Source of the DNA: Aliamphritea spongicola
GTDB lineage: Bacteria; Pseudomonadota; Gammaproteobacteria; Pseudomonadales; Balneatricaceae
Direction: 5' to 3'
DNA length: 64,000 bases
Assembly: GCA_024347235.1 (NCBI GenBank)
Contig: AP025283.1
Coordinates: 4,836,001-4,900,000, forward strand
Shown here: one piece after another, positions 1-64,000 of the stretch
How the letters are laid out: each line of letters opens with the position of its first letter
Position numbering within the stretch: the stretch's first letter is position 1
The notes under the pieces: model-generated
What the model saw: only the letters and a program-made list of their open reading frames with translations
What the model was told of the DNA's origin: nothing
Database searches by the model: none
Made by a program: the position numbers and the translations under genes

Positions 1-67
1 ACGTATCAGCCGCTGCATTTTTACGTGCTTCTAAGATATCACCTAATTGTGTCAATACGTCGTTCAT
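1..67 (-). CDS. hisE: Phosphoribosyl-ATP pyrophosphatase HisE, N-terminal part (runs off window)
   Basis: Only the first 22 codons are visible, beginning MNDVLTQLGDILEARKNAA, which matches the usual HisE start. HisE hydrolyses phosphoribosyl-ATP to phosphoribosyl-AMP, the second step of histidine synthesis in the cytoplasm. It lies 9 bases downstream of hisI on the same strand, the hisI-hisE arrangement found in pseudomonads and relatives, where the two activities are separate proteins. The identification rests on this short segment plus context. Confidence 0.8.
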   Translation of the reverse strand, partial: MNDVLTQLGDILEARKNAAADT

Positions 68-76
68 TGCACAGCC

Positions 77-496
77 TTATTTGTCATAAATCACGTTCGG
101 ATCTTTTAATACCGGTTCAGCGGCAACCCACTCACCGTTTTTGAGGCTTTTATAGAAGCAATGCTCACGGCCGGTGTGGCAGGCAATGCCGCCCAGCTGT
201 TCTACCTGCATGAGAATAACATCACTGTCACAGTCCAGACGCAGATCATGCAACTGCTGTACATGGCCGGATTCTTCGCCCTTGCGCCACAGTTTCTGAC
301 GGGAGCGGGACCAGTATATCGCCCGCTGCTCAGTCACTGTCAGTTGCAGCGCTTCTGCATTCATCCAGGCAACCATCAGCACCTTACCGGTTTTATGATC
401 CTGGGCGATGGCCGGAATCAGGCCGTCCTGATTCCATTTAATTTCTTCAAGCCAGCTTGCTTGCTGACCATTCTGCTCTGCAGCTTGTTCACACAT
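77..496 (-). CDS. hisI: Phosphoribosyl-AMP cyclohydrolase HisI
   Basis: A 139-residue protein that opens the adenine ring of phosphoribosyl-AMP, the third step of histidine synthesis. Seen in the sequence: the metal-binding DCDSD motif and the C-terminal [14 protein letters not shown] segment carrying the conserved zinc cysteines. Its length is that of the stand-alone HisI enzyme, without a HisE fusion. It is followed at once by hisE, so the two are probably co-transcribed. The frame is intact. Confidence 0.95.
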
Positions 497-574
497 CTTC
501 TACTACCTGTTTACGACAGCCGCCAAGCATACCCCATCAACCAGAGGGGTGCTATCCCTCTTCAAGGGCGCATC

Positions 575-2200
575 TCAGCCGCGAATAATCAACGCCAGCC
601 CCGCCCCGGTAAGCAGCCAGCCCAGAGGTGGCAGGTTCGCCACAACAGCCAACGGCTCCAGCAATGTTAAGCCTGCACCGGCAAGCATAAGAATACCTAA
701 TAGTTTAGGCCAGCAACGCTGAGCCTTACTTGCACGGTTTTCACTAAGCTGCTGTATTTCACGCTGCCGGTTGGCATCCATCTGGCGGACTTGCTGCAGC
801 GCTTCATAGGTAAGTTGTGGTAACTGTGGCATTTTTCCAGCCAGTCCGGTGCCTGCTGACGAATATTCTTCCAGACAGCTTTTGGCCCCATACGCTCTTT
901 CATCCAGCGCTCAAGGAATGGCTGTGCGGTTTGCCAAAGGTCCAGATCCGGGTAGAGCTGACGCCCTAAGCCTTCTATATTCAGTAAGGTTTTCTGCAGT
1001 AATACCAGCTGCGGCTGCACTTCCATATTAAAGCGCCGGGCTGTCTGGAAAAGCCCCATCAGCACCAGACCAAAAGAGATATCTTTCAGAGGCTTTTCAA
1101 AGATAGGCTCACAGACACTGCGAATTGCAGTTTCAAAAGCAACCACATTGGTGTCAGCCGGAACCCAGCCGGATTCAATGTGCAATTGGGCAACCATCCG
1201 GTAATCCCGCTTAAAAATGCCAGGAAATTACGGGCCAGATAGCTCTGGTCTTCACTGCTCAGCGAGCCGACGATGCCAAAATCAATAGCAATGTACTGCG
1301 GAGAAGACGGGTTATCACGGGAAACAAAAATATTGCCCGGGTGCATATCCGCATGGAAGAAACTGTCGCGGAATACCTGGGTAAAGAAGATCTCCACCCC
1401 TGCTCCGCAAGCTTCTTCATGTCTGTATTCTGGGCATTCAACTGATCAACATCCGCCACAGGAATACCATGAATACGCTCCATGACCAGCACATTCTGGC
1501 GGGTCAGATCCCAGTAAATCTCAGGCACATAGAGTATCGGTGAGTCTTCAAAATTACGGCGGATCTGGGAGCAGTTCGCCGCCTCTTTGCGCAAGTCCAG
1601 CTCATCAAAGATGGTGTTCTCATAGTCCGCGACCACTTCAACCAACCGCAGACGCTTTCCTTCAGCCCACAACCGCTCAATCAGATGCGCCAGACTGAAC
1701 AGCAGATCAACATCTTTACGTATAATCTTGTCGATGCCCGGACGGACAACCTTAACTATCACTTCATCGCCACTGTACAGCAGTGCCTGATGCACCTGTG
1801 CAACCGATGCTGAAGCCATTGGCTCAGCTGAGAATTCGGCAAACAGGTTTTCAACGTTGTCTCCCAGGGCCTGCTCGATGATACGGCGGGCTTTATCACC
1901 GCCGAATGGCGGCACCTGGTCCTGCAGACGTTTGAGTTCGAGTGCCAGATTATCCGGTAACAGATCCCGGCGGGTTGAAAGCATCTGGCCAAATTTAATG
2001 AAGATCGGCCCCAGCTCTTCCAGGGCAAGACGCAACCGTTCACCTTCACTGCGCTTACCGACCGGAATAATATACCGCCACAGCATCAGCCAGAGGGCAA
2101 GACGCACATACCAGCGCAGGGGAAGATTCTCAAAGAAGGTATCCAGGCGGTATTTAGCAAACACCCGGGCAATTTTAAGCAGTCGCAGTAATTGTCTCAC
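575..2200 (-). CDS. ubiB: UbiB, ubiquinone biosynthesis atypical kinase/ATPase (three apparent frameshifts)
   Basis: The repaired protein is about 542 residues, the usual UbiB length. It begins [18 protein letters not shown], contains the KxGQ-type segment [12 protein letters not shown] that is the family hallmark, a kinase-like core with [10 protein letters not shown] and AIDFGIVG, and ends with a hydrophobic hairpin of two membrane segments. UbiB is a membrane-associated atypical kinase needed for coenzyme Q synthesis. Three breaks lie in homopolymers near 832-836 (T), 1213-1217 (A) and 1397-1400 (C); adding one base to each gives one continuous frame. I see sequencing error rather than decay, because all catalytic motifs are intact. 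Confidence 0.9.
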
Positions 2201-2292
2201 TGAGGGGCCATCAATATTCAGCTACAGAACGGGACGCCATATTGCACCCTAGACCGGGGAAGGTAAAGCAAAACCCATGAGCCGCGTCAAAG

Positions 2293-3847
2293 TCAGGCGA
2301 CTTCGACACGGTTTCGGCCATTTTTCTTCGCGGTATACAGTGCTTTATCGGCCCGTTCAAACAGTGATTCAATGGTGTCCGCATCATCAATTTCAGCAAC
2401 ACCGAATGACATGGTGATGGTGACCGACTTACCGTGGAAATTAAACGGACTGTTCTCAATGCTGTGACGGATTTTATCCACCGCCTGAGCAGCTTCAGCC
2501 GACGTTGTTGACGGCATCAGAATCACAAATTCTTCACCGCCAAAACGGGTCACAAAATCTGTTGAGCGGCATTTATTTGTGAGGATATTCGCCACCAGAC
2601 GCAGGACTTTATCCCCGCCAGGTGACCGTAGGTATCATTAACCTTTTAAAGAAGTCCAGATCACAGACCACAACGGAGAAGAACTGCTGATAACGTTTCC
2701 AGCGCTCAAACTCTGCGGCAATTTTCTCATCGTAGGCAGCACGGTTCGGCAGCATGGTCAGCGGATCGGTCATCGCTTTGGTCCGCTCCGCTTCAATCCG
2801 CGCACGTACCTGCATACTTTCCGTTTCCATTTGCTGCAGCCGGTCATTCATAGCCACATAACGTTCTTCCAGCGCCTTTTCACGGGCCTCTTCATGGGAA
2901 CGGAAATCATCCATGGATTTAACAATGCTTTTCAGCTGCGACGATACCTGCAGCTTAAGCTGATTAATGTCACTGCTGTCGGTAACCGCCTGATGGATCG
3001 CTTTCACGTCACGACGTATAAGAGTATTCAGCTGGTCGGTTTCTTTACCATTGGCCACTTCATCTTTATGGCTTTCGGTCAGGAAGATCTGCACTTCTGA
3101 TAACTGGGAATTCAGATTCACCAGATAGTCTTCGAAGTCACTGCTGCTGCGGCTGGCAACGCTGACAATCAGCTGAGTCAGGTTCTGGAAGATATCTGAC
3201 AGCCCCTTCAGGCTAACCCCTGAACGGATCTGTTTAATCAGTGCTTTGGCATCCGGCTGATCAGACTTGGGAATGTAAAGACTCTTAATCAGCGTAACCA
3301 GTTCCATTTCCACCTGTTTATACAGGTCATTTAACTCTTCACTGTCTTCGGTCGACTGCTGCGGCGCTGCAGATTCGGCCACCTCATCAACACTCTTCAA
3401 CAGAGGCTTCTGCAGTTCTAACAGGTCCTGCATAATGCCCGGCAGTGCAGCCTTACGCTCCACTGCCTGTGGAATCATTTCACCAATATTATCCAGCTGG
3501 GCGTTATTCTGATCCGCAGCAAGATTATCGTTAATCTGCCGTAACCATTCGCGCAGAATCTTCAGCAGATCACCGTCGGTTTTCTGCTGCGCCTGATCAA
3601 CACCGCGCAGCTCTTTATCAACCGCATCAAGTGCCACCTGATAGCTTTCGGTTTGCTGATTAGCCTTCAGTTCTTCTGTCAGTTGCAGTAACGCAGTATC
3701 CAGTTTCGGCGTGACGCCGGTCAGATGCACCGCCATCTGTGTTGTCAGACGACTCAGGGAACGGTCTTCCAACTGCGCCTGCAACTCATCCATTTCCAGG
3801 GCGAGTTCTTTGTACTTATCTTTCCACTCATTCTGTTTGTTTGACAT
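2293..3847 (-). CDS. Diguanylate cyclase with long N-terminal helical region (two apparent frameshifts)
   Basis: The repaired protein is about 518 residues. The first 340 are rich in charged helices with coiled-coil character and have no recognised sensor domain or membrane segment, so it is probably cytoplasmic. The C-terminal GGDEF domain has the active-site motif GGEEF and, five residues before it, RSTD, which fits the inhibitory RxxD site for c-di-GMP. It should make c-di-GMP from two GTP. Pseudomonas has a GGDEF gene at the equivalent place before dsbA. Breaks near 2613-2616 (C run) and 2644-2647 (T run) are both repaired by one base. I chose the ATG at 3847 as start. Confidence 0.85.
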
Positions 3848-3944
3848 CCGACTACCTATCAGCACCGATCAGTAGTCGCTATGGTATACCCTCACTTCTA
3901 CCGCCGCCAGCGATTGTCACTCGCTTTGGGAGGCATAAATATAA

Positions 3945-3967
3945 AAACCCCGCACAGGGCGGGGTTT
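3945..3967 (-). terminator. Intrinsic terminator after dsbA
   Basis: The stem AAACCCCGC/GCGGGGTTT (9 bp) has a five-base loop and is followed on the minus strand by a T tract. It lies 33 bases beyond the dsbA stop and ends that transcript before the diguanylate cyclase gene. Confidence 0.85.
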
Positions 3968-4000
3968 AAATAAGCGTTTGAAACAGAAGCCGCTAAGCGT

Positions 4001-4630
4001 TTAACCGCCCTGAGCTGCACGCTCCTTTTCGACCAGGTATTCAGCCACTTTCAGCATGTTCGCATGGCTACCGGCAGTACCTGTGGTAATACGGTACTTG
4101 CCATTCACAATCAGCGTCGGAACACCTTCAATACCGTAACCGGCAAGCTTGGATGCACCGATGTTCAGCTTCATGTTAGTGGCAAATGAATCATACATAT
4201 CTTTGAACTTCTCAGGGTCAACGCCCAGGCCGGCATAAAATTCTGCCAGGTCATCAGCGTTTCTGAAACGGCGACGCTCCTGGTGAATACCGTTAAACGT
4301 AGCCTGATGGGTTTTATCCAGCGTCTTCAGCAACTCAGAAGAATAGTACGCACGGGCCATTGGCTCCCATGAACGGCTGAATACAACCGGGATACGGACA
4401 AAGTTCACATCGGCTGGCTGACGCTCAACCCATGGTTCAAGAATAGGTTCGAAGTTATTACAGTGCGGACACAGATAACCGAATGCCTCTACAACCTCTA
4501 TACGCTTGGCATCCGTCGTTTTAACCGGGGCATCCAGCTTCTGGTAATGCACACCTTCAGTAAATTCTGCGGCATGCGAAATTAACGGGCTAACCGCCAA
4601 CAGCACTACGGCACAGATTTTCTTCCACAT
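4001..4630 (-). CDS. dsbA: Periplasmic thiol:disulfide oxidoreductase DsbA
   Basis: A 209-residue protein that introduces disulfide bonds into exported proteins. Residues 1-21 form a signal peptide ending SHAA. The thioredoxin fold carries the redox motif CPHC at residues 54-57 and a cis-proline loop GVPT near the C-terminus. The start at 4630 is chosen because a GGAG ribosome-binding site lies just upstream and the signal peptide then begins MWKK; a longer reading from 4669 would add residues before the signal. It has its own terminator and lies downstream of a cytochrome c4 gene, as in Pseudomonas. Confidence 0.95.
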   Translation of the reverse strand: MWKKICAVVLLAVSPLISHAAEFTEGVHYQKLDAPVKTTDAKRIEVVEAFGYLCPHCNNFEPILEPWVERQPADVNFVRIPVVFSRSWEPMARAYYSSELLKTLDKTHQATFNGIHQERRRFRNADDLAEFYAGLGVDPEKFKDMYDSFATNMKLNIGASKLAGYGIEGVPTLIVNGKYRITTGTAGSHANMLKVAEYLVEKERAAQGG

Positions 4631-4718
4631 GATTAACTCTCCAAGTAACGCCCTGAAAGGCATAAACATTTATCTTCGTTTCTGGGACTCAGATAACGTT
4701 CCCAAGTTCCCCTGTAAC

Positions 4719-4745
4719 AAAAAAGGTAGCCGAAGCTACCTTTTT
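4719..4745 (-). terminator. Intrinsic terminator with UUCG tetraloop after cytochrome c4
   Basis: The stem GGTAGC/GCTACC closes a TTCG loop (minus-strand reading), flanked by A and T runs on both sides, so it could act in both directions. It lies 31 bases beyond the cytochrome c4 stop and before dsbA. Confidence 0.9.
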
Positions 4746-4775
4746 ATATTTCTCAGGCTGTCATCAGCATGCTGC

Positions 4776-5377
4776 TTAATGCAGACCCTGAATGTAGCTG
4801 GAAACCGCTTTGATTTCGTCTTCGCTCAGCTTAGATGCGATATCCTGCATCATACCGGAAGGATCGTTAGTACGCGCACCGCTGGCAAACGCTTTCAGCT
4901 GCTTAGCTGTGTAATCTGCGTGCTGACCACCTAGTTGCGGGAAACCTGCAGATGCATTACCGCTTCCGGTTGGCAGGTGACAAGCTGTACAAGCTGCAAC
5001 ACCCTTGGACTGAACACCTGCACGGTAAATATCACGGCCGGCATCTACCAGCTCAGAGAGGCGCTGCCTACCTGAACACCTTTTGAGGCGAAGAATGCCG
5101 CGATATCTTCCAGATCCTGATCGCTCAGGTTTGTCAGCATACCGGTCATTTCAACTACCGGACGGGTACCCGCTTTAATATCCTGCATCTGCTTCAGCAG
5201 GTAGCGCTCATTCTGGCCAGCCAGTTTTGGGAAATTGGCAACGGCACTGTTACCGTCAGCACCGTGACAAGCGGCACATACTGCAGTTTTGGCTTGGCCT
5301 GCAGCAGCATCGCCTGCTGCCTGTGCAACACCCGTGATACCTACACTTACCAGTAAGGCGATCAGTAGTTTATTCAT
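4776..5377 (-). CDS. Cytochrome c4, dihaem periplasmic electron carrier (one apparent frameshift)
   Basis: The repaired protein is about 200 residues with a signal peptide ending VAQA. It has two similar haem-binding halves: CAACH in the first and CTACH in the second, each with a distal methionine region (EMTGML, SGMMQDI). Cytochrome c4 carries electrons from the bc1 complex to terminal oxidases in the periplasm. The break lies near 5050 at GGCAGCGCCTCT and needs one added base, giving SASxELVDAG. The first ATG (5377) is used. The gene sits between dsbA and engB, as in Pseudomonas. Confidence 0.9.
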
Positions 5378-5651
5378 CAACCTAGACTCTTGCTATTATT
5401 TGCTAACGGCGTCCGCCATGTCCCTCACACAGACATAACTGAGCTACCTCACCAATCCCGGACTAGAGTTATCCCCGGCCACAGGTAGAATTTCGGCGGC
5501 ATTATAACCTAATATCCACACAAACTGGAACGATTTAGCCGGACATTTAGTCGAAGGCCACGCATTCGCCGGCAGAAGCAGGTAAAATCCCGCATAATAA
5601 TGACTTAACGCAAGATTCCAGCAGCGTTTAATTCCGATTTAAGGCAACCCC

Positions 5652-6269
5652 ATGTCACAAGCACAAATCCACTATCACCTGACGCAATTTAACACCAGCG
5701 CCAGTAAGCTCAGCCAGTGTCCGGAAGACAATGGCGCTGAAGTTGCCTTTGCCGGCCGTTCCAACGCGGGTAAATCCAGCGCCCTGAACGCCCTGACGAA
5801 TGCCAAACTGGCCCGCACCAGTAAAACCCCGGGCCGTACGCAGCTGATCAACTTCTTCGACACCAATGTTGAAAATGTACGCCTGGTAGATTTACCCGGC
5901 TACGGCTACGCCAAGGTACCGGTGGCAATGAAAGAGCACTGGCAGAAGCATCTGGATGACTATCTGCAGTCCCGGGATTGCCTGCGCGGTGTCGTCTTAT
6001 TAGTAGATGTGCGTCATCCACTGAAAGAATTTGACCAGATGATGATCGACTGGTGCCAGAGCGCCCAGATGCCATTACATATCCTGCTGACCAAAGCCGA
6101 TAAGCTTAAGCGTGGTCCGGCGCAAAACACACTGCTTCAGCTGAAACGTGATCTGGACGTTAAAAATGACCCGCTGATCACCATTCAGCTGTTTTCAGCA
6201 CTGAAGAAAACCGGTGTGGATCAGTTACGGGAACGGCTCAGCAACCTATTGCTGGCTGAAGAAGATTAA
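5652..6269 (+). CDS. engB: Ribosome biogenesis GTPase EngB (YihA/YsxC)
   Basis: A 205-residue GTPase needed for assembly of the large ribosomal subunit. All G motifs are visible: GRSNAGKSS (G1), the switch region [14 protein letters not shown] (G3), TKADK (G4) and SALKK (G5). Length and motif order are those of EngB. It is transcribed toward polA, the convergent arrangement shared by enterobacteria and pseudomonads. The 270 bases upstream contain no recognisable gene. Confidence 0.95.
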
Positions 6270-6300
6270 GCGCCGCACAGCGCTTGTCTGATTACGTAGA

Positions 6301-6346
6301 GAAGCTCTCAAAAACACAAAGGGGAACGTTCGTTCTTGAGAGCTTC
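6301..6346. other. Structured engB-polA intergenic region, possible sRNA locus (hairpin)
   Basis: An 11-bp perfect inverted repeat, GAAGCTCTCAA/TTGAGAGCTTC, encloses 24 bases, with an outer GTAGA/TCTAC pairing (6296-6300 and 6358-6362). This intergenic spot holds the sRNA Spot 42 in enterobacteria and ErsA in Pseudomonas. I see no sequence match to Spot 42 and no clear promoter or U-tract terminator, so an RNA gene here is only a possibility. Confidence 0.3.
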
Positions 6347-6426
6347 AATGCGCGTTGTCTACGCTCAAGGCCTAACAGAAAAAACATTCAGGCCTCATAT
6401 AAAGACTAGTTGAAACACAGAATTTA

Positions 6427-6466
6427 CCCAAATTTTTGTATGATTTTTGATCAGCAAAAATTTGGG
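6427..6466. repeat. Inverted repeat just beyond the polA stop
   Basis: CCCAAATTTTTG and CAAAAATTTGGG form a 12-bp perfect stem around a 16-base loop, 16 bases past the polA stop. It may act as the polA 3' end hairpin, although no run of T follows it on the minus strand, so it is not a textbook intrinsic terminator. Confidence 0.5.
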
Positions 6467-6481
6467 CTCACCCTCTTACAA

Positions 6482-9221
6482 TCAGTGCGCCTCGTCCCAG
6501 TTATCACCGGTTCCGGCTTCCACCAGTAACGGTACATCCAGCTCCGCAGCCCCTGCATCAGCTCAACCAGCGTCGTACTGACTTCAGCAACTTTCGCTTC
6601 AGGCACTTCCAGAATCAGTTCATCGTGCACCTGCATGATCATACGGGCACCGCTGTCACTGCTAAGCAGCCAGTCATCCACCTTCACCATGGCCCGTTTA
6701 ATAATATCTGCGGCGGTGCCCTGCATAGGTGCGTTGATCGCGGTCCGCTCCGCTGCCTGACGGCGCATACCGTTGCTGGCTTTGATTTCCGGCAGATACA
6801 AACGCCGCCCAAACAGGGTTTCAACATAGCCATTTTCAGCAGCCTTCATACGGATATCATCCATATAGTGCTGCACTCCCGGATAAGTGGCGAAGTAATG
6901 GTCGATATACTTCTGCGCTTCATTCCGGCCCACACCCAGCTGCTTGCCCAGACCAAACGCAGACATGCCGTAAATCAGGCCAAAGTTAATCGCTTTGGCG
7001 CTGCGACGCTGCTCAGTGCTGACCTGATCAAGCCCCACACCGAATACTTCGGCAGCCGTCGCCTTGTGGATATCTTCACCGTGGGCAAAGGCATTCAGCA
7101 AACCTTTATCCTGAGAAAGGTGCGCCATAATGCGCAATTCAATCTGTGAGTAATCCGCCGCCACCAGCTTGTAGCCTTCAGGGGCCACAAATGCCTGACG
7201 GATACGGCGGCCTTCCTGGCTACGGATCGGAATGTTCTGCAGGTTAGGATCCGTTGACGATAAACGCCCAGTGGCGGTAACCGCCTGATGGTAAGAGGTA
7301 TGGATACGTTTAGTCGCCGGATCAACCATCAGTGGCAGCTTATCGGTATAAGTGCTCTTAAGCTTACTCAGGCCACGGTGCTCAATGATCAGTTTTGGCA
7401 GTGGGTAATCCAGTGCCAATTCCTGTAAGACTTCTTCCGCAGTAGACGGTGCACCTTTCGGGGTCTTTTAATCACCGGCAGCTTTTGCTGTTCAAACAGA
7501 ATTTCCTGCAGCTGCTTGGTCGAGCTCAGGTTGAACGGTGCGCCAGCCAGCTCATGGGCTTGGGTTTCCAGTTCCTGCAGGCGCTTGCCATGATCCATAC
7601 TCTGCTGCGCTAACTGCCCCACATCCACCAGTGCGCCCTGCCGTTCCATTCGGGACAGCACCGGCACCAGCGGCAGTTCAATATCAGTAAATACTTTTTC
7701 CAGCGAGGCTTCACGCTCCAGCTGTGATACCAGCGTCTGGTGCAGACGCAGGGTAATATCCGCATCTTCCGCCGCATAGGGGCTGCCTGCTCCAGCTCAA
7801 TCTGATTAAAGGTCAGCTGTTTTTACCCTTACCGGCAATGTCTTCAAACTTAACGGTTTTAACACCCAGATAGGTATCGGCCATGCTGTCCATGTTATGC
7901 CGGGTGGCGGTGGAATTCAGGGCGTAGGACTCAAGCATGGTATCAAAGGCTACACCGCGTAATTCAATGTCGTAGCGGGCCAGCACGTTCATGTCATATT
8001 TCAGGTGCTGACCAACCTTTTTATGTTCGTCGCTTTCCAGCAGCGGCTTCATTTGCGCCAGCACCGCATCCCGGTCCAGTTGCACCGGCACGCCCATATA
8101 ATCGTGGGCCAGCGGTACATAGGCAGCTTTACCCGGCTCAACCGCAAAGGACAGCCCCACCAGATTCGCCTGCATATAGTTCAGGCTGTCGGTTTCGGTA
8201 TCAAAGGCAAACAGTTCCGCTTCTTCCAGGGTTTTCATCCAGCTGTCCAGCTGCGCCTGTTCAAGCACGGTTTCGTAAACCACTTCTGCCGGTGCGGCAA
8301 TCGCATCCGCCGCCGCGGCAGACACATCAGCCCCTTCAGCACCGTTTTCCAGCTCCAGAATCCAGGACTTAAACTCGCAGGCTTTGAACAGCTCCAGCAG
8401 CGCGTCTTTATCCGTCACCGGCACCGGAATATCCGCGATTGCAGTATCCAGTTCCAGATCCGTTTTGATGGTCGCCAGCAGGTAAGACAGATCCGCAGAT
8501 TCTTTATGTTGCTCCAACTTGGCAGCCATACTCTTGGAACCGCGGAAGCCCAGATCAGCAATTTTATCCAGATTGGCATACAAGTCAGCAATGCTGCCGA
8601 TGCCCTGCAGCAGAGCCAGTGCGGTTTTCTCGCCGACACCCGGCACACCCGGAATGTTGTCGACCTTATCCCCATCAGCGCCAGATAGTCGATGATCAGC
8701 TCCGGCGGAATGCCGAACTTTTCTTCTACCCCCGCCCGATCCATATAGGTATCTGTCATGGTGTTAATCAGGGCAACATGCTCATCCACCAGCTGGGCCA
8801 TGTCTTTATCGCCAGTGGAGATAATGGTGGCCTGCTGCTGGGCACTGGCCTGACGTGCCAGCGTACCGATGACATCATCTGCTTCAACACCCGGCACCGC
8901 CAGCAACGGAAACCCCATCGCCCGGACAATGTTATGAATCGGTTCGATCTGTGCCCGCAGATCATCCGGCATCGACGGCCGCTGAGCCTTGTATTCCGGA
9001 TAGATTTCATCCCGGAAAGTCTTTCCCTTGGCATCGAATACCACCGCAACCGGGCTGTCCGGATACTGCTTGATCAGACTGCGCAGCATACTGGTCACCA
9101 GACGCACCGCACCGGTAGGCTCGCCCTGAGAATTTCGCATATCTGCTTGCTGGGAGGCAAAGAATGCACGGTATAGATAGGATGAACCATCAACGAGGAT
9201 CAGCGGTTTAGTATTGGCCAT
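6482..9221 (-). CDS. polA: DNA polymerase I (five apparent frameshifts)
   Basis: The repaired protein is about 914 residues, the normal length. Domains in order: 5'-3' exonuclease (begins [20 protein letters not shown], with VEADDVIGT and TGDKDM), a proofreading-exonuclease domain (FDTETDSL), and the polymerase domain with DYSQIELR, the O-helix region [16 protein letters not shown] and MQVHDELI. It ends in GDNWDEAH. Breaks fall at 6550-6553, 7466-7469, 7779-7782, 7820-7824 and 8670-8673, every one in a run of four or five identical bases and repaired by one added base. An essential repair polymerase with all motifs intact but five frameshifts points to sequencing error. Confidence 0.95.
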
Positions 9222-9476
9222 AGTACTCAGACTTAATCTTCAAACTGTCGATTAGAAAGGAAAACCGGATCAGACACCGGCCAGCCCTCATGAAAAATGC
9301 TTATTCAGCGGGAATGCCACATCATATGTCATCTGTCCGGGGTACCCAAGCCATAAGCCCGCCGATCAGCGGAATTTTCATAACACCCCTCATCCGCCAC
9401 ATGAAATATAGTTGTCGCCACCGCGGTGAAGCCTTACTATGCAGCCCACTAAAAATGAGTAAGAACCTTTCTGTCT

Positions 9477-10430
9477 ATGGCCGTTTACACTTCTGTCAGC
9501 CACGCTGAACTTGATACATTCCTTTCCGATTTTGATCTGGGCACGCTGGTCAGCCACCAGGGCATCGACGGCGGTATTGAAAATACCAACTACTTCGTCA
9601 CCCTGAAGACAGATCAGGGAAACAGCAGAGTATGTACTTACTTTATTTGAAGAACTGACGATGGATGAAATGCCCTATTTCGTCGAACTGACCACCTGGC
9701 TGGCAGAGCGTGGCATTGCAGTACCCCACCCAATGCAGGACCGTAACGGCATCGCTCTGAAGTCGTTAAAGCAACGTCCGACGCTGATTCAGCCCCGCTT
9801 TACCGGTGGCCATCTGGCACAACTCACACCGGACCACTGCGCCCAGATCGGCCAGGCACTTGCCCGCTTCCATAACGCCGGTAATGACTTTTACATGCAG
9901 CGTCAGGCCCACCGTGGGGTATTCTGGTGGCGGCGCGAATCCGCAGTCATCGCCAGCCAGTTACCTCCGGAAGACGCTGAGTTACTGCGCAATGAAGTGG
10001 CGCTGTTCGACACCTTGCGGGAAGAGGCAAGCGATTTGCCGATGGGGGCGATTCACGGCGATCTGTTCTTCGACAACGCCCTGTTTGACGGCGACACCCT
10101 AAGCGCCATCATCGACCTGTATAACGCCTGTACCGGTTACTTGCTCTATGACCTGGCCATTGTTGCCAACGACTGGTGTGTTAATCCTGACGGCAGCATT
10201 GATTCAGAACGGAAGACGCCCTGCTGCAGGCATATGCCGCAGAACGGCCTTTCACGGGCGGTGAGCATAAAGCCTGGGCACAACTGACCCGCACCGCCGC
10301 CATGCGTTTCTGGCTGTCCCGTCTGATCCCCTGGCTGGATGAAAACAGCACGCAAAAGCTGAAAGACCCGGATGAACTGAAGCAGATCCTGTTACAGCGT
10401 ATTCAACACCCCAGACAGTTACCCGCGTAG
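9477..10430 (+). CDS. thrB: Homoserine kinase ThrB, APH-fold type (two apparent frameshifts)
   Basis: The repaired protein is about 318 residues and phosphorylates homoserine for threonine synthesis. It begins [16 protein letters not shown] and shows the aminoglycoside-phosphotransferase fold: GIENTNYF near the N-terminus, the catalytic loop [13 protein letters not shown] and the metal site AIIDLYNA. This is the homoserine kinase found in pseudomonads, not the GHMP kinase of enterobacteria. Breaks lie near 9620-9645 and 10209-10213. Its position after polA matches Pseudomonas. Confidence 0.85.
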
Positions 10431-10442
10431 CGAATACCCTGC

Positions 10443-10471
10443 AAAAAGGCCGTTCAGTGAACGGCCTTTTT
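10443..10471 (+). terminator. Intrinsic terminator after thrB (bidirectional)
   Basis: AAAAAGGCCGTTCA and TGAACGGCCTTTTT form a nearly perfect palindrome with flanking A and T runs. It lies between the convergent thrB and HxlR genes and can serve both. Confidence 0.9.
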
Positions 10472-10474
10472 ACA

Positions 10475-10808
10475 TCAGTCTTCCAGCGCATCCGCCAGTG
10501 CTTCCAGCTCGTCCAGCACCCCGATAAAGCGCTCACCGAAAGCAGTGACTTCATACTCCACCCGGGGTGGCACCTCCGGATAACTGATCCGCTTCAGAAT
10601 ACCGAAATCCACATTCTTACGCAGACACTCATTCAGCACCTTGGTTGTCAGCCCTTCCACGCTGCGAACCATTTCCCCGGACGATTAATGCCATGGGCCA
10701 GCAACTGATAGACCGTCAGTGACCACTTGCAGCCATAAATCGTTTCTACCATCCGGGCACTGCGCGCCGGAGCGGATTTCTGTGAAAAATTTTCTCGTTA
10801 GATTTCAT
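10475..10808 (-). CDS. HxlR-family winged-helix regulator (two apparent frameshifts)
   Basis: The repaired protein is about 111 residues, normal for the family. It has the conserved GCKWSLTVYQLLAHG, RPGEMVRSVEGL and PPRVEYEVTAFG segments of the HxlR DNA-binding domain, including the N-terminal cysteine that redox-sensing members use. Breaks are in a C run at about 10675 and an A/T run near 10794; both are repaired by one base. It is divergent from the short-chain dehydrogenase gene and probably regulates it, since HxlR regulators commonly control an adjacent divergent oxidoreductase. Confidence 0.8.
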
Positions 10809-10822
10809 CAAACTGTACCGAA

Positions 10823-10849
10823 AAGTACCTATAGCACCACTTTGTACTT
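10823..10849. promoter_or_regulatory. Candidate HxlR operator in the divergent promoter region
   Basis: AAGTAC and GTACTT form an inverted repeat with 15 bases between, in the 138-base gap between the HxlR gene and the dehydrogenase gene. Paired GTAC half-sites are typical of HxlR-type operators. There is no direct evidence that the protein binds here. Confidence 0.35.
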
Positions 10850-10946
10850 ACTTTTTCCCGACGCCCCGATCCATACACTGGATGCCATACAGGGCGGATT
10901 ATGACGCCGTCTTAATGACCATCATTAATCATGGGAAACCGATAAA

Positions 10947-11714
10947 ATGCAAGCCACAACACCAGTAACAGCACTCATCCTCGGCGGTTCCAGCGGTATG
11001 GGCCTGACCATCGCAAAACGGCTTATGGCACAGGGCATCAGCACCTGTATCGTCGGCCGCTCTGCAGCTAAACTCAACCAGATCAGTGCAGAACATCAGA
11101 GCAACGGCTTACTCTCAACCTACCGTGCCGACCTCTACGAGCCTCAGGATGTCGATGATCTGATCAGTCATATCGCCACTCAGCCTCAGGGAATCCGGTA
11201 CTTCGTCAATGCTGCCGGCTATTTCAATCCAAAAGCATTTACTGACCATACCCCGGAAGATTATGACCTGTATATGCAACTCAACCGCGCCAGCTTCTTC
11301 ATCTCCCAGGCAGTTGCCCGCAACATGCAACAGCACGGCGGTGGCAACATCGTGCACATCGGTTCTATGTGGGCGAAGCAGGCTGTGAAAGCAACACCGT
11401 CATCGGCCTATTCAATGGCCAAAGCCGGCCTGCACTCACTGACCCAGCATATGGCAATGGAACTGGCGGATGACAACATCCGGGTCAACGCCGTATCACC
11501 GGCCGTCGTCGCCACACCTATTTACGAAGCCTTTATTCCCCAACAGGAAGTCCCGCAGGCACTGGCAGGTTTTAACGGCTTCCATCCGATAGGACGTATC
11601 GGCCAGCCTGAAGACGTTGCCGCAACCGTTGCCTTCCTGCTCAGCGAAGAAAGCAGCTGGGTAACCGGCGCAATCTGGGATGTGGACGGCGGCGTGATGG
11701 CCGGCCGCAACTGA
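10947..11714 (+). CDS. Short-chain dehydrogenase/reductase
   Basis: A 255-residue classical SDR enzyme. It has the nucleotide-binding motif GGSSGMG near residue 13, NAAGYF, the catalytic serine in HIGSMWA, the YSMAK tyrosine/lysine pair and a C-terminal GAIWDVDGG typical of FabG-like members. The frame is intact. The substrate cannot be told from sequence. It is transcribed away from the HxlR-type regulator, its likely controller, and ends at a shared terminator with trpG. Confidence 0.85.
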
Positions 11715-11726
11715 TCAGCAGGCACA

Positions 11727-11758
11727 AAAACCGCCGGTGCGGCTGCACGGGCGGTTTT
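11727..11758. terminator. Bidirectional terminator between the SDR gene and trpG
   Basis: AAAACCGCC/GGCGGTTTT with an inner GTGC/GCAC stem and GGCT loop, between two convergent genes. Confidence 0.85.
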
Positions 11759-11773
11759 ATGTATGTTTACTGA

Positions 11774-12451
11774 TTATTCATCACAAAACAGGAAGTTACG
11801 GATCAGCTCCTTGCCACCTTCCGTCGCAAAGGACTCCGGATGGAACTGAATGCCATAAATCGGATATTCCTTATGCTGCAGCCCCATAATTTCATACCTG
11901 GCTGACGGGTCTGCCACCAGCGTCGCCAGATCTGCTTCCGACATTTCACCGGCATCCGCCTGATTCACCACGGCCGTTAGCCGCAAGCAGTCAGGGAAAC
12001 TGCTCACCTCAGCAATCAGAGAGTGGTAACGCATAATTTCCAGAAAGTTCGGAATGCCGCGGAAGACAGAGCTGCCATCATGCACAATCGGGCTGATCTT
12101 ACCGTGCATTGGCAAAGCAGCCTTCACCACCTTGCCGCCAAACTGATGCACAATCCCCTGCATGCCCAGACACACGCCCAGCAGCGGAATGGTTTTGCCC
12201 AACTCCTGAATCACCTGAGCACAAATACCAAAGTAGCTTTCGTCTTCAGGGGTACCCGGGCCCGGTGACACGATGATCCGATCCGGCGCAGCGGCTTTTA
12301 TATCTTCCAGCGTCACTTCATCATTACGCTTCACCACCAGTTGGAAGTTTTCCAGCCGGCCCTGATGCTGTTCCGCACTGAGAATTTCACCAATGTACTG
12401 ATACAGGTTGTACGTAAAGGAATCGTAATTATCGATAATATAAACTTTCAT
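11774..12451 (-). CDS. trpG: Anthranilate synthase glutamine amidotransferase subunit TrpG
   Basis: A 225-residue class I glutamine amidotransferase that supplies ammonia to TrpE. Seen: DNYDSFTYNL at the N-terminus, the oxyanion motif SPGPGTP, the nucleophile motif GVCLGMQG and the histidine/glutamate motif GIQFHPES. It starts 11 bases after the trpE stop and is the last gene of a trpR-trpE-trpG operon. This type can also serve as PabA; adjacency to trpE and a TrpR operator favours tryptophan synthesis. Confidence 0.9.
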   Translation of the reverse strand: MKVYIIDNYDSFTYNLYQYIGEILSAEQHQGRLENFQLVVKRNDEVTLEDIKAAAPDRIIVSPGPGTPEDESYFGICAQVIQELGKTIPLLGVCLGMQGIVHQFGGKVVKAALPMHGKISPIVHDGSSVFRGIPNFLEIMRYHSLIAEVSSFPDCLRLTAVVNQADAGEMSEADLATLVADPSARYEIMGLQHKEYPIYGIQFHPESFATEGGKELIRNFLFCDE

Positions 12452-12462
12452 GCCTGCGCCCC

Positions 12463-13853
12463 TTACTGTGCGGTGTCTTTAACAAACTGATCCAGCACTT
12501 TCTTGGTACCGGCAAATTTACGCTGAATTTCCTGATACTCATCTTCAGGATTAGAGTCATAGACGTTACCGCCACAGGTTTGCACATAGGCTTCTTCGCC
12601 GTTGGCAAACACCGTCCGGATCGGAATCGCAAAAGCACAGTCACCGTTAAAGGAGAAGTGCCCCACTGCACCGCCATAAGGGCCACGGCCGTCTGATTCC
12701 AGATCATCAATGATCTTCATGGCTTCAATCTTCGGCGCGCCGGTTAACGTACCTGCCGGGAAGTTACTCGCCAGTGCCGAGAACATGTCCTGATCCTGGG
12801 CGATAATGCCAACAATCTCACTGGAAATGTGCTGTACATGGCTGAAGCGCTTAATGTCCATCAGGCTGCGGACTTTTACCGTACCGAACTGCGCCACGCG
12901 GCCAATATCATTCCGGTGCAGGTCGACAATCATATTGTGTTCGGCAATTTCCTTCGGATCATTCAGCAGCTTGCGGGCCAGCTCACGGTCCTCGGCTTCG
13001 GTTGCGCCACGCTGCGCAGTACCGGCCAGAGGGAAGGTTTCCATCTCGCCCTGACGCAAGCGGAACAACAGCTCAGGGCTGGCACCGATCAGCTTCTGCT
13101 CGCCGAATTTAAGGTAATACATTTGCGGAGACGGATTCACTTCCCGCAGCTGCTCATAAATATTGATGGTGTCGCCCTTCAGGGTGAAGCGCTTCTTGAA
13201 GCCCACCTCCGTCTGGAAGATTTTGCCGTCAATAATATCCTGCTTAACCTTCATGACCGCCGCCGCATGCTCTTCACGGCTCATGGTCTCCTCGCCCACC
13301 AGAATTTCCAGCTCACCGTTGCCCGGGTACTCCGCATCAATCAGCTGCTGCACCAGATCCATACGGTTATCGTCGTAGTAGAAGTAGAAAACCTCACCGG
13401 TCATTTTGTCGAGGATCAGGCCGTCCTTATACAAGCCAAACTTGAACGCATTGAACATCTCACTGCTTTGCAGGTTCAGCGTCGGCTCAAAGTAGTTCAT
13501 GCTGTCATAACCCAGATAACCGGTCAGACCACCGGCATACTTACGGGAAATCACATCCTGAGGAATCAGATCCCGCAGCAGGTAATAGGGGTTATCACTC
13601 GGATATTCCTCGGTGCTGCCATCACGTTCCTGAATAAACAGGCTCTTACCTTCCGCCCAGATAATTTTTCCGGATCAAAACCGATAATTGAGTGGCGGGA
13701 GATATAACTTTCTTCCCCCAGCGACTCGAGCATGAAACAAATATCAAACTGCTTATCGAGCTTTTTAAACAGTTCGAAGAAATCAAAGCCGGCCCCCATC
13801 GGGACATACTGTGGTTTTCTGGGTAAATTGATCGGATCAGGCTTACGGGACAT
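12463..13853 (-). CDS. trpE: Anthranilate synthase component I TrpE (one apparent frameshift)
   Basis: The repaired protein is about 463 residues and converts chorismate to anthranilate with TrpG. It has the chorismate-binding core with PLAGTAQRGAT, HNMIVDLHRND, FPAGTLTGAPKIEA and TCGGNVYDS. It is somewhat shorter than the enterobacterial enzyme and begins MSRKPDPINLPRKPQY. The break lies in an A/T run near 13667-13671 and one added base joins EKLSG to the real continuation EKIIWAEG. Feedback inhibition by tryptophan is expected for the family but cannot be read from sequence. Confidence 0.9.
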
Positions 13854-13920
13854 AACATTCTCTGGATTCAGCCGCTACCTCTGGATAACCGGCAACGGGA
13901 TTAAATTCGGTAAACAGCTT

Positions 13921-14168
13921 TTACTGGCTGTCTTTTAACGCTCTGGAGCCGCGGGTAACGGTGGCAATCCCCACCCCAGGGTTTCTGCAATCTGTCGTTG
14001 CGGCACACCCTGCTCCAGCATCTTAAAAATCTGCAGACGCTTGGTCACCTCAACAAACTCATTGGGTGTCAGCAAATCACGTAACGCCGACTCCATTGCA
14101 TCCGGGCTATCAATGTCTAACAAATGACGTGTTAATGCGGCGATATATTCTTTTTCAGTGCTCATCAT
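13921..14168 (-). CDS. trpR: Trp operon repressor TrpR (one apparent frameshift)
   Basis: The repaired protein is about 82 residues, slightly short for TrpR. It has the helix-turn-helix region LTPNEFVEVTKRLQIF, then QRQIAETLGVGIATVTRGS after adding one base to a G/C run near 13976-13979. The protein binds operators when loaded with tryptophan. It is the first gene of an operon with trpE and trpG and has strong TrpR-type sites at its own promoter, so it should repress itself and the two biosynthetic genes together. The start may be either of two adjacent ATG codons (14168 or 14165). Confidence 0.85.
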
Positions 14169-14180
14169 AAACAACTTAGC

Positions 14181-14226
14181 ATGTACTAGCGAACTAGTAT
14201 GCTAGTACATTGATATTTTCAGTCAA
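14181..14226 (-). promoter_or_regulatory. trpR-trpE-trpG promoter with tandem TrpR operator
   Basis: On the minus strand, TTGACT (14226-14221) and TAGCAT (14204-14199) with a 16-base spacer form a sigma-70 promoter. Overlapping the -10 is a 30-bp palindrome (14181-14210) with arms ATGTACTAGC and GCTAGTACAT. It holds three CTAG cores spaced exactly 8 bp apart, at 14186, 14194 and 14202. The stretch CGAACTAGTATGCTAGTACA matches the E. coli trp operator at 16 of 20 positions, as I recall that sequence. Confidence 0.85.
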
Positions 14227-14354
14227 GCATTATTTCTTCAGGCCTGACAATTCGGTTAACACACCATCCAGCCCCGTCATAAAAATGAACAGAACATAAA
14301 CAAAAATGAAACAAATACCCGTCAGCCAAATACATCACACATCCGCCTGAAACA

Positions 14355-14368
14355 TTGATATACATCAA
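14355..14368. promoter_or_regulatory. Perfect FNR/Anr box
   Basis: TTGATATACATCAA fits the FNR/Anr consensus TTGAT-N4-ATCAA exactly. It lies in the gap between the trpR promoter and the long GGA-rich RNA, about 115 bases before the RNA's predicted start and about 165 before the trpR start on the other strand. It is more likely to affect the RNA, but the distance is larger than for a standard activator site, so a second promoter near 14400 is possible. Confidence 0.5.
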
Positions 14369-14423
14369 TATTTGAAATCTTTTGAAAAATAAAAATCATC
14401 AAAATTCAAACAAAATCACCTTT

Positions 14424-14438
14424 TAGGAATTATTCCTA
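14424..14438. promoter_or_regulatory. 15-bp palindrome upstream of the GGA-rich RNA promoter
   Basis: TAGGAAT-T-ATTCCTA is a perfect palindrome centred about 47 bases before the predicted RNA start, a usual place for an activator. Csr/Rsm RNAs are activated by GacA/UvrY-type response regulators. This dyad does not match the Pseudomonas GacA box (TGTAAG-N6-CTTACA), so the binding protein is unknown. Confidence 0.45.
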
Positions 14439-14442
14439 TATC

Positions 14443-14471
14443 TTCTGACACGCAATTCTCAATAATAGAAT
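14443..14471 (+). promoter_or_regulatory. Predicted sigma-70 promoter of the GGA-rich RNA
   Basis: TAGAAT at 14466-14471 serves as the -10, with TTCTGA (17-base spacer) or CTGACA (15-base spacer) as a weak -35. Transcription would start near 14477-14479, exactly where the first GGA hairpin begins. A weak -35 fits dependence on an activator. Confidence 0.5.
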
Positions 14472-14476
14472 AGCAA

Positions 14477-15123
14477 GAGCAGGACGCTCCCGGTTATCAG
14501 GAAGATAACCCGCTGAAAGGAAGCTCAGAGACCTGTCAGGTGCAGGGATAGCGCCACTTAATGACAGACTCATCCGGAGTAAAGGACATTCCGGAAATAT
14601 CTGCCAGAGCAGAAACAAAGGCTAAGGAAGCCGACAACTGCAGGAAGCAGAAATCAAACAAATACTCTTCTTTGAATGAAAGTTGTTTGAATGAGCAGGA
14701 AGCTCAAAACCCGAAACGGTCAGGTTATCAGGATGATAACTTGCTACAGGGAAGTGAAAAGGCCTGTCAGGTGTATGGAGAGCACCGTTCAATGACAGAC
14801 TCATCCAGAGTAAAGGATATTCCGGAAATATCTGCCAGCGCAGAACCAAAGGCTAAGGAAGCCGACACTTGCAGGGAGCAGACAAACACTCTTCTTTAAG
14901 TGAAAGTCGTTTAAATGAAGGCTGTTTGAATGAGCAGGAAGCTCAAAACCCGAAACAGTCAGGTTATCAGGAAGATACCTGCTGTAGGGAAACACAGTGA
15001 TCTTGTCAGGTGCACGGATAGCGCTATTCAATGACTGATCCGGCCGGAGTAAAGGACACTCCGGTAGTCTGCTCAGGCAGAAAAGAGGCCAGGGAGGCCA
15101 TCGGTTGCAGGAAGCAACCTTAA
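14477..15123 (+). repeat. Three imperfect tandem repeats (about 215, 239 and 193 nt) inside the GGA-rich RNA
   Basis: Copies start at 14477, 14692 and 14931. Each opens with a GAGC-AGGA-GCTC hairpin and then a GGTTATC-AGGA-GATAACC hairpin (14492, 14723, 14962). Next comes the phrase AATGACAGACTCATCC or a variant, then a GGA hairpin with CCGG arms. The block CTAAGGAAGCC and a TGCAGG(A/G)A hairpin follow in the first two copies. Stems are kept while loop bases vary and the copies differ by indels that are not multiples of three. The third copy is the most diverged. Confidence 0.8.
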
Positions 15124-15358
15124 TGAATCAGGGATGCATTCACGGTAAACAGGACGTTTTCCGTTACAACAGGGAGGATCACGCTGCAGGGACAGGCAGC
15201 ACAAGGTCAGCAGGAGCAACGACCGCCCCGAAAGGTTCATGATGAATCACCGGGTTTCAGGGACGCACTTTTAAGCAAAGGGAATAGCACCGGCCCATGG
15301 CCGGAAATCTGTAAGGCAAGTAAAGGAGGCGAAGCCGCACAGACACCATTTCAAGAAA

Positions 15359-15386
15359 GCATTCAGTGACGATTGAGTGCTTTTTT
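15359..15386 (+). terminator. Intrinsic terminator of the GGA-rich RNA
   Basis: GCATTCA pairs with TGAGTGC (7 bp, one G-U) around an 8-base loop and is followed directly by TTTTTTCTTT on the plus strand. It lies 60 bases before the uvrD promoter, so it separates the RNA from uvrD. Confidence 0.8.
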
Positions 15387-15447
15387 CTTTCTGCCCTTCT
15401 TTTATACCCACCGTTCAGATAACACTCGCGCCCGGACATGGGTCTGC

Positions 15448-15475
15448 TATAATCCGCTACTGATTATTTATACAG
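15448..15475 (+). promoter_or_regulatory. uvrD promoter with LexA (SOS) box
   Basis: A perfect -10 TATAAT (15448-15453) is followed by CTG-N10-CAG at 15460-15475, within TACTGATTATTTATACAG. This fits the LexA box consensus and sits over the expected transcription start, so LexA would block uvrD until DNA damage. The -35 is weak. SOS control of uvrD is established in E. coli. Confidence 0.75.
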
Positions 15476-15507
15476 CAAATTCTGCATCAGCATAGACCCG
15501 GGCACTT

Positions 15508-17730
15508 ATGGACGTATCTCACCTGCTTGACTCACTCAACGAAGCGCAGCGCGACGCAGTTTCCGCGCCACTTGGTAACCTGCTGGTACTGGCCGGTGCA
15601 GGCTCAGGCAAAACCCGGGTACTGGTTCACCGGATTGCCTGGCTGATCCAGACAGAAGGCCTGTCACCGTATTCAATTATGGCGGTAACCTTCACCAATA
15701 AAGCCGCCAAAGAAATGCGCGGCCGGATCGAAGAACTGCTGGGGCTGAATCCCAGCGGAATGTGGGTAGGCACCTTCCACGGTCTGGCACACCGTATTTT
15801 GCGGGCACACTGGCGCGATGCGGGCCTGACTGAAAACTTCCAGATCATGGATTCTGATGATCAGTTGCGATTGGTTAAACGGCTCAGCAAAGAAATGAAT
15901 CTGGACGACAGCCGCTGGCCTGCCAAACAGTTTCAGTGGTATATCAACGCCCAGAAAGATGACGGCCTGCGTGCCGCCCATATTGATCCCGGCGGCGATC
16001 CCTATGCACAGATGATGGTCACCATGTACAGCGCCTATGAAGAAGCCTGTGAACGTGGCGGCATGGTGGACTTTGGTGAACTGATCCTGCGGTCACTGGA
16101 ATTACTGCGCGACCGCAACCCTTCCCTGCTGAAACACTATCAGGACCGCTTCCGCTATATTCTCGTAGACGAATTTCAGGATACCAACACCATCCAGTAT
16201 GCCTGGCTGAAACTGCTGTGCAGCGAAATGGACCCGCGCCAACCCCAGCCGGAAAAACTGATGGCGGTAGGCGATGACGACCAGTCCATCTACGGCTGGC
16301 GTGGTGCAAAAATCGAAAACATCCAGCGTTTTAAAGACGACTACAACGATACAACCGTGGTGCGTCTGGAACAAAACTACCGTTCCACCCGGAATATTCT
16401 CAGCGCAGCCAACGCCGTTATCGTCAATAACCAGGGCCGTCTGGGTAAAGAACTATGGACCGAAGGCACCGATGGCGAACCTATTTCCGTTTATGCCGCT
16501 TTTAATGAACAGGATGAGTCCCGCTTCATCGTTGATCAGATCGAAAGCTGGGTACGGGACGGCAACCTGCGCAGTGAATCTGCCATTCTGTACCGTTCCA
16601 ATGCCCAGTCCCGGGTACTTGAGGAAGCCCTGATCCGTGCTGGTATGCCATACCGTATCTACGGCGGCCAGCGCTTCTATGACCGGCTCGAAATCAAAAA
16701 TGCCCTTGCCTACATGCGCCTGCTCAGCAATCGCGAAGACGATACCGCTATGGAACGGGTCATTAACGTGCCCACCCGCGGTATCGGCGGCAAAACCATT
16801 GAAGAAGTCCGCCTGCACGCCCGTACAGAAGGCGTCTCCATGTGGCGGGCTGCCAATGAAGTGGTGGAACTGAATAAACTGTCTGCCCGGGCGGCCAATG
16901 CCCTGCAGGCATTCATTGACCTGATCAACGATCTTGACCAGAACACCCAACATGCTGAGCTGAACGAGCAGACAGAACACGTGGTGCAGTACTCCGGTCT
17001 GATTGAGCATCACCTCAAAGAAAAGGGTGAAAAAGGTCAGGCACGGGTGGAAAACCTTGAAGAACTGGTCAGTGCTGCCCGTCAGTATCTGTCGACCTGG
17101 GAACCGGACAAAGAAGAAAACGTTAACACCACGCCGCTTGCTTCCTTCCTTGATCAGGCTGCACTGGATGCCGGCGACACCCAGGCAGATGAACATCAGG
17201 ACAGCGTCCAGCTAATGACCCTGCACTCTGCCAAGGGTCTGGAATTCCCTCTGGTGTTTTTGGCCGGCATGGAAGAAGGCCTGTTCCCGCATAACATGTC
17301 GATTGAAGAACCCGGACGTCTGGAAGAAGAACGGCGCCTTTGCTATGTCGGTATCACCCGTGCCATGCAACAGCTGTATCTGACCTATGCCGAATCACGC
17401 CGCTTGCATGGCAATGAAACCTTTAACCGGCCATCCCGATTTATCCGCGAGATTCCGGAAGAGCATCTGCAGGAAGTGCGCCTGAATGCCAGCATTCGCC
17501 GCCCGGTAACCGCCCAACGGGCACCTCAGCAGCCATCATATGCTCAGGCACAGGCCGGTCAGGATGTACCGTCTATCGTACTGGGTCAGCGGGTTTCCCA
17601 TCCGATCTTCGGTGACGGCGTCGTCGTTAACTATGAAGGTCAGGGACCGAAAGCCCGGGTGCAGATTAACTTCGACTACGAAGGCACCAAATGGCTCGTT
17701 GTTGGTTACGCCAACCTGCAACCGCTTTAA
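15508..17730 (+). CDS. uvrD: DNA helicase II UvrD
   Basis: A 740-residue superfamily 1 3'-5' helicase acting in nucleotide-excision and mismatch repair. Motifs: Q-motif LNEAQRDAV, Walker A GAGSGKT (residues 30-36), GTFHGLAHRIL, DEFQDTN, DDQSIYGWRGA, QNYRSTRNIL, TLHSAKGLEFPLVFLAGMEE and a C-terminal tudor-like tail ending in VGYANLQPL. The length and tail are those of UvrD rather than Rep. The frame is intact over 2.2 kb although most neighbours are broken. It ends at a strong terminator. Confidence 0.95.
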   Translation: MDVSHLLDSLNEAQRDAVSAPLGNLLVLAGAGSGKTRVLVHRIAWLIQTEGLSPYSIMAVTFTNKAAKEMRGRIEELLGLNPSGMWVGTFHGLAHRILRAHWRDAGLTENFQIMDSDDQLRLVKRLSKEMNLDDSRWPAKQFQWYINAQKDDGLRAAHIDPGGDPYAQMMVTMYSAYEEACERGGMVDFGELILRSLELLRDRNPSLLKHYQDRFRYILVDEFQDTNTIQYAWLKLLCSEMDPRQPQPEKLMAVGDDDQSIYGWRGAKIENIQRFKDDYNDTTVVRLEQNYRSTRNILSAANAVIVNNQGRLGKELWTEGTDGEPISVYAAFNEQDESRFIVDQIESWVRDGNLRSESAILYRSNAQSRVLEEALIRAGMPYRIYGGQRFYDRLEIKNALAYMRLLSNREDDTAMERVINVPTRGIGGKTIEEVRLHARTEGVSMWRAANEVVELNKLSARAANALQAFIDLINDLDQNTQHAELNEQTEHVVQYSGLIEHHLKEKGEKGQARVENLEELVSAARQYLSTWEPDKEENVNTTPLASFLDQAALDAGDTQADEHQDSVQLMTLHSAKGLEFPLVFLAGMEEGLFPHNMSIEEPGRLEEERRLCYVGITRAMQQLYLTYAESRRLHGNETFNRPSRFIREIPEEHLQEVRLNASIRRPVTAQRAPQQPSYAQAQAGQDVPSIVLGQRVSHPIFGDGVVVNYEGQGPKARVQINFDYEGTKWLVVGYANLQPL

Positions 17731-17740
17731 ATCTGTCTGA

Positions 17741-17766
17741 CAGCCGGCAAATCTGCCGGCTGTTTT
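17741..17766 (+). terminator. Intrinsic terminator after uvrD
   Basis: CAGCCGGCA/TGCCGGCTG, a 9-bp stem with AATC loop, followed by TTTTAT. Confidence 0.9.
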
Positions 17767-17880
17767 ATACATATTTTCCCTTATCAGCCATTAGTCGTAG
17801 TTTTTGCCTTAACCCCTTTCTTTTCTGTGGTTAATCAGGCAAAAATAGATGTACTGAAACTGAATGACGGCAAAGGGAAC

Positions 17881-19102
17881 ATGGCCTTTTATTCCGTGAA
17901 TGCACATATCCAACCACCGTACTGGCCGGATTCCACTGGTCGGTACTGCTGTGTATCTACAGCATACTGGTATGCCCCTTTAGCCGGAATGCCCGCCCAT
18001 ACTCTGCTGGGCCTCTATGCAACGTCAGTTATTCTGACCGCCCTTTGCATTCAAAAGCCAATCAGCAAACAACCAGCCACACCCATCAGGACCCCTGCAA
18101 TTTCTTTCTGCATTCAGGTGCTTATCTGGACCATGCTGGGCTGTGCCATTGCTACATTTAACGCCCTGACGTTTGACTTCCTCCCGGCAGCGCTGAAAAA
18201 GTGATCATTGGCTTTGGCTTTCTGGGCATTTATAACGCCGTCAGCGGCCTGCTCCGGCAACAACACAAACAGCTCAAACCCAGACAGCTTCAGGCATTAC
18301 ATTTCTGGTTACGCTACGGAGTCATCACACTGCCGGTGGTGATTGCCGTCATGACTATTTGGATCATCAATGTTCAGCTTGCCACCTACTGGGCAGACTA
18401 TCAGTTACCGGCCCGGTCTCCGGAACAGATCGTTCTGGCCAGCACCCTGTTTATGCTGCTGATTGCCATCCTGATCAGTCAGAACCTGCTGCGCAGTGGT
18501 TTCAGAATACTCAACAGCCAGGCCCGGCAGCTGCTACTCAGCATCGACCGTCGCGCCAATACACTGAACCCTTCACACCACTGTGAGTTTAAAAGTGTGC
18601 GTCAGCCAGACACTCAGATACTCAACAACCCTGTTTATCAGCGAAAGATTATTCACCGCCTGAGAGCACTTAAATATCTGGATCCGGTTACCGGCACGCA
18701 CAATGCCCGCTTTATTGAAGACTTTCTCAAGAACCGCCAGCAGAAAGAGCCTGATCTGCAGCTGCATTTTTATTGATCCAGATCAAAGAGAAGCCCGTAG
18801 AAAACGTCCTACACTACGAAGAGGATTCTGATGCGTTACAGGCAAAAGCGGCCCAGCGCATTCATCAGTTTCTGATGGCGGAAGATATTTTAGCCCGGCT
18901 GGATAACAACTGCTTTGCGGTCATTCCTGCCAATCCGGAACGGCTGGATGAAAGTAATTTCAGCCAGTGTCTGACACAGAATCTGCAACAGCAGCCACTG
19001 ACACTCAACGGACGTTCAGCTTACGTTAAGTGCAAAATCAGTAGGCAAAACGTCCTTATGCACAGTGCAAAAGCTGGGGCTGACTACGCCTTTCAGCATT
19101 AA
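17881..19102 (+). CDS. Membrane protein with degenerate GGDEF domain (four apparent frameshifts)
   Basis: The repaired protein is about 408 residues. The N-terminal half has several hydrophobic segments (for example VLAGFHWSVLLCIYSILV, HTLLGLYATSVILTALCI, VITLPVVIAVMTIWIINV). A linker leads to a GGDEF-like domain: it starts LDPVTGTHNARFIEDFL, but the active-site position reads DNNCF instead of GGDEF in RLDNNCFAVI, so cyclase activity is unlikely. It may bind c-di-GMP or GTP or act as a partner. Frames are joined at runs near 17887-17890 (T), about 17967 (C, two bases), 18196-18200 (A) and 18769-18773 (T). The ATG at 17881 has an AAGGGA ribosome site; a start at 17827 is the alternative. Confidence 0.6.
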
Positions 19103-19248
19103 AAAGCACTGTAATCCCCATTTTATGTACATTTAAAAATCGTTTTAATTTTTAAATTAAACATAGATTTCCCATACGGTAAAAACACATCAACTGTTTA
19201 AGTAATATTTAAAACAAGTGTTTTTCACTGAAAAATATGAGGTTTTTC

Positions 19249-19263
19249 TGGCACGCGGGTTTC
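19249..19263 (+). promoter_or_regulatory. Possible sigma-54-like promoter before the chemoreceptor gene
   Basis: TGGCACG followed by GGGTTTC resembles the -24/-12 consensus TGGCACG-N4-TTGC, but the -12 GC is TC. It lies in the 239-base AT-rich gap before the chemoreceptor gene. Weak evidence. Confidence 0.2.
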
Positions 19264-19341
19264 ATTCTTCAGAAATCACGGTGTAGGTTGTTTTGCTGTT
19301 TGAAACAAGTTCCCCAGCCGAATAATTTGAGGAGTATATTC

Positions 19342-21027
19342 GTGTTTTCCTCCCTGCGTATTTCATCACGAATCTATCTGTTTGCCGGTATTCAGCTACT
19401 GCTGTTACTGATACTGGGCGGTGTCGCCCTGACACAAATGCAGAAAATCGGTATCGAACTGATCGATATCGCCGAAGAAGATATCCCGATTACCAACGGG
19501 TTAACCCACATTACTGAGTATCAGCTCGAACAGGCCATTATGTTCGAACGTTCTCTGGCACAGGGCCTCGCCATTGCCAACGGAATCGACCAGAAAGCCG
19601 AACTGCAAAAATCGGTGAGCACATTCATCAAACTGGCTGATAAAGCCGAGAAAGAGTTTGTTGAACTCGAACACATGATTGAAGAGGCCATTCAGAACAC
19701 CCATACTGAAAAAGCCCGTCAGAAATTCACCACCCTGCTGGCAGCTCTGAAAAATCGATGCTGAACACCTGCAGTACGACAATGCGGCAAAGAGAATTCT
19801 TAAGCAGGTATCCAGCGGTGATGCCGTAGCGGCTTTCAGCAACGCAAGCAGCGTCATTGCACTGGAAGAAAAATTGACCATGCGCTGATTGAAATGCTGG
19901 AAGACGTGCAGCAATTCACGCTTAACGCAGCCCTGCAGGCCGAGCATGATGAAATTGTGGGTCAGCAACTGATTACGACTATTTTCATCGCCAGCATTAT
20001 TATCGCCGTCATTTTCTCATTCCTGATCAGCCGTTCAATTGTCTCGCCGATTATCAATATGCGTGATCGTCTGCGTGCCCTGTCCGAGGCCGATGCGGAT
20101 CTGAGTATCGAATTGCCGGTACGCAACACTGAAACCGGTGAAGCTGCAGCCGCCTTTAACAAGCTGATGGCCAAACTCAGAACCATGGTCATCACCATTT
20201 CTGATACTTCCAATGAACTGTGCGAACACTCCCGCGCCACCATTGAAGTCATGGCTAACGCCCAGAGCAGCATTGAATCACAACAGCAACAAACTGAACT
20301 GGTAGCCACCGCCGTAGAAGAAATGGCCGCCTCAATTCAGGAAGTGTCCGGCAGTACTAACCGTGCCGCTGAGCTGGGTGAAATCGTTAAGGAAAAAGTG
20401 GCCACCGGTATGAATGTTGCGCAGGAAAGCCAGACGATTATTAAGCGTCTGAGCGACAACGTCGCAACAGCTGCCACAGACATTCAGTCTCTGGCCACCG
20501 AAACAGACCGTATCGGCGAAGTACTGGGCAGCATCCGGGGCATTGCCGAACAGACTAACTTGCTGGCACTGAACGCAGCCATTGAAGCCGCCCGGGCCGG
20601 TGAATCCGGACGGGGCTTTGCCGTGGTAGCCGATGAAGTACGGGCCCTGGCGCAGCGCACCCAAACCTCTACCCAGGATATTCAGTCCCTGCTGGAACGT
20701 TTGCAACAGGAAGTGGCCAGCGCCGTTGCAACCATGCAGACCGGTCAGGAAAATGCTGACATCTGTCTGACAAAAGCTGCTGAAACCGCCAGTTCACTGG
20801 ATGAAGCCACCAGTGCCGTTCTGGATATTGCCGCACTGAATACTCAGATCGCGACAGCCACCGACGAACAGACAACAGTGGTTCAGGAAGTGAATCAGAA
20901 CCTGCATATCATTTCTGAAAGCTCTTATGAAACCACTGAAGGTGCCCGGGCAACGACTAAAGCCAGCCAGGAAATCACTGAAGAACTGATCGAACTGCAT
21001 GGCTTTGTAAACCAGCTGAAAACCTGA
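19342..21027 (+). CDS. Methyl-accepting chemotaxis protein (two apparent frameshifts)
   Basis: The repaired protein is about 562 residues. Order: a membrane segment ([18 protein letters not shown]), a helical periplasmic sensor of roughly 180 residues, a second membrane segment ([18 protein letters not shown]), a HAMP domain, and the signalling domain with the hairpin tip [19 protein letters not shown] and [16 protein letters not shown]. It clusters at the membrane and controls CheA through CheW. The ligand is unknown. I use the GTG at 19342 because GAGGAG precedes it. Breaks lie in A runs near 19749-19753 and 19870-19874. Confidence 0.9.
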
Positions 21028-21048
21028 TCAGTTTTCTGCAGGCATTAA

Positions 21049-21072
21049 AAAGGGCTTCTAATGAAGCCCTTT
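21049..21072. terminator. Bidirectional terminator between the chemoreceptor and thioesterase genes
   Basis: AAAGGGCTTC/GAAGCCCTTT with a TAAT loop, between convergent genes. Confidence 0.9.
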
Positions 21073-21088
21073 ATTTGAAATCATCTGC

Positions 21089-21490
21089 TCAGCGACCGAA
21101 ATCCAGTGCCCGGATATGGCCGTGACCGTCAATTGCCACCTGAACGCACTCAGTTTCGCTGACCTTACGCATTTCACGGGTATCCGGAGACACGCCCCAC
21201 ACTTCCACTTTAATGCGCAGCGAACTGGTACCCTGCTCAAGTACCTGAGTGTAGAACCCCAGAACTGTTCCCTGTAATACCGGCGCCATAAAAGACATCG
21301 CACCAATGGAAACCGTCGCCATACGTCCTTCAGCCACCTCAGCGGCACGAATCTCTGATGCCAGAACGGCTTTAGAAGCAACCCATCCGCCATAGATATC
21401 ACCAAACATGTTGGTTGCAGTGGCATCTGCCGGACAGCGAAGGCTTAATTCGCCTTCAGGCTTAAGCACCTGGTCTTCTGCTGTAATCAT
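21089..21490 (-). CDS. Acyl-CoA thioesterase, YciA-like hotdog enzyme
   Basis: A 133-residue hotdog-fold protein. It has the family segment TNMFGDIYGGWVASKAV with the catalytic aspartate, then VSIGAMSFMAPVLQGTVLGF, and a central strand pair TSSLRIKVEVWG. Such enzymes hydrolyse acyl-CoA to free acid and CoA. The acyl chain preference cannot be told from sequence. The frame is intact, the gene stands alone, and it shares a terminator with the convergent chemoreceptor gene. Confidence 0.85.
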   Translation of the reverse strand: MITAEDQVLKPEGELSLRCPADATATNMFGDIYGGWVASKAVLASEIRAAEVAEGRMATVSIGAMSFMAPVLQGTVLGFYTQVLEQGTSSLRIKVEVWGVSPDTREMRKVSETECVQVAIDGHGHIRALDFGR

Positions 21491-21715
21491 GAACTAAATC
21501 CGCACTCAAAAATTGATGTTATTTTGGTCGCTATTCTACCAACCAAGCCTGCCGCGTCCAGTCACCCGGGCGAATAATTATCCCCGGCGGAGAAAACGCG
21601 ACAATCCGGGACGCTGATACCAAACATTCTTACTATTAAGCATATACCCTGTGAGCCAGCTTGCTAGATACTGAGCATTTTTCATACAGCTTATAACCGG
21701 AAAAAAGATTACTTT

Positions 21716-21749
21716 CTGTCATATTAGTGTCACACAGCCGCTCTATAGT
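21716..21749 (+). promoter_or_regulatory. Pho box and -10 of the pstS promoter
   Basis: CTGTCAT-ATTA-GTGTCAC (21716-21733) is a close match to the PhoB site of two 7-bp repeats separated by four AT-rich bases. A -10 TATAGT lies at 21744-21749, ten bases on, the normal geometry of a PhoB-activated promoter. The phoB-phoR pair is in the same window. Confidence 0.85.
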
Positions 21750-21821
21750 TCGCATCATCGAAATATAAATCAGCCACTCTGGCTTAAACGAATAAGACTC
21801 TCACTCTTTACGGAGCTAGTT

Positions 21822-22794
21822 ATGAAACCGATGAAAAGCTTTTGCTGCTGTTGCTATGACCGCCACCTGCATGACTGCAAGTGCCAGCGACCTGCTTGAT
21901 CCAAACCTGCCTGTTTACCAAAAGGCAGCCGGTGTTTCCGGTAACCTGTCCAGTGTTGGTTCTGACACTCTGGCGAACCTGATGACCCTGTGGGCTGAAG
22001 AATTCAAGCGTAGCTACCCGAACGTAAACGTGCAGATTCAGGCTGCAGGTTCTTCTACTGCACCACCGGCACTGACCGAAGGTACATCTAACATCGGTCC
22101 TATGAGCCGTAAGATGAAGGACAAAGAACTGGAAGCATTCGAAAAGAAATTCGGTTACAAGCCAACTCCGGTTGCTGTAGCTATCGACGCGCTGGCAGTT
22201 TACGTACACAAAGACAACAACGTTACCGGCCTGACCATTCCACAGGTTGACGCTATCTTCTCTGCAACCCGTAAGTGTGGTCTGCCAAGCGAAGTAAACA
22301 ACTGGGGTGATGCCGGTGCAGAAGGTACTCTGGCCAGCCAGGGTTTCCAGATCTTCGGCCGTAACTCAGTATCCGGTACTTACGGTTACTTCAAGAAGAA
22401 AGCACTGTGTAAAGGTGACTTCCGCAACAATGTGAACGAGCAGCCAGGTTCTGCATCTGTTGTTCAGTCTGTATCTACTTCTCTGAACGGCATCGGTTAC
22501 TCCGGTATCGGTTACAAGACTTCTTCTGTACGTGCCCTGCCACTGGCGAAGAAAGACGGTCAGCCATTCGTAGACGCAACACCTGAAAGCGCTCTGAACG
22601 GTACTTACCCTCTGGCCCGTGCTCTGTACGTATACGTGAACAAGAAGCCTGGTCAGGCACTGCCTCCAATGGAGCGTGAATTCCTGAAAATGGTTATGTC
22701 CCGCGTAGGTCAGGAAGTTGTTGTGAAGGATGGTTACATCCCGCTGCCAGCCAAAATGGTTGAAAAGCAAATGAAGAGCCTGCAGCTGAACTGA
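21822..22794 (+). CDS. pstS: Phosphate ABC transporter substrate-binding protein PstS (one apparent frameshift)
   Basis: The repaired protein is about 324 residues with a signal peptide ([14 protein letters not shown], ending ASA). It binds phosphate in the periplasm and delivers it to PstCA. Phosphate-loop segments are present: [22 protein letters not shown], and [14 protein letters not shown]. The signal region is out of frame with the rest at an A run near 21834-21837; two added bases or one removed restores it. Codon use is strongly biased, as expected for an abundant protein. A terminator follows, so pstS is transcribed apart from pstCAB. Confidence 0.9.
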
Positions 22795-22828
22795 TTGCAG
22801 CCTACTTAAGACCTCAGGGTCAGCACAT

Positions 22829-22854
22829 AAAAAGGAGTCTCAGGACTCCTTTTT
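22829..22854 (+). terminator. Intrinsic terminator after pstS
   Basis: AAAAAGGAGTC/GACTCCTTTTT with a TCAG loop, 35 bases past the pstS stop. Partial read-through into pstC would give the high pstS to pstCAB ratio that such transporters need. Confidence 0.9.
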
Positions 22855-22912
22855 GTCCCTGAACCGCCGGAAAATATGCCAGCAAAGTGAAATTTTTCGC
22901 TGGACCTTATAT

Positions 22913-22964
22913 GTAACAGTTTTATGACAGCTCTGTAACATTACTGTAATAGAGCTGGTATATC
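22913..22964 (+). promoter_or_regulatory. Two back-to-back Pho boxes and -10 for pstCAB-phoU
   Basis: One box reads on the minus strand as CTGTCATAAAACTGTTAC (22913-22930). A second reads on the plus strand as CTGTAAC-ATTA-CTGTAAT (22933-22950). A -10 TATATC follows at 22959-22964, nine bases from the second box. This gives pstCAB-phoU its own PhoB-dependent promoter, separate from pstS. Confidence 0.75.
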
Positions 22965-23000
22965 TTAGCCGCCATTAATTCCGATAGTGCTGATAGAACC

Positions 23001-25276
23001 ATGACTACAGATAATAGTTCTGCGATTCCAGACCTTGATTTCAATACGGCCTCCGCTAAGCGAAGCCGTAAATTTCGTGCGCTCAAAGACAAGATGGCAA
23101 GCAGCCTTATTGGCTTTGGCGGCGTCAGTGTAATCATTGCCATTCTGCTGATCTTCTTTTACCTGCTGTATGAAGTACAGCCATTGTTCAACTCTGCCAA
23201 AATTCACCAGTGGCAGGATAATGAACAGGTAATTGAAGCTTATCCCGCCCCCGGTGAAGGCGAAACTCTCTATCTGACCATGGAAGAACAGGCTGAAATC
23301 GGCCTGCGGGTTACCGATCAGGGACAACTGAACTTCTTCAACAGCCGTACCGGCGACATAATGAAGCAAGTTCAGGCCGACATCCCGGCCGGCGCCAGTG
23401 TTACCAGCTTTGCCCTGGCCTCAGAAAGCAGCCGCATTTTTGCGCTGGGTCTGAGCAACGGTCAGGCACTGGTATTCAAGCACGAATACAAATCCGAATA
23501 TCCGGATGGCGAACGGGTCATTACACCGTCCGTCAGCTACCCACTGGGCGAAGCACCGATCGACGTTGCCGATACCTCCCTGGACTTACTGGCCATTAAC
23601 GGTGAAGAAAGCGAATTCCTGCTGGTTGGTGGTGGTAAGAACTACCTGAATGCAGCCGCGCTAAGCCTGTCTGAAAGCCTGTTCGGTGATGAAGTTGAGA
23701 TCGAAATCGACAACCAGCACCTGCCGGAACTGAACATCGACGCAACCAAAGTACTGCTGATGCCAGACCGTCGCTGGGTTCTGATTGCCGGTAATAACGG
23801 TAAGGTTGCGGTACTGGACCTGCGCAATGGCGAAGGCCCGGCTGTCAGCCAGTTGCTGGATGCCACCGATGGCAACATCACTACCTTTGATCTGCTGCTG
23901 GGCGGTAACGCACTGCTGCTGGGTAATGACCTGGGTATGGTATCCCAGTGGTTCCTGGTCCGCGACGAACAGAACCTGTGGCAACTGACCAAAATCCGTG
24001 AGTTCGAAGGCGCAGATGCTGCCCTGGTTGATCTGACCACCGAACACCGCCGTAAAGGCTTCGCCACGGTTGATACCGACAACACCCTGCGGATTTACAA
24101 CTCTACGGCACACCGTACCGCTCTGAGTGAAAAACTGTCTGATAAGCCAATCGACATGATTGCCTTTGCTCCGCGGGCAAATGCCCTGCTGACCGAGCAG
24201 GACAAGGTTCTGACCCTGTATAAGATTGAAAACGAGCACCCGGACGTATCCTGGAGCGCCCTGTGGGAAGAAGTCTGGTACGAAGGTTACGACGAACCTA
24301 AGTACATCTGGCAATCCTCTGCAGCGAACAACGACTTCGAGCCAAAGTACAGCCTGATGCCACTGGCATTCGGTACCCTGAAAGCGGCCTTCTATGCCAT
24401 GTTGCTGGCCACTCCGCTGGCGATTTGCGGCGCGATCTATACCGCTTACTTCATGGTGCCGACCCTGCGCCGTAAGGTGAAGCCGTTCATCGAGCTGATG
24501 GAAGCACTGCCGACTGTAATCCTGGGCTTCCTGGCCGGTCTGTGGCTGGCACCGTTTATGGAAGATAACCTGCCGGGTATCTTCACCTGTCTGATCATTG
24601 TTCCGCTGGCGATCGTTGCTTTCGGTTTCTGCTGGGCACAACTGCCGCAGAAAATACGCTTCATGATTCCGGATGGCTGGGATGCGCTGTTACTGATCCC
24701 TGTCGTTATCCTGACCACCCTGTTTGGTTTATCCATCAGCAGTGGCGTGGAAGGGGCTCTGTTCGGCGGCGATATGCGCGCCTGGATCACCGATGACCTG
24801 GGCATTAGCTACGACCAGCGTAACGCTCTGGTAGTGGGTATTGCGATGGGCTTTGCGGTTATCCCGACCATCTTCTCCATTACTGAAGACGCGATCTTTG
24901 CTGTGCCTAAGCACCTGAGCTACGGCTCACTGGCACTGGGCGCGACCCCATGGCAAACCCTGACCCGTGTAGTACTGCCAACCGCCAGCCCGGGTATCTT
25001 CTCGGCAGTGATGATCGGTATGGGCCGTGCAGTCGGTGAGACCATGATCGTACTGATGGCCACCGGTAACACACCAATCATGGATATGAACATCTTTGAA
25101 GGTATGCGCACCCTGGCAGCCAACATCGCTGTGGAAATGCCAGAATCCGAAGTGGGCAGCTCCCACTACCGCATTCTGTTCCTGGCAGCCTTTGTACTCT
25201 TCCTGTTTACCTTCGTGGTAAACACCCTTGCAGAGCTGGTTCGCCAGAGCCTGCGTAAAAATACGGTTCACTGTAA
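23001..25276 (+). CDS. pstC: Phosphate ABC transporter permease PstC with large periplasmic insert (one apparent frameshift)
   Basis: The repaired protein is about 758 residues, more than twice E. coli PstC. After the first membrane segment (SLIGFGGVSVIIAILLIFFY) comes an insert of about 390 residues with repeated strands such as IFALGLSNGQALVF, VLIAGNNGKVAVLDL and GFATVDTDNTLRIYN, resembling a WD40-type beta-propeller. The ordinary permease follows with the coupling loop GSLALGATPWQTL. One added base in the A run at about 25257 gives the classic PstC ending LRKKYGSL and a stop at 25276, 29 bases before pstA. As written, the frame runs on to 25325 and overlaps pstA. Confidence 0.9.
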
Positions 25277-25305
25277 CCCGAGTGTGACTGAGGATTTGAA
25301 GAAAA

Positions 25306-26993
25306 ATGAACATCTCCTTTCGTGAATGGACAAAATCCGGCTCACCATGGGTATGGTTAAATGCCGGTGCAGTGGCCATCAGCATCATCATGGTTGTGGG
25401 TCTGCTGGCACTGATCGCCGTCCGTGGTCTGAGCCACTTCTGGCCTGCCGACATTATGCAGGCCAACAGCACCGTTAACGGTTCAACCACCCAGATGATC
25501 GGTGAAGTGGTTCAGTCTGAAGACGTACCGACGATTCAGTTACGTGAAGCCGGTAACGACCTGCCAGGCGACGAAGAATTCATGGTTCGCAGCCTGATCA
25601 AGATCGGTAACCGTGACGTCAACCGTGCTGACTTCACCTGGTCAATCGACTACTACCTGTCAGACCGTGAATACCCGGAAATGCTGTTCGCTGCAGAACG
25701 CCGCGAATGGGGTAACTTCTACGGTTACCTGCGCGCCCTGAAAGAAAACGGCGAAGTTGTCGGCAGCTACGACGGCTACGACAAAACCCCTGAATACGAA
25801 GCACTGTGGAACGACTTCGAAAACCGTGTTGAACGGGCGCTGGATATTCAGGACGACATCTACCAGATCGAAAAACACCGTATCGGTGCCATTAACTACG
25901 AACTGGAACGTCTGCGTCTGAAAGGCCGCGCACTGGAACTGGACGGCGTTACCGACCAGTCACAATACGATGTACTGGAAAAGCGTCGCAACGAGCTGAA
26001 CGCTGAGTACGAAGGTCTGCAGCAGGAACTGCTGGATCTGTACACCCTGTTCAACCGCGACAGCTACGTGGCTGAAGTGGCAAACGGCCAGCAAGTTGAA
26101 GTATCCCTGTCAAAAGTGGTGCGGATCTTCCGCCCGAACAACATGGGATTTGTTGAGAAAGTCGGCCATTACTTTGCCAAACTGTGGGAATTCGTCAGCG
26201 AAGATCCCCGTGAAGCAAACACCGAAGGCGGCATCTTCCCGGCGATCTTCGGTACCGTGATGATGGTTATCCTGATGTCCATTCTGGTAACCCCTTTCGG
26301 TGTTGTTGCTGCTGTCTACCTGCGTGAATATGCCAAGCAGGGCTTTGTGACCCGCCTGATCCGCATCGCGGTAAACAACCTGGCAGGTGTACCGTCCATC
26401 GTATACGGTGTATTCGGTCTGGGCTTCTTCGTATACTTCCTGGGGGCAACATTGATGACCTGTTCTTCCCGGAAGCCAAGCCATCTCCGACATTTGGTAC
26501 CCCGGGTCTGATGTGGGCGTCCCTGACGCTGGCTCTGCTGACAGTACCGGTGGTAATTGTTGCCACTGAAGAAGGCCTGAGCCGCATTCCGCGGGCGGTC
26601 CGGGAAGGCAGCCTGGCACTGGGCGCAACCAAGTTTGAAACCCTGTGGCGTGTAGTACTGCCAATGGCCAGCCCGGCAATGATGACCGGTGTCATTCTGG
26701 CGATTGCCCGTGCTGCCGGTGAAGTTGCACCACTGATGCTGGTAGGTGTTGTTAAACTGGCACCGAGCCTGCCGCTGGACGGTAACTACCCGTACATCCA
26801 CCTGGATCAGAAATTTATGCACCTGGGCTTCCACATCTATGATGTAGGTTTCCAAAGCCCGAACGTTGAAGCGGCCCGTCCGCTGGTATACGCAACTGCT
26901 CTGCTGCTGGTTGCAGTGATTGCCCTGCTGAACCTGTCAGCCATCGCGATCCGCAATCATCTACGCGAAAAATACAAAGCGCTTGAAATGTAA
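25306..26993 (+). CDS. pstA: Phosphate ABC transporter permease PstA with periplasmic coiled-coil insert (one apparent frameshift)
   Basis: The repaired protein is about 562 residues, roughly twice E. coli PstA. After the first membrane segment there is a charged insert of about 250 residues, with a coiled-coil stretch around EKHRIGAINYELERL to EYEGLQQELLDLY. The permease core follows, including LVTPFGVVAAVYLREY, NNLAGVPSIVYGVFGLGFF and EGSLALGATKFETL. The break is in the G run at about 26442-26446; one added G gives LGGNIDDLFFPEAKPS and joins both parts. It forms the channel with PstC. Confidence 0.9.
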
Positions 26994-27014
26994 GCCGAAC
27001 AGAGAATATTGACT

Positions 27015-27848
27015 ATGACTACTGAAGTAAAAACCCACTCGATCGATATTTCGGCTATGCAGCGTCAGAATCAGACTCTGCGTCTGGAAGACGAAACCGT
27101 TGCCCTGACAGTCAACGATCTGGAACTGTACTACGGTGATAAACGCGCCCTGCACGGCGTGAACATGACCATCCCTAAAAACCGGGTAACTGCCTTCATC
27201 GGCCCGTCCGGTTGCGGTAAATCAACCCTGCTGCGTTGTTTCAACCGTATGAATGATCTGGTAGACAGCTGCCAGATCAACGGTGAGATCATTCTGGATA
27301 ACCAGAACATCTACGAGCGTGCCGTTGATGTGGCAGAACTGCGTCGCCGGGTGGGCATGGTATTCCAGAAGCCAAACCCGTTCCCGAAAAGCATTTATGA
27401 AAACGTTGCTTACGGCCTGCGTATTCAGGGTGTTACCAAGAAACGTGTCATCGATGAGACCGTTGAATGGGCACTGAAATCCGCCGCCCTGTGGGACGAA
27501 GTAAAAGACCGTCTGCACGAAAGCGCACTGGGCATGTCCGGTGGTCAGCAGCAGCGTCTGGTTATTGCCCGCACCATCGCTGTAAAACCTGAAGTTCTGC
27601 TGCTGGATGAGCCGGCATCGGCACTGGATCCGATCTCCACACTGAAGATCGAAGAACTGATCCACGAACTGAAAAAGGACTTCACCATTGTTATCGTGAC
27701 ACACAACATGCAGCAGGCTGCCCGTGTATCCGATTACACCGCGTTCATGTATATGGGCGATTTGATCGAGTTTGGTGTCACAGATACCCTGTTCACCAAT
27801 CCGGAAAAGAAACAGACTGAAGACTACATCACCGGTCGTTACGGATAA
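27015..27848 (+). CDS. pstB: Phosphate ABC transporter ATPase PstB
   Basis: A 277-residue ATPase that drives phosphate import through PstCA. Walker [10 protein letters not shown]-loop [19 protein letters not shown], signature MSGGQQQRL, Walker [13 protein letters not shown] and the switch histidine in VTHNMQQA are all present. I start at the ATG at 27015, giving [11 protein letters not shown]; the frame is open upstream from a TTG. The N-terminal extension of about 35 residues is usual in pseudomonad-type PstB. The frame is intact. Confidence 0.95.
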
Positions 27849-27862
27849 CCGAGGAAATTTCC

Positions 27863-28600
27863 ATGACATACGAACAGGATCACCACAGCACGCATATTTC
27901 CCAGCAGTTCAACGACGAACTGGAACAGGTCCGTACCGAACTGCTGACCATGGGTGGCATTGTTGAGCGTCAGGTAAACGACGCCATTGAAGCCCTGATT
28001 GAAGGCGATGCAGAGCAGGCCGAACAGGCCCGTAAAAATGACCAGATCATCAACGATATGGAGCTGATGATTGATGAACAGTGCACCCGTATCATCGCCC
28101 GCCGCCAGCCGGCTGCCGCTGACTTACGTCTGATCATCGCAATCAGCAAAACCATCAGCGACCTGGAACGCATGGGTGACGAAGCAAGCCGTATCTGCCG
28201 TCACGCCATCGAACTGGCGGAAGATAACGGTAAAGGCCGTGGTTATCAGGAAGTACGCCACATCGGTAATCTGGTCCGCCAGATGCTGCAGGACTGCCTG
28301 ACCGCGTTTGCCCGCAGCGACGCTGAAATGGCCTATAAGGTAGCGAAGAAAGACAAGTCTGTAGACCAGGAATACCGCACAGCGATGCGTACGCTGGTCA
28401 CCTTCATGATGGAAGACCCACGTTCCATTTCCAACGTCATGAACGTTATCTGGGTACTGCGAAGCCTGGAACGGATCGGTGATCACACCCGCAACATGGC
28501 TGAGCACCTGATTTATCTGGTAAGCGGTACAGACGTACGCCACAGCAGCCTCAGCGATATCAAGAAGACCGTGCGTCAGCACGAGTCGGATGATGCTTAA
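27863..28600 (+). CDS. phoU: Phosphate signalling protein PhoU
   Basis: A 245-residue protein made of two three-helix bundles, with the metal-binding motifs ERMGDEASRICRHA and ERIGDHTRNMAEHL, one in each half. PhoU links the Pst transporter to PhoR and keeps the Pho regulon off when phosphate is plentiful. It starts 14 bases after pstB and is the last gene of pstCAB-phoU, followed by a strong terminator. The frame is intact. Confidence 0.95.
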   Translation: MTYEQDHHSTHISQQFNDELEQVRTELLTMGGIVERQVNDAIEALIEGDAEQAEQARKNDQIINDMELMIDEQCTRIIARRQPAAADLRLIIAISKTISDLERMGDEASRICRHAIELAEDNGKGRGYQEVRHIGNLVRQMLQDCLTAFARSDAEMAYKVAKKDKSVDQEYRTAMRTLVTFMMEDPRSISNVMNVIWVLRSLERIGDHTRNMAEHLIYLVSGTDVRHSSLSDIKKTVRQHESDDA

Positions 28601-28938
28601 GGCGGAATAGCCGCCACAAAAAGGCAGCCACTGGCTGCCTTTTTATCTGTCCGGTACTTAACTTTTTCAATCTGTAACAGGATACGGCCATTATTCTTCG
28701 GTTCAGCCCGCATAATATAGCCCTCTGCCTGATAGTGTCCGTAATTTTTCAGACCCTGCATAACATCTTCCGGAACCGAGCCGCCACACCAGCCCTGCAC
28801 CATGGCTTTCATATAGCCAAGAAATAATGCATCCAGCTCCCAAAGATCGCCCTGCATATCACAGGTGGCAATGCCTTTCTTATCTGTCGCTCTCCGGTTC
28901 TGTTTACCGGTTGCCTTCCCTCTGCGTTCGATCAGCAC
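28597..28938 (-). CDS. Hypothetical protein, 113 residues
   Basis: I do not recognise the family. It starts with GTG at 28938 behind an AGGA ribosome site at good spacing. The N-terminus is very basic (RRGKATGKQNRRATDKKG), followed by a helical segment with CDMQGDLWELDALFLGYM and WCGG. As written, the last 20 residues run through the terminator hairpin. One extra A in the A run near 28668-28672 would end it at IEKS before the hairpin, which is the more natural form. No membrane segment is seen. Confidence 0.5.
   Translation of the reverse strand: MLIERRGKATGKQNRRATDKKGIATCDMQGDLWELDALFLGYMKAMVQGWCGGSVPEDVMQGLKNYGHYQAEGYIMRAEPKNNGRILLQIEKVKYRTDKKAASGCLFVAAIPP
28618..28644. terminator. Terminator after phoU (bidirectional)
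   Basis: AAAAAGGCAGCC/GGCTGCCTTTTT with an ACT loop, ending phoU and probably the convergent small gene. Confidence 0.9.
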
Positions 28939-29258
28939 AGTCTTTTTCCTTCCCCTGTTTAATTGTCAGTCAGGTACAACTCACATCCTGCTCTCCGGCA
29001 TTCCCACGCCGGGTCTGTGTGCAAAAATTAATTCTAGCTCAATACTTCCGCATCTTGTAGTACGTTTATATTGATAAACAAAAATAGGCTTGCAGACACC
29101 TTAAAAGGCGTTTTCAGAATATGATTCAGAGTCACCGGATAGCATTAAGTCTGTGAAAAGCTGGATTTTCTGCCGCGCAGCCGATATAGAATACTATTGA
29201 GTACCTTTAGTGGTATTCCAGGGACGGCAATCTATCAATCTGAATGGCAGGAATTACC
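28939..29258. other. 320-base intergenic region, no gene recognised
   Basis: A divergent promoter region between the small hypothetical gene and the DSBA-GGDEF gene. It is AT-rich in the middle; TATAGAATACT near 29186 could be a -10 for the downstream gene. I see no conserved operator or RNA structure. Confidence 0.4.
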
Positions 29259-30772
29259 ATGGCTGACTATATCGTTTACGGCGACTTAAATTGCCCCTTC
29301 AGCTATGCATTACATGAGTTACTCAGCAGTCATAATTTGCTGAATAAGGTGGAATGGCGCCTGGTCGAACATACTGCTGATGTCAGCAGCTATGCCAGCG
29401 CAACGGAAAGTATGTCGGAAATTGCCAGCGACATTTTTGATATCCGTAACCGCATCCCTGACATATCCATCACCCTGCCCCCAACCGTAGCGACAGTTAT
29501 TTCCCCAGCCTCTGTGTGATCGCAGTGAGCAAAACAGCCCCGGGCAGCATTTCCTGTTTTCGTCAGGCCCTGTACCGTAATCTGTGGATCGAAGGTAAAG
29601 ATATATCTGACACACCGGTTATCTTCAACGCACTGGAAAGCTGTGATCTGACCACCGAAATAGAAGCTGACGAAGCCTGTGAGGCGATCCTTCAGGACTG
29701 GCAAACACAGTGGGAATCCGGCAATTTTGGTATGCGCACCCCGGCCATACAAAGCAGTGACGGCCGGCGGATGGTCGGGCTGCAAAACTATAAGAATATC
29801 ATTGAGTTTTTCAGGGCCAAACCGTCAACAGCCCGGAGAACCAGCCAACATCCCGTCAAAAGGAGCGTCAGACAATCGCTGTGTTCGGCGAAGATGCCTG
29901 CCACAAACTCTGGAATGTGCTCTCCATGCTGCGGGACAATTACAACCTGCTGTTACCCCAGTCCTGGCCGGCACTTAAAGAGCAACTGGTATCCCCGGAA
30001 CAGTGCCCGGATCTGGTCCTGATTCATCAGCCGGTGAAAGACAATAATCTCGCAGAGCGGTGTCTGGAGCTGAATCACTTCCTGCGGGAAAAACAAATTC
30101 CGCTGGCCTGTATCGGTCGGAACTAGACGATACCCTGGAAGCCTCACTGTACGATGCAGGCACCGCTGATTACCTGCTTGAGCACCGCAACCCGGCGATC
30201 ATTCAGGCCCGTATCGGCATTCTGCTGCAGCTGAAACGCTCCCACGATCTGCTGGCCCGCGCCGCCAGCATCGACAACCTGACTCAGGTCTACAACCGTC
30301 GTGAGTTCGAGCGCACCCTGGAAATGGAATGGCGCCGCAGCCAGCGTTCCAAGCAGAGCCTGTCGTTAATCCTGCTGGATATTGATTACTTCAAAGCTTA
30401 CAACGACCACTACGGCCACCTGAACGGCGATAACTGCCTGCGTCAGGTCGCCAAAGCCATTAAAGATTCCGCCCGGCGGGTTCAGGATATTGTCAGCCGG
30501 TATGGCGGTGAGGAGTTTTGCATTCTGCTGCCGGAAACCGATCTGGCCGGCGCACAGAAACTGGCAGAAAATATTCGCGATAACATCAACCGGCTGGAAA
30601 TCCCCATACCGGAGAACTGGCTGACAAAGTCACCGCCAGCCTGGGAATATCCACTCTGATTCCCGCCAACGGCAGCTCACCGCGGGCGCTCATCGAGCAA
30701 GCGGATCAGGCCCTGTATAAAGCGAAATCCGCAGGCCGTAATCAGGTGATGATCTTTAATCAGCGCCGCTGA
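29259..30772 (+). CDS. DSBA-like thioredoxin / receiver-like / GGDEF fusion, diguanylate cyclase (four apparent frameshifts)
   Basis: The repaired protein is about 505 residues with three parts. Residues 1-200 look like a DSBA-family thioredoxin fold of the kappa/HCCA-isomerase type: YGDLNCPFSYALHELL at the active-site position, and RQALYRNLWIEGKDISD, the family's second conserved segment. Residues about 205-320 look like a receiver domain (IAVFGEDACHKLWNVLSMLR, PDLVLIHQP). Then a full GGDEF domain: NLTQVYNRREFE, an I-site RVQD and the active motif GGEEF, so it should make c-di-GMP. The CPFS motif has one cysteine. Breaks are in runs near 29479-29483 (C), 29809-29813 (T), about 30119 (G) and 30602-30605 (C). 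AGGA precedes the ATG. Confidence 0.75.
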
Positions 30773-30773
30773 T

Positions 30774-30990
30774 TTACAATTGCTGCTGCACCATTGCTCT
30801 GATCTTATGGGCCTTTTCAAAGTGATCCAGCTGATGCTGTTCGATCCACCAGGTCGCCGCTTCCATCAGCATTTCCGGGTCATCATTTTTATTGGCAAAA
30901 AGGCATAAAATGACAGCCCCACATCCGGCCCTTTCGCCGCGATTTTCTTATCACACACGGCGATTATTTTTCCCGTAGCTCCGGCCGCAT
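30774..30990 (-). CDS. Small conserved protein resembling DUF6500 (two apparent frameshifts)
   Basis: The repaired protein is about 72 residues: it begins MRPELREKIIAVCDKKIAAKG and ends with MEAATWWIEQHQLDHFEKA and a short helix. AGGGAAGAG precedes the ATG. Breaks are in an A/T run near 30967-30971 and another near 30896-30902; each needs one base. The function is unknown, and the family name is from memory. It is convergent with the GGDEF fusion gene, one base apart. Confidence 0.65.
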
Positions 30991-31019
30991 TGCTTGTCTC
31001 TTCCCTGTTCAGCTACCCG

Positions 31020-31599
31020 TTAGTTGTCCGCATAATCCGCAAACGGCGGAAAACGTTTAATCAGCCCCTCACGGCCCAGCTTTTCCAGCCGCTGAATATT
31101 CCGCTCCGGGATTTCTTCAGGATTCTTAAAATGGGCTAATGCCCGGCTCATTTGGGCCTCACGGATAATATGAAACGTGGGGTATGGTGCCCGGTTCGTC
31201 CAGTGGCTGATATCATCCGCCGGTACGCCGCCGAACAGGTAACCCGGATGAAAACTGGCCAGTTGCAGCACGCCTTCCAGCTCAGCCCTTTCCAGCAAGA
31301 TTTCGAACTCAGTCAGCATGTCCAGATAATCGTAAAAATCTGCCAGCATATAAGGCGCTATCAGCAGCGTCGTGGAAATATCTTTTTCATCGGCCTGCAT
31401 CAGCTTATCCAGCTCCTGCAGGTAGTCCGCTGTCAGGGCTTTTTCATCCTTTGCACCAGAGACAAAAACGCAGGCTCTGATCCTTCAGGACAGGCGCAGC
31501 AAACGGGCATAAGTTCAGCCCCACCACCATACTGCGAACCCAGTCTTCGGTCAGTTGGCGTACCTCTTCAGGCGAGGTATTAAGATTCGTTGTATTCAT
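31020..31599 (-). CDS. DUF1415 family protein (one apparent frameshift)
   Basis: The repaired protein is about 193 residues. It shows the family's N-terminal VRSMVVGLNLCPFAAPVLK and the core TLLIAPYMLADFYDYLDMLTE, LASFHPGYLFGGVP and NRAPYPTFHIIREAQMSRAL. The function is unknown. The break is in the T run at about 31461-31465, between RF and VSGAKDEK. The ATG at 31599 is used because the extra residues upstream have no family similarity. Confidence 0.8.
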
Positions 31600-31787
31600 G
31601 CCACACATGTTACCCAAAGGGGCTGACAAGCCCAATCCCGGGGCTTAAAATCCTGCGCCAGCGCAACGAAAAACTCGGGTTTCAGTGATCAAGTCTATGA
31701 TTCCCCGGGGTAAGTGATACCATAGCGGCTGTTTTAAAAGTGCGTGATCGCCTGACGCCTGTGGGACAACCCCTTTGAGATTTTGCC

Positions 31788-32342
31788 GTGCCGATACCTT
31801 CAGCCCTGAATGACAACAGCTTCGATGTTCGCTGGTACACCCTGCGTCGTCCTGCCAGCACCGATGCTCCGTTATGCTGGCGTAAATGGCTGCTGGATCC
31901 GGGTTCATTAACCCAGCGGCTGATCAGTGCCAGCCAGGGCGACTTCCGGGTCGAAGTGATCCGTCAGGGTTGGCATCATCCCACCCGCTCAGAAGCCAAG
32001 GCGCTGGGGATGCGTCCCCGCCAGTTAGCGGTCATCCGGGAAGTACAGCTGATCGGCAACGGTCAGCCCTGGGTATTCGCCCGCTCTGTCATCCCGGCCA
32101 CAACACTCACCGGCAAACAACGGGAACTGAACTTCGTGGGCAGCCGCTCACTGGGCAGCATCCTGTTCCGTGATCCGACGATGCGACGGGGGCCGCTACA
32201 GATCAGCCGTCTGAAAATCCGCGATGGCGGATCTGCATGGGCGCGCCGTTCACTGTTTTACCTGAGCGAAAAACCCCTGCTGGTATCAGAAGTCTTTCTG
32301 CCCGCGTTACTGGATGCCAAAAATCAGACACCACAGAACTGA
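31788..32342 (+). CDS. ubiC: Chorismate pyruvate-lyase UbiC
   Basis: A 184-residue enzyme that removes pyruvate from chorismate to give 4-hydroxybenzoate, the first committed step of ubiquinone synthesis. It has the family core [38 protein letters not shown] and LGSILFRDP, with the product-binding ARS residues. It uses a GTG start. It overlaps nothing but lies 5 bases before ubiA, so the two are co-transcribed. The frame is intact. Confidence 0.9.
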
Positions 32343-32347
32343 ACCTT

Positions 32348-33226
32348 ATGAGCAAACAATTTTTCAGCAAAGACCGCCTTCAGGCTTACGGACAGCTGAT
32401 GCGGATGGAAAAGCCCATCGGTACTTATCTGCTGCTGTGGCCGGCACTCTGGGCACTGTGGATCGCCGCTGAAGGCGTACCGACGTTTCATTTGCTGTTT
32501 ATTTTCTGCCTGGGTACCTTCCTGATGCGTTCCGCAGGCTGTGTGATCAATGACTTTGCTGACCGTAAGGTTGACGGTCACGTGAAAAGGACTGCCCTGC
32601 GGCCAATCCCGGCCGGAAGGGCCACCGCCAAAGAAGCACTGGTATTGTTTTTCGTACTGATCAGTCTGGCCTTTATCCTGGTGCTGTTTACCAATACACA
32701 AACCGTCCTGCTGTCGTTTGGCGGTGCTTTTCTCGCTGCCTGCTACCCCTTTATGAAGCGCTATACCCACCTGCCCCAAATCGTACTGGGCATGGCCTTT
32801 GCCTGGGCAGTACCGCTCGCCTTCAGTGCGACCAGTGAAACAGTACCGGCCTATGCCTGGCTGATTTACACCGCAACGGTTCTCTGGACCACCGCCTACG
32901 ACACCAAATACGCCATGGTTGACCGGGATGACGACCTGAAAATCGGCATCAAATCCACCGCGATTCTGTTCGGCGATGCTGACAAACTGATTATCGGTAT
33001 TCTGCAGGCCCTGACGATTTTTACCTTCATTTTGCTGGGTAATCAGCTGGAGATGGGTAAGTACTTTTATCTCAGCCTGCTGGTCATGACAGGATGCTTC
33101 ATCTGGCAGCAGTGGCTGATCCGTCATCGCCGTCGCGAAGATTGCTTCCGTGCCTTCCTGAACAATAATTACGCAGGTATGGCGCTGTTTATCGGAATCG
33201 CCCTGGATTATTGGCTGATCCCCTGA
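32348..33226 (+). CDS. ubiA: 4-hydroxybenzoate octaprenyltransferase UbiA
   Basis: A 292-residue integral membrane enzyme that attaches the polyprenyl tail to 4-hydroxybenzoate. Both aspartate-rich motifs are visible, NDFADRKVD and [13 protein letters not shown], and about eight membrane segments. I start at the ATG at 32348 ([10 protein letters not shown]), since the longer reading from 32237 overlaps ubiC. ubiC-ubiA followed by phoB-phoR is the pseudomonad order. Confidence 0.95.
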
Positions 33227-33250
33227 CAATTACTGCAACATACGCATAAT

Positions 33251-33286
33251 TTGTCATATTTCTGTAACAGTTTAATAATCTAATAT
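33251..33286 (+). promoter_or_regulatory. Pho box and -10 of the phoB-phoR promoter
   Basis: TTGTCAT-ATTT-CTGTAAC (33251-33268) is a PhoB-type site, with a -10 TAATAT at 33281-33286. It indicates positive self-regulation of phoB-phoR. Confidence 0.75.
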
Positions 33287-33322
33287 GCTCGTCTAAAGAA
33301 TTGTCTAAAAAGGTGATCGAGC

Positions 33323-34016
33323 ATGTCATCCAATAAACGAATTCTGATCGTCGACGATGAAGCCCCAATCAGGGAAATGATTGCGGTTGCATTAGAAATG
33401 GCCGGTTACGAATGTATGGAAGCAGAATCTGCCCAGGCAGCCCACAGCATTGTTCTGGACGAAAAGCCGGACATGGTACTGCTGGACTGGATGATGCCCG
33501 GTATGAGCGGAGTGGAGTTTGCCCGCCGGCTGCGTAAAGATGAAGTGACTGCCGACATCCCGATCATTATGCTGACCGCTAAAGGTGATGAAGACCACAA
33601 AATCAAAGGTCTGGAATCCGGCATTGATGATTACATCACCAAGCCATTCTCCCCGTGAACTGGTTGCCCGGCTGAAAACTGTATTGCGCCGTGCCACACC
33701 AAAAGGCATCGAAGAACCGATTACCGTCGATGACCTGACACTGGACCCTGTTTCTCACCGGGTCAGCGCCGAACTGAAGCCACTGGAACTGGGGCCAACG
33801 GAATTTCGCCTGTTACAGTTTTTCATGACCCATCAGGACCGTGCTTACTCGCGCAGCCAGTTACTGGACATGGTCTGGGGCGGCAACGTATACGTTGAAG
33901 AACGTACCGTAGACGTTCATATCCGGCGGTTACGTAAAGCGCTGGGCGCACGCCACGAATATCTGATTCAGACAGTTCGCGGCACCGGTTACCGGTTCTC
34001 ATCGCAAGTTGCTTAA
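33323..34016 (+). CDS. phoB: Phosphate regulon response regulator PhoB (one apparent frameshift)
   Basis: The repaired protein is about 231 residues. The receiver domain has DDE at residues 11-13, the phosphorylated aspartate at D55 in LLDWMMPG, and the lysine in ITKPFSP. The C-terminal OmpR-type winged helix ends in VRGTGYRFS. It activates Pho-box promoters when phosphorylated by PhoR. The break is in the C run at about 33652-33655; two added bases give [10 protein letters not shown], matching other PhoB proteins. Confidence 0.95.
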
Positions 34017-34067
34017 GCCGAAGTTTCCGCGCTAAGCTGCCATCAGACATCACCCGGATCCGACAGA

Positions 34068-35399
34068 ATGTACAACAGTAACCATTCCATATCTGGCAGT
34101 TTATCTTTAACCGCACTGGCCGGCATCGTCGTTGGGCTGGTGATTGGTTATCCCGGCTGGACCCTGGCCGTGTTTCTGCTCGGCTGGTCGGTGCTGCAGG
34201 TCCGGGAATTCACCCGCCTGCAGGAATGGCTCACCAAAGGTGACCGTTCCGACGTACCGGAAAGCAAAGGCCACTGGGGTGAACTGTTTGACGAACTGGC
34301 CCGGGACCAGAAACGCAACCAGTCCAGAAATCAGTCTCTGCGTAACATCATTACCCGCTTTCAGCAGTCCTCAGCGGCGCTGGGAGACGGCATTGTTATC
34401 ATCGACCGGGACAATAACCTTGAATGGTGGAACCGTTCTGCGGACCGTCTGCTGGGCTTAAAGGTACAGACTGACCGTGGCCGTTCCGTGATGAACCTGC
34501 TGCGTGACCCGCGTTTTATCCGCTATTACCGCAAAGAAAATTACGACGAACCACTACAGCTGCCATCCCCGGTGGACAGCCTCGTGGCACTGGAATACCA
34601 GCTCACTAAGTTTGGCTACGGTGACCGGATACTGGTCGCCCGGGACATTACCCGGATTAACCAGCTGGAACAGACCCGGCAGGATTTTGTTGCCAACGCC
34701 TCCCATGAGCTGCGTACCCCGTTAACCGTAATTCGCGGTTATCTGGAAACCTATCTGGATCAGGACTTACCGGCACCGTTGCGCCGTGGCCTGAACCAGA
34801 TGGCCAAGCAGTCAAAACGCATGGAAAACCTGGTGTCCGGTCTGCTACTGCTGTCACGCCTGGAAGCCAGCCCGCATATCTCCGATGAGCTGCCGGTACC
34901 GGTACAGTCAATGATTACCCGGATAGCCGATGATGCCCGGAGCCTGGGCAAAGATAAGAATCATGAGATCAAACTGGATGTCGACCCGGATTTCAGCCTG
35001 CTGGGGCAGGAATCAGAGATTTACAGCGCATTTTCCAATCTGGTCTTTAACGCCGTCCGTTACACACCGGCGGAAGGCAAGATAACGATTCGCTGGTGGG
35101 TCGATAAAAACGGCGCCCACTTTGCCGTCAAGGACAACGGGCCAGGCATCGACAGTATCCACATCGACCGGCTGTCCGAACGCTTTTACCGGGTAGACGA
35201 AAGCCGCTCCTCAGACAGCGGCGGCACCGGACTGGGGCTGGCCATCGTTAAGCACGTTCTGAACCGTCACGGTGGTAAACTGGCCATCAAGAGTACCCTG
35301 GGCAAAGGCAGTACCTTCAGCTGTCACTTCCCTAAAGAACTGATCAACAAGGTGAAACACCCGGCCGTTGAAGAACTGGATGAGCTGGACGACGACTGA
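34068..35399 (+). CDS. phoR: Phosphate regulon sensor kinase PhoR
   Basis: A 443-residue kinase with two short membrane segments at the N-terminus, a PAS domain (ALGDGIVIIDRDNNLEWWN), a dimerisation domain with the phosphorylated histidine H213 in SHELRTPL, and an ATPase domain with N box NLVFNAVRYTP, G1 DNGPGI and G2 GGTGLGLAIV. It has no large periplasmic domain, as is usual for PhoR, which senses through PstSCAB-PhoU. The frame is intact and it lies 51 bases after phoB. Confidence 0.95.
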   Translation: MYNSNHSISGSLSLTALAGIVVGLVIGYPGWTLAVFLLGWSVLQVREFTRLQEWLTKGDRSDVPESKGHWGELFDELARDQKRNQSRNQSLRNIITRFQQSSAALGDGIVIIDRDNNLEWWNRSADRLLGLKVQTDRGRSVMNLLRDPRFIRYYRKENYDEPLQLPSPVDSLVALEYQLTKFGYGDRILVARDITRINQLEQTRQDFVANASHELRTPLTVIRGYLETYLDQDLPAPLRRGLNQMAKQSKRMENLVSGLLLLSRLEASPHISDELPVPVQSMITRIADDARSLGKDKNHEIKLDVDPDFSLLGQESEIYSAFSNLVFNAVRYTPAEGKITIRWWVDKNGAHFAVKDNGPGIDSIHIDRLSERFYRVDESRSSDSGGTGLGLAIVKHVLNRHGGKLAIKSTLGKGSTFSCHFPKELINKVKHPAVEELDELDDD

Positions 35400-35415
35400 C
35401 ATACCAGCCTGAGAA

Positions 35416-35448
35416 GCATAAAAACCTGCCAGTGGCAGGTTTTTATGC
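35416..35448. terminator. Bidirectional terminator after phoR
   Basis: A perfect palindrome with arms GCATAAAAACCTGCCA and TGGCAGGTTTTTATGC and one central base. It serves both phoR and mltA. Confidence 0.9.
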
Positions 35449-35458
35449 TCAGAACCTC

Positions 35459-36592
35459 TTACTGGGGTTTAGGCAGTAACGCGAATAACTCACCGCTTTG
35501 CTTCATATGGCCCGCCAGCTGTTTCGCCCGCTCACCCCGGCCAAAAACACATCCGCCCGCACCGGGCCTTTAATCGCTCCGCCGGTATCCTGCGCCAGCA
35601 CCAGACGCTGATAGGTAGAATCATCAAACAGGGTAGTATTAAGCCACAGTGGCGTCCCCAGTGGGATGATCTTACGGTCAACCGCGACACTGCGCTCGTT
35701 GGTCAGCGGCACATTCAGTGAACCCCGCGGGCCACTCTCAACCGTATCTGACAGATAAAAGAACACATAGCTGGGATTCTGATTCTTCAGCCAGTCAGCC
35801 CGCTCAGGGTGTGCCTCAAGCCAGCGGTTAATAGAATCCAGTGAGATATTCTCTTTAGCAATCTCACCAGTTTCAATCAGTACCCGGCCAATCGGCTTGT
35901 AAGCGTGTCCATTCTGATCTTTATACCCGACAGCCACCAGTTCACCGGTATCCAGCTGCACGACCCCGGACCCCTGAATATGCAGGAAGAAAGCCGCATT
36001 GGGGTCATCCACCCACAGCAATTCCTGACCCGCCAGGGGCTGATCCGACCGTCGATCTCCGCCCGGCTGTAATACGGCATCACCTGATCACCGATCACCC
36101 GCCCACGGCAACGGGCCGCGCGGTCTGCGCAGCTTTGCACCTGAATGCCCAGCATATCCGCCGGCTTGCGATACAGAGGATATGAATAACGTTCTGAGCG
36201 TTGCAGGCTGCCATGTAACAGCGGTGTGTAATACCCGGTAATCAGGCCATCTTTACGGCCTTCCGTACCATTGATCCGGTACACCTGAAAATGGGTTTCA
36301 AAAAACGCCCGGGCCTGTTGGTGATCCGGCGTCCCCAACTGATCAGCGGCGCTACAGATCCGCTGCCAGTCCGCAGACTTTTACGCAACTTCTGGCACTG
36401 AGCCAGTAACCCCGGCCAGACATCCGCCTGTTGATCCTGTTGCCAGCCGTCCAGCGAATTCCAGCTGACTGCCTCGCCGATACCAGCCTCTTTCGGCGCA
36501 AAACTGCACCCGGCCAGCGCTGTTAATGTCACCACAGTTGTGAGGCGGATGCCCTGTTTAATACGGCTTGCCCAACCAACGCTTACTGCCAT
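35459..36592 (-). CDS. mltA: Membrane-bound lytic murein transglycosylase A (three apparent frameshifts)
   Basis: The repaired protein is about 378 residues. A lipoprotein signal with lipobox LAGC lies near residue 28. The MltA core includes GLITGYYTPLLHGS, HIQGSGVVQLDTGE and the 3D-domain segment VLAQDTGGAIKGPVRADVFFG, with the catalytic aspartate. It cuts peptidoglycan glycan strands at the outer membrane inner face. Breaks are in runs near 36382-36385, 36025-36028 and 35545-35549, each repaired by one base. Confidence 0.9.
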
Positions 36593-36610
36593 CGGTATTA
36601 CCTTTAAAAA

Positions 36611-37408
36611 TTAGTCTCGGGTCAGACGCGGCCCTGCGTCTGAGGAAATGTTGCCACTCAGCTCAACTGACTCACCAGCATACTCTTCCACCCAGTAAAT
36701 CGTCGCACCAATGACCGCAGCGGGCATGATCAGAAGATTCACCAGCGGAATCATCATGCCGACAGAAACCAGCCCGCCAAACCCCATGGATGTCAGACGT
36801 TTCTGTTTCAGCGCAATACGCATATCGGTAAAGCTGATCTTATTGTTGTCCATCGGGTAATCACAGTACTGAATGGCCATCATCCAGCAACCGAACAGGA
36901 ACCAAAGCACCGGCGCAGCCAGTCCAACCACCGGAATCAGCGCAATCACAAAGATCAGCAGGAAGCGCGGCAGGTAATACACCAGCTTGGAAATTTCCCG
37001 GCCGACCGCCTGAGGCACCATCGCAACCATTTCCTTCCAGCCGGTATCAGTCACGGTTGCACCTCTTAACCGCATTTCAACCTTCTCCGACAAGATGCCG
37101 TTAAATGGAGCAGCGATGATATTAGCCACCACGCTGAAACTGAAATACACAATCACCAGCACAGAGCCGGCCACCAGTGGCCAGAGCAGATAACGCAGAA
37201 AGTCCAGCCATGCCCAGTCGGGCAACATGCTGGAAAGCAGATAATCAATCCAGACACTCATCTGATCGAACAGCAGCCAGATGGCCCCTGCAAACAGAAA
37301 AATGTTGATCAGTAACGGTACCAGCACAAAATGCCGGATACCTTTTTCGGGTAACATACTTAAACCACGCAGAAAATAACCTGCGCCACGGAAAGGATTG
37401 CCCTTCAT
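36611..37408 (-). CDS. cysZ: Sulfate transporter CysZ
   Basis: A 265-residue membrane protein of the CysZ/EI24 family. It begins MKGNPFRGAGYFLRGLSML, has about four to six hydrophobic segments, and carries the conserved AAPFNGILSEKVE and YWVEEYAG. CysZ imports sulfate for cysteine synthesis. The frame is intact. It is followed by mltA 18 bases on and may be co-transcribed with it and with the small membrane protein upstream. Confidence 0.85.
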   Translation of the reverse strand: MKGNPFRGAGYFLRGLSMLPEKGIRHFVLVPLLINIFLFAGAIWLLFDQMSVWIDYLLSSMLPDWAWLDFLRYLLWPLVAGSVLVIVYFSFSVVANIIAAPFNGILSEKVEMRLRGATVTDTGWKEMVAMVPQAVGREISKLVYYLPRFLLIFVIALIPVVGLAAPVLWFLFGCWMMAIQYCDYPMDNNKISFTDMRIALKQKRLTSMGFGGLVSVGMMIPLVNLLIMPAAVIGATIYWVEEYAGESVELSGNISSDAGPRLTRD

Positions 37409-37431
37409 TCATCTGCCTCTGATTGGATCGG

Positions 37432-37656
37432 TCATGCCATGAAATAGTTGTAGAAGCGTACCAAGACCGCCGCCACCATCATAGATAAACCGATCCGGTT
37501 TATAATAAATTCCCGCTTACTGAATTCGATTGTCGCCTGCCAGAACACCAGTATCGACTTAAAATCGCCACTGCGCAGCACATACATGCCAAGCGACACC
37601 AGAAATACCACGATACCTGCCAGCATCAATATCTGTTCAGCAATTACCAGATACAT
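37432..37656 (-). CDS. Small membrane protein, unknown function
   Basis: A 74-residue protein with two hydrophobic segments (LMLAGIVVFLVSLGMYVL and IGLSMMVAAVLVRFYNYF). The ATG at 37656 follows a GGAGGT ribosome site, which decides the start over an upstream GTG. It lies 23 bases before cysZ. I do not recognise a family. Confidence 0.65.
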   Translation of the reverse strand: MYLVIAEQILMLAGIVVFLVSLGMYVLRSGDFKSILVFWQATIEFSKREFIINRIGLSMMVAAVLVRFYNYFMA

Positions 37657-37903
37657 TAAGACCTCCACGGCACCCGGCCGTTCCTGTTTTGATGAAATTA
37701 AGTGAGGAAATTTCTCCGCCCACCCGAGTATATCTGATGGCTGAGCGGGGCTAACTTAACCAAACGTCTTGGTTCTCTCCTTTCACCAACGGAATCCCTG
37801 AAGCGGTCACTGGTCTAAACTGTATGTTTATGGAACGATATGTTTACAGAGCAGTTTATGGGACTATCCTGTTCATTCAACTCAGACGCCCACGGAGCAC
37901 ATT

Positions 37904-38838
37904 ATGCAGGCATTTGTTATTCATCAGTTCGGCGGTCCGGAAGTATTACAGTACCAGCCCTTACCGGTACCTGAACTCAAACCCGGTGAAGTACTGGTAA
38001 AAACAGCCGCAGCAGGGATCAATCCGATTGACTGGAAAACTTGCTCAGGCGGCGGCGCAAGCGCATTTATCGGTGATTTACCCTTCGTGCCGGGCTGGGA
38101 ATTCTCCGGCACCATTGTTAATGGCAACGGCACCCAGTGGCAGGCAGACGACCGGGTCTTCGGTATGATCCGCTTCCCTGAACCCGCCGGATGCTATGCC
38201 GAATACATTGCCGTACCGGCCGACCAGATTGCCCGGGTACCTGATATTGTAGAACTCGAAGAAGCCGGTGGTCTGGCCACCGCCAGCCTGACCGCCTGGC
38301 AGGCACTGTTTGATAAAGGTCAGCTGAAAGCAGGCCAGTGTGTACTGATCCTCGGCGCTGCAGGGGCGTAGGCCATTTAGCCGTACAGATAGCGAAATGG
38401 GCCGGTGCCCATGTGCTGGGTACTGCCTCCATGCATAACCATGAATTTCTCGGCGACTTAGGCGTTGACCGGGTCATCGATTACCAGCATAAGCGGGTAC
38501 CGGAACACGCCAAAGACATCGACCTGATCATTGACTGTGTCGGCGGTGAAAGCGGCATTGAAGCACTGGAGTGTCTGAAGCCGGACGGACGGCTGGTCAC
38601 CCTGCCATCCGTCACAAAAGACATCGTCATCGCGGCCGGCCAGGCCCAAAACCGCCATGTAGAAGCCATCCGGGTTATGCCGGATGCCGCCCAGCTGGAA
38701 CAGATCGTAGCGCTGTACGCCGATGACATTCTGCGTCTGCAAATCAACGGCAGCTATCAGCCAGATCAGTTGGAAGAAGCCTTCGAACTGAGCGCGACCG
38801 GCCATGTCTGCGGGAAGCTGATTCTCAGTTTCGCCTGA
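37904..38838 (+). CDS. NADP-dependent medium-chain oxidoreductase, zinc-free quinone-reductase type (one apparent frameshift)
   Basis: The repaired protein is about 311 residues. It has a GroES-like N-terminal domain (VKTAAAGINPIDWKT, VPGWEFSGTI) and a Rossmann domain whose nucleotide motif reads GAAGGVGH after one base is added to the G run at 38363-38366. Zinc-binding cysteines are absent, which places it with the quinone/enone reductases. The substrate is unknown. A terminator follows directly. Confidence 0.85.
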
Positions 38839-38849
38839 ATATCAGGCAT

Positions 38850-38875
38850 AAAAACCGCGCCCGGCGCGGTTTTTT
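38850..38875 (+). terminator. Intrinsic terminator after the oxidoreductase
   Basis: AAAACCGCGC/GCGCGGTTTT with a CCG loop, followed by more T. It can also serve the convergent gene at 38900. Confidence 0.9.
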
Positions 38876-38899
38876 GTTTCAGTAAATTTATTTAGCCGT

Positions 38900-39330
38900 T
38901 TAACTGCTGCACAACTGCTGCTTCTGACGCATTAACAGACGACAACCGGAACCGTTAATACCCGCTTCAAAACAACTGTCTTTCATCCAGGCTTTATCAT
39001 CTTCACTGGGATCTTCAGCAAACGCCGGTACGTTTTCACAGAACCCTTCACTTGGCAGGCTCTTCTGCCAGCAGGCTTTCAGCAAAATACCGTTATTCAC
39101 GGTGCACTTATATTCTGAATCCTGACACTGATCGAAAGATGCCAGCGCAGCTTCAAAACAGCCCTGCTGATCAGTACTGCTTCCCAGAGCAGCGCCTTTT
39201 GCTGAAACGCCAGCTGCTCCTGCTGACTTTCCCGGTTCCATTCTTCCAGCCACTGTGGCCCGGCCAGCCAGGCCCACAACAGTCCGGCTATGCTCACCAG
39301 CAATATTCCCAGCCAGATTTTCTTAGCCAT
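38900..39330 (-). CDS. Cysteine-rich membrane-anchored protein, unknown (one apparent frameshift)
   Basis: The repaired protein is about 143 residues. An N-terminal hydrophobic anchor (IWLGILLVSIAGLLWAWLA) is followed by a soluble part with eight cysteines (GCFEAA, FDQCQ, YKCTV, ACWQK, FCENV, SCFEAG, GCRLL, QLCSS), which could form disulfides in the periplasm. The family is unknown. The break is in an A/T run near 39202-39205. It is the last of three closely spaced genes with YjaG and another small membrane protein. Confidence 0.6.
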
Positions 39331-39357
39331 TAACTATCCTTTCCGTTGCACAATCCC

Positions 39358-39615
39358 TTAACGGGCCCGCACATAAAGACCATATAAACAGCAAGCAAGC
39401 CCTAACACTGACAGCAACATGACCGAATTCACCAACACCGGGTTACGCTGCCCAAACGGCACAAATGCCTGCTCAGTTTCACTGCATGACTGCGCATAAG
39501 GGTCAAATGACAGCCCTTGCGCCTGACACTCCCGCATGACACTCAGGTCCTGCCAGAACAGTGCCATCAGTACCACACCGGGTAAAATCAGTAACGCCAG
39601 CCCCAGTTTCAGCAT
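39358..39615 (-). CDS. Small membrane protein with two membrane segments, unknown
   Basis: An 85-residue protein with hydrophobic segments at each end (LGLALLILPGVVLMALFW and VMLLSVLGLACCLYGLYV) and a short loop between with two cysteines (REC, QSCSE). It overlaps the yjaG stop by one base (TGATG), so it is translationally coupled. No family is recognised. Confidence 0.65.
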   Translation of the reverse strand: MLKLGLALLILPGVVLMALFWQDLSVMRECQAQGLSFDPYAQSCSETEQAFVPFGQRNPVLVNSVMLLSVLGLACCLYGLYVRAR

Positions 39616-40211
39616 CAGTCGTCGCTCACACCGATATTACTGACACCTTCGTTAGACGCCAGTTCACGCAGTTCAGACAGGAATTTAGCATTTGGCTGTT
39701 TCACACTGTTCAGGCGGCGCACCACCTCTTCCTGAAATGCTTCTTCCTGCAACATCATGTCGTGATTGCTGATCAGCCGCAGCACTTCTTCATCAGACAA
39801 TTGCGCTTCAGCAGTCACTTCCACAAAAGTTGCCACACATTCCAGTGACAGATTGCCGATATTTGCCGCTTCTGCACGGCTGTTGTCCAGCAAACAGCTG
39901 ACACAGGAGAACAGTGCCACCATGGCATCCAGCGCCGGCGATGCACCGTACATATCAAACTCATCCAGATCCGGCATATTGTCTTCAATATTGCTCAGCT
40001 GAACTTCAAAGTTCATTTTTGCACCGGTGTTCCCCAGCTGATTCCAGACACCGTCGAGAATCTGCCGTACCTGATGCCGGTCACCGAATTCCAGCAACCG
40101 GGAAAACAGTGCAAAATTCGGATACATACGTTCAGTCAGCGCAACCGAAAAGGCCGTCAGTTGCCACCCTTCCAGGGCCTTGATCTCTTTTTCCAGCATC
40201 CACTGTGACAT
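39615..40211 (-). CDS. YjaG family (DUF416) protein
   Basis: A 198-residue protein typical of DUF416: LEGWQLTAFSVALTERMYPN, LNFEVQ-like MNFEVQLSNIED, and FDMYGASPALDAMVALFSCV. The function is not established. The frame is intact. It is the first gene of a three-gene group with the two small membrane proteins downstream, coupled by a one-base overlap to the next. Confidence 0.85.
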   Translation of the reverse strand: MSQWMLEKEIKALEGWQLTAFSVALTERMYPNFALFSRLLEFGDRHQVRQILDGVWNQLGNTGAKMNFEVQLSNIEDNMPDLDEFDMYGASPALDAMVALFSCVSCLLDNSRAEAANIGNLSLECVATFVEVTAEAQLSDEEVLRLISNHDMMLQEEAFQEEVVRRLNSVKQPNAKFLSELRELASNEGVSNIGVSDD

Positions 40212-40419
40212 AGCAGAATTCTCTTTGGTTTAAAGTGCCCTATTGTACGGGTATTGGTAGATTTTGCAGCTTTTCAGCAGCAAAACTGTGACTTTTCCCG
40301 CCCCTTAAAGGGAAATTTACCCGCCAGCGCCAAACTGCTGTTTTAATAACCAAGATGCTTAATATTATTCAGTTTTTCTTGTTATACTGACCGGTAAATT
40401 TTCTAACAGACGCGCCCCT

Positions 40420-40967
40420 ATGAATAGTAACGTCATGGTTAAAGCCATTAACTGTCTCGACGGTCTGAGTGAATGTATCGGCCGCACAATTTCCTGGCTG
40501 ACACTGGCAATGGTGATTGTCACCTTCATTGTCGTTGTCATGCGGTATGTCTTCGAAGTCGGCAACATTCAGTTGCAGGAATCTGTCATATACATGCACA
40601 GTTTTGTCTTCCTCCTCGCCGCCGGATACACCCTGAAACATGACGGCCACGTCCGGGTAGATATTTTTACCGGCCGCTGGGGAACGCGGCAAAGCCATTA
40701 TCAACATCATCGGTACCCTGTTTCTGTTATTCCCGGTTGCCGGGTTTATTCTGTGGATCTCCTGGGATTATGTCGCCTTCTCCTGGAAAAATCTGGAAGG
40801 TTCACAGGAAGCCGGGGGTATCGAAGCACTCTTTATTCTCAAAACCTGTCTGGTTGTAATGCCCATACTGATGCTCCTGCAGGGCTGGCAGAACTGATGC
40901 GGAATCTGTTGGTACTGACCGGCGACGGTCACCTGTTAAAAATGATGATCTGGAGCACCCGTTATGA
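40420..40967 (+). CDS. TRAP transporter small permease DctQ (four apparent frameshifts)
   Basis: The repaired protein is about 183 residues with four membrane segments (LAMVIVTFIVVVMRYVF, FVFLLAAGYTL, TLFLLFPVAGFILWIS, CLVVMPILMLLQG) and the family phrase GNIQLQESVIYMHS and HVRVDIFYRPLGERGKA. It pairs with DctM in sodium-driven uptake of organic acids. Breaks are near 40666 (T), 40680 (G), 40892 (G) and 40939 (A). Repairing the last gives an ATGA overlap with dctM, the usual coupling. Confidence 0.85.
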
Positions 40968-42344
40968 TCACTGAATTACTGCCATTGCTGTTATTTCTGG
41001 GGGCAATCATTGTCCTGCTGCTGGGTTATTCAGTGGCCTTTTCTCTGGCGGGTACCGGTCTGATCTTTGCTGCCATCGGCATCATGACAGGCACCTTTGA
41101 ACCACAGTTTCTTGAAGCCGTACCCAACCGTATTTTCGGCATTATGAACAACACGGTACTCATTGCCGTGCCCCTGTTTGTCTTCATGGGCGTGATGCTG
41201 GAACGTTCCAAAATTGCCGAAGAACTGCTGGATACCATGGCGGCTCTGTTCGGCCCGCTGCGGGGCGGCCTGGGCATTTCCGTGACGGTGGTAGGCATGT
41301 TACTGGCCGCCAGTACCGGCATTGTCGGCGCAACGGTAGTCACCATGGGTCTGTTATCCCTGCCGACCATGCTGCGCCGGGGCTATGACCGGGTGTTGCC
41401 ACCGGCACCATCTGCGCATCCGGTACGCTGGGGCAGATCATACCGCCATCCATCGTGCTGGTATTACTGGGGATGTGATTTCATCCGCTTATCAGCAATC
41501 CCAGCTGGACCGCGGCATTTTCTCACCGGAAACCGTTACCGTCGGCGACCTGTTTCTGGGGGCACTGATTCCCGGCCTGATGCTGGTAGGTGCCTATATC
41601 CTGTACCTGGTGGGCAAAGCCATTTTCCAGCCAGACACCGTACCGGCCATTCCGAAAGAAGAACGTTCCGCTATGGATAACATGTTCCGCCGGGTATGTT
41701 CAGCACTGTTACCGCCGGTTTTACTGGTCGGGCTGGTGCTGGGCTCAATTCTGGCGGGCTGGGCAACACCGACTGAGGCAGCATCCGTCGGTGCAGTGGG
41801 CGCCATTCTGCTGGCCCTGATGCGCCGCTGTCTGACTCTGGGCATTCTGAAAGAAGTCATGCAGACCACGACTCAGGTCAGCTCCATGGTATTCATTATT
41901 CTGGTGGGCGCGTCGATCTTCTCACTGGTATTCCGCGGCTACGGCGGTGATGATCTGGTACGGGAATTTCTGACCGATCTGCCCGGTGGTGTATTCGGTG
42001 CAGTACTGCTGGTTATGCTGGTCATTTTCCTGCTGGGCTTCTTCCTGGACTTCATTGAAATCACCTTCGTGGTAGTGCCGATTGTCGCGCCAATACTGCT
42101 GTCGATGGGCCTCGATCCGATCTGGCTGGGCATCATGATCGCCATCAACCTTCAAACGTCGTTCCTGACGCCGCCGTTTGGCTTCGCCCTGTTCTATTTG
42201 CGCGGCGTAGCGCCGGCCAGTATTACGACCATGCAGATTTACCGGGGTGTTATCCCGTTTATACTGATTCAGTTACTGGCACTGATCGCCATCGCACAGT
42301 GGCCGGCACTGGCCACCTGGTTACCGACACTGGTTTACGGATAA
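40964..42344 (+). CDS. TRAP transporter large permease DctM (two apparent frameshifts)
   Basis: The repaired protein is about 460 residues with around twelve membrane segments. It has the family sequences NNTVLIAVPLFVFMGVMLERS, GTICASGTLGQIIPPSIVL and FFLDFIEITFVVVPIVAP. Breaks are near 41397 and in the G run at 41470-41473, both repaired by one base. The matching binding protein is probably the DctP gene at 45764-46893, beyond two Sel1-SPOR genes. Confidence 0.85.
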
Positions 42345-42365
42345 AAAGCACCTGAAGGAGAAGGC

Positions 42366-43567
42366 ATGACTGCTAAAGCAACCGGAATTTGCATACTTGC
42401 CAGTCTGTGTATCAGTCTGGCAGCTCACGGATCGGATACCGACGCCTGCTTAAGCAGTTTTGAAGCCGGCCAGCTGGAACAGGCCCGGCAACAGTGCGAG
42501 CCACTGGCCAACCAGGGTTTTCCTGAAGCCAACTTCATCATGGCGCGCATTGTTACCAATACGCCGCCGGTTGATTACCCCAAAGCCATCTACTGGCTGC
42601 AACGGGCCACTGAACTGGATCATGCCGAGGCGGCTTACAACCTCGGCATTGCCTATCAGACCGGTACCGGCATCAGTAAAGACCTGCCTCAGGCCATTAA
42701 GACCTACCAGCGTTCTGCTGAACTGGGCAATGCAAAAGCCCAGCGAAACTTAGGGCTGATGTACAGCGCCGGTATCGGCACCGAACAGAACTACCCGAAA
42801 GCTTTCGAGTATTTCACCGCCTCGGCCAGGGCCGGTGAAGCCACCAGCCAGTACAACCTGGGCATTATGTATCTGCAGGGCACCGGCACCGAACGTGATC
42901 CGGAACTGGCGCAGGAATGGCTGACCCGCGCCGCCAGCAATGGCGACAGCAACGCCCAGATGACCCTTGGCGTGCTGTTACAGGACTCGGACCTGAATGC
43001 CAGCCTGCTGTGGTATAACCGGGCAGCAGAACAGAACAACCCCTATGCCCTGTATAACCTGGCCATTCTGTACTGGAAAGGTGAACGGTTAGCAAAAATC
43101 CGGAACGGGCTGCTTACTTTGCCCGGCGGGCTGAAGAGCAGGGCCACAGCAAAAGTGCGGAATTACTGGCTCAGATCAACCGCCAGACAGCGCTTAATCC
43201 CCAACCCGTTACACCTGTGATCACGTCACCATCCACACCTGTTGTAACGGCTTCCGCGAATAACCAGGGCCTGCGTGATACCGACTGGATCATGCAACAG
43301 CCTAAACGGGAATACTTTGCCCAGCTGACTCAGCTGAAAACACTGCAGGAAGTGGAACCCTATCTGCGCCAGCATAATCTCACCGGGAAGGTCGATTATT
43401 TCCCGGCGAAAACGAAGTTAGGCGAGGTTTACATTATCATTTTCCGGGGTGGCTTCGACGGCGTTGTCAGTACCCGGACAGGCATGGAAGGGGTTGTTCC
43501 TGATAAAATCAGTAAAAATGCCTGGATACGTACCTTTGAATCACTACAAAACGGCATAAAACAATAA
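42366..43567 (+). CDS. Sel1-repeat protein with C-terminal SPOR-like domain, copy 1 (one apparent frameshift)
   Basis: The repaired protein is about 400 residues. A signal peptide (ILASLCISLAAHGS) is followed by about six Sel1 repeats (for example AAYNLGIAYQTGTGISKD, AQRNLGLMYSAGIGTEQN, SQYNLGIMYLQGTGTERD) and a C-terminal SPOR-like segment (YFAQLTQLKTLQEVEPYL, YFPAKTKLGEVYIIIF). SPOR domains bind denuded peptidoglycan at division sites; Sel1 repeats mediate protein contacts. It lies 21 bases after dctM and has a paralogue next door. The break is in an A run near 43094-43098. Confidence 0.75.
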
Positions 43568-43702
43568 ACACCGACTATTTGCCGGGGTATAATGCCCCGG
43601 TAACTAATCTGCCGGGACGCAACCTAGTTCATACCCTGCAGCATTCTCCCCTGACTGCTTTCTCTGCAGGCCCAATACACCGGTTTCTGGAGTAGCACGC
43701 TG

Positions 43703-45234
43703 ATGCGTCTGATTACATCTGTCATAGCTGCAATTACCCTGCTGCCGGCGCTGTGCCTGGCGGCTGCGCAGCCTGCTCAGGACGCCTGCCGGGAAGCATT
43801 TCAGACCAACATGGTTGAAGCAGCACTGGCTGCCTGTGAGCCACTGGCTGAACAGGGAGATGGCGAAGCGGCCTTCCTTGCTGCACGAACCTATAGCCTC
43901 CATTTTGATGATTTCCAGAGTCAGGCTAACGCCCTCAAATGGCTGAAAGTTGCCCGTCAGGCCGGACTGGCTGAAGCCGGCTATTATCTGGGACTGGCTT
44001 ACCAGCACGGCCAGGGAACCTATATCGATCTGGACAAGGCCATCGATGCATACCGGTTTTCAGCCAACAGAAATAACCCCCACGCCCAGCGGAATCTGGG
44101 CATGCTGTACAAAGAGGGAACGGTGTCCCGCGGGACGGCGCCAAAGCCTTTGAACTGATCAGCCGCTCTGCCAAAGCCGGTATTATCGACAGCCAGCTCA
44201 CCGCCGGCGTCATGCTACTGCGTGGTGAAGGGGTCGAAAAGGATGAACGCCTGGGCCACAGCTGGATTAAGCAGGCCGCCGTCGCCGGCAATCAGGATGC
44301 TCAGTTGGCGCTGGGTATCATGTATTCCGATCTGGATATTGAAGCCAGCATTAACTGGTATGAACAGGCTGCCGCTCAGGATAATCCCTATGCCCTGTAC
44401 CATCTGGCCATCCTTTACCTGAAAGGCCTGCGGGTACCACAGGACCTGCAGAAAGCCCGGGAATATGCCCGCCATTCTGCTGAACTGGGGCACTTATCCA
44501 GCTCCACCCTGCTGCAATCCATTGATGAACGGCTGGCACAGATTTCACCGGAAGAACGGGCCGCCAAAGCGGAAGCTGAAGCAGCCAAACCGGTGCTGAC
44601 CGACAAACTGAAATCAGAACTGATTCCACAGCCTAAACACACCCCAAAGACAAAAGTCGTTATCAAAACCACAACGCCGCCTAAACCGGCAAAACCTGCA
44701 GCAGCGCCTAAACCACCTAAACCGGCAAAACCTGCCAAGCCAGCTAAGCCGGCTACCCCGCCCAAGGTTACTGTCGCTGTTGCCAGCCCGCCAGTGGAAA
44801 AACACAGGAAAAAGCCGCTAAAAAGCACCGGAGGCAACCGCAAAGGTTTCCACCAAAAACCTGACTTCCGGCAAGCGTCTCACCAGCATCAGCAAACCGG
44901 CACCCGTAGCGGCTCCACAAACGGTTTCCGGGCTGCAAAGTCTGGAATGGATCCTGTTACAGCCGGGTAAGGAATATCTTACCCAGCTGGTGCAGTTGGC
45001 CACCCTTGAACAGGTGGATGCTTACATACGCCAGCATAAACTGGCCGGCAAAGTCATCTACTTCCCGGCCCGTACACAACTGGGCGATGTCTACATCGTC
45101 CTGTTCAGAACCGGTGTGACCCGCATTAAAAGGCCCGCATTATCAGCCGGAAAGCCTTACCGGCCAGCCTGGTAGACAGCGCCTGGATCCGGCCATTCAA
45201 TTCGTTACAGAAGGCTGTCGGACCGGCTCAGTAA
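43703..45234 (+). CDS. Sel1-repeat protein with C-terminal SPOR-like domain, copy 2 (four apparent frameshifts)
   Basis: The repaired protein is about 511 residues with the same plan as copy 1: signal peptide ending LAAA, Sel1 repeats (AGYYLGLAYQHGQGTYID, AQRNLGMLYKEGTGVPRD, ALYHLAILYLKGLRVPQD), then a long Pro/Lys/Ala-rich linker (PKPPKPAKPAKPAKPATPP) that copy 1 lacks, and a SPOR-like end (YLTQLVQLATLEQVDAYI, YFPARTQLGDVYIVLF). The linker could span periplasm or cell wall. Breaks lie near 44124 (G), 44800 (A), 44820 (A) and 45132 (A). Confidence 0.75.
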
Positions 45235-45255
45235 ACTTCTGCACAGGGAGCGTCT

Positions 45256-45711
45256 ATGCAATACGGATTATTACTGCTCGCCATCGCTGCCGGCTTTATG
45301 CTGCCCATCCAGGGCGCGCTCAATGCCCGGCTCGGTGGTTTAATGGAACATCCGATGCAGGCGACACTGATCTCTTATATCGGTGGTCTGATCGCCTGTT
45401 TGCTGGTGCTGTTTTTCGTCCAGCGCAGCGTACCTGAAATCCGTAAACTCACAGAGATTAACTGGTATCTGTACTGTGGAGGTTTTCTCGGTGCCGTGTT
45501 TGTCAGCTCCATGCTTTACCTGATGCCCAAGATTGGCATCGCCAACATGCTCGCCGCTGCCATTGTCGGTCAGCTTATTATGTCCACCGTGCTGGACCAT
45601 TTTGGCGCGCTGGGTAACCCGCAGATTCCGGTAAACAGCTCCCGGATTATCGGCATTGTTTTGCTGTTACTGGGCCTGTATTTCATTCAGCGATCACGCT
45701 CAGTTATCTGA
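45256..45711 (+). CDS. YdcZ-type DMT family membrane protein
   Basis: A 151-residue membrane protein with about five hydrophobic segments, beginning MQYGLLLLAIAAGFMLPIQGALNARLG, which is typical of the DMT_YdcZ family (PF04657), and ending GIVLLLLGLYFIQRS. It may be an exporter half, but the substrate is unknown. The frame is intact. It lies 21 bases after the second Sel1-SPOR gene and ends at a strong terminator. Confidence 0.75.
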   Translation: MQYGLLLLAIAAGFMLPIQGALNARLGGLMEHPMQATLISYIGGLIACLLVLFFVQRSVPEIRKLTEINWYLYCGGFLGAVFVSSMLYLMPKIGIANMLAAAIVGQLIMSTVLDHFGALGNPQIPVNSSRIIGIVLLLLGLYFIQRSRSVI

Positions 45712-45722
45712 ATACCAGCCAC

Positions 45723-45748
45723 AAAAAGGCCGCAAATGCGGCCTTTTT
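45723..45748. terminator. Bidirectional terminator between the YdcZ and DctP genes
   Basis: AAAAAGGCCGC/GCGGCCTTTTT with an AAAT loop, between convergent genes. Confidence 0.9.
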
Positions 45749-45763
45749 ATCTGTACAAAACAC

Positions 45764-46893
45764 TTACAGAGAACGGGCGTTAAGGTAAGCCTGTTCAGAC
45801 ACAGCGTGCCACTTCTTCGCCTGATCGCGGAACTTAACGAAAGAATCGAACACTTTCTTCGACATTGGATCTTTCGCCGCTTCTTCAGAAACAACCTGAT
45901 CAGACAGTTCTTTCATCTGCATCAGTACTTCATCCGGGAACTTGCGCAGTTCAACATTGTGCTCATTCACCAGCTGTTCCAGTGCGTGGTTGTTCTTCGC
46001 GGTGAAGTCAGCCAGCATATCCTGGTTTGCAACACGGATCGCGTTACGGACGATAGACTGCAGGTCAGCCGGCAGTTTCTCAAACGCTTCCTTGTTGATG
46101 AACGTTTCCAGCGTGGTACCTGGCTCATGCCAGCCCGGGTAGTAGTAATATTTCGCCGCTTTATGCAGACCGAACGCCAGATCGTTATACGGACCTACCC
46201 ACTCAGTTGCATCAATCGCACCGGACTGCAGTGACGGGAAGATTTCGCCGCCCGGCAGCAGTACAGGGTACCACCGGCACGCTTCAGCACTTCACCGCCC
46301 AGGCCCGGAATACGCATTTTCAGACCTTTCAGGTCTTCAACGCTGTTGATTTCACGGTTGAACCAGCCACCCATCTGAACACCGGTGTTACCTGCTGCGC
46401 CCGGAATCAGACCGAACTCAGCATAAACTTCTTCCCACAGCTCCATACCGCCGCCGTGGTACAGCCAGGAGTTCATTTCCTGTGCTGTCAGACCGAAAGG
46501 TACCGCTGCGAAGAACTGTGCCGCCGTAGATTTACCCTTCCAGTAGTATGAAGCGCCGTGCCCCAGTTCAGCAGTACCGCGGGATACCGCATCGAAAATT
46601 TCCAGTGCGCCAACCAGCTCTTTTGCACCGTATACTTTAACGGTGATACGGCCGCCGGACATTTCACCGATCAGCTCCGCCAGTTTATTAGCGCCGGTGC
46701 CCAGACCCGGGAAGTTCTTCGGCCAGGTGGTTACCATTTTCCATTCAATCGGTGCAGGCTTTTCAGGTGCAGCCGGTGCGGGTGCCGCTTCCGGTTTACA
46801 GTCAGCAACCGGTGCTTTTTCTTCCGTACAAGCAGCCAGACCGACCGCAGCCGCCCCCAGACCGAGGACTTTAACTATCTCACGACGTTTCAC
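45764..46893 (-). CDS. TRAP transporter substrate-binding protein DctP, TakP-like (one apparent frameshift)
   Basis: The repaired protein is about 376 residues. The N-terminus VKRREIVKVLGLGAAAVGLAAC has twin arginines and a lipobox-like LAAC, followed by an Ala/Pro linker. The binding domain shows MVTTWPKNFPG, KVYGAKELVGALEIFDAV, and GAIDATEWVGPYNDLAFG, typical of the alpha-keto-acid (TakP) branch. The GTG at 46893 has AAGGAG upstream. It probably serves the DctQM pair at 40420-42344. The break is near 46268-46270 (C run). Confidence 0.85.
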
Positions 46894-47139
46894 GTTGTTC
46901 TCCTTTCTATGCCAGTCTGCAAAGCGGATTACATACACCAATCACACCGCAGCAGGCGGACAAAATTATGCAGTTATTATTATTCACTCAGGGAAAATAG
47001 CACGCAGCCATATTTGCTGCAATTTCAATCAGTAACCAAAGTACCAACAGACCTTCTGGGGTTTTCTGCGGATAGATTATAGAATGGCGATTTTATTGAT
47101 ATACTCCCTGAACACCCATCATCCTGAAGAGGTCGGACG

Positions 47140-48020
47140 TTGCAGTCTCTGAATCTTTTAAAATCGATTGCTGATGCAAAAGCAACCTGCGTAAATCAGA
47201 ACAGAAAGTTGCTGATTACGTACTGGAAAACCCTTCAGAGGTGATCCATATGCGCATTGTCGATCTGGCTTCAGAAGCAAACGTCAGTGAACCAACGGTA
47301 GTCCGTTTCTGCCGGGCGCTGAACTATGACGGCTTTCAGGATTTCAAACTCACCCTGGCCCAGGGTCTGGCCAGCAATGCCAACTTTGAACAGTTCTCCC
47401 TGAACAGCAAAGATACGGTCAGTGAGTTTAAGCAGAAAATTTTCGACTCGACCGTCGGCAATATGATGCGGGTCCGTGAGGAGCTGGATTCAGACACTCT
47501 GGAGTCAGCCATCAACGCCATTGCCAAAGCTGGCCGTGTCGAACTGTACGGCTTCGGTGCATCCGCCCCGGTGTGTGACGACGCCCAGCATAAATTCCAC
47601 CGTCTGAAAATTTCTGCATCCGCGTATTCTGATCCGCACATGCAGATGATCTCCGCCACCACCCTGAGCAATGATGATGTGGTCATCGCCATTTCCCAGA
47701 CCGGCCGGACCAAAGATTTGCTGCACGCCATTAAACTGGTGAAAGCGGCAGGCGCAACAGTGATATCCCTGTGTCCGAGCAACACACCGCTGTCGGCACT
47801 GGCCAACATCTCTATCCATATCGATCTGGAAGAAGATAAAGATCTCAGCACCCTGATGTCTTCCCGGGTAGTTCACCTGGTGGTCATCGATGTACTGGCG
47901 GTGGGCGTTGCCATGAAGCTGGGACCGGGTCTGCTGGATCACCTGAAAACCATCAAACGCAGCCTCAAAAGCCTGCGTCAGAACGACAAACGCTTGCCTA
48001 TTCGCAAACCCGGGCTGTAA
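47140..48020 (+). CDS. hexR: RpiR-family regulator HexR (one apparent frameshift)
   Basis: The repaired protein is about 293 residues. The N-terminal helix-turn-helix has NVSEPTVVRFCRALNYDGFQDFKL, and the C-terminal SIS sugar-phosphate domain has GRVELYGFGASAPVCDDAQHKF, AISQTGRTKDLL and SLCPSNTPLSALA. It closely matches HexR, which senses 2-keto-3-deoxy-6-phosphogluconate and controls Entner-Doudoroff and central carbon genes. It starts with TTG at 47140, and one base must be added near 47181 to join the first helices to the rest. Its usual partners (zwf, edd) are not next to it. Confidence 0.8.
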
Positions 48021-48245
48021 TTTTTCAGCCATCTTCCTGTCATTGTTGCGTCACCTGCCCCTGCTAATCTGCCGGTCGCTGATCAATAGCCGTGCTCCCT
48101 TATTCTGTGGACCGGTGTTTGAAAATTGTACAAAAATCGTATTAAACTATTGCGGTGCATTTCAGCAGCCGCTCTCTGGTATCTGATCTATACAATCAAA
48201 CCAGAGGGCCAGATTGCTTAGAGAAAGAGTATAGGAGCGAGTGCT

Positions 48246-48452
48246 ATGCAGCTACGTAAAAATCAGGATCTCAACGAACTGCAAACGGAAATCTTCGATC
48301 TCATGGTAGGCATCGAAGAGGAAGAGCAACAGGCGCGACAGAAAGTCGCCAGCAAACGGTCACTTCTCGCGCGACGCGCAATCGAAAATCATCGCGAACA
48401 AAAAGCTTTAGTCAGCGAAATCGATGATGAACACTGGTTCGATGATCTTTAA
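48246..48452 (+). CDS. Small acidic/basic protein, PA3496-like
   Basis: A 68-residue protein with a charged helix followed by SLLARRAIENHREQKALVSEI and an acidic aromatic end (DDEHWFDDL). This resembles the small PA3496 family of pseudomonads, whose role is unclear. AGGAGCGAGTGCT precedes the ATG, giving a good ribosome site. No membrane segment is seen. The family assignment is tentative. Confidence 0.6.
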   Translation: MQLRKNQDLNELQTEIFDLMVGIEEEEQQARQKVASKRSLLARRAIENHREQKALVSEIDDEHWFDDL

Positions 48453-48516
48453 TCTGGTCTGCGGTAACTGAACCAATTCCTTCTGACAGCCCCGTCAGGG
48501 GCTGCAGACAATACCA

Positions 48517-48951
48517 TCAGGCTGAGCCATCACCGTCCGGTGCAAACATCGCGATTACTTCCGCTTCCGTCATACACTTGGTGTCGTTGGCAAACGCATA
48601 ATAGTCCGGCTTGTGGTCGATAAAGATCTGGTGATCCAGCACGAACCCTTCCGTATCCGTAAATAACCCCGCCGGCATAATATACTGGCCGGTCTGCCGC
48701 ATCCGCCAGAACAGATGGGTACCACAGCGCTGACAAAAGCCCCGCTCGGCCCATTCGGATGATGCAAAGGTTGCCAGGCTGTCACCGTCCAGTTGCACAC
48801 CGGTACCGCAATCCACCGCCAGCAACGGCCCGCCGCCCCATTTACGGCACATACCGCAATGGCAGACGCCCACCTGAGCATCCAGCTGTTCGACCTTTAC
48901 ACTTACACCGCCACACAAACAACTGCCCTGCTGATCAGCTAACTTTGTCAT
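48517..48951 (-). CDS. GFA-family (glutathione-dependent formaldehyde-activating enzyme-like) zinc protein
   Basis: A 144-residue protein with the zinc-site cysteines of the family: GSCLCGGV, CHCGMCRKWGGG and CQRCGTHLFW. These proteins have a Mss4-like fold; only some act on formaldehyde-glutathione adducts, so the reaction is uncertain. The frame is intact and the gene stands alone. Confidence 0.85.
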   Translation of the reverse strand: MTKLADQQGSCLCGGVSVKVEQLDAQVGVCHCGMCRKWGGGPLLAVDCGTGVQLDGDSLATFASSEWAERGFCQRCGTHLFWRMRQTGQYIMPAGLFTDTEGFVLDHQIFIDHKPDYYAFANDTKCMTEAEVIAMFAPDGDGSA

Positions 48952-49000
48952 AACCTTCTCCCTGTTAACGGCCCGGTTCAGTGTTCAGGGTAAAGAATAT

Positions 49001-50464
49001 TCAGCGGTACTGAACGGCCCCTTCTAACACCACAGCAGCATGTTCCCGCTTTAATTCCCGGGGTTCCGAAACCCCGCAGGAATGGGCGATCATGGCTACC
49101 TGATGGACCAGGTTGTCATGGTAATTGCGTACCCGTACCGCTTTATCTGTCGGTACCAGCCCGCGTTGCAGATCTTTATTATGGGTGGTAATCCCAGTTG
49201 GGCAACTGTTCTTGTTACACTGCAGCGCCTGAATACAGCCCAGCGCGAACATAAAGCCCCGGGCGCCGACCACAAAATCCGCCCCCAGACACAGTGCCGC
49301 GCCCACATCCGTCGGGTTAATACATTTACCGGACGCCACGATTCTGATCCGCTCCCGCAAGCCATGCATGACCAGCTTATTCACCAACAACGGCAGACTT
49401 TCTTTTAACGGCAGGCCAACGCTGTCCATCAGGGGCATCGGTGCTGCACCGGTGCCGCCGTCACTACTGTCAATGGTAATGAAGTCCGGTGCCTGCTCGA
49501 TGCCTCTGGCGATTACCGCTTCACAGAACTCATCCAGCCAGGTGGTCGAACCCAACACCAGCTTGAAGCCTACCGGCTTGCCGGTTACATCCCGGATGTG
49601 ATTGACCATATCCAGCAAGTCATCAATGGAAGCAATGTCCGGATGGCGGTTCGGACTGATAGACGGCTCCCCTTCAGGAATCCCCGAATCGCTGCAATTT
49701 CAGCGCTGACCTTTTCACCTGGCAACATACCGCCCTTACCGGGCTTTGCTCCCTGGCTGAGCTTAATCTCAAACATCCGCACCTGTTCGATCGCCGCTTT
49801 CTCACGGAGCTTTTCATCACTCAACCGGCCTTCCAGATCCCGCACACCGTACTTAGCGGTGCCGATCTGGCAGACAATGTCGCAGCCACCTTCCAGATGG
49901 TAAGGTGAAATCCCACCTTCACCGGTATTCATCCAGCAACCGGCTTCCCGGGCACCGTTTGCCAGCGCCAGTACCGCCGGTTTGGACAGCGCCCCGAAGC
50001 TCATACCGGAGATATTAAAAGGATTTAGCGTCATAAGGTGTCGCACAGTGCGGACCGATCCGTAACGGCCGGGTTGTTACCGCATCTTCTGTCAGGGTGG
50101 GGAAAGGGCAATTCAGGAAATAATAGGTGCCGGGAATCCGCAAATCACGGGTGGAACCAAAGGCGATGGTATCTTCAACATTCTTTGCAGCCCGGTACAC
50201 CCAGCTGCGCTGCGCCCGGTTAAAGGGCATTTCTTCCCGGTCCTGCGCAAAGAAATACTGACGGAAAAACTCTCCCAAGTGCTCGAACACATAGCGGAAA
50301 CGGCCAAACAGAGGATAGTTGCGGCGAATGGTCTGGGTCGTCTGATGTTTATCTATCTGATAAATCACCACACAGGCAAGCAGACCTGCCACGAAAATAA
50401 ACAACAGGATACCACCCAGAATTGCGACAAAGTTGATCGCAAAGCTACTTATCGGATCAAGCAT
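49001..50464 (-). CDS. Membrane-anchored FMN-binding glutamate synthase-like protein (two apparent frameshifts)
   Basis: The repaired protein is about 487 residues. An N-terminal membrane segment (FVAILGGILLFIFVAGLLACVV) precedes a glutamate-synthase FMN domain: FNISGMSFGALSKPAVLAL, NTGEGGISPYHLEGG, SDGGTGAAPMPLMD, and an iron-sulfur-type cysteine loop CNKNSCPTGITTH. It lacks the amidotransferase domain of GltB, so its substrate and ammonia source are unknown. The break at about 49678 needs one added G; the one at about 50028 needs one T removed. Confidence 0.85.
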
Positions 50465-50633
50465 AATGAGTCCTCACCTTATTATTTTTCTAAACCGGCG
50501 TTTTATTTTTACCCCACATAAGAGATGCGTCACAAGGGTTATCAGCCACTTATGCCTCCCATGCTGTGTAAATCATTCTCTCCTCTCTTCCGGAAACCAG
50601 GCTGAAAATGTCTCCTGAAACACGTCAGTCTTT

Positions 50634-51197
50634 TCAAGATTCCTGATGGTAAACACAGATCTGCTGCAGTTCGGCACTGTTCAGCGCTTCATTAGTCAGA
50701 CCGCAATAATGCCCTCCGTTATTCGTGCATAAATGCCGGCAGCTGTGGCAAGCGCCGAATACCTTATAGTCGTTGGCCTGCTGAAGCTGGCGCAACAACA
50801 CATCCAGCGCCTGACGCACTTGCTCATTCTGCGCGTCATCCAACAAGCCCTGCCCGGCCTGCCAGAGGCCCGTTTGCCGGGCGGCCGCCTGCACGCCGGT
50901 TTCGGTCAGCTGTAAATGGCTTTTACGCTTATCAACCGGATCAGGCTGCTTGATCAGATAGCCTTTCTTAACCAGCAACGCCACAGACGTGGATACCGTG
51001 CCCTTGGTCTGGCCAAGGAACTCCGTCAGCACCAGCAGTGAATCGCTGTAGCGGTTACACCGCTCCAGATAATAAAGAATTTGCAGATGAATCTGCTGTA
51101 AACCCAGCTCTGACGCGAGCTTACGCTGCTCCCCGCGATGAATATTAAACAATGCTTCCAGATAATCGGTAATGTCGTGATGAATCATAAAATACAT
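50634..51197 (-). CDS. MarR-family regulator with C-terminal cysteine cluster
   Basis: A 187-residue protein with a MarR winged helix (VLTEFLGQTKGTVSTSVALL, KRKSHLQLTETGV). It has an unusual C-terminal extension carrying CHSCRHLC, HYC and ICVYH, five cysteines with histidines nearby, which suggests a metal or iron-sulfur site or redox switch. The frame is intact. It is divergent from the SPW membrane protein, with a palindromic operator between them. The start may be the second methionine group (MIHHDI). Confidence 0.8.
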   Translation of the reverse strand: MYFMIHHDITDYLEALFNIHRGEQRKLASELGLQQIHLQILYYLERCNRYSDSLLVLTEFLGQTKGTVSTSVALLVKKGYLIKQPDPVDKRKSHLQLTETGVQAAARQTGLWQAGQGLLDDAQNEQVRQALDVLLRQLQQANDYKVFGACHSCRHLCTNNGGHYCGLTNEALNSAELQQICVYHQES

Positions 51198-51304
51198 GCT
51201 CCGGCACGCCTGAACGCCCGTCTGATACCCCTTTGAACAACTGAAAACATGGTAATGGCATTGCTTTTGACGGGCAACGAAAATAGTTCTTTATCGAAAC
51301 ATTA

Positions 51305-51350
51305 TTGACAGGCATGGATAATTCTCAATATTATAGTTTCGATTCGAAAC
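51305..51350 (+). promoter_or_regulatory. SPW-gene promoter with MarR-type operator
   Basis: TTGACA (51305-51310) and TATTAT (51329-51334) with an 18-base spacer form a strong promoter. Directly after the -10 lies the 15-bp palindrome GTTTCGA-T-TCGAAAC (51336-51350), placed to block transcription. A half-site ATCGAAAC recurs just upstream at 51293-51300. The divergent MarR-type protein is the obvious candidate to bind it. Confidence 0.7.
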
Positions 51351-51371
51351 TTAATTGATAGGAATTTTGCC

Positions 51372-51752
51372 ATGAAACTACAATTCATCACTCCCACCCT
51401 GCACGGTGTTCTCGACTATGCCGCCGCCATTGTGCTGATTCTGGCGCCCAGATTGCTGAACCTGCAGGAAGACTCGGTACTGGTTTACTGGTTTTCAACG
51501 ATCGCTGGCGCAGGACTGATCCTGTACAGCCTGTTCACGGACTACGCCCTCAGCTTCAAAGGGCTCATTTCCTACCGGGGACACCTGATACTGGACTCAG
51601 CCGCCAGCGCCAGCTTTATACTGCTGGCGCTTATCCATGAAGGCACGACCCTGAGTATGCTGTATTGCCTGGTGATGGGAGCAGGAGTAATTGGGGTTAT
51701 TGCACTGTCCGGCCCGGAAGAAGCAACACCGGCAGAGGTATCAGCGGAATAA
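51372..51752 (+). CDS. SPW-repeat-like membrane protein
   Basis: A 126-residue protein with four hydrophobic segments. It begins MKLQFITPTLHGVLDYAAAI, and the segment TPTLHGVLDY is the kind of motif that defines the small SPW/DUF membrane families. The function is unknown. It is controlled from a promoter overlapped by a palindrome next to a cysteine-rich MarR regulator, so it may respond to redox or metal stress. The frame is intact. Confidence 0.6.
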   Translation: MKLQFITPTLHGVLDYAAAIVLILAPRLLNLQEDSVLVYWFSTIAGAGLILYSLFTDYALSFKGLISYRGHLILDSAASASFILLALIHEGTTLSMLYCLVMGAGVIGVIALSGPEEATPAEVSAE

Positions 51753-51782
51753 GCGGAGCATTCTTCAGAGTAAAGCAGACAC

Positions 51783-51809
51783 AAAAAGCCCTGATAAACA
51801 GGGCTTTTT
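51783..51809. terminator. Bidirectional terminator between the SPW and M24 genes
   Basis: AAAAAGCCCTG/CAGGGCTTTTT with an ATAAA loop, between convergent genes. Confidence 0.9.
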
Positions 51810-51823
51810 CATCGGTAGCGATA

Positions 51824-53005
51824 TTAACGGTCAATCACCGGCAGGGTTGGCCAGGCCCGTTTATGTAACATCTCGCAGCCATTCGCCGTAATCAGAATGT
51901 TCTCTTCATGCACCATCATTTTACCCGGAGCAAACGTCATACCCGGCTCAAGCGTGAGGATCATGCCTTCTTTCAGCACCACATCGCCGCCCTCAACATT
52001 AGAAGGCCACTCAGTCAGCTGCATGCCAAGGCCGTGCCCCATACGGCCCACATCGTTACCCAGCGCACCGGCCCCTTCCAGCACATTCCACATGGCCTGC
52101 CAGACATCACCGGTGGTCCGGCCCGGGGCAGCTGTCCGCAGCCCTGCTTCGGTTGACTCATACACCGCTTCATACGCCATGTGCGTTGCCTGATCCACCT
52201 GACCGAAAGCAAAGTTACGGTCATAATCGCTGAAATAACCATCGAAGTTGGCGCCGGTATCGATGATCAGCACATCGCCCCGCTCCAGAACACGGTCGGT
52301 CGGCCCCATGATGATATTGTCGTAGCCACCCTGCCCGGACGCTGATATCAGATACGGACAGGCATCCGTACCCAGCCGCAGCATTTCAATGTGCATGGCT
52401 TTACAGGCTTCACGCTCCGTCATACCCGCTTTCAGGTTGGCATACAGGTAATCAAAACCAGCAGCAGTTACTTCACAGGCAAAGCGGGTTTTAGCAATCT
52501 CAGCGGCAGATTTAACACTGCGAACTTCCCGTATCAGCGTCGCCACATCCACCATTTCATGCTGGCTGAGCATATCCTGCAACATTTGGAAGTTGGCTGC
52601 CGGCATCCGCAGATGGGTTTCCGGGCCCAGCATGGCACCAATTTTCATATGCCGTTTGGACACATCTTTCAGGGCACCGGCTAACTGGCTGATACCGTCA
52701 TCTTCCGGCCGGGGTGCCGGCCAGCTGCGGACATCTTCCACCCAGGTATCGTCAAACCCGGCGACGCCGATTTCCGGTACCACGGCAATGGGCAAACCTT
52801 CGGCCGGTACGACTAAAAACCATGGCCGGGTCGGACTTTCCCAGAACTGGGATTTAAACCCACTGAAATAACGAAACTCAGGTTCAGTGGACAGGAATAC
52901 CGCATCAATGCCCTGCGCATTCATTAACGCTTGCAGCTTAGCGGTACGGTTTTCAAACTCACTGCGCTCAAACCCGCGGGGCGGAGCAATTAACGTGTTG
53001 GTCAT
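51824..53005 (-). CDS. M24-family Xaa-Pro peptidase-like hydrolase
   Basis: A 393-residue protein with a creatinase-like N-terminal domain (PEFRYFSGFKSQFW) and a pita-bread C-terminal domain. The five metal ligands are present: DTGANFDGYFSDYD (two aspartates), GHGLGMQLTEWPS (histidine), LTLEPGMTF and VHEENILI (glutamates). The family includes prolidases, creatinase and ectoine hydrolase. The N-terminal segment I associate with ectoine hydrolase DoeA/EutD is absent. It is the last gene after the TRAP genes at 53033-56071, 27 bases downstream. The frame is intact. Confidence 0.8.
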   Translation of the reverse strand: MTNTLIAPPRGFERSEFENRTAKLQALMNAQGIDAVFLSTEPEFRYFSGFKSQFWESPTRPWFLVVPAEGLPIAVVPEIGVAGFDDTWVEDVRSWPAPRPEDDGISQLAGALKDVSKRHMKIGAMLGPETHLRMPAANFQMLQDMLSQHEMVDVATLIREVRSVKSAAEIAKTRFACEVTAAGFDYLYANLKAGMTEREACKAMHIEMLRLGTDACPYLISASGQGGYDNIIMGPTDRVLERGDVLIIDTGANFDGYFSDYDRNFAFGQVDQATHMAYEAVYESTEAGLRTAAPGRTTGDVWQAMWNVLEGAGALGNDVGRMGHGLGMQLTEWPSNVEGGDVVLKEGMILTLEPGMTFAPGKMMVHEENILITANGCEMLHKRAWPTLPVIDR

Positions 53006-53032
53006 AAAGGTCTTCTCTCAATACCTGCCGAA

Positions 53033-54373
53033 TCAGTCGCCAAATGCCAGGTCACGCAGTAACAGGGCAATTTCCGGGAAGAAAATCAGCAATGCAGACA
53101 TCAAAAACAAAATCAGAATAAAGGGCAAGGTGCCACGGATTACTTCCAGATACGGCTTATTAAAAATAGCAATTGCCGTAAAAATGTCGCAGCCAAACGG
53201 CGGCGTCGCTGAGCCGATGGCCATTTGCAGGGTAATCATCACACCGACTAAAACCGGGTCCAGGCCAACATCACCGATAATCGGCACGAAGATCGGCGTC
53301 AGGATCACCAGCACCACCAGTGAATCCACAAACATACAGCCCACAAAGAACGCCAGCGCGATAACAAAGAGCACATATTCTTTGGACGCGTCTTCCAGAT
53401 TCAGCGGTGCCAGCAGCTCCTGAGGGATCTGTTCAAATGAAATATACCAGGAGAATGCCTGCCCCATACCCACCAGAATGAATACCACTGCAGTAATCAG
53501 ACCGGTGCTCAGCGCCGCATCAATCACATCTCTGTGGTCCAGTTCACGGTAGATGACACATTCCACGATGATCGCATACAGCACTGAGAAGGACGCCGCT
53601 TCTGTCGGCGTCACCGCTCCGGAATAGATACCACCGACAATCAGCGCCGGGAAACCCAGTGGCAACAAGGCTTTTTAATCGACTGAAGCTTTTCACTCCA
53701 GCTGGTTTTCTCCACCAGGGCAATGCTGTCCGCGTGATAGACGCTGTATACATAGCAGTAAGCAGAAAACAGCAGCGCCAGTACGATTCCCGGACCGATA
53801 CCGGCAATGAACAGCTCACCCACACTGGTGTTGGCCAGCGTACCGTAAAGAATCAGGCCAATACTGGGGAATCAGAAAGGCAATATCACTGGCGTTGATG
53901 ATCAGCGCCATCACAAAGCTGTCTTTGTAACCGGCCTGCAGCAGCTTCGGCCGCATAATCTGTCCGACGGAAACCACCGTCGCCTGGGTTGAGCCGGATA
54001 CCGATCCAAACAACGTACAGCTGATACAGGTAGTGATCGGCAATCCGCCACGGCGGTGCCCTACAAAAGCTTCAATCAGCCCCAGCAGGTTATGGGCGGT
54101 ATGGCCCGGGTCATAATGTCCGCCGCCAGAATAAACATCGGCACGGCAATCAGGGCATTCGGTGAAATACCGGTCACCATTTGCTGGATGATTACACCGG
54201 TATCAATGCCGGAGAAATGCACCAGCCCGATCAGTGCACCTACCGCCAGCGGTACCACCATCGGAAAACTCAGAAATAACAGGATTACCATGGCCGAAAC
54301 CAGCGCAAAGGTCACCACATAGATGTCCAGCTCACCGGCTATCACATCAGAAAAACTCAAACAACCCACTCAT
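53033..54373 (-). CDS. TRAP transporter large permease DctM, second system (about four apparent frameshifts)
   Basis: The repaired protein is about 448 residues with many membrane segments. Seen: ALIAVPMFILAADIMTRGHTAHNLL, SCTLFGSVSGSTQATVVSVG, IAFLIPPSIGLILYGTLAN, GAVTPTEAASFSVLYAI and ATPPFGCDIFTA. All are typical of DctM. Breaks are near 54353, 54108, 53868 (C run, two bases) and 53679. I place the start at the ATG at 54373 behind AGGTGA. It forms a complete transporter with the next two genes upstream. Confidence 0.85.
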
Positions 54374-54423
54374 ATCATTCACCTGGCCTGTAGATACAAC
54401 GCTTAAATTCAAAACCGCAGTGA

Positions 54424-54935
54424 TCAGTTATCCATCACTTCATGCGACAGATAGATCTCTTCATGGGTCAGGTTCATAAAAAGGCGATCAGATACTGGAT
54501 ACCCGCAATGCTCAGGCCCAGCGGGATAACCGCGTAAATGATGTATACCGGGAATTGCAGTGCCGGGCTTAAACGGTTGATATCCTTGAGTTCCTGCACA
54601 TAAAACACCGCTTTATAGGCCAGGTAGAACATCAGGGCTGCCGTCGCCACTGAAATCACAATAATCAGTGCTTTCTTCGCCTTAAAGCCCAGCGAATCAT
54701 ACAGGGCGGTCATACGGATATTGCGGCCTTTGCGCACCGCATAGGCAAAGCCGATAAAGGTGATGGCCACAATCAGAAACTGGTTAAGCTCTTCAGAAAA
54801 GAACAGGCTCTTACCAAAAATATCGACCGATAGCATTGGAGACAGAGTTCACCATCATCAGCAAAATGGCTCCGCTGACAACCCACTTCTCTATCGATTC
54901 AGTCAGAACACTGACGTTATGAAATATCTTTTCAT
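54424..54935 (-). CDS. TRAP transporter small permease DctQ, second system (three apparent frameshifts)
   Basis: The repaired protein is about 171 residues with four membrane segments. It begins MKKIFHNVSVLTESIEKW, contains NSVSNAIGRY, SLFFSEELNQFLIVAITF and AVRKGRNIRMTALYDSL, and ends HEEIYLSHEVMDN. CAGGGG precedes the ATG. Breaks are near 54931, 54824-54828 and 54478-54482, in A or T runs. It lies 50 bases before the large permease gene. Confidence 0.8.
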
Positions 54936-55037
54936 AAGAACATACCCCTGGAACGGTGCGGCGCTCCCTGCCTCTGCACATCTTTAAACGCATCCCGCCG
55001 GCATAACATCTACACCGGCGGGCAAGAGAGTCACTGA

Positions 55038-56071
55038 TTAAGAAGCGTCTTTCACTTCCTGAATCAGGTTTTGCAGAATCTTCTTCGCACCTTCGCGGGC
55101 AGAAGCCTTATCTGCATCGTCATAGGCGTTTTCTACAACGTCATAGTAAGTTTCGTGCAGAGACGTGCTCAGTTCCTTGAAGCGGCTACGCTCTTCAGGG
55201 GTCAGGGTCACAACCTTGATATCAGGACGTTCCGCCATGATCTTGTCCATGTTTTCCTGGTTGATCTTCAGCTGGTATTCGTGGGCAGCCTGTTCAGCAG
55301 CGGCAATGGCTTTACGTACCATTTCCTGCTTCTCAGCAGACAAACCGTTGAACCATTCGCTGTTAGTGGAAACCGTGCCGACGTATGGCTGCTGGCCCGG
55401 GAACATCAGGTAATCCTGAACTTCATGCCACTTAGCGTTGTAGATGAAGTAAATCGGGTTAACCATGCCGTCAACGGTTTTCAGCTGCAGTGAACCGTAT
55501 ACTTCACCCCAGGACAGCGGGGTCGGTGTGGCGCCGAAAGTCTTGTAGGTTTCTACCGGAATGGTTGAAGTGAAAGTACGGATCTTCTGGCCGGCAAAAT
55601 CTTCCGGGCTGCGGATTGCTTTGTTAGCACCCCATACCATCTCACCTTCAGAAATCATGGTTAACAGCTTCAGGTTTACGTTTTCAAAACGATCTGCCAG
55701 ATCGTTATAGATGGTCTTGCTGCCAGTCAGTACCTTACGTACAACGTCAGTGTCGGTACCCATTACGTACGGTACGCTGATCGCCTGTACTTCAGGTACG
55801 TAAGAGCCCAGGTGACCGGTACCCACAGATACAAACTGCACAGTCCCCTTGGCAGTCAGCTCAACGATATCGTTTTCGGTGCCCAGCTGGCCGTAGTAAT
55901 AAATCTTAACGCGGATGTCGCCGTCAGATTCTTTCTTGATGGTGTCAGCAAAGGTTTGCGCGAAAATATCCTGAACGTCTTTTTGTCTTCTTCAGACGCA
56001 AACTTCCAGGTTTCTGCACTGACACCAAAGCTGATGCCCAGCGCTAACAGAGCCGTTAACAATTTTTTCAT
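55038..56071 (-). CDS. TRAP transporter substrate-binding protein DctP, second system (one apparent frameshift)
   Basis: The repaired protein is about 344 residues with a signal peptide MKKLLTALLALGISFGVSA. It has the DctP fold: ETWKFASEEDKKDVQ, IKIYYYGQLG-like VKIYYYGQLGTE, GQKIRTFTSTIPVETYK and the ligand segment LSWGEVYGSLQLKTVDGMVN. The ligand is unknown; the linked genes suggest an amino-acid derivative. The break is in an A/T run at about 55981-55985. It is the first of the three TRAP genes. Confidence 0.85.
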
Positions 56072-56125
56072 GCTTATATCCTCAAATTTTATTCTTAGAG
56101 TTAAGGTAAGGTTGAGAAGAAAGAG

Positions 56126-57284
56126 TTATTTCAGACGGTCTTTCACCAGCTGGATCCAGTACTGTGCTCCGTCCCCGAGAATACGGTCGTTAAAATCGTA
56201 TTCCGGGTTATGCAGAGCACAGCCGCCCACTGAGTCCACGCCATTGCCCATCAGCGCGTAACAGCCGGGTTTCACCCGAAGCATGCTGGAAAAATCTTCT
56301 GAAATAGTCAGGGGTAAACAGTCCGTCTCAACATTTTCAGCGCCCAGCACCGTGCGGGCAGCCTGAATGGCAAACTGAGTGTGTTCAGGGCTGTTTACAG
56401 TGGGATAAAAGTATTGATCAGTTCGAATTTGTAGCTGGCACCTGCCGCCTGGCAGATACCGGCGACGATACGCTCCATGCTCTGCTCAATACGCTTAAGG
56501 GTATCTTCGGTAAAACAGCGGCAATCACCTTTGATCACCACCTGTGAAGGAATCACGTTCACCGTACCGTTGGTGACAAACTCCGTTGCAGACACCACCG
56601 CGGTTTCTTCAATGGCACTGAGGTTACGGGAAACGATGGTCTGTAAACCCAGAATCACCTGCGAACCCACCACGATCGGGTCAACACCGCGGTGTGGCAT
56701 CGCCGCATGGCCACCCACACCGTCAATCACAATCTCAAAGCTGCTTTCACTGGCCATCAGGGAACCCGGACGGACCGTAAAGGTGCCTTCCGCCAAGCCC
56801 GGCATGTTGTGCAGGCCATACACTTCATCAATCTGGAAACGCTCAAACAGTCCGTCATCAATCATGGCCTGAGCGCCACGGCCATGCTCTTCATCCGGCT
56901 GGAAAATAAAATGGACAGTACCGTTAAAATCCCGGTGTTCCGCCAGATAACAGGCAGCCCCAGCAGCATGGCGGAGTGACCATCGTGACCGCAGGCGTGC
57001 ATCTGTCCGTCATGCCGGGAACGGTGTTCAAACTGGTTCTCTTCATGAATGAACAGCGCATCCATATCCGCCCGTAAACCGATGCTGTTTGCACCATCAC
57101 CGCATTTCAGAACACCAACAATGCCCTGCTGACCAATATTACGGGTCACTTCAATGCCAAACTCTGTCAGCCTCTCAGCAATAAAGTCGGCAGTTAACGG
57201 CAGATCAAAGCCGCACTCCGGAAAACGGTGCAGGTGCTGACGCCATTCGGTCATCCGGCTTATCAGGTTCTGATCTAAAGACAT
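56126..57284 (-). CDS. M20D-family amidohydrolase / N-acyl-amino-acid deacylase (two apparent frameshifts)
   Basis: The repaired protein is about 386 residues. It begins MSLDQNLISRMTEWRQHLHR after a GGAG ribosome site, has the metal motif MHACGHDGH, the second ligand segment QPDEEHGRGAQ, the dimerisation domain (VDGVGGHAAMPH-like IDGVGGHAAMPHRGVDP) and SEDFSSML near the C-terminus. Relatives split N-acyl amino acids, hippurate or N-acetyl-diaminobutyrate. Breaks are near 56957-56960 and 56405-56408. It lies 60 bases after the EutA-like gene and before the TRAP genes. Confidence 0.85.
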
Positions 57285-57344
57285 CTTACAAACTCCAAAA
57301 ACAGTCACGCTTTTCAGCAAATTTTTATTTCAGATGGGCGTTCA

Positions 57345-58081
57345 TTAAACGGCCAAATCCGCGACAGGCGCACTGTGTCCGGCCAGCTTCAGGCTGTGCC
57401 AGGCCAGTGCCTGATTACTGCTGACCACCGGAATATCCAGCGCCTGCTCAACCTGATCCAGCACCAGCGAAGCCCGCAGCGCGGTGCAGGAAATGAACAT
57501 CAGATCCGCAGCAGGGTCGCAGTTTTCAATCGCCGCCTCAGCAATATCCTGCGGGGTGATGTAGGTCATCGCGGTGTCATCTTCAAAACCGAAACCGGCA
57601 ATGTTCAGCACTTCAATTCCCTGAGATTCAAAAGGCAGCCACCTCGGCGTTTACCGCTTCGGTATAGGGGTAAGGATGGAAATACGTTTGGCCGAGAAAC
57701 ATTCAAACGCTGCCAGCGCAGCGGTAACCGGATTCGTCACCGGCACCCCGGGCGGGTTTCATGTACCAGCCGGGTAATTTCATCGACACCGATGGCAACC
57801 GTGCCGGAAGTGCAGGCATAGATGATGGCATCCAGATCGGTTCCCGGCAGAATCTGATCGGCCGCCGCGCTGATGCCCGGGGCCATAGTACGTAAGTTTT
57901 CGATGGTCAGTGGATTAACATTGCGGACCCGGGTAGTGAAGAACCCCACATCCTGCGGATACATACGTTGCAAGTCCGCTTCGATATTGAAATCAGTCGC
58001 CAGTGAAATCACGCCGATACGTCCGGTCGGATAAAGGATTTCCAATGGCTGTCGCGGGCTGACCCGGGTTGATTTAAGCAT
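57345..58081 (-). CDS. EutA-like Asp/Glu racemase-superfamily protein (three apparent frameshifts)
   Basis: The repaired protein is about 246 residues. It has YPTGRIGVISLATDFNIEAD, AIIYACTSGTVAIGVDEI with one active-site cysteine, and DLMFISCTALRAS with the second. This is the maleate isomerase / arylmalonate decarboxylase / EutA group. EutA occurs in ectoine-utilisation clusters with unknown precise role. Breaks are near 57746-57749, 57667-57670 and 57633-57636. It is the first gene of the minus-strand operon and is divergent from the Lrp regulator. Confidence 0.75.
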
Positions 58082-58325
58082 CTTGTTACCACAGCTTCGG
58101 ATCAGGCAGTTTTGCCTTTTCCGGGTTATTTTTATTGTTCAGGCTATAACTCCATATTACGGGGCGCGGCTGCATAAATTCCTGTAATAGCCGTGCTGCA
58201 ATGAAGCTTCACCGCAAAATCTGCAAAATATTGCTGAAATTCACCACTTTGCTTAATCCGTCATTTTCGCTTCTTTCCCCAAGTCTGTATCCTTAGGGAG
58301 AACGTACAGTCAGTGGAAACACGAT

Positions 58326-58812
58326 ATGACCAAATCAGCGCCCACCAGCAACATCGACAGCTTCGACCGTAAAATTCTGGAGATCATTCAGGTCTCGAAC
58401 CGCACCACCTCAGATCAGATTGCCGAACAGGTAGGCCTCTCTCCCGCCGCCGTTCAGCGCCGCATGAAACGGATGCGCGAGCAAAACATCATTAAGGCGG
58501 ACATCGCCGTGATTAACCCGAAAGCCGTGGGCCGCGGGGTTACATTACTGGTACAGGTGACACTGGAACGGGAACGGGCCGACCTGCTGGACGCCTTTAA
58601 AAGAAATGAAAGTGAACCCAGCGGTACAACAGTGCTACTACGTCACCGGCAGTGCCGACTTCATTCTGGTGATTACTGCGGTGGACATGGAAGATTACGA
58701 AGCCTTTACCCGGGAAGTATTCTTCGACAACCACAACATCCGTAACTTCCACACCAATGTGGTGATGGACTCAGTCAAAACCGGCCTGTCGGTGCCTATG
58801 TTCGAAGAATAA
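58326..58812 (+). CDS. Lrp/AsnC-family regulator (one apparent frameshift)
   Basis: The repaired protein is about 162 residues. The N-terminal helix-turn-helix has FDRKILEIIQVSNRTTSDQIAEQ in pieces and GLSPAAVQRRMKRM; the C-terminal ligand domain has CYYVTGSADFILVITAVDMEDYEAF. Such proteins sense amino acids. It is divergent from the catabolic operon and probably controls it, as DoeX does for ectoine genes. The break is in an A run near 58602-58605. Confidence 0.85.
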
Positions 58813-58872
58813 AAACCTGAAGAATAAGGAGAGAAGGATAGCCTTTAGCGCTTCAGCTAAGGGCTGACTAGT

Positions 58873-59142
58873 TCATTCAAAAATTCTATCGTAATTACCC
58901 AAAAGAAAATCCCACCCTTCTTTCATCTTTTCAGTAACCTCACCCGCTACCGAAGGATATTGATAAAGAGCACAAAAATTATAGTGCCTTACCTGCGAAG
59001 CCTGCACCATCATTACTACGAAGTTCCAGATTTTCCCTTCCGTGCTGCCGAGCATTGCAGTCATTGAATGATCAGTGTTGCAAACTGTCTGAAGGAGCAA
59101 AGCGACTGAGTTTTTGCGACACCATTCAATGATGAAACGCAC
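58873..59142 (-). CDS. Hypothetical protein in an AT-rich segment
   Basis: An 89-residue open frame that I do not recognise. It begins with GTG and has LLLQTVCNTDHSMTAMLG and a helical C-terminus (EKMKEGWDFLLGNYDRIF). The base composition of 58815-59400 is more AT-rich than its neighbours, which may mean recent acquisition. No clear ribosome site was found. It could be the remainder of a larger gene. Confidence 0.35.
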   Translation of the reverse strand: MRFIIEWCRKNSVALLLQTVCNTDHSMTAMLGSTEGKIWNFVVMMVQASQVRHYNFCALYQYPSVAGEVTEKMKEGWDFLLGNYDRIFE

Positions 59143-59400
59143 AGGAATCCGGCAAAGCCGGACAAACGGGGGCCGCGTTTAGATTTTTAAGACCTTTGCG
59201 CGGTTCCAAAGGTCTTGAATCGCGTAAGCGAAAAGATCATCTCAGCCTGAGATTAAAAATAACAGTTAAGAAAAACACCAATCCATCAAAATACTTAAAC
59301 CATCAGCAAAGCAGCAGATTAGAAAAAGAAAGTATCCTGCCAACAAAAAGCCCCACGAACCTAATCGCAGGGCTTCAAAAGCAAAAGTAAAACTTAAAAA
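59143..59400. other. AT-rich intergenic stretch with inverted repeat
   Basis: It contains AAGACCTTTG/CAAAGGTCTT (59189-59198 and 59207-59216), a 10-bp stem with an 8-base loop, and a smaller CCGGC-AAA-GCCGG hairpin just upstream. The open frames here look accidental. I see no gene. Confidence 0.4.
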
Positions 59401-60591
59401 TTAGCCAACCAACTGCTGATACAGCTCAGGATCAGTTGCCCCTTCGGTACCGATCACCAACACCTTACTCTGTGCATCCAGCCCCAGTGCCGCAGCCATT
59501 TCCGGCTGCTGACGGGCAATCACCGCCGTTGCCAGACCCGGTACCGCAGACTCACCCGCTTCAATCGCCGGATCAGTTTCGTACCCCTTCGCCAGCAAAC
59601 GCATGGTTTCAGCAACGGCTTCTTCACTCAGGGTCATGAAATCATCGGCACCGTTAGACAGAATTTCCCAGCCCAGCGCAGATACTTCACCACAGGCCAG
59701 ACCTGCCATCAGCGTATCCAGATCACCGTCAACCACCACCGGCTCACCGGCTTTGGCACTCAGCTGCAGGCAGTTCGCCTGCTCCGGCTCCACAATGATG
59801 AAACGCGGACGGCGCTCACCCCACAGATCCCAGAAATAACCGGCAACGGCTGATGCCAGACCACCGACACCGCCCTGTACGAAAACATGGGTCGGGATAT
59901 CGCCGTTCAGTTGCTCAACAATTTCAGACAACATGACGGTATAACCCAGCGCCACATCCTTAGGAATCTCCATGTAACCTTCGTAGCTGGTGTCAGACAC
60001 AATGATCCGGCCATTCGCTTTGGCATCACTGTCGGCCTGGCGAACGGACTCATCATAGTTACCGGTAATACGGATCACTTCAGCACCGAAGGCTTCCATC
60101 GCCTGTTTACGACCTTCTGAAACATCCCGGTGAATATAAATAATGCAGCGGCAACCGAACATCTGAGAGCCCCAGGCAACCGAACGGCCGTGGTTCCCGT
60201 CGGTAGCACAGCTGACAACAATTTCAGCCAGCTCATCTTTCAGGTGACCACCCAGCAGATCGCTGATCGTCGGACGCTTACCCAAGCGGTCTTCCAGTAC
60301 ATTCTGCAGCTGACGGGCGACCGCATACGCGCCGCCCAGCGCTTTAAAACTCTTCAGGCCAAAACGCTGAGACTCATCTTTATACCAGACAGACTCAACA
60401 CCGATTGCCGCCGCCATTGCGTTTAAAGCATGCAGAGGGGTTTCCGCGTAAGCAGGCCAGGTTTTAATGTCAGCGCTTGCCTCATCCGCACGGGCAACGC
60501 TGATAACATCACGCTGCGCAGCCGAATAAACATTTTCGCGGCTCGCTGCCGGGTTAGAGAAATGGCTCAGGGTACCGTTGAGTTGTAACAT
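59401..60591 (-). CDS. dpaL: Diaminopropionate ammonia-lyase family PLP enzyme
   Basis: A 396-residue fold type II PLP enzyme. It has KDESQRFGLKSFKALGGAYAV with the PLP lysine, ATDGNHGRSVAWG with the phosphate-near asparagine, and FVQGGVGGLASAVAGYF as the glycine-rich loop. Length and motifs match diaminopropionate ammonia-lyase (DpaL/YgeX), which turns 2,3-diaminopropionate into pyruvate and ammonia. The shorter EutB-type threonine dehydratases fit less well. The frame is intact. It lies near the catabolic operon but has its own transcript. Confidence 0.8.
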   Translation of the reverse strand: MLQLNGTLSHFSNPAASRENVYSAAQRDVISVARADEASADIKTWPAYAETPLHALNAMAAAIGVESVWYKDESQRFGLKSFKALGGAYAVARQLQNVLEDRLGKRPTISDLLGGHLKDELAEIVVSCATDGNHGRSVAWGSQMFGCRCIIYIHRDVSEGRKQAMEAFGAEVIRITGNYDESVRQADSDAKANGRIIVSDTSYEGYMEIPKDVALGYTVMLSEIVEQLNGDIPTHVFVQGGVGGLASAVAGYFWDLWGERRPRFIIVEPEQANCLQLSAKAGEPVVVDGDLDTLMAGLACGEVSALGWEILSNGADDFMTLSEEAVAETMRLLAKGYETDPAIEAGESAVPGLATAVIARQQPEMAAALGLDAQSKVLVIGTEGATDPELYQQLVG

Positions 60592-60910
60592 AATCGTCGC
60601 TGCCTTTTCGGTGCAGTCACCTGACTAAAAAGTAAAACTCATTACTTTCAAGAGGTTACTGCTGATCTTATTGTTTACCGGCTGTACCGGGTGACACATT
60701 CACCCGCACATCAGATCCTCGCTCTGTAAACAACCGGTACGGGAAATTGATTATGAAAATTCTACGGGACTGCCGTGCGGGTATTCCTACCATTCAACAG
60801 CCAAAGAGAAGAAATTCAGCGCAATACAGAAAATAGTGAGGTGAAACCTCATCAACTGGGAAAGGCCACCGACACGCTCAGCGTACCGGTGACTCATGGA
60901 GAAGTAGTTT
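60592..60910. other. 319-base intergenic region, no gene recognised
   Basis: It lies between the ammonia-lyase start and the end of the AraC-type gene. A small hairpin TGAGGT-GAA-ACCTCA is near 60838-60852, without a T tract. Open frames here overlap the AraC gene and look accidental. Confidence 0.4.
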
Positions 60911-61788
60911 TTACGCGGGTGCTAAGGGCACATAAATATCGGTTAACAGCTCCGCCGGCGCAACTTCTCTGGGATTATTCAGATACTCTTCAAAGCAGGG
61001 CTGGTCGGCTGGTAAACGGCCGGACTGGGGCAGCCAGACACCGTACAGCCACTGATACGCGCTGGCCAGATCAGCATACGGACCTTTATGGCGCAGCACC
61101 GCATACTCACCTCCCATCAGTGTTTGCCGGGAAAAACCCTCCGGCAATTCCACATCTGCCAGACAACTCATGCAGGCCATTGAACGTAAATCCGCTTCCG
61201 CGACACTGGCGGGATCATCATAGTAGATGGCCAGCATCCGAACCGGCATGCGGTCAGCATGCTGCATAAAAACCAGCCAAACAGCTTCTCAAAAGCATTC
61301 CCGATATTCATATACGACCCGCGATGATTCAGGCCGGTCACCACCAGCGGTTCCTGGTGAGTAATTTTTACATCGTGCATATTCATTGCATCGGACTCCA
61401 TTGCGATACCTGCCGCCGCCTGTACAGCGGCAACAAAAGCCGTATGGCTGCCTTCCTGCCGATAACGGGCCGGAGGCATGCCATACATCTCGCTGAAGGC
61501 ACGGTTGAATGAAGCTAAACCAGCATAACCGGACCCGGCGGCAATTTTCTCCAAACTGCGTGCCGTATTCACCAGCTCACCGGCTGCACGGTGCAACCGT
61601 AAACGTTTAACCGTTACAGCCAGGGTTTCACCATAGACACTCTGATACAGCCGGTGCCAGTGGTAAGGCGATACGCAGGCAACATCCGCCAGCTGATACA
61701 AATCCAGTGGCTCATCCAGATGGGCGTAGATGTAATCAAATACTCTGGCAAAACGTTGCTGGTAAAGTGCATTGCGGCACGGTTTCAT
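60911..61788 (-). CDS. AraC-family regulator with GyrI-like effector domain (one apparent frameshift)
   Basis: The repaired protein is about 292 residues. The two helix-turn-helix motifs lie at the N-terminus (LYQLADVACVSPYHWHRLYQ and LEKIAAGSGYAGLASFNRAF), followed by a GyrI-like small-molecule domain (GLNHRGSYMNIGNAFEKL, GGEYAVLRHKGPY). This layout is that of the SoxS/Rob-GyrI group that answers to drugs or lipophilic compounds. The break is in the T/A run at about 61266-61270 inside GWFF. Confidence 0.85.
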
Positions 61789-61901
61789 GAATATAACTCC
61801 CCGTTTTTGAGACCACAGGATATGGCCTGTAACTGTCCTTCAGCGACCCAGCCAATCTAGCACCACCGGGTTTTGCAATTCTTGCGGTTCTGAAGGACGC
61901 G

Positions 61902-63239
61902 TTACTCCGGGCGCTTTTCTGAAGCTTCCGGTTCAGCATCATCAGACGTCTGCGCCGCTGCCTGATCAGCCCCGTCAGCAACGGTCTCCTCAGGCACCGG
62001 CTGAGACTCCGCCTGTACCGCCCGGTACAGCTCACCGGAGGTATAGTAAGAACCCGGGCGGGGTACGAACTGTGGCTTGGCCCGTTTACGCTTATAATGC
62101 TGCGCTGATACACGTCCCAGTGTGAACAGTGACAGCACGCCTGCGGCAACCGCCATAAAGCCAAATAACCCTTGTGGGCCAAACCAGCTGATGCCGTTAC
62201 TGCTCAGCAGCGGGCCGGCGATTGCACCGATACTGTAACCCACCATCAGCGCACCGGCGGTTTGCATCCGCCGCTCCGGTTTTGCCCAGTCATTGGCATG
62301 GGCCGCTGCCAGTGAGTAAATGGTAAATGCCAGACTGCCATATAAGAAACTGCTCGCCAGCAACAGCTCGGGCCGCAGATAGAACTCAACCTGCAGGGCG
62401 ATTGCCGCACAGATCAGCACCACCAGCCCGGCAACCACCGCAATTACCTTGCGCCGCTCGATCCGGTCCGAGAGTTTGCCAATGGGCGTTTGCAGCACCA
62501 GCCCGCCACAGATTCCCAACGCCATAAACCAGGAAATCTGCTCCGCACTCAGCTCTACCTGCAGGGCAAATAACGGCCCCATGGTGTTAAAAGATGCGCT
62601 GAGAAAACCGGCACAGGCAGCGCCAAGAAAGCCCACCGGCGTGGTCCGCAGGGTCGGCATTATTTTCAGAGGCTCCGGCGGATCCGGCTGCGGCTCGGCG
62701 GTCCGGGTCAGGGCTACCGGCACCAGACAAAACGAAAAGCAGATGGAGGCCATGACAAACAGCTGATAGCCGCTTGGATCCTGCAGCAACAAGAACAGCT
62801 GGGCACCGCCAGCCCCCAGATAGTTAACGATCATATAGATCGCCAGCAGGCCGCCCCGGTGCTGGTTACTGACCCCGGCGTTCAGCCAGCTTTCGGTGAC
62901 CATCAGCAAACCGGCCATGGCAAAGCCGGATACCAGCCGCAGGCCGAACCAGAATACCGGATCGGTCCAGAGCATATGCGCCAGAGGGATCATTGAAATA
63001 ATGGAAGCAAAGACACTGAAGGTCCGGATATAACCCACCCGATCCACCAGATAACCGGTATATCTCGCGCCAAAGAACAGCCCGATGAAATAGCCACTCA
63101 TGATGATACCGGTCAGCTCAGTGGAGAAACCTTCCAGATTACTGCGCAGGCTCAGCAGGGTCATGAACAGACCGTTGCCAATCAGCAAACAGCCGTGACT
63201 TAGCAGTAGTGCAGAAACACGCTTGAGTAACGCGCCCAT
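61902..63239 (-). CDS. MFS transporter, YcaD-like
   Basis: A 445-residue protein with twelve predicted membrane segments. It has GARYTGYLVDRVGYIRTF between segments 2 and 3 and GKLSDRIERRKVI between 8 and 9, the two MFS loop motifs. The last 60 residues form an acidic, glutamate- and alanine-rich cytoplasmic tail. The substrate is unknown. The frame is intact. The AraC-GyrI regulator downstream may be functionally linked. Confidence 0.8.
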   Translation of the reverse strand: MGALLKRVSALLLSHGCLLIGNGLFMTLLSLRSNLEGFSTELTGIIMSGYFIGLFFGARYTGYLVDRVGYIRTFSVFASIISMIPLAHMLWTDPVFWFGLRLVSGFAMAGLLMVTESWLNAGVSNQHRGGLLAIYMIVNYLGAGGAQLFLLLQDPSGYQLFVMASICFSFCLVPVALTRTAEPQPDPPEPLKIMPTLRTTPVGFLGAACAGFLSASFNTMGPLFALQVELSAEQISWFMALGICGGLVLQTPIGKLSDRIERRKVIAVVAGLVVLICAAIALQVEFYLRPELLLASSFLYGSLAFTIYSLAAAHANDWAKPERRMQTAGALMVGYSIGAIAGPLLSSNGISWFGPQGLFGFMAVAAGVLSLFTLGRVSAQHYKRKRAKPQFVPRPGSYYTSGELYRAVQAESQPVPEETVADGADQAAAQTSDDAEPEASEKRPE

Positions 63240-63463
63240 GGTGGCCTCAGTTTAATCGCTGGGAAATCATCCGGTGATCCGGCTATTCTGGCTGAGCCCC
63301 GGGGTTTCGCCAGTATTTTCAACGCAAATTTACAACCAGCCGACCGGCCTGTCGCAGCCGGGTAAAAACCACCGGATAATCCGCCTGAGACTGCTCCTGC
63401 AAGACACGCTGTTCAGAAAGTCATTTCAAATTAACTTTTCAAAAGGCCTTTCAGAAAGTCTTC

Positions 63464-63780
63464 TCAAAAAACGAGCGGAATCGACTGTTCTTCCGCACGC
63501 AGGGTATAGCCGGCACAGGCTTCATCATGGGGATCACCTGTACCAGCTCCGCTTTATGCAACCCGGCCTTGCGGCAAATGTCATAGGCCTGGGTGATATT
63601 CTGACAGGTCAGGATATCGCCCTGATCATTTTGCAGTAATGCCTTCATCGGCACATGATTATCATCACCGGGGTATTCATACTGACACTCGATGACCAGC
63701 GGGCTGCAGCCTGACTCAAAGAACCGCATATTGGTCACCGCACCGGCATGGGCCAGTTGGGTAAATTGGGATATCTGCAT
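63464..63780 (-). CDS. Small conserved protein resembling DUF6482 (one apparent frameshift)
   Basis: The repaired protein is about 105 residues. It begins MQISQFTQLAHAGAVTNMRF and, after one base is added to the C/G run near 63526-63529, ends with QVIPHDEACAGYTLRAEE and IPLVF. The histidine-aspartate-glutamate-x-cysteine end is what I recall from DUF6482 proteins of pseudomonads. The function is unknown. Confidence 0.6.
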
Positions 63781-63829
63781 ACTAACCTCCTGCCGGCAGA
63801 ATCGCTGCAGAGGTTATTGAAGGGAACGG

Positions 63830-64000
63830 TCAGCGCAAATCCTTACAGGCAATTTGCTGTAAAGCATCACGGTTGATGATTTCAAAAACCCCGGCATGCT
63901 GCTCCACCAGACTGTCGTCTTCCAGTTCACCAAGGGCAATACTCGCCGTTGGCCGGGACATACCTGTCAGTTTAGCCAAATCTGCGTGGGTCAGTTTCAA
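63830..64000 (-). CDS. Crp/Fnr-family regulator, C-terminal part (runs off window)
   Basis: The visible 56 residues read through THADLAKLTGMSRPTASIAL and end in LQQIACKDLR. This is the winged-helix C-terminus of a Crp/Fnr-type regulator with its recognition helix. The nucleotide- or cluster-binding part lies outside the window, so the signal it senses cannot be told. Confidence 0.75.
   Translation of the reverse strand: MKLTHADLAKLTGMSRPTASIALGELEDDSLVEQHAGVFEIINRDALQQIACKDLR

Follow-up and report, generated by a model that had tools for sequence, protein, structure and literature searches.

A GGA-rich region upstream of uvrD very probably encodes a large Csr/Rsm-type RNA

The DNA upstream of uvrD in the window (the whole 64,000-nt stretch of Aliamphritea spongicola contig AP025283.1 that was analysed) very probably encodes an independently transcribed regulatory RNA of the Csr/Rsm type, about 0.91 kb long, that would antagonize CsrA. 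Judged by its sequence features, a Csr/Rsm-type CsrA sponge is by far the best reading of this RNA. The first-pass annotation of the region had put forward a giant CsrA sponge candidate, a proposal that is supported by conserved GGA motifs and stems, a promoter layout shared with sister genes, a canonical csrA gene, and the lack of a conserved reading frame. Transcription as one RNA, binding of CsrA, the activator, and the physiological role are what we infer from these features. The size, the duplication of modules, and the genus-wide promoter signature are new; the sponge principle is already known. The elements of the locus are as follows.

13935-14174, minus strand: TrpR-like gene (PF01371, 42.5 bits)
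14424-14440, plus strand: dyad TAGGAATTATTCCTATA, candidate site for an activating response regulator (from conservation)
14461-14466, plus strand: minus-10-like AATAAT, 37 nt from the dyad start (from a spacing of 36 to 38 nt common to 46 GGA-rich units)
14477-14692, plus strand: module 1, 216 nt
14693-14931, plus strand: module 2, 239 nt
14932-15122, plus strand: module 3, 191 nt
15123-15386, plus strand: non-repeated 3′ domain with more GGA hairpins and a terminator at its end
15357-15386, plus strand: intrinsic terminator with a 9-bp stem that includes one G-U pair, an 8-nt loop, and six T (from sequence, fold, conservation, and a custom terminator script)
15508-17730, plus strand: uvrD

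Positions 14477 to 15386 (910 nt) carry 35 GGA motifs on the plus strand and 8 on the minus strand, the same numbers that the first-pass annotation had estimated. A hairpin scan that accepts loops of 3 to 8 nt closed by a stem of at least 4 bp places 22 plus-strand and 4 minus-strand motifs in hairpin loops, more than the at least 16 claimed initially, and finds no simple hairpin around the other 13 plus-strand motifs. All three hairpins quoted in that annotation are present. In 1,000 dinucleotide shuffles of the region, the number of hairpin GGAs is 3.3 ± 1.8 (maximum of 10, against 22 observed) and the total number of GGAs is 23.7 ± 3.4 (maximum of 36, against 35 observed). Because the best shuffle matches the raw number of GGAs and none ever matches the loop count, it is the placement of the motifs in loops, not their number, that is beyond chance. 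Scanning both strands of the window in steps of 30 gives 8 hairpin GGAs as the highest count for any other 910-nt stretch. In the minimum-energy fold, 20 of the 35 GGAs lie in hairpin loops, while 60 shuffles give 1.8 ± 1.2 (maximum of 5). The region thus displays many GGA motifs in hairpin loops above chance, as is characteristic of the class.

The predicted RNA consists of repeated hairpin modules and a unique 3′ domain

Folding, which had been suggested as a check, gives a predicted structure of −313.7 kcal/mol, far more stable than those of shuffled sequences (z = −12.3, 20 shuffles). The RNA is laid out as three modules of 191 to 239 nt, followed by a 264-nt 3′ domain that ends in the terminator. 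Each module begins with a GAGC-AGGAN-GCTC hairpin, a GTTATC-AGGAN-GATAAC hairpin, and a weak hairpin; continues with a compound stem that holds an inner GGA-bearing hairpin and with CCGGAGT-AAAGGAC-ATTCCGG; and closes with a GGA-free stem, GGCT-AAGGA-AGCC, and CTGC-AGGAA-GCAG. A/T-rich linkers separate the modules, each of which is self-contained.

Counterparts of these modules occur in two relatives, G001 and G012 (G000 denotes the genome of the window, relatives are labelled from G001 onward, and loci are labelled L). Across the eight modules of the three genomes, 42 pairs examined in 333 cells form standard pairs in 89.5% of cells, compared with 30 to 48% in slid controls. The shuffle control of the same analysis is not a probability, and related modules share changes. 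Helix 2 is weak and pairs in just 54.8% of cells. Eight pairs have changed on both sides; in the GGCY hairpin, for example, half of the eight modules have C-G where the remaining half have U-A. The cores of modules 1 and 2 of G000 are 86% identical, which fits a late duplication of these two modules. By its sequence, module 3, whose core is 84% identical to that of the last G001 module, is the counterpart of that module.

The conservation of stems bears on the possibility that the region codes, or once coded, for a repetitive protein, as might be suggested by an open frame of 112 aa at positions 14561 to 14899. We give this possibility almost no weight: the region has no Pfam match, its sole NCBIfam match is sub-threshold (13 residues, 16 bits against 28), G001 and G012 have other longest frames, and the modules are offset from one another by single-base gaps. 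The stems are kept and the frames are not. A coding reading of positions 14477 to 15386 was rejected on the basis of the missing Pfam match, the differing frames, and the conserved stems.

Promoter and terminator

The dyad TAGGAATTATTCCTATA has no other exact match in the window and is identical in G001 and G012. In all three carriers, 37 nt separate its start from AATAAT, and we expect transcription to begin at about positions 14472 to 14475. A generic sigma-70 scan lists no promoter at hairpin 1. The promoter-like start that the first-pass annotation had placed right before this hairpin is therefore absent from the generic scan but backed by the conserved dyad and AATAAT. The terminator fares similarly. 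Its stem pairs positions 15357 to 15365 with 15374 to 15382, its T run spans positions 15381 to 15386, and it is conserved in the three genomes and detected by the custom terminator script; the earlier claim of a terminal TTTTTT terminator stands on these grounds, although a generic terminator scan of the window does not list it. That the region is a non-coding gene with its own promoter and terminator is thus a conclusion of sequence comparison only, the generic scan being negative.

The GacA box of Pseudomonas Rsm genes, which an excerpt of PMC4950607 gives as TGTAAG-N6-CTTACA, is absent upstream of the RNA, and the 17 matches to it in the window at three mismatches are the number expected by chance. 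A promoter 27-mer, allowed up to three mismatches, is found in 3 of 37 genomes, and these are the same three carriers. We found no description of the dyad and minus-10 signature in the open-licence literature of PubMed Central.

The promoter layout is shared with shorter GGA-rich sRNA genes of the genus

A degenerate 17-mer, TARGAATTWTTCCTATA, has 60 matches at up to one mismatch, distributed over 17 of 17 genus genomes, while the reversed pattern has 1. With a slightly wider pattern, we obtained 66 distinct dyads in sampled loci. Forty-six are followed by DNA that is GGA rich on one strand (a density of 2.5 or more GGA per 100 nt and three times as many as on the other strand, a rule chosen after viewing the data), and 20 are not. 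One of the 46 GGA-rich units, L083, is doubtful, with no terminator found. In these units, the hexamer at 36 to 38 nt matches GATAAT at a mean of 4.8 of 6 positions, compared with 2.5 when the hexamer is taken elsewhere. The corresponding values for the 20 dyads that are not GGA rich, which served as a control, are 3.2 and 2.7 (offsets searched from 32 to 44 nt, ties favouring 37). The 20 dyads without a downstream GGA-rich RNA include L073, L081, L088, L089, L090, L094, and L099, of which L089, L094, and L099 seem to lie in a single shared context, perhaps that of a further target of the regulator.

The 46 GGA-rich units comprise the three giants, 12 units of one sequence type (starting with CGTTGGAYC and about 225 to 245 nt long, counted from the promoter), and 31 further units, mostly pairs of about 150 to 200 nt. 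In G000, one such pair shares a stretch with a ThiC-like gene that has a TPP riboswitch, and its members have 10 and 12 GGAs against 0 and 2 on the opposite strand. In G007 (C11; L091, L143), a HopJ-like and a TauE-like gene flank a tandem array of three members of the 12-unit type. These GGA-rich sRNA genes are almost identical, and every one has a dyad and a terminator of its own. The thiC-linked and HopJ-linked sRNA genes of Amphritea have the same dyad, minus-10 spacing, one-strand GGA bias, and terminator as the giant, but they are about 150 to 290 nt long with 9 to 16 GGAs each, compared with about 910 nt and 35 GGAs. They are not named in any of the open-licence PubMed Central papers searched, and R1, a covariance model of the module core, does not match sister genes in the loci tried (L130, L143, L085, and L052).

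Because each sister gene would yield one short RNA, and because the three tandem units of G007 have separate promoters and terminators, the transcript of about 0.9 kb could be a precursor, from which RNases that cut the linkers would release module RNAs and a 3′ RNA of the usual size. In that case the RNA would still act as a sponge, though in the cell it would not be of giant size. The self-contained modules and their A/T-rich linkers would suit such processing; however, the dyad search and the custom terminator script found no promoter dyad and no terminator between modules, and we regard a precursor as rather unlikely.

The candidate giant RNA gene was found in three genomes and precedes uvrD in each

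As a DNA query, the stretch as a whole has matches in 3 of 37 genomes (G000, G001, and G012). A search with R1 likewise retrieved 3 of 116 family genomes, the same three, with three, two, and three modules, respectively; this search used stricter filters, and weak matches may be lost. Plasmid and phage collections contain no match to the element. Across the three carriers, 23 of 27 GGA sites are conserved, compared with 254 of 616 for other triplets, in a count that covers the first modules, the last modules, and the 3′ domain but leaves out the middle modules, and in which overlapping triplets are not independent. The region of the 3′ domain (positions 15104 to 15400) has a mean column identity of 91%. 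Conservation of both the GGAs and the stems in G001 and G012 supports the proposal; the narrow distribution of the element, and its absence from G002, speak against it.

In all three carriers, the element lies directly before uvrD. Its opposite flank holds a TrpR-like gene in the window and in G012 and a different frame in G001. The expectation that the element would recur between trpR and uvrD in relatives thus held in part: among the genomes examined with uvrD, it precedes that gene in three only, and one of these does not have the TrpR-like neighbour. The UvrD protein of G002 is 96% identical, yet a different gene lies beside uvrD there, and G002 has neither a promoter match at up to three mismatches nor a module match with R1.

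The position before uvrD would also suit a cis-acting regulator of that gene or a long, structured leader. This explanation is quite improbable, since the terminator and a separate TATAAT-bearing stretch, common to relatives, lie between the element and uvrD. Moreover, six other Amphritea uvrD upstream stretches have no such element (G002, G005, G015, G010, and G016, which show a recognisable common promoter region, and G014/G006, which has another start), and twins of the promoter occur at other genes.

Two neighbouring genes in the window appear altered. trpE (12463-13853, minus strand) is split into frames of 363 and 95 aa, compared with one 468-aa frame in the relative L036, and the end of the TrpR-like protein differs from that of L036. 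Together with a listed completeness of 78% for G000, these differences suggest gene decay or assembly errors, and, given broken neighbouring genes in this assembly, single-base errors are possible in the window sequence.

A DNA search with one member of the 12-unit, HopJ-linked type matched G016 and G007 clearly; the single match in G001 is at chance level (E = 0.09), and G000, G002, and G012 gave none. Because this type was not found by sequence in G000 and G012 and only at chance level in G001, the giant occurs in a branch that lacks that RNA by sequence and may have replaced it. There may be an even chance that, in one Amphritea branch, a single Csr RNA gene before uvrD replaced the HopJ-linked Csr RNA of about 230 nt kept elsewhere in the genus and grew to 0.67 to 0.91 kb by gain and loss of hairpin modules of about 190 to 240 nt. 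The number of modules per transcript would then be an evolvable setting of CsrA buffering, controlled through a regulator-binding dyad for which Gac/Rsm systems offer no described precedent.

Comparison with known Csr/Rsm RNAs

At the gathering score, Rfam reports nothing over the window. In a lax search, RF00018 (CsrB/RsmB) gives 25.7 and 20.3 bits (E = 7.1e−5 and 0.003) against a gathering score of 71 bits; slight as it is, this similarity is an independent point in favour of the sponge reading. The check by Rfam models thus came out negative at the curated score, and, because the RNA fails Rfam's own CsrB test, it is not filed as an Rfam CsrB. Among 37 relatives, 11 have a CsrB match at E ≤ 1, none above the cut-off, and among control genomes 5 of 14 do, one above the cut-off. 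Since control genomes match too, weak CsrB matches alone mean little; those in relatives pointed to the thiC-linked pairs. No match was found at E = 1e−6 in 369 genomes of the class, a search that is little informative, as only 4 candidates per genome were scored. None of the sister or related RNAs is reported at the gathering score in the three loci scanned (L130, L143, and L142).

Against seven loci with other Csr RNAs, including E. coli csrB and csrC, R1 gives weak matches in one only (L142 of G030, best 11.9 bits). This genome of the same order carries, ahead of a tRNA gene (L061/L142), a stretch of roughly 460 nt whose RNA would contain 29 GGAs (18 in simple hairpins); dense and CsrB-like, it is missed by Rfam at its cut-off.

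Like the window RNA, E. coli CsrB (RF00018) and CsrC are intergenic, present many looped GGAs, with CAGGA-type loops, and have their own promoter and terminator. They are shorter (369 nt with 22 GGAs and 246 nt with 14 GGAs, respectively), and, unlike them, the window RNA has three duplicated modules with compound stems. The outsized length claimed in the first-pass annotation therefore agrees with the sequence, and the raw GGA total is about half again that of CsrB, the best-known RNA of this type. Whether the number of sites is twice the usual one, as claimed, varies with how they are counted. The window RNA exceeds CsrB by 22 to 9 in the hairpin scan and by 20 to 9 in minimum-energy hairpin loops, but only by 20 to 17 in GGAs unpaired with a probability above 0.5; because these measures disagree, capacity may be anything from slightly above that of CsrB to about double. 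The longest Csr/Rsm RNA that we know of is RsmB, at about 480 nt, and, to our knowledge, the window RNA is the largest Csr-type candidate. The open-licence literature of PubMed Central yielded no Csr RNA near 0.9 kb, no small-RNA paper on Amphritea, and none on CsrB in Oceanospirillaceae.

Pf1, Pf2, and Pf3 of Pseudoalteromonas fuliginea, a marine gammaproteobacterium with several Csr sRNAs per genome, resemble E. coli CsrB little in sequence, and Pf1 has been shown to act with CsrA (excerpts of PMC11882849 and PMC9927453). They have 25, 21, and 9 GGAs, respectively, according to the available text of PMC11882849, although the earlier paper gives "around 21" for Pf1 (PMC9927453, in part). At 25 GGAs, Pf1 is the richest Csr RNA that we found in the literature (PMC11882849, same excerpt). 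Module duplication, as in the window RNA, is not mentioned for these RNAs in the accessible portions of the two papers. In Pseudomonas, which has RsmX, RsmY, and RsmZ, Csr/Rsm capacity has been raised by gene duplication, but, as far as the available part of PMC7911923 describes it, the duplication of rsmX produced separate short genes (rsmX-2, 110 nt), whereas the window RNA duplicates modules inside one transcript.

CsrA, a candidate regulator, and a proposed mechanism

The genome of the window has one csrA (G000:C1:4357474-4357632), which encodes a canonical CsrA of 61 aa (NF002469, 121.5 bits, cut-off of 73), so that the presumed target occurs in the same genome. The gene adjoins an aspartate-kinase-like gene; the gene order in Alcanivorax is tRNA, csrA, and aspartate kinase (from a part of PMC9788540). 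The best GacA-type regulator in G000 (G000:C1:2529261-2529926) has UvrY/SirA/GacA as its top family, at 193.8 bits against a cut-off of 280. If the regulator and its binding site had both diverged, the sub-cut-off score of this protein and the missing GacA box would be accounted for, though this is a guess.

We propose that a response regulator of the GacA/UvrY kind probably binds the dyad beside the minus-10 box and turns the gene on, and that the RNA would then offer about 20 GGA motifs in hairpin loops to CsrA. CsrB holds about 18 CsrA subunits, and a CsrA dimer can bridge sites 10 to 63 nt apart on one RNA (according to excerpts of PMC7652899). Neighbouring hairpin GGAs of the window RNA are separated by a median of 33 nt (range, 9 to 80), and 19 of 21 distances fall within this bridgeable range. 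Because 19 of the 21 lie between 17 and 55 nt, CsrA dimers could bridge neighbouring loops, by which CsrA would be withdrawn from mRNAs. Tandem duplication of the hairpin module would have produced the present size of the RNA, and capacity could therefore change in steps.

Csr/Rsm RNAs set the level of free CsrA in the cell. An RNA that holds about 20 looped sites, and whose module number is two or three among close relatives, offers a way to study the evolution of sponge capacity and to learn if numerous sites gathered on a single molecule behave differently from numerous small RNAs. The dyad and minus-10 signature, in turn, is a handle for listing Csr sRNAs of the genus that Rfam cut-offs miss.

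In G002, which is also a close relative without the giant RNA, the gene for the best GacA-like regulator lies in two frames of 93 and 126 aa (L139, G002:C1:2769500-2774500); the split could be a coincidence or an assembly error. A second CsrA-family match, which in G005 falls below the cut-off, occurs in 6 of the 17 genus genomes (G001, G003, G005, G008, G011, and G012).
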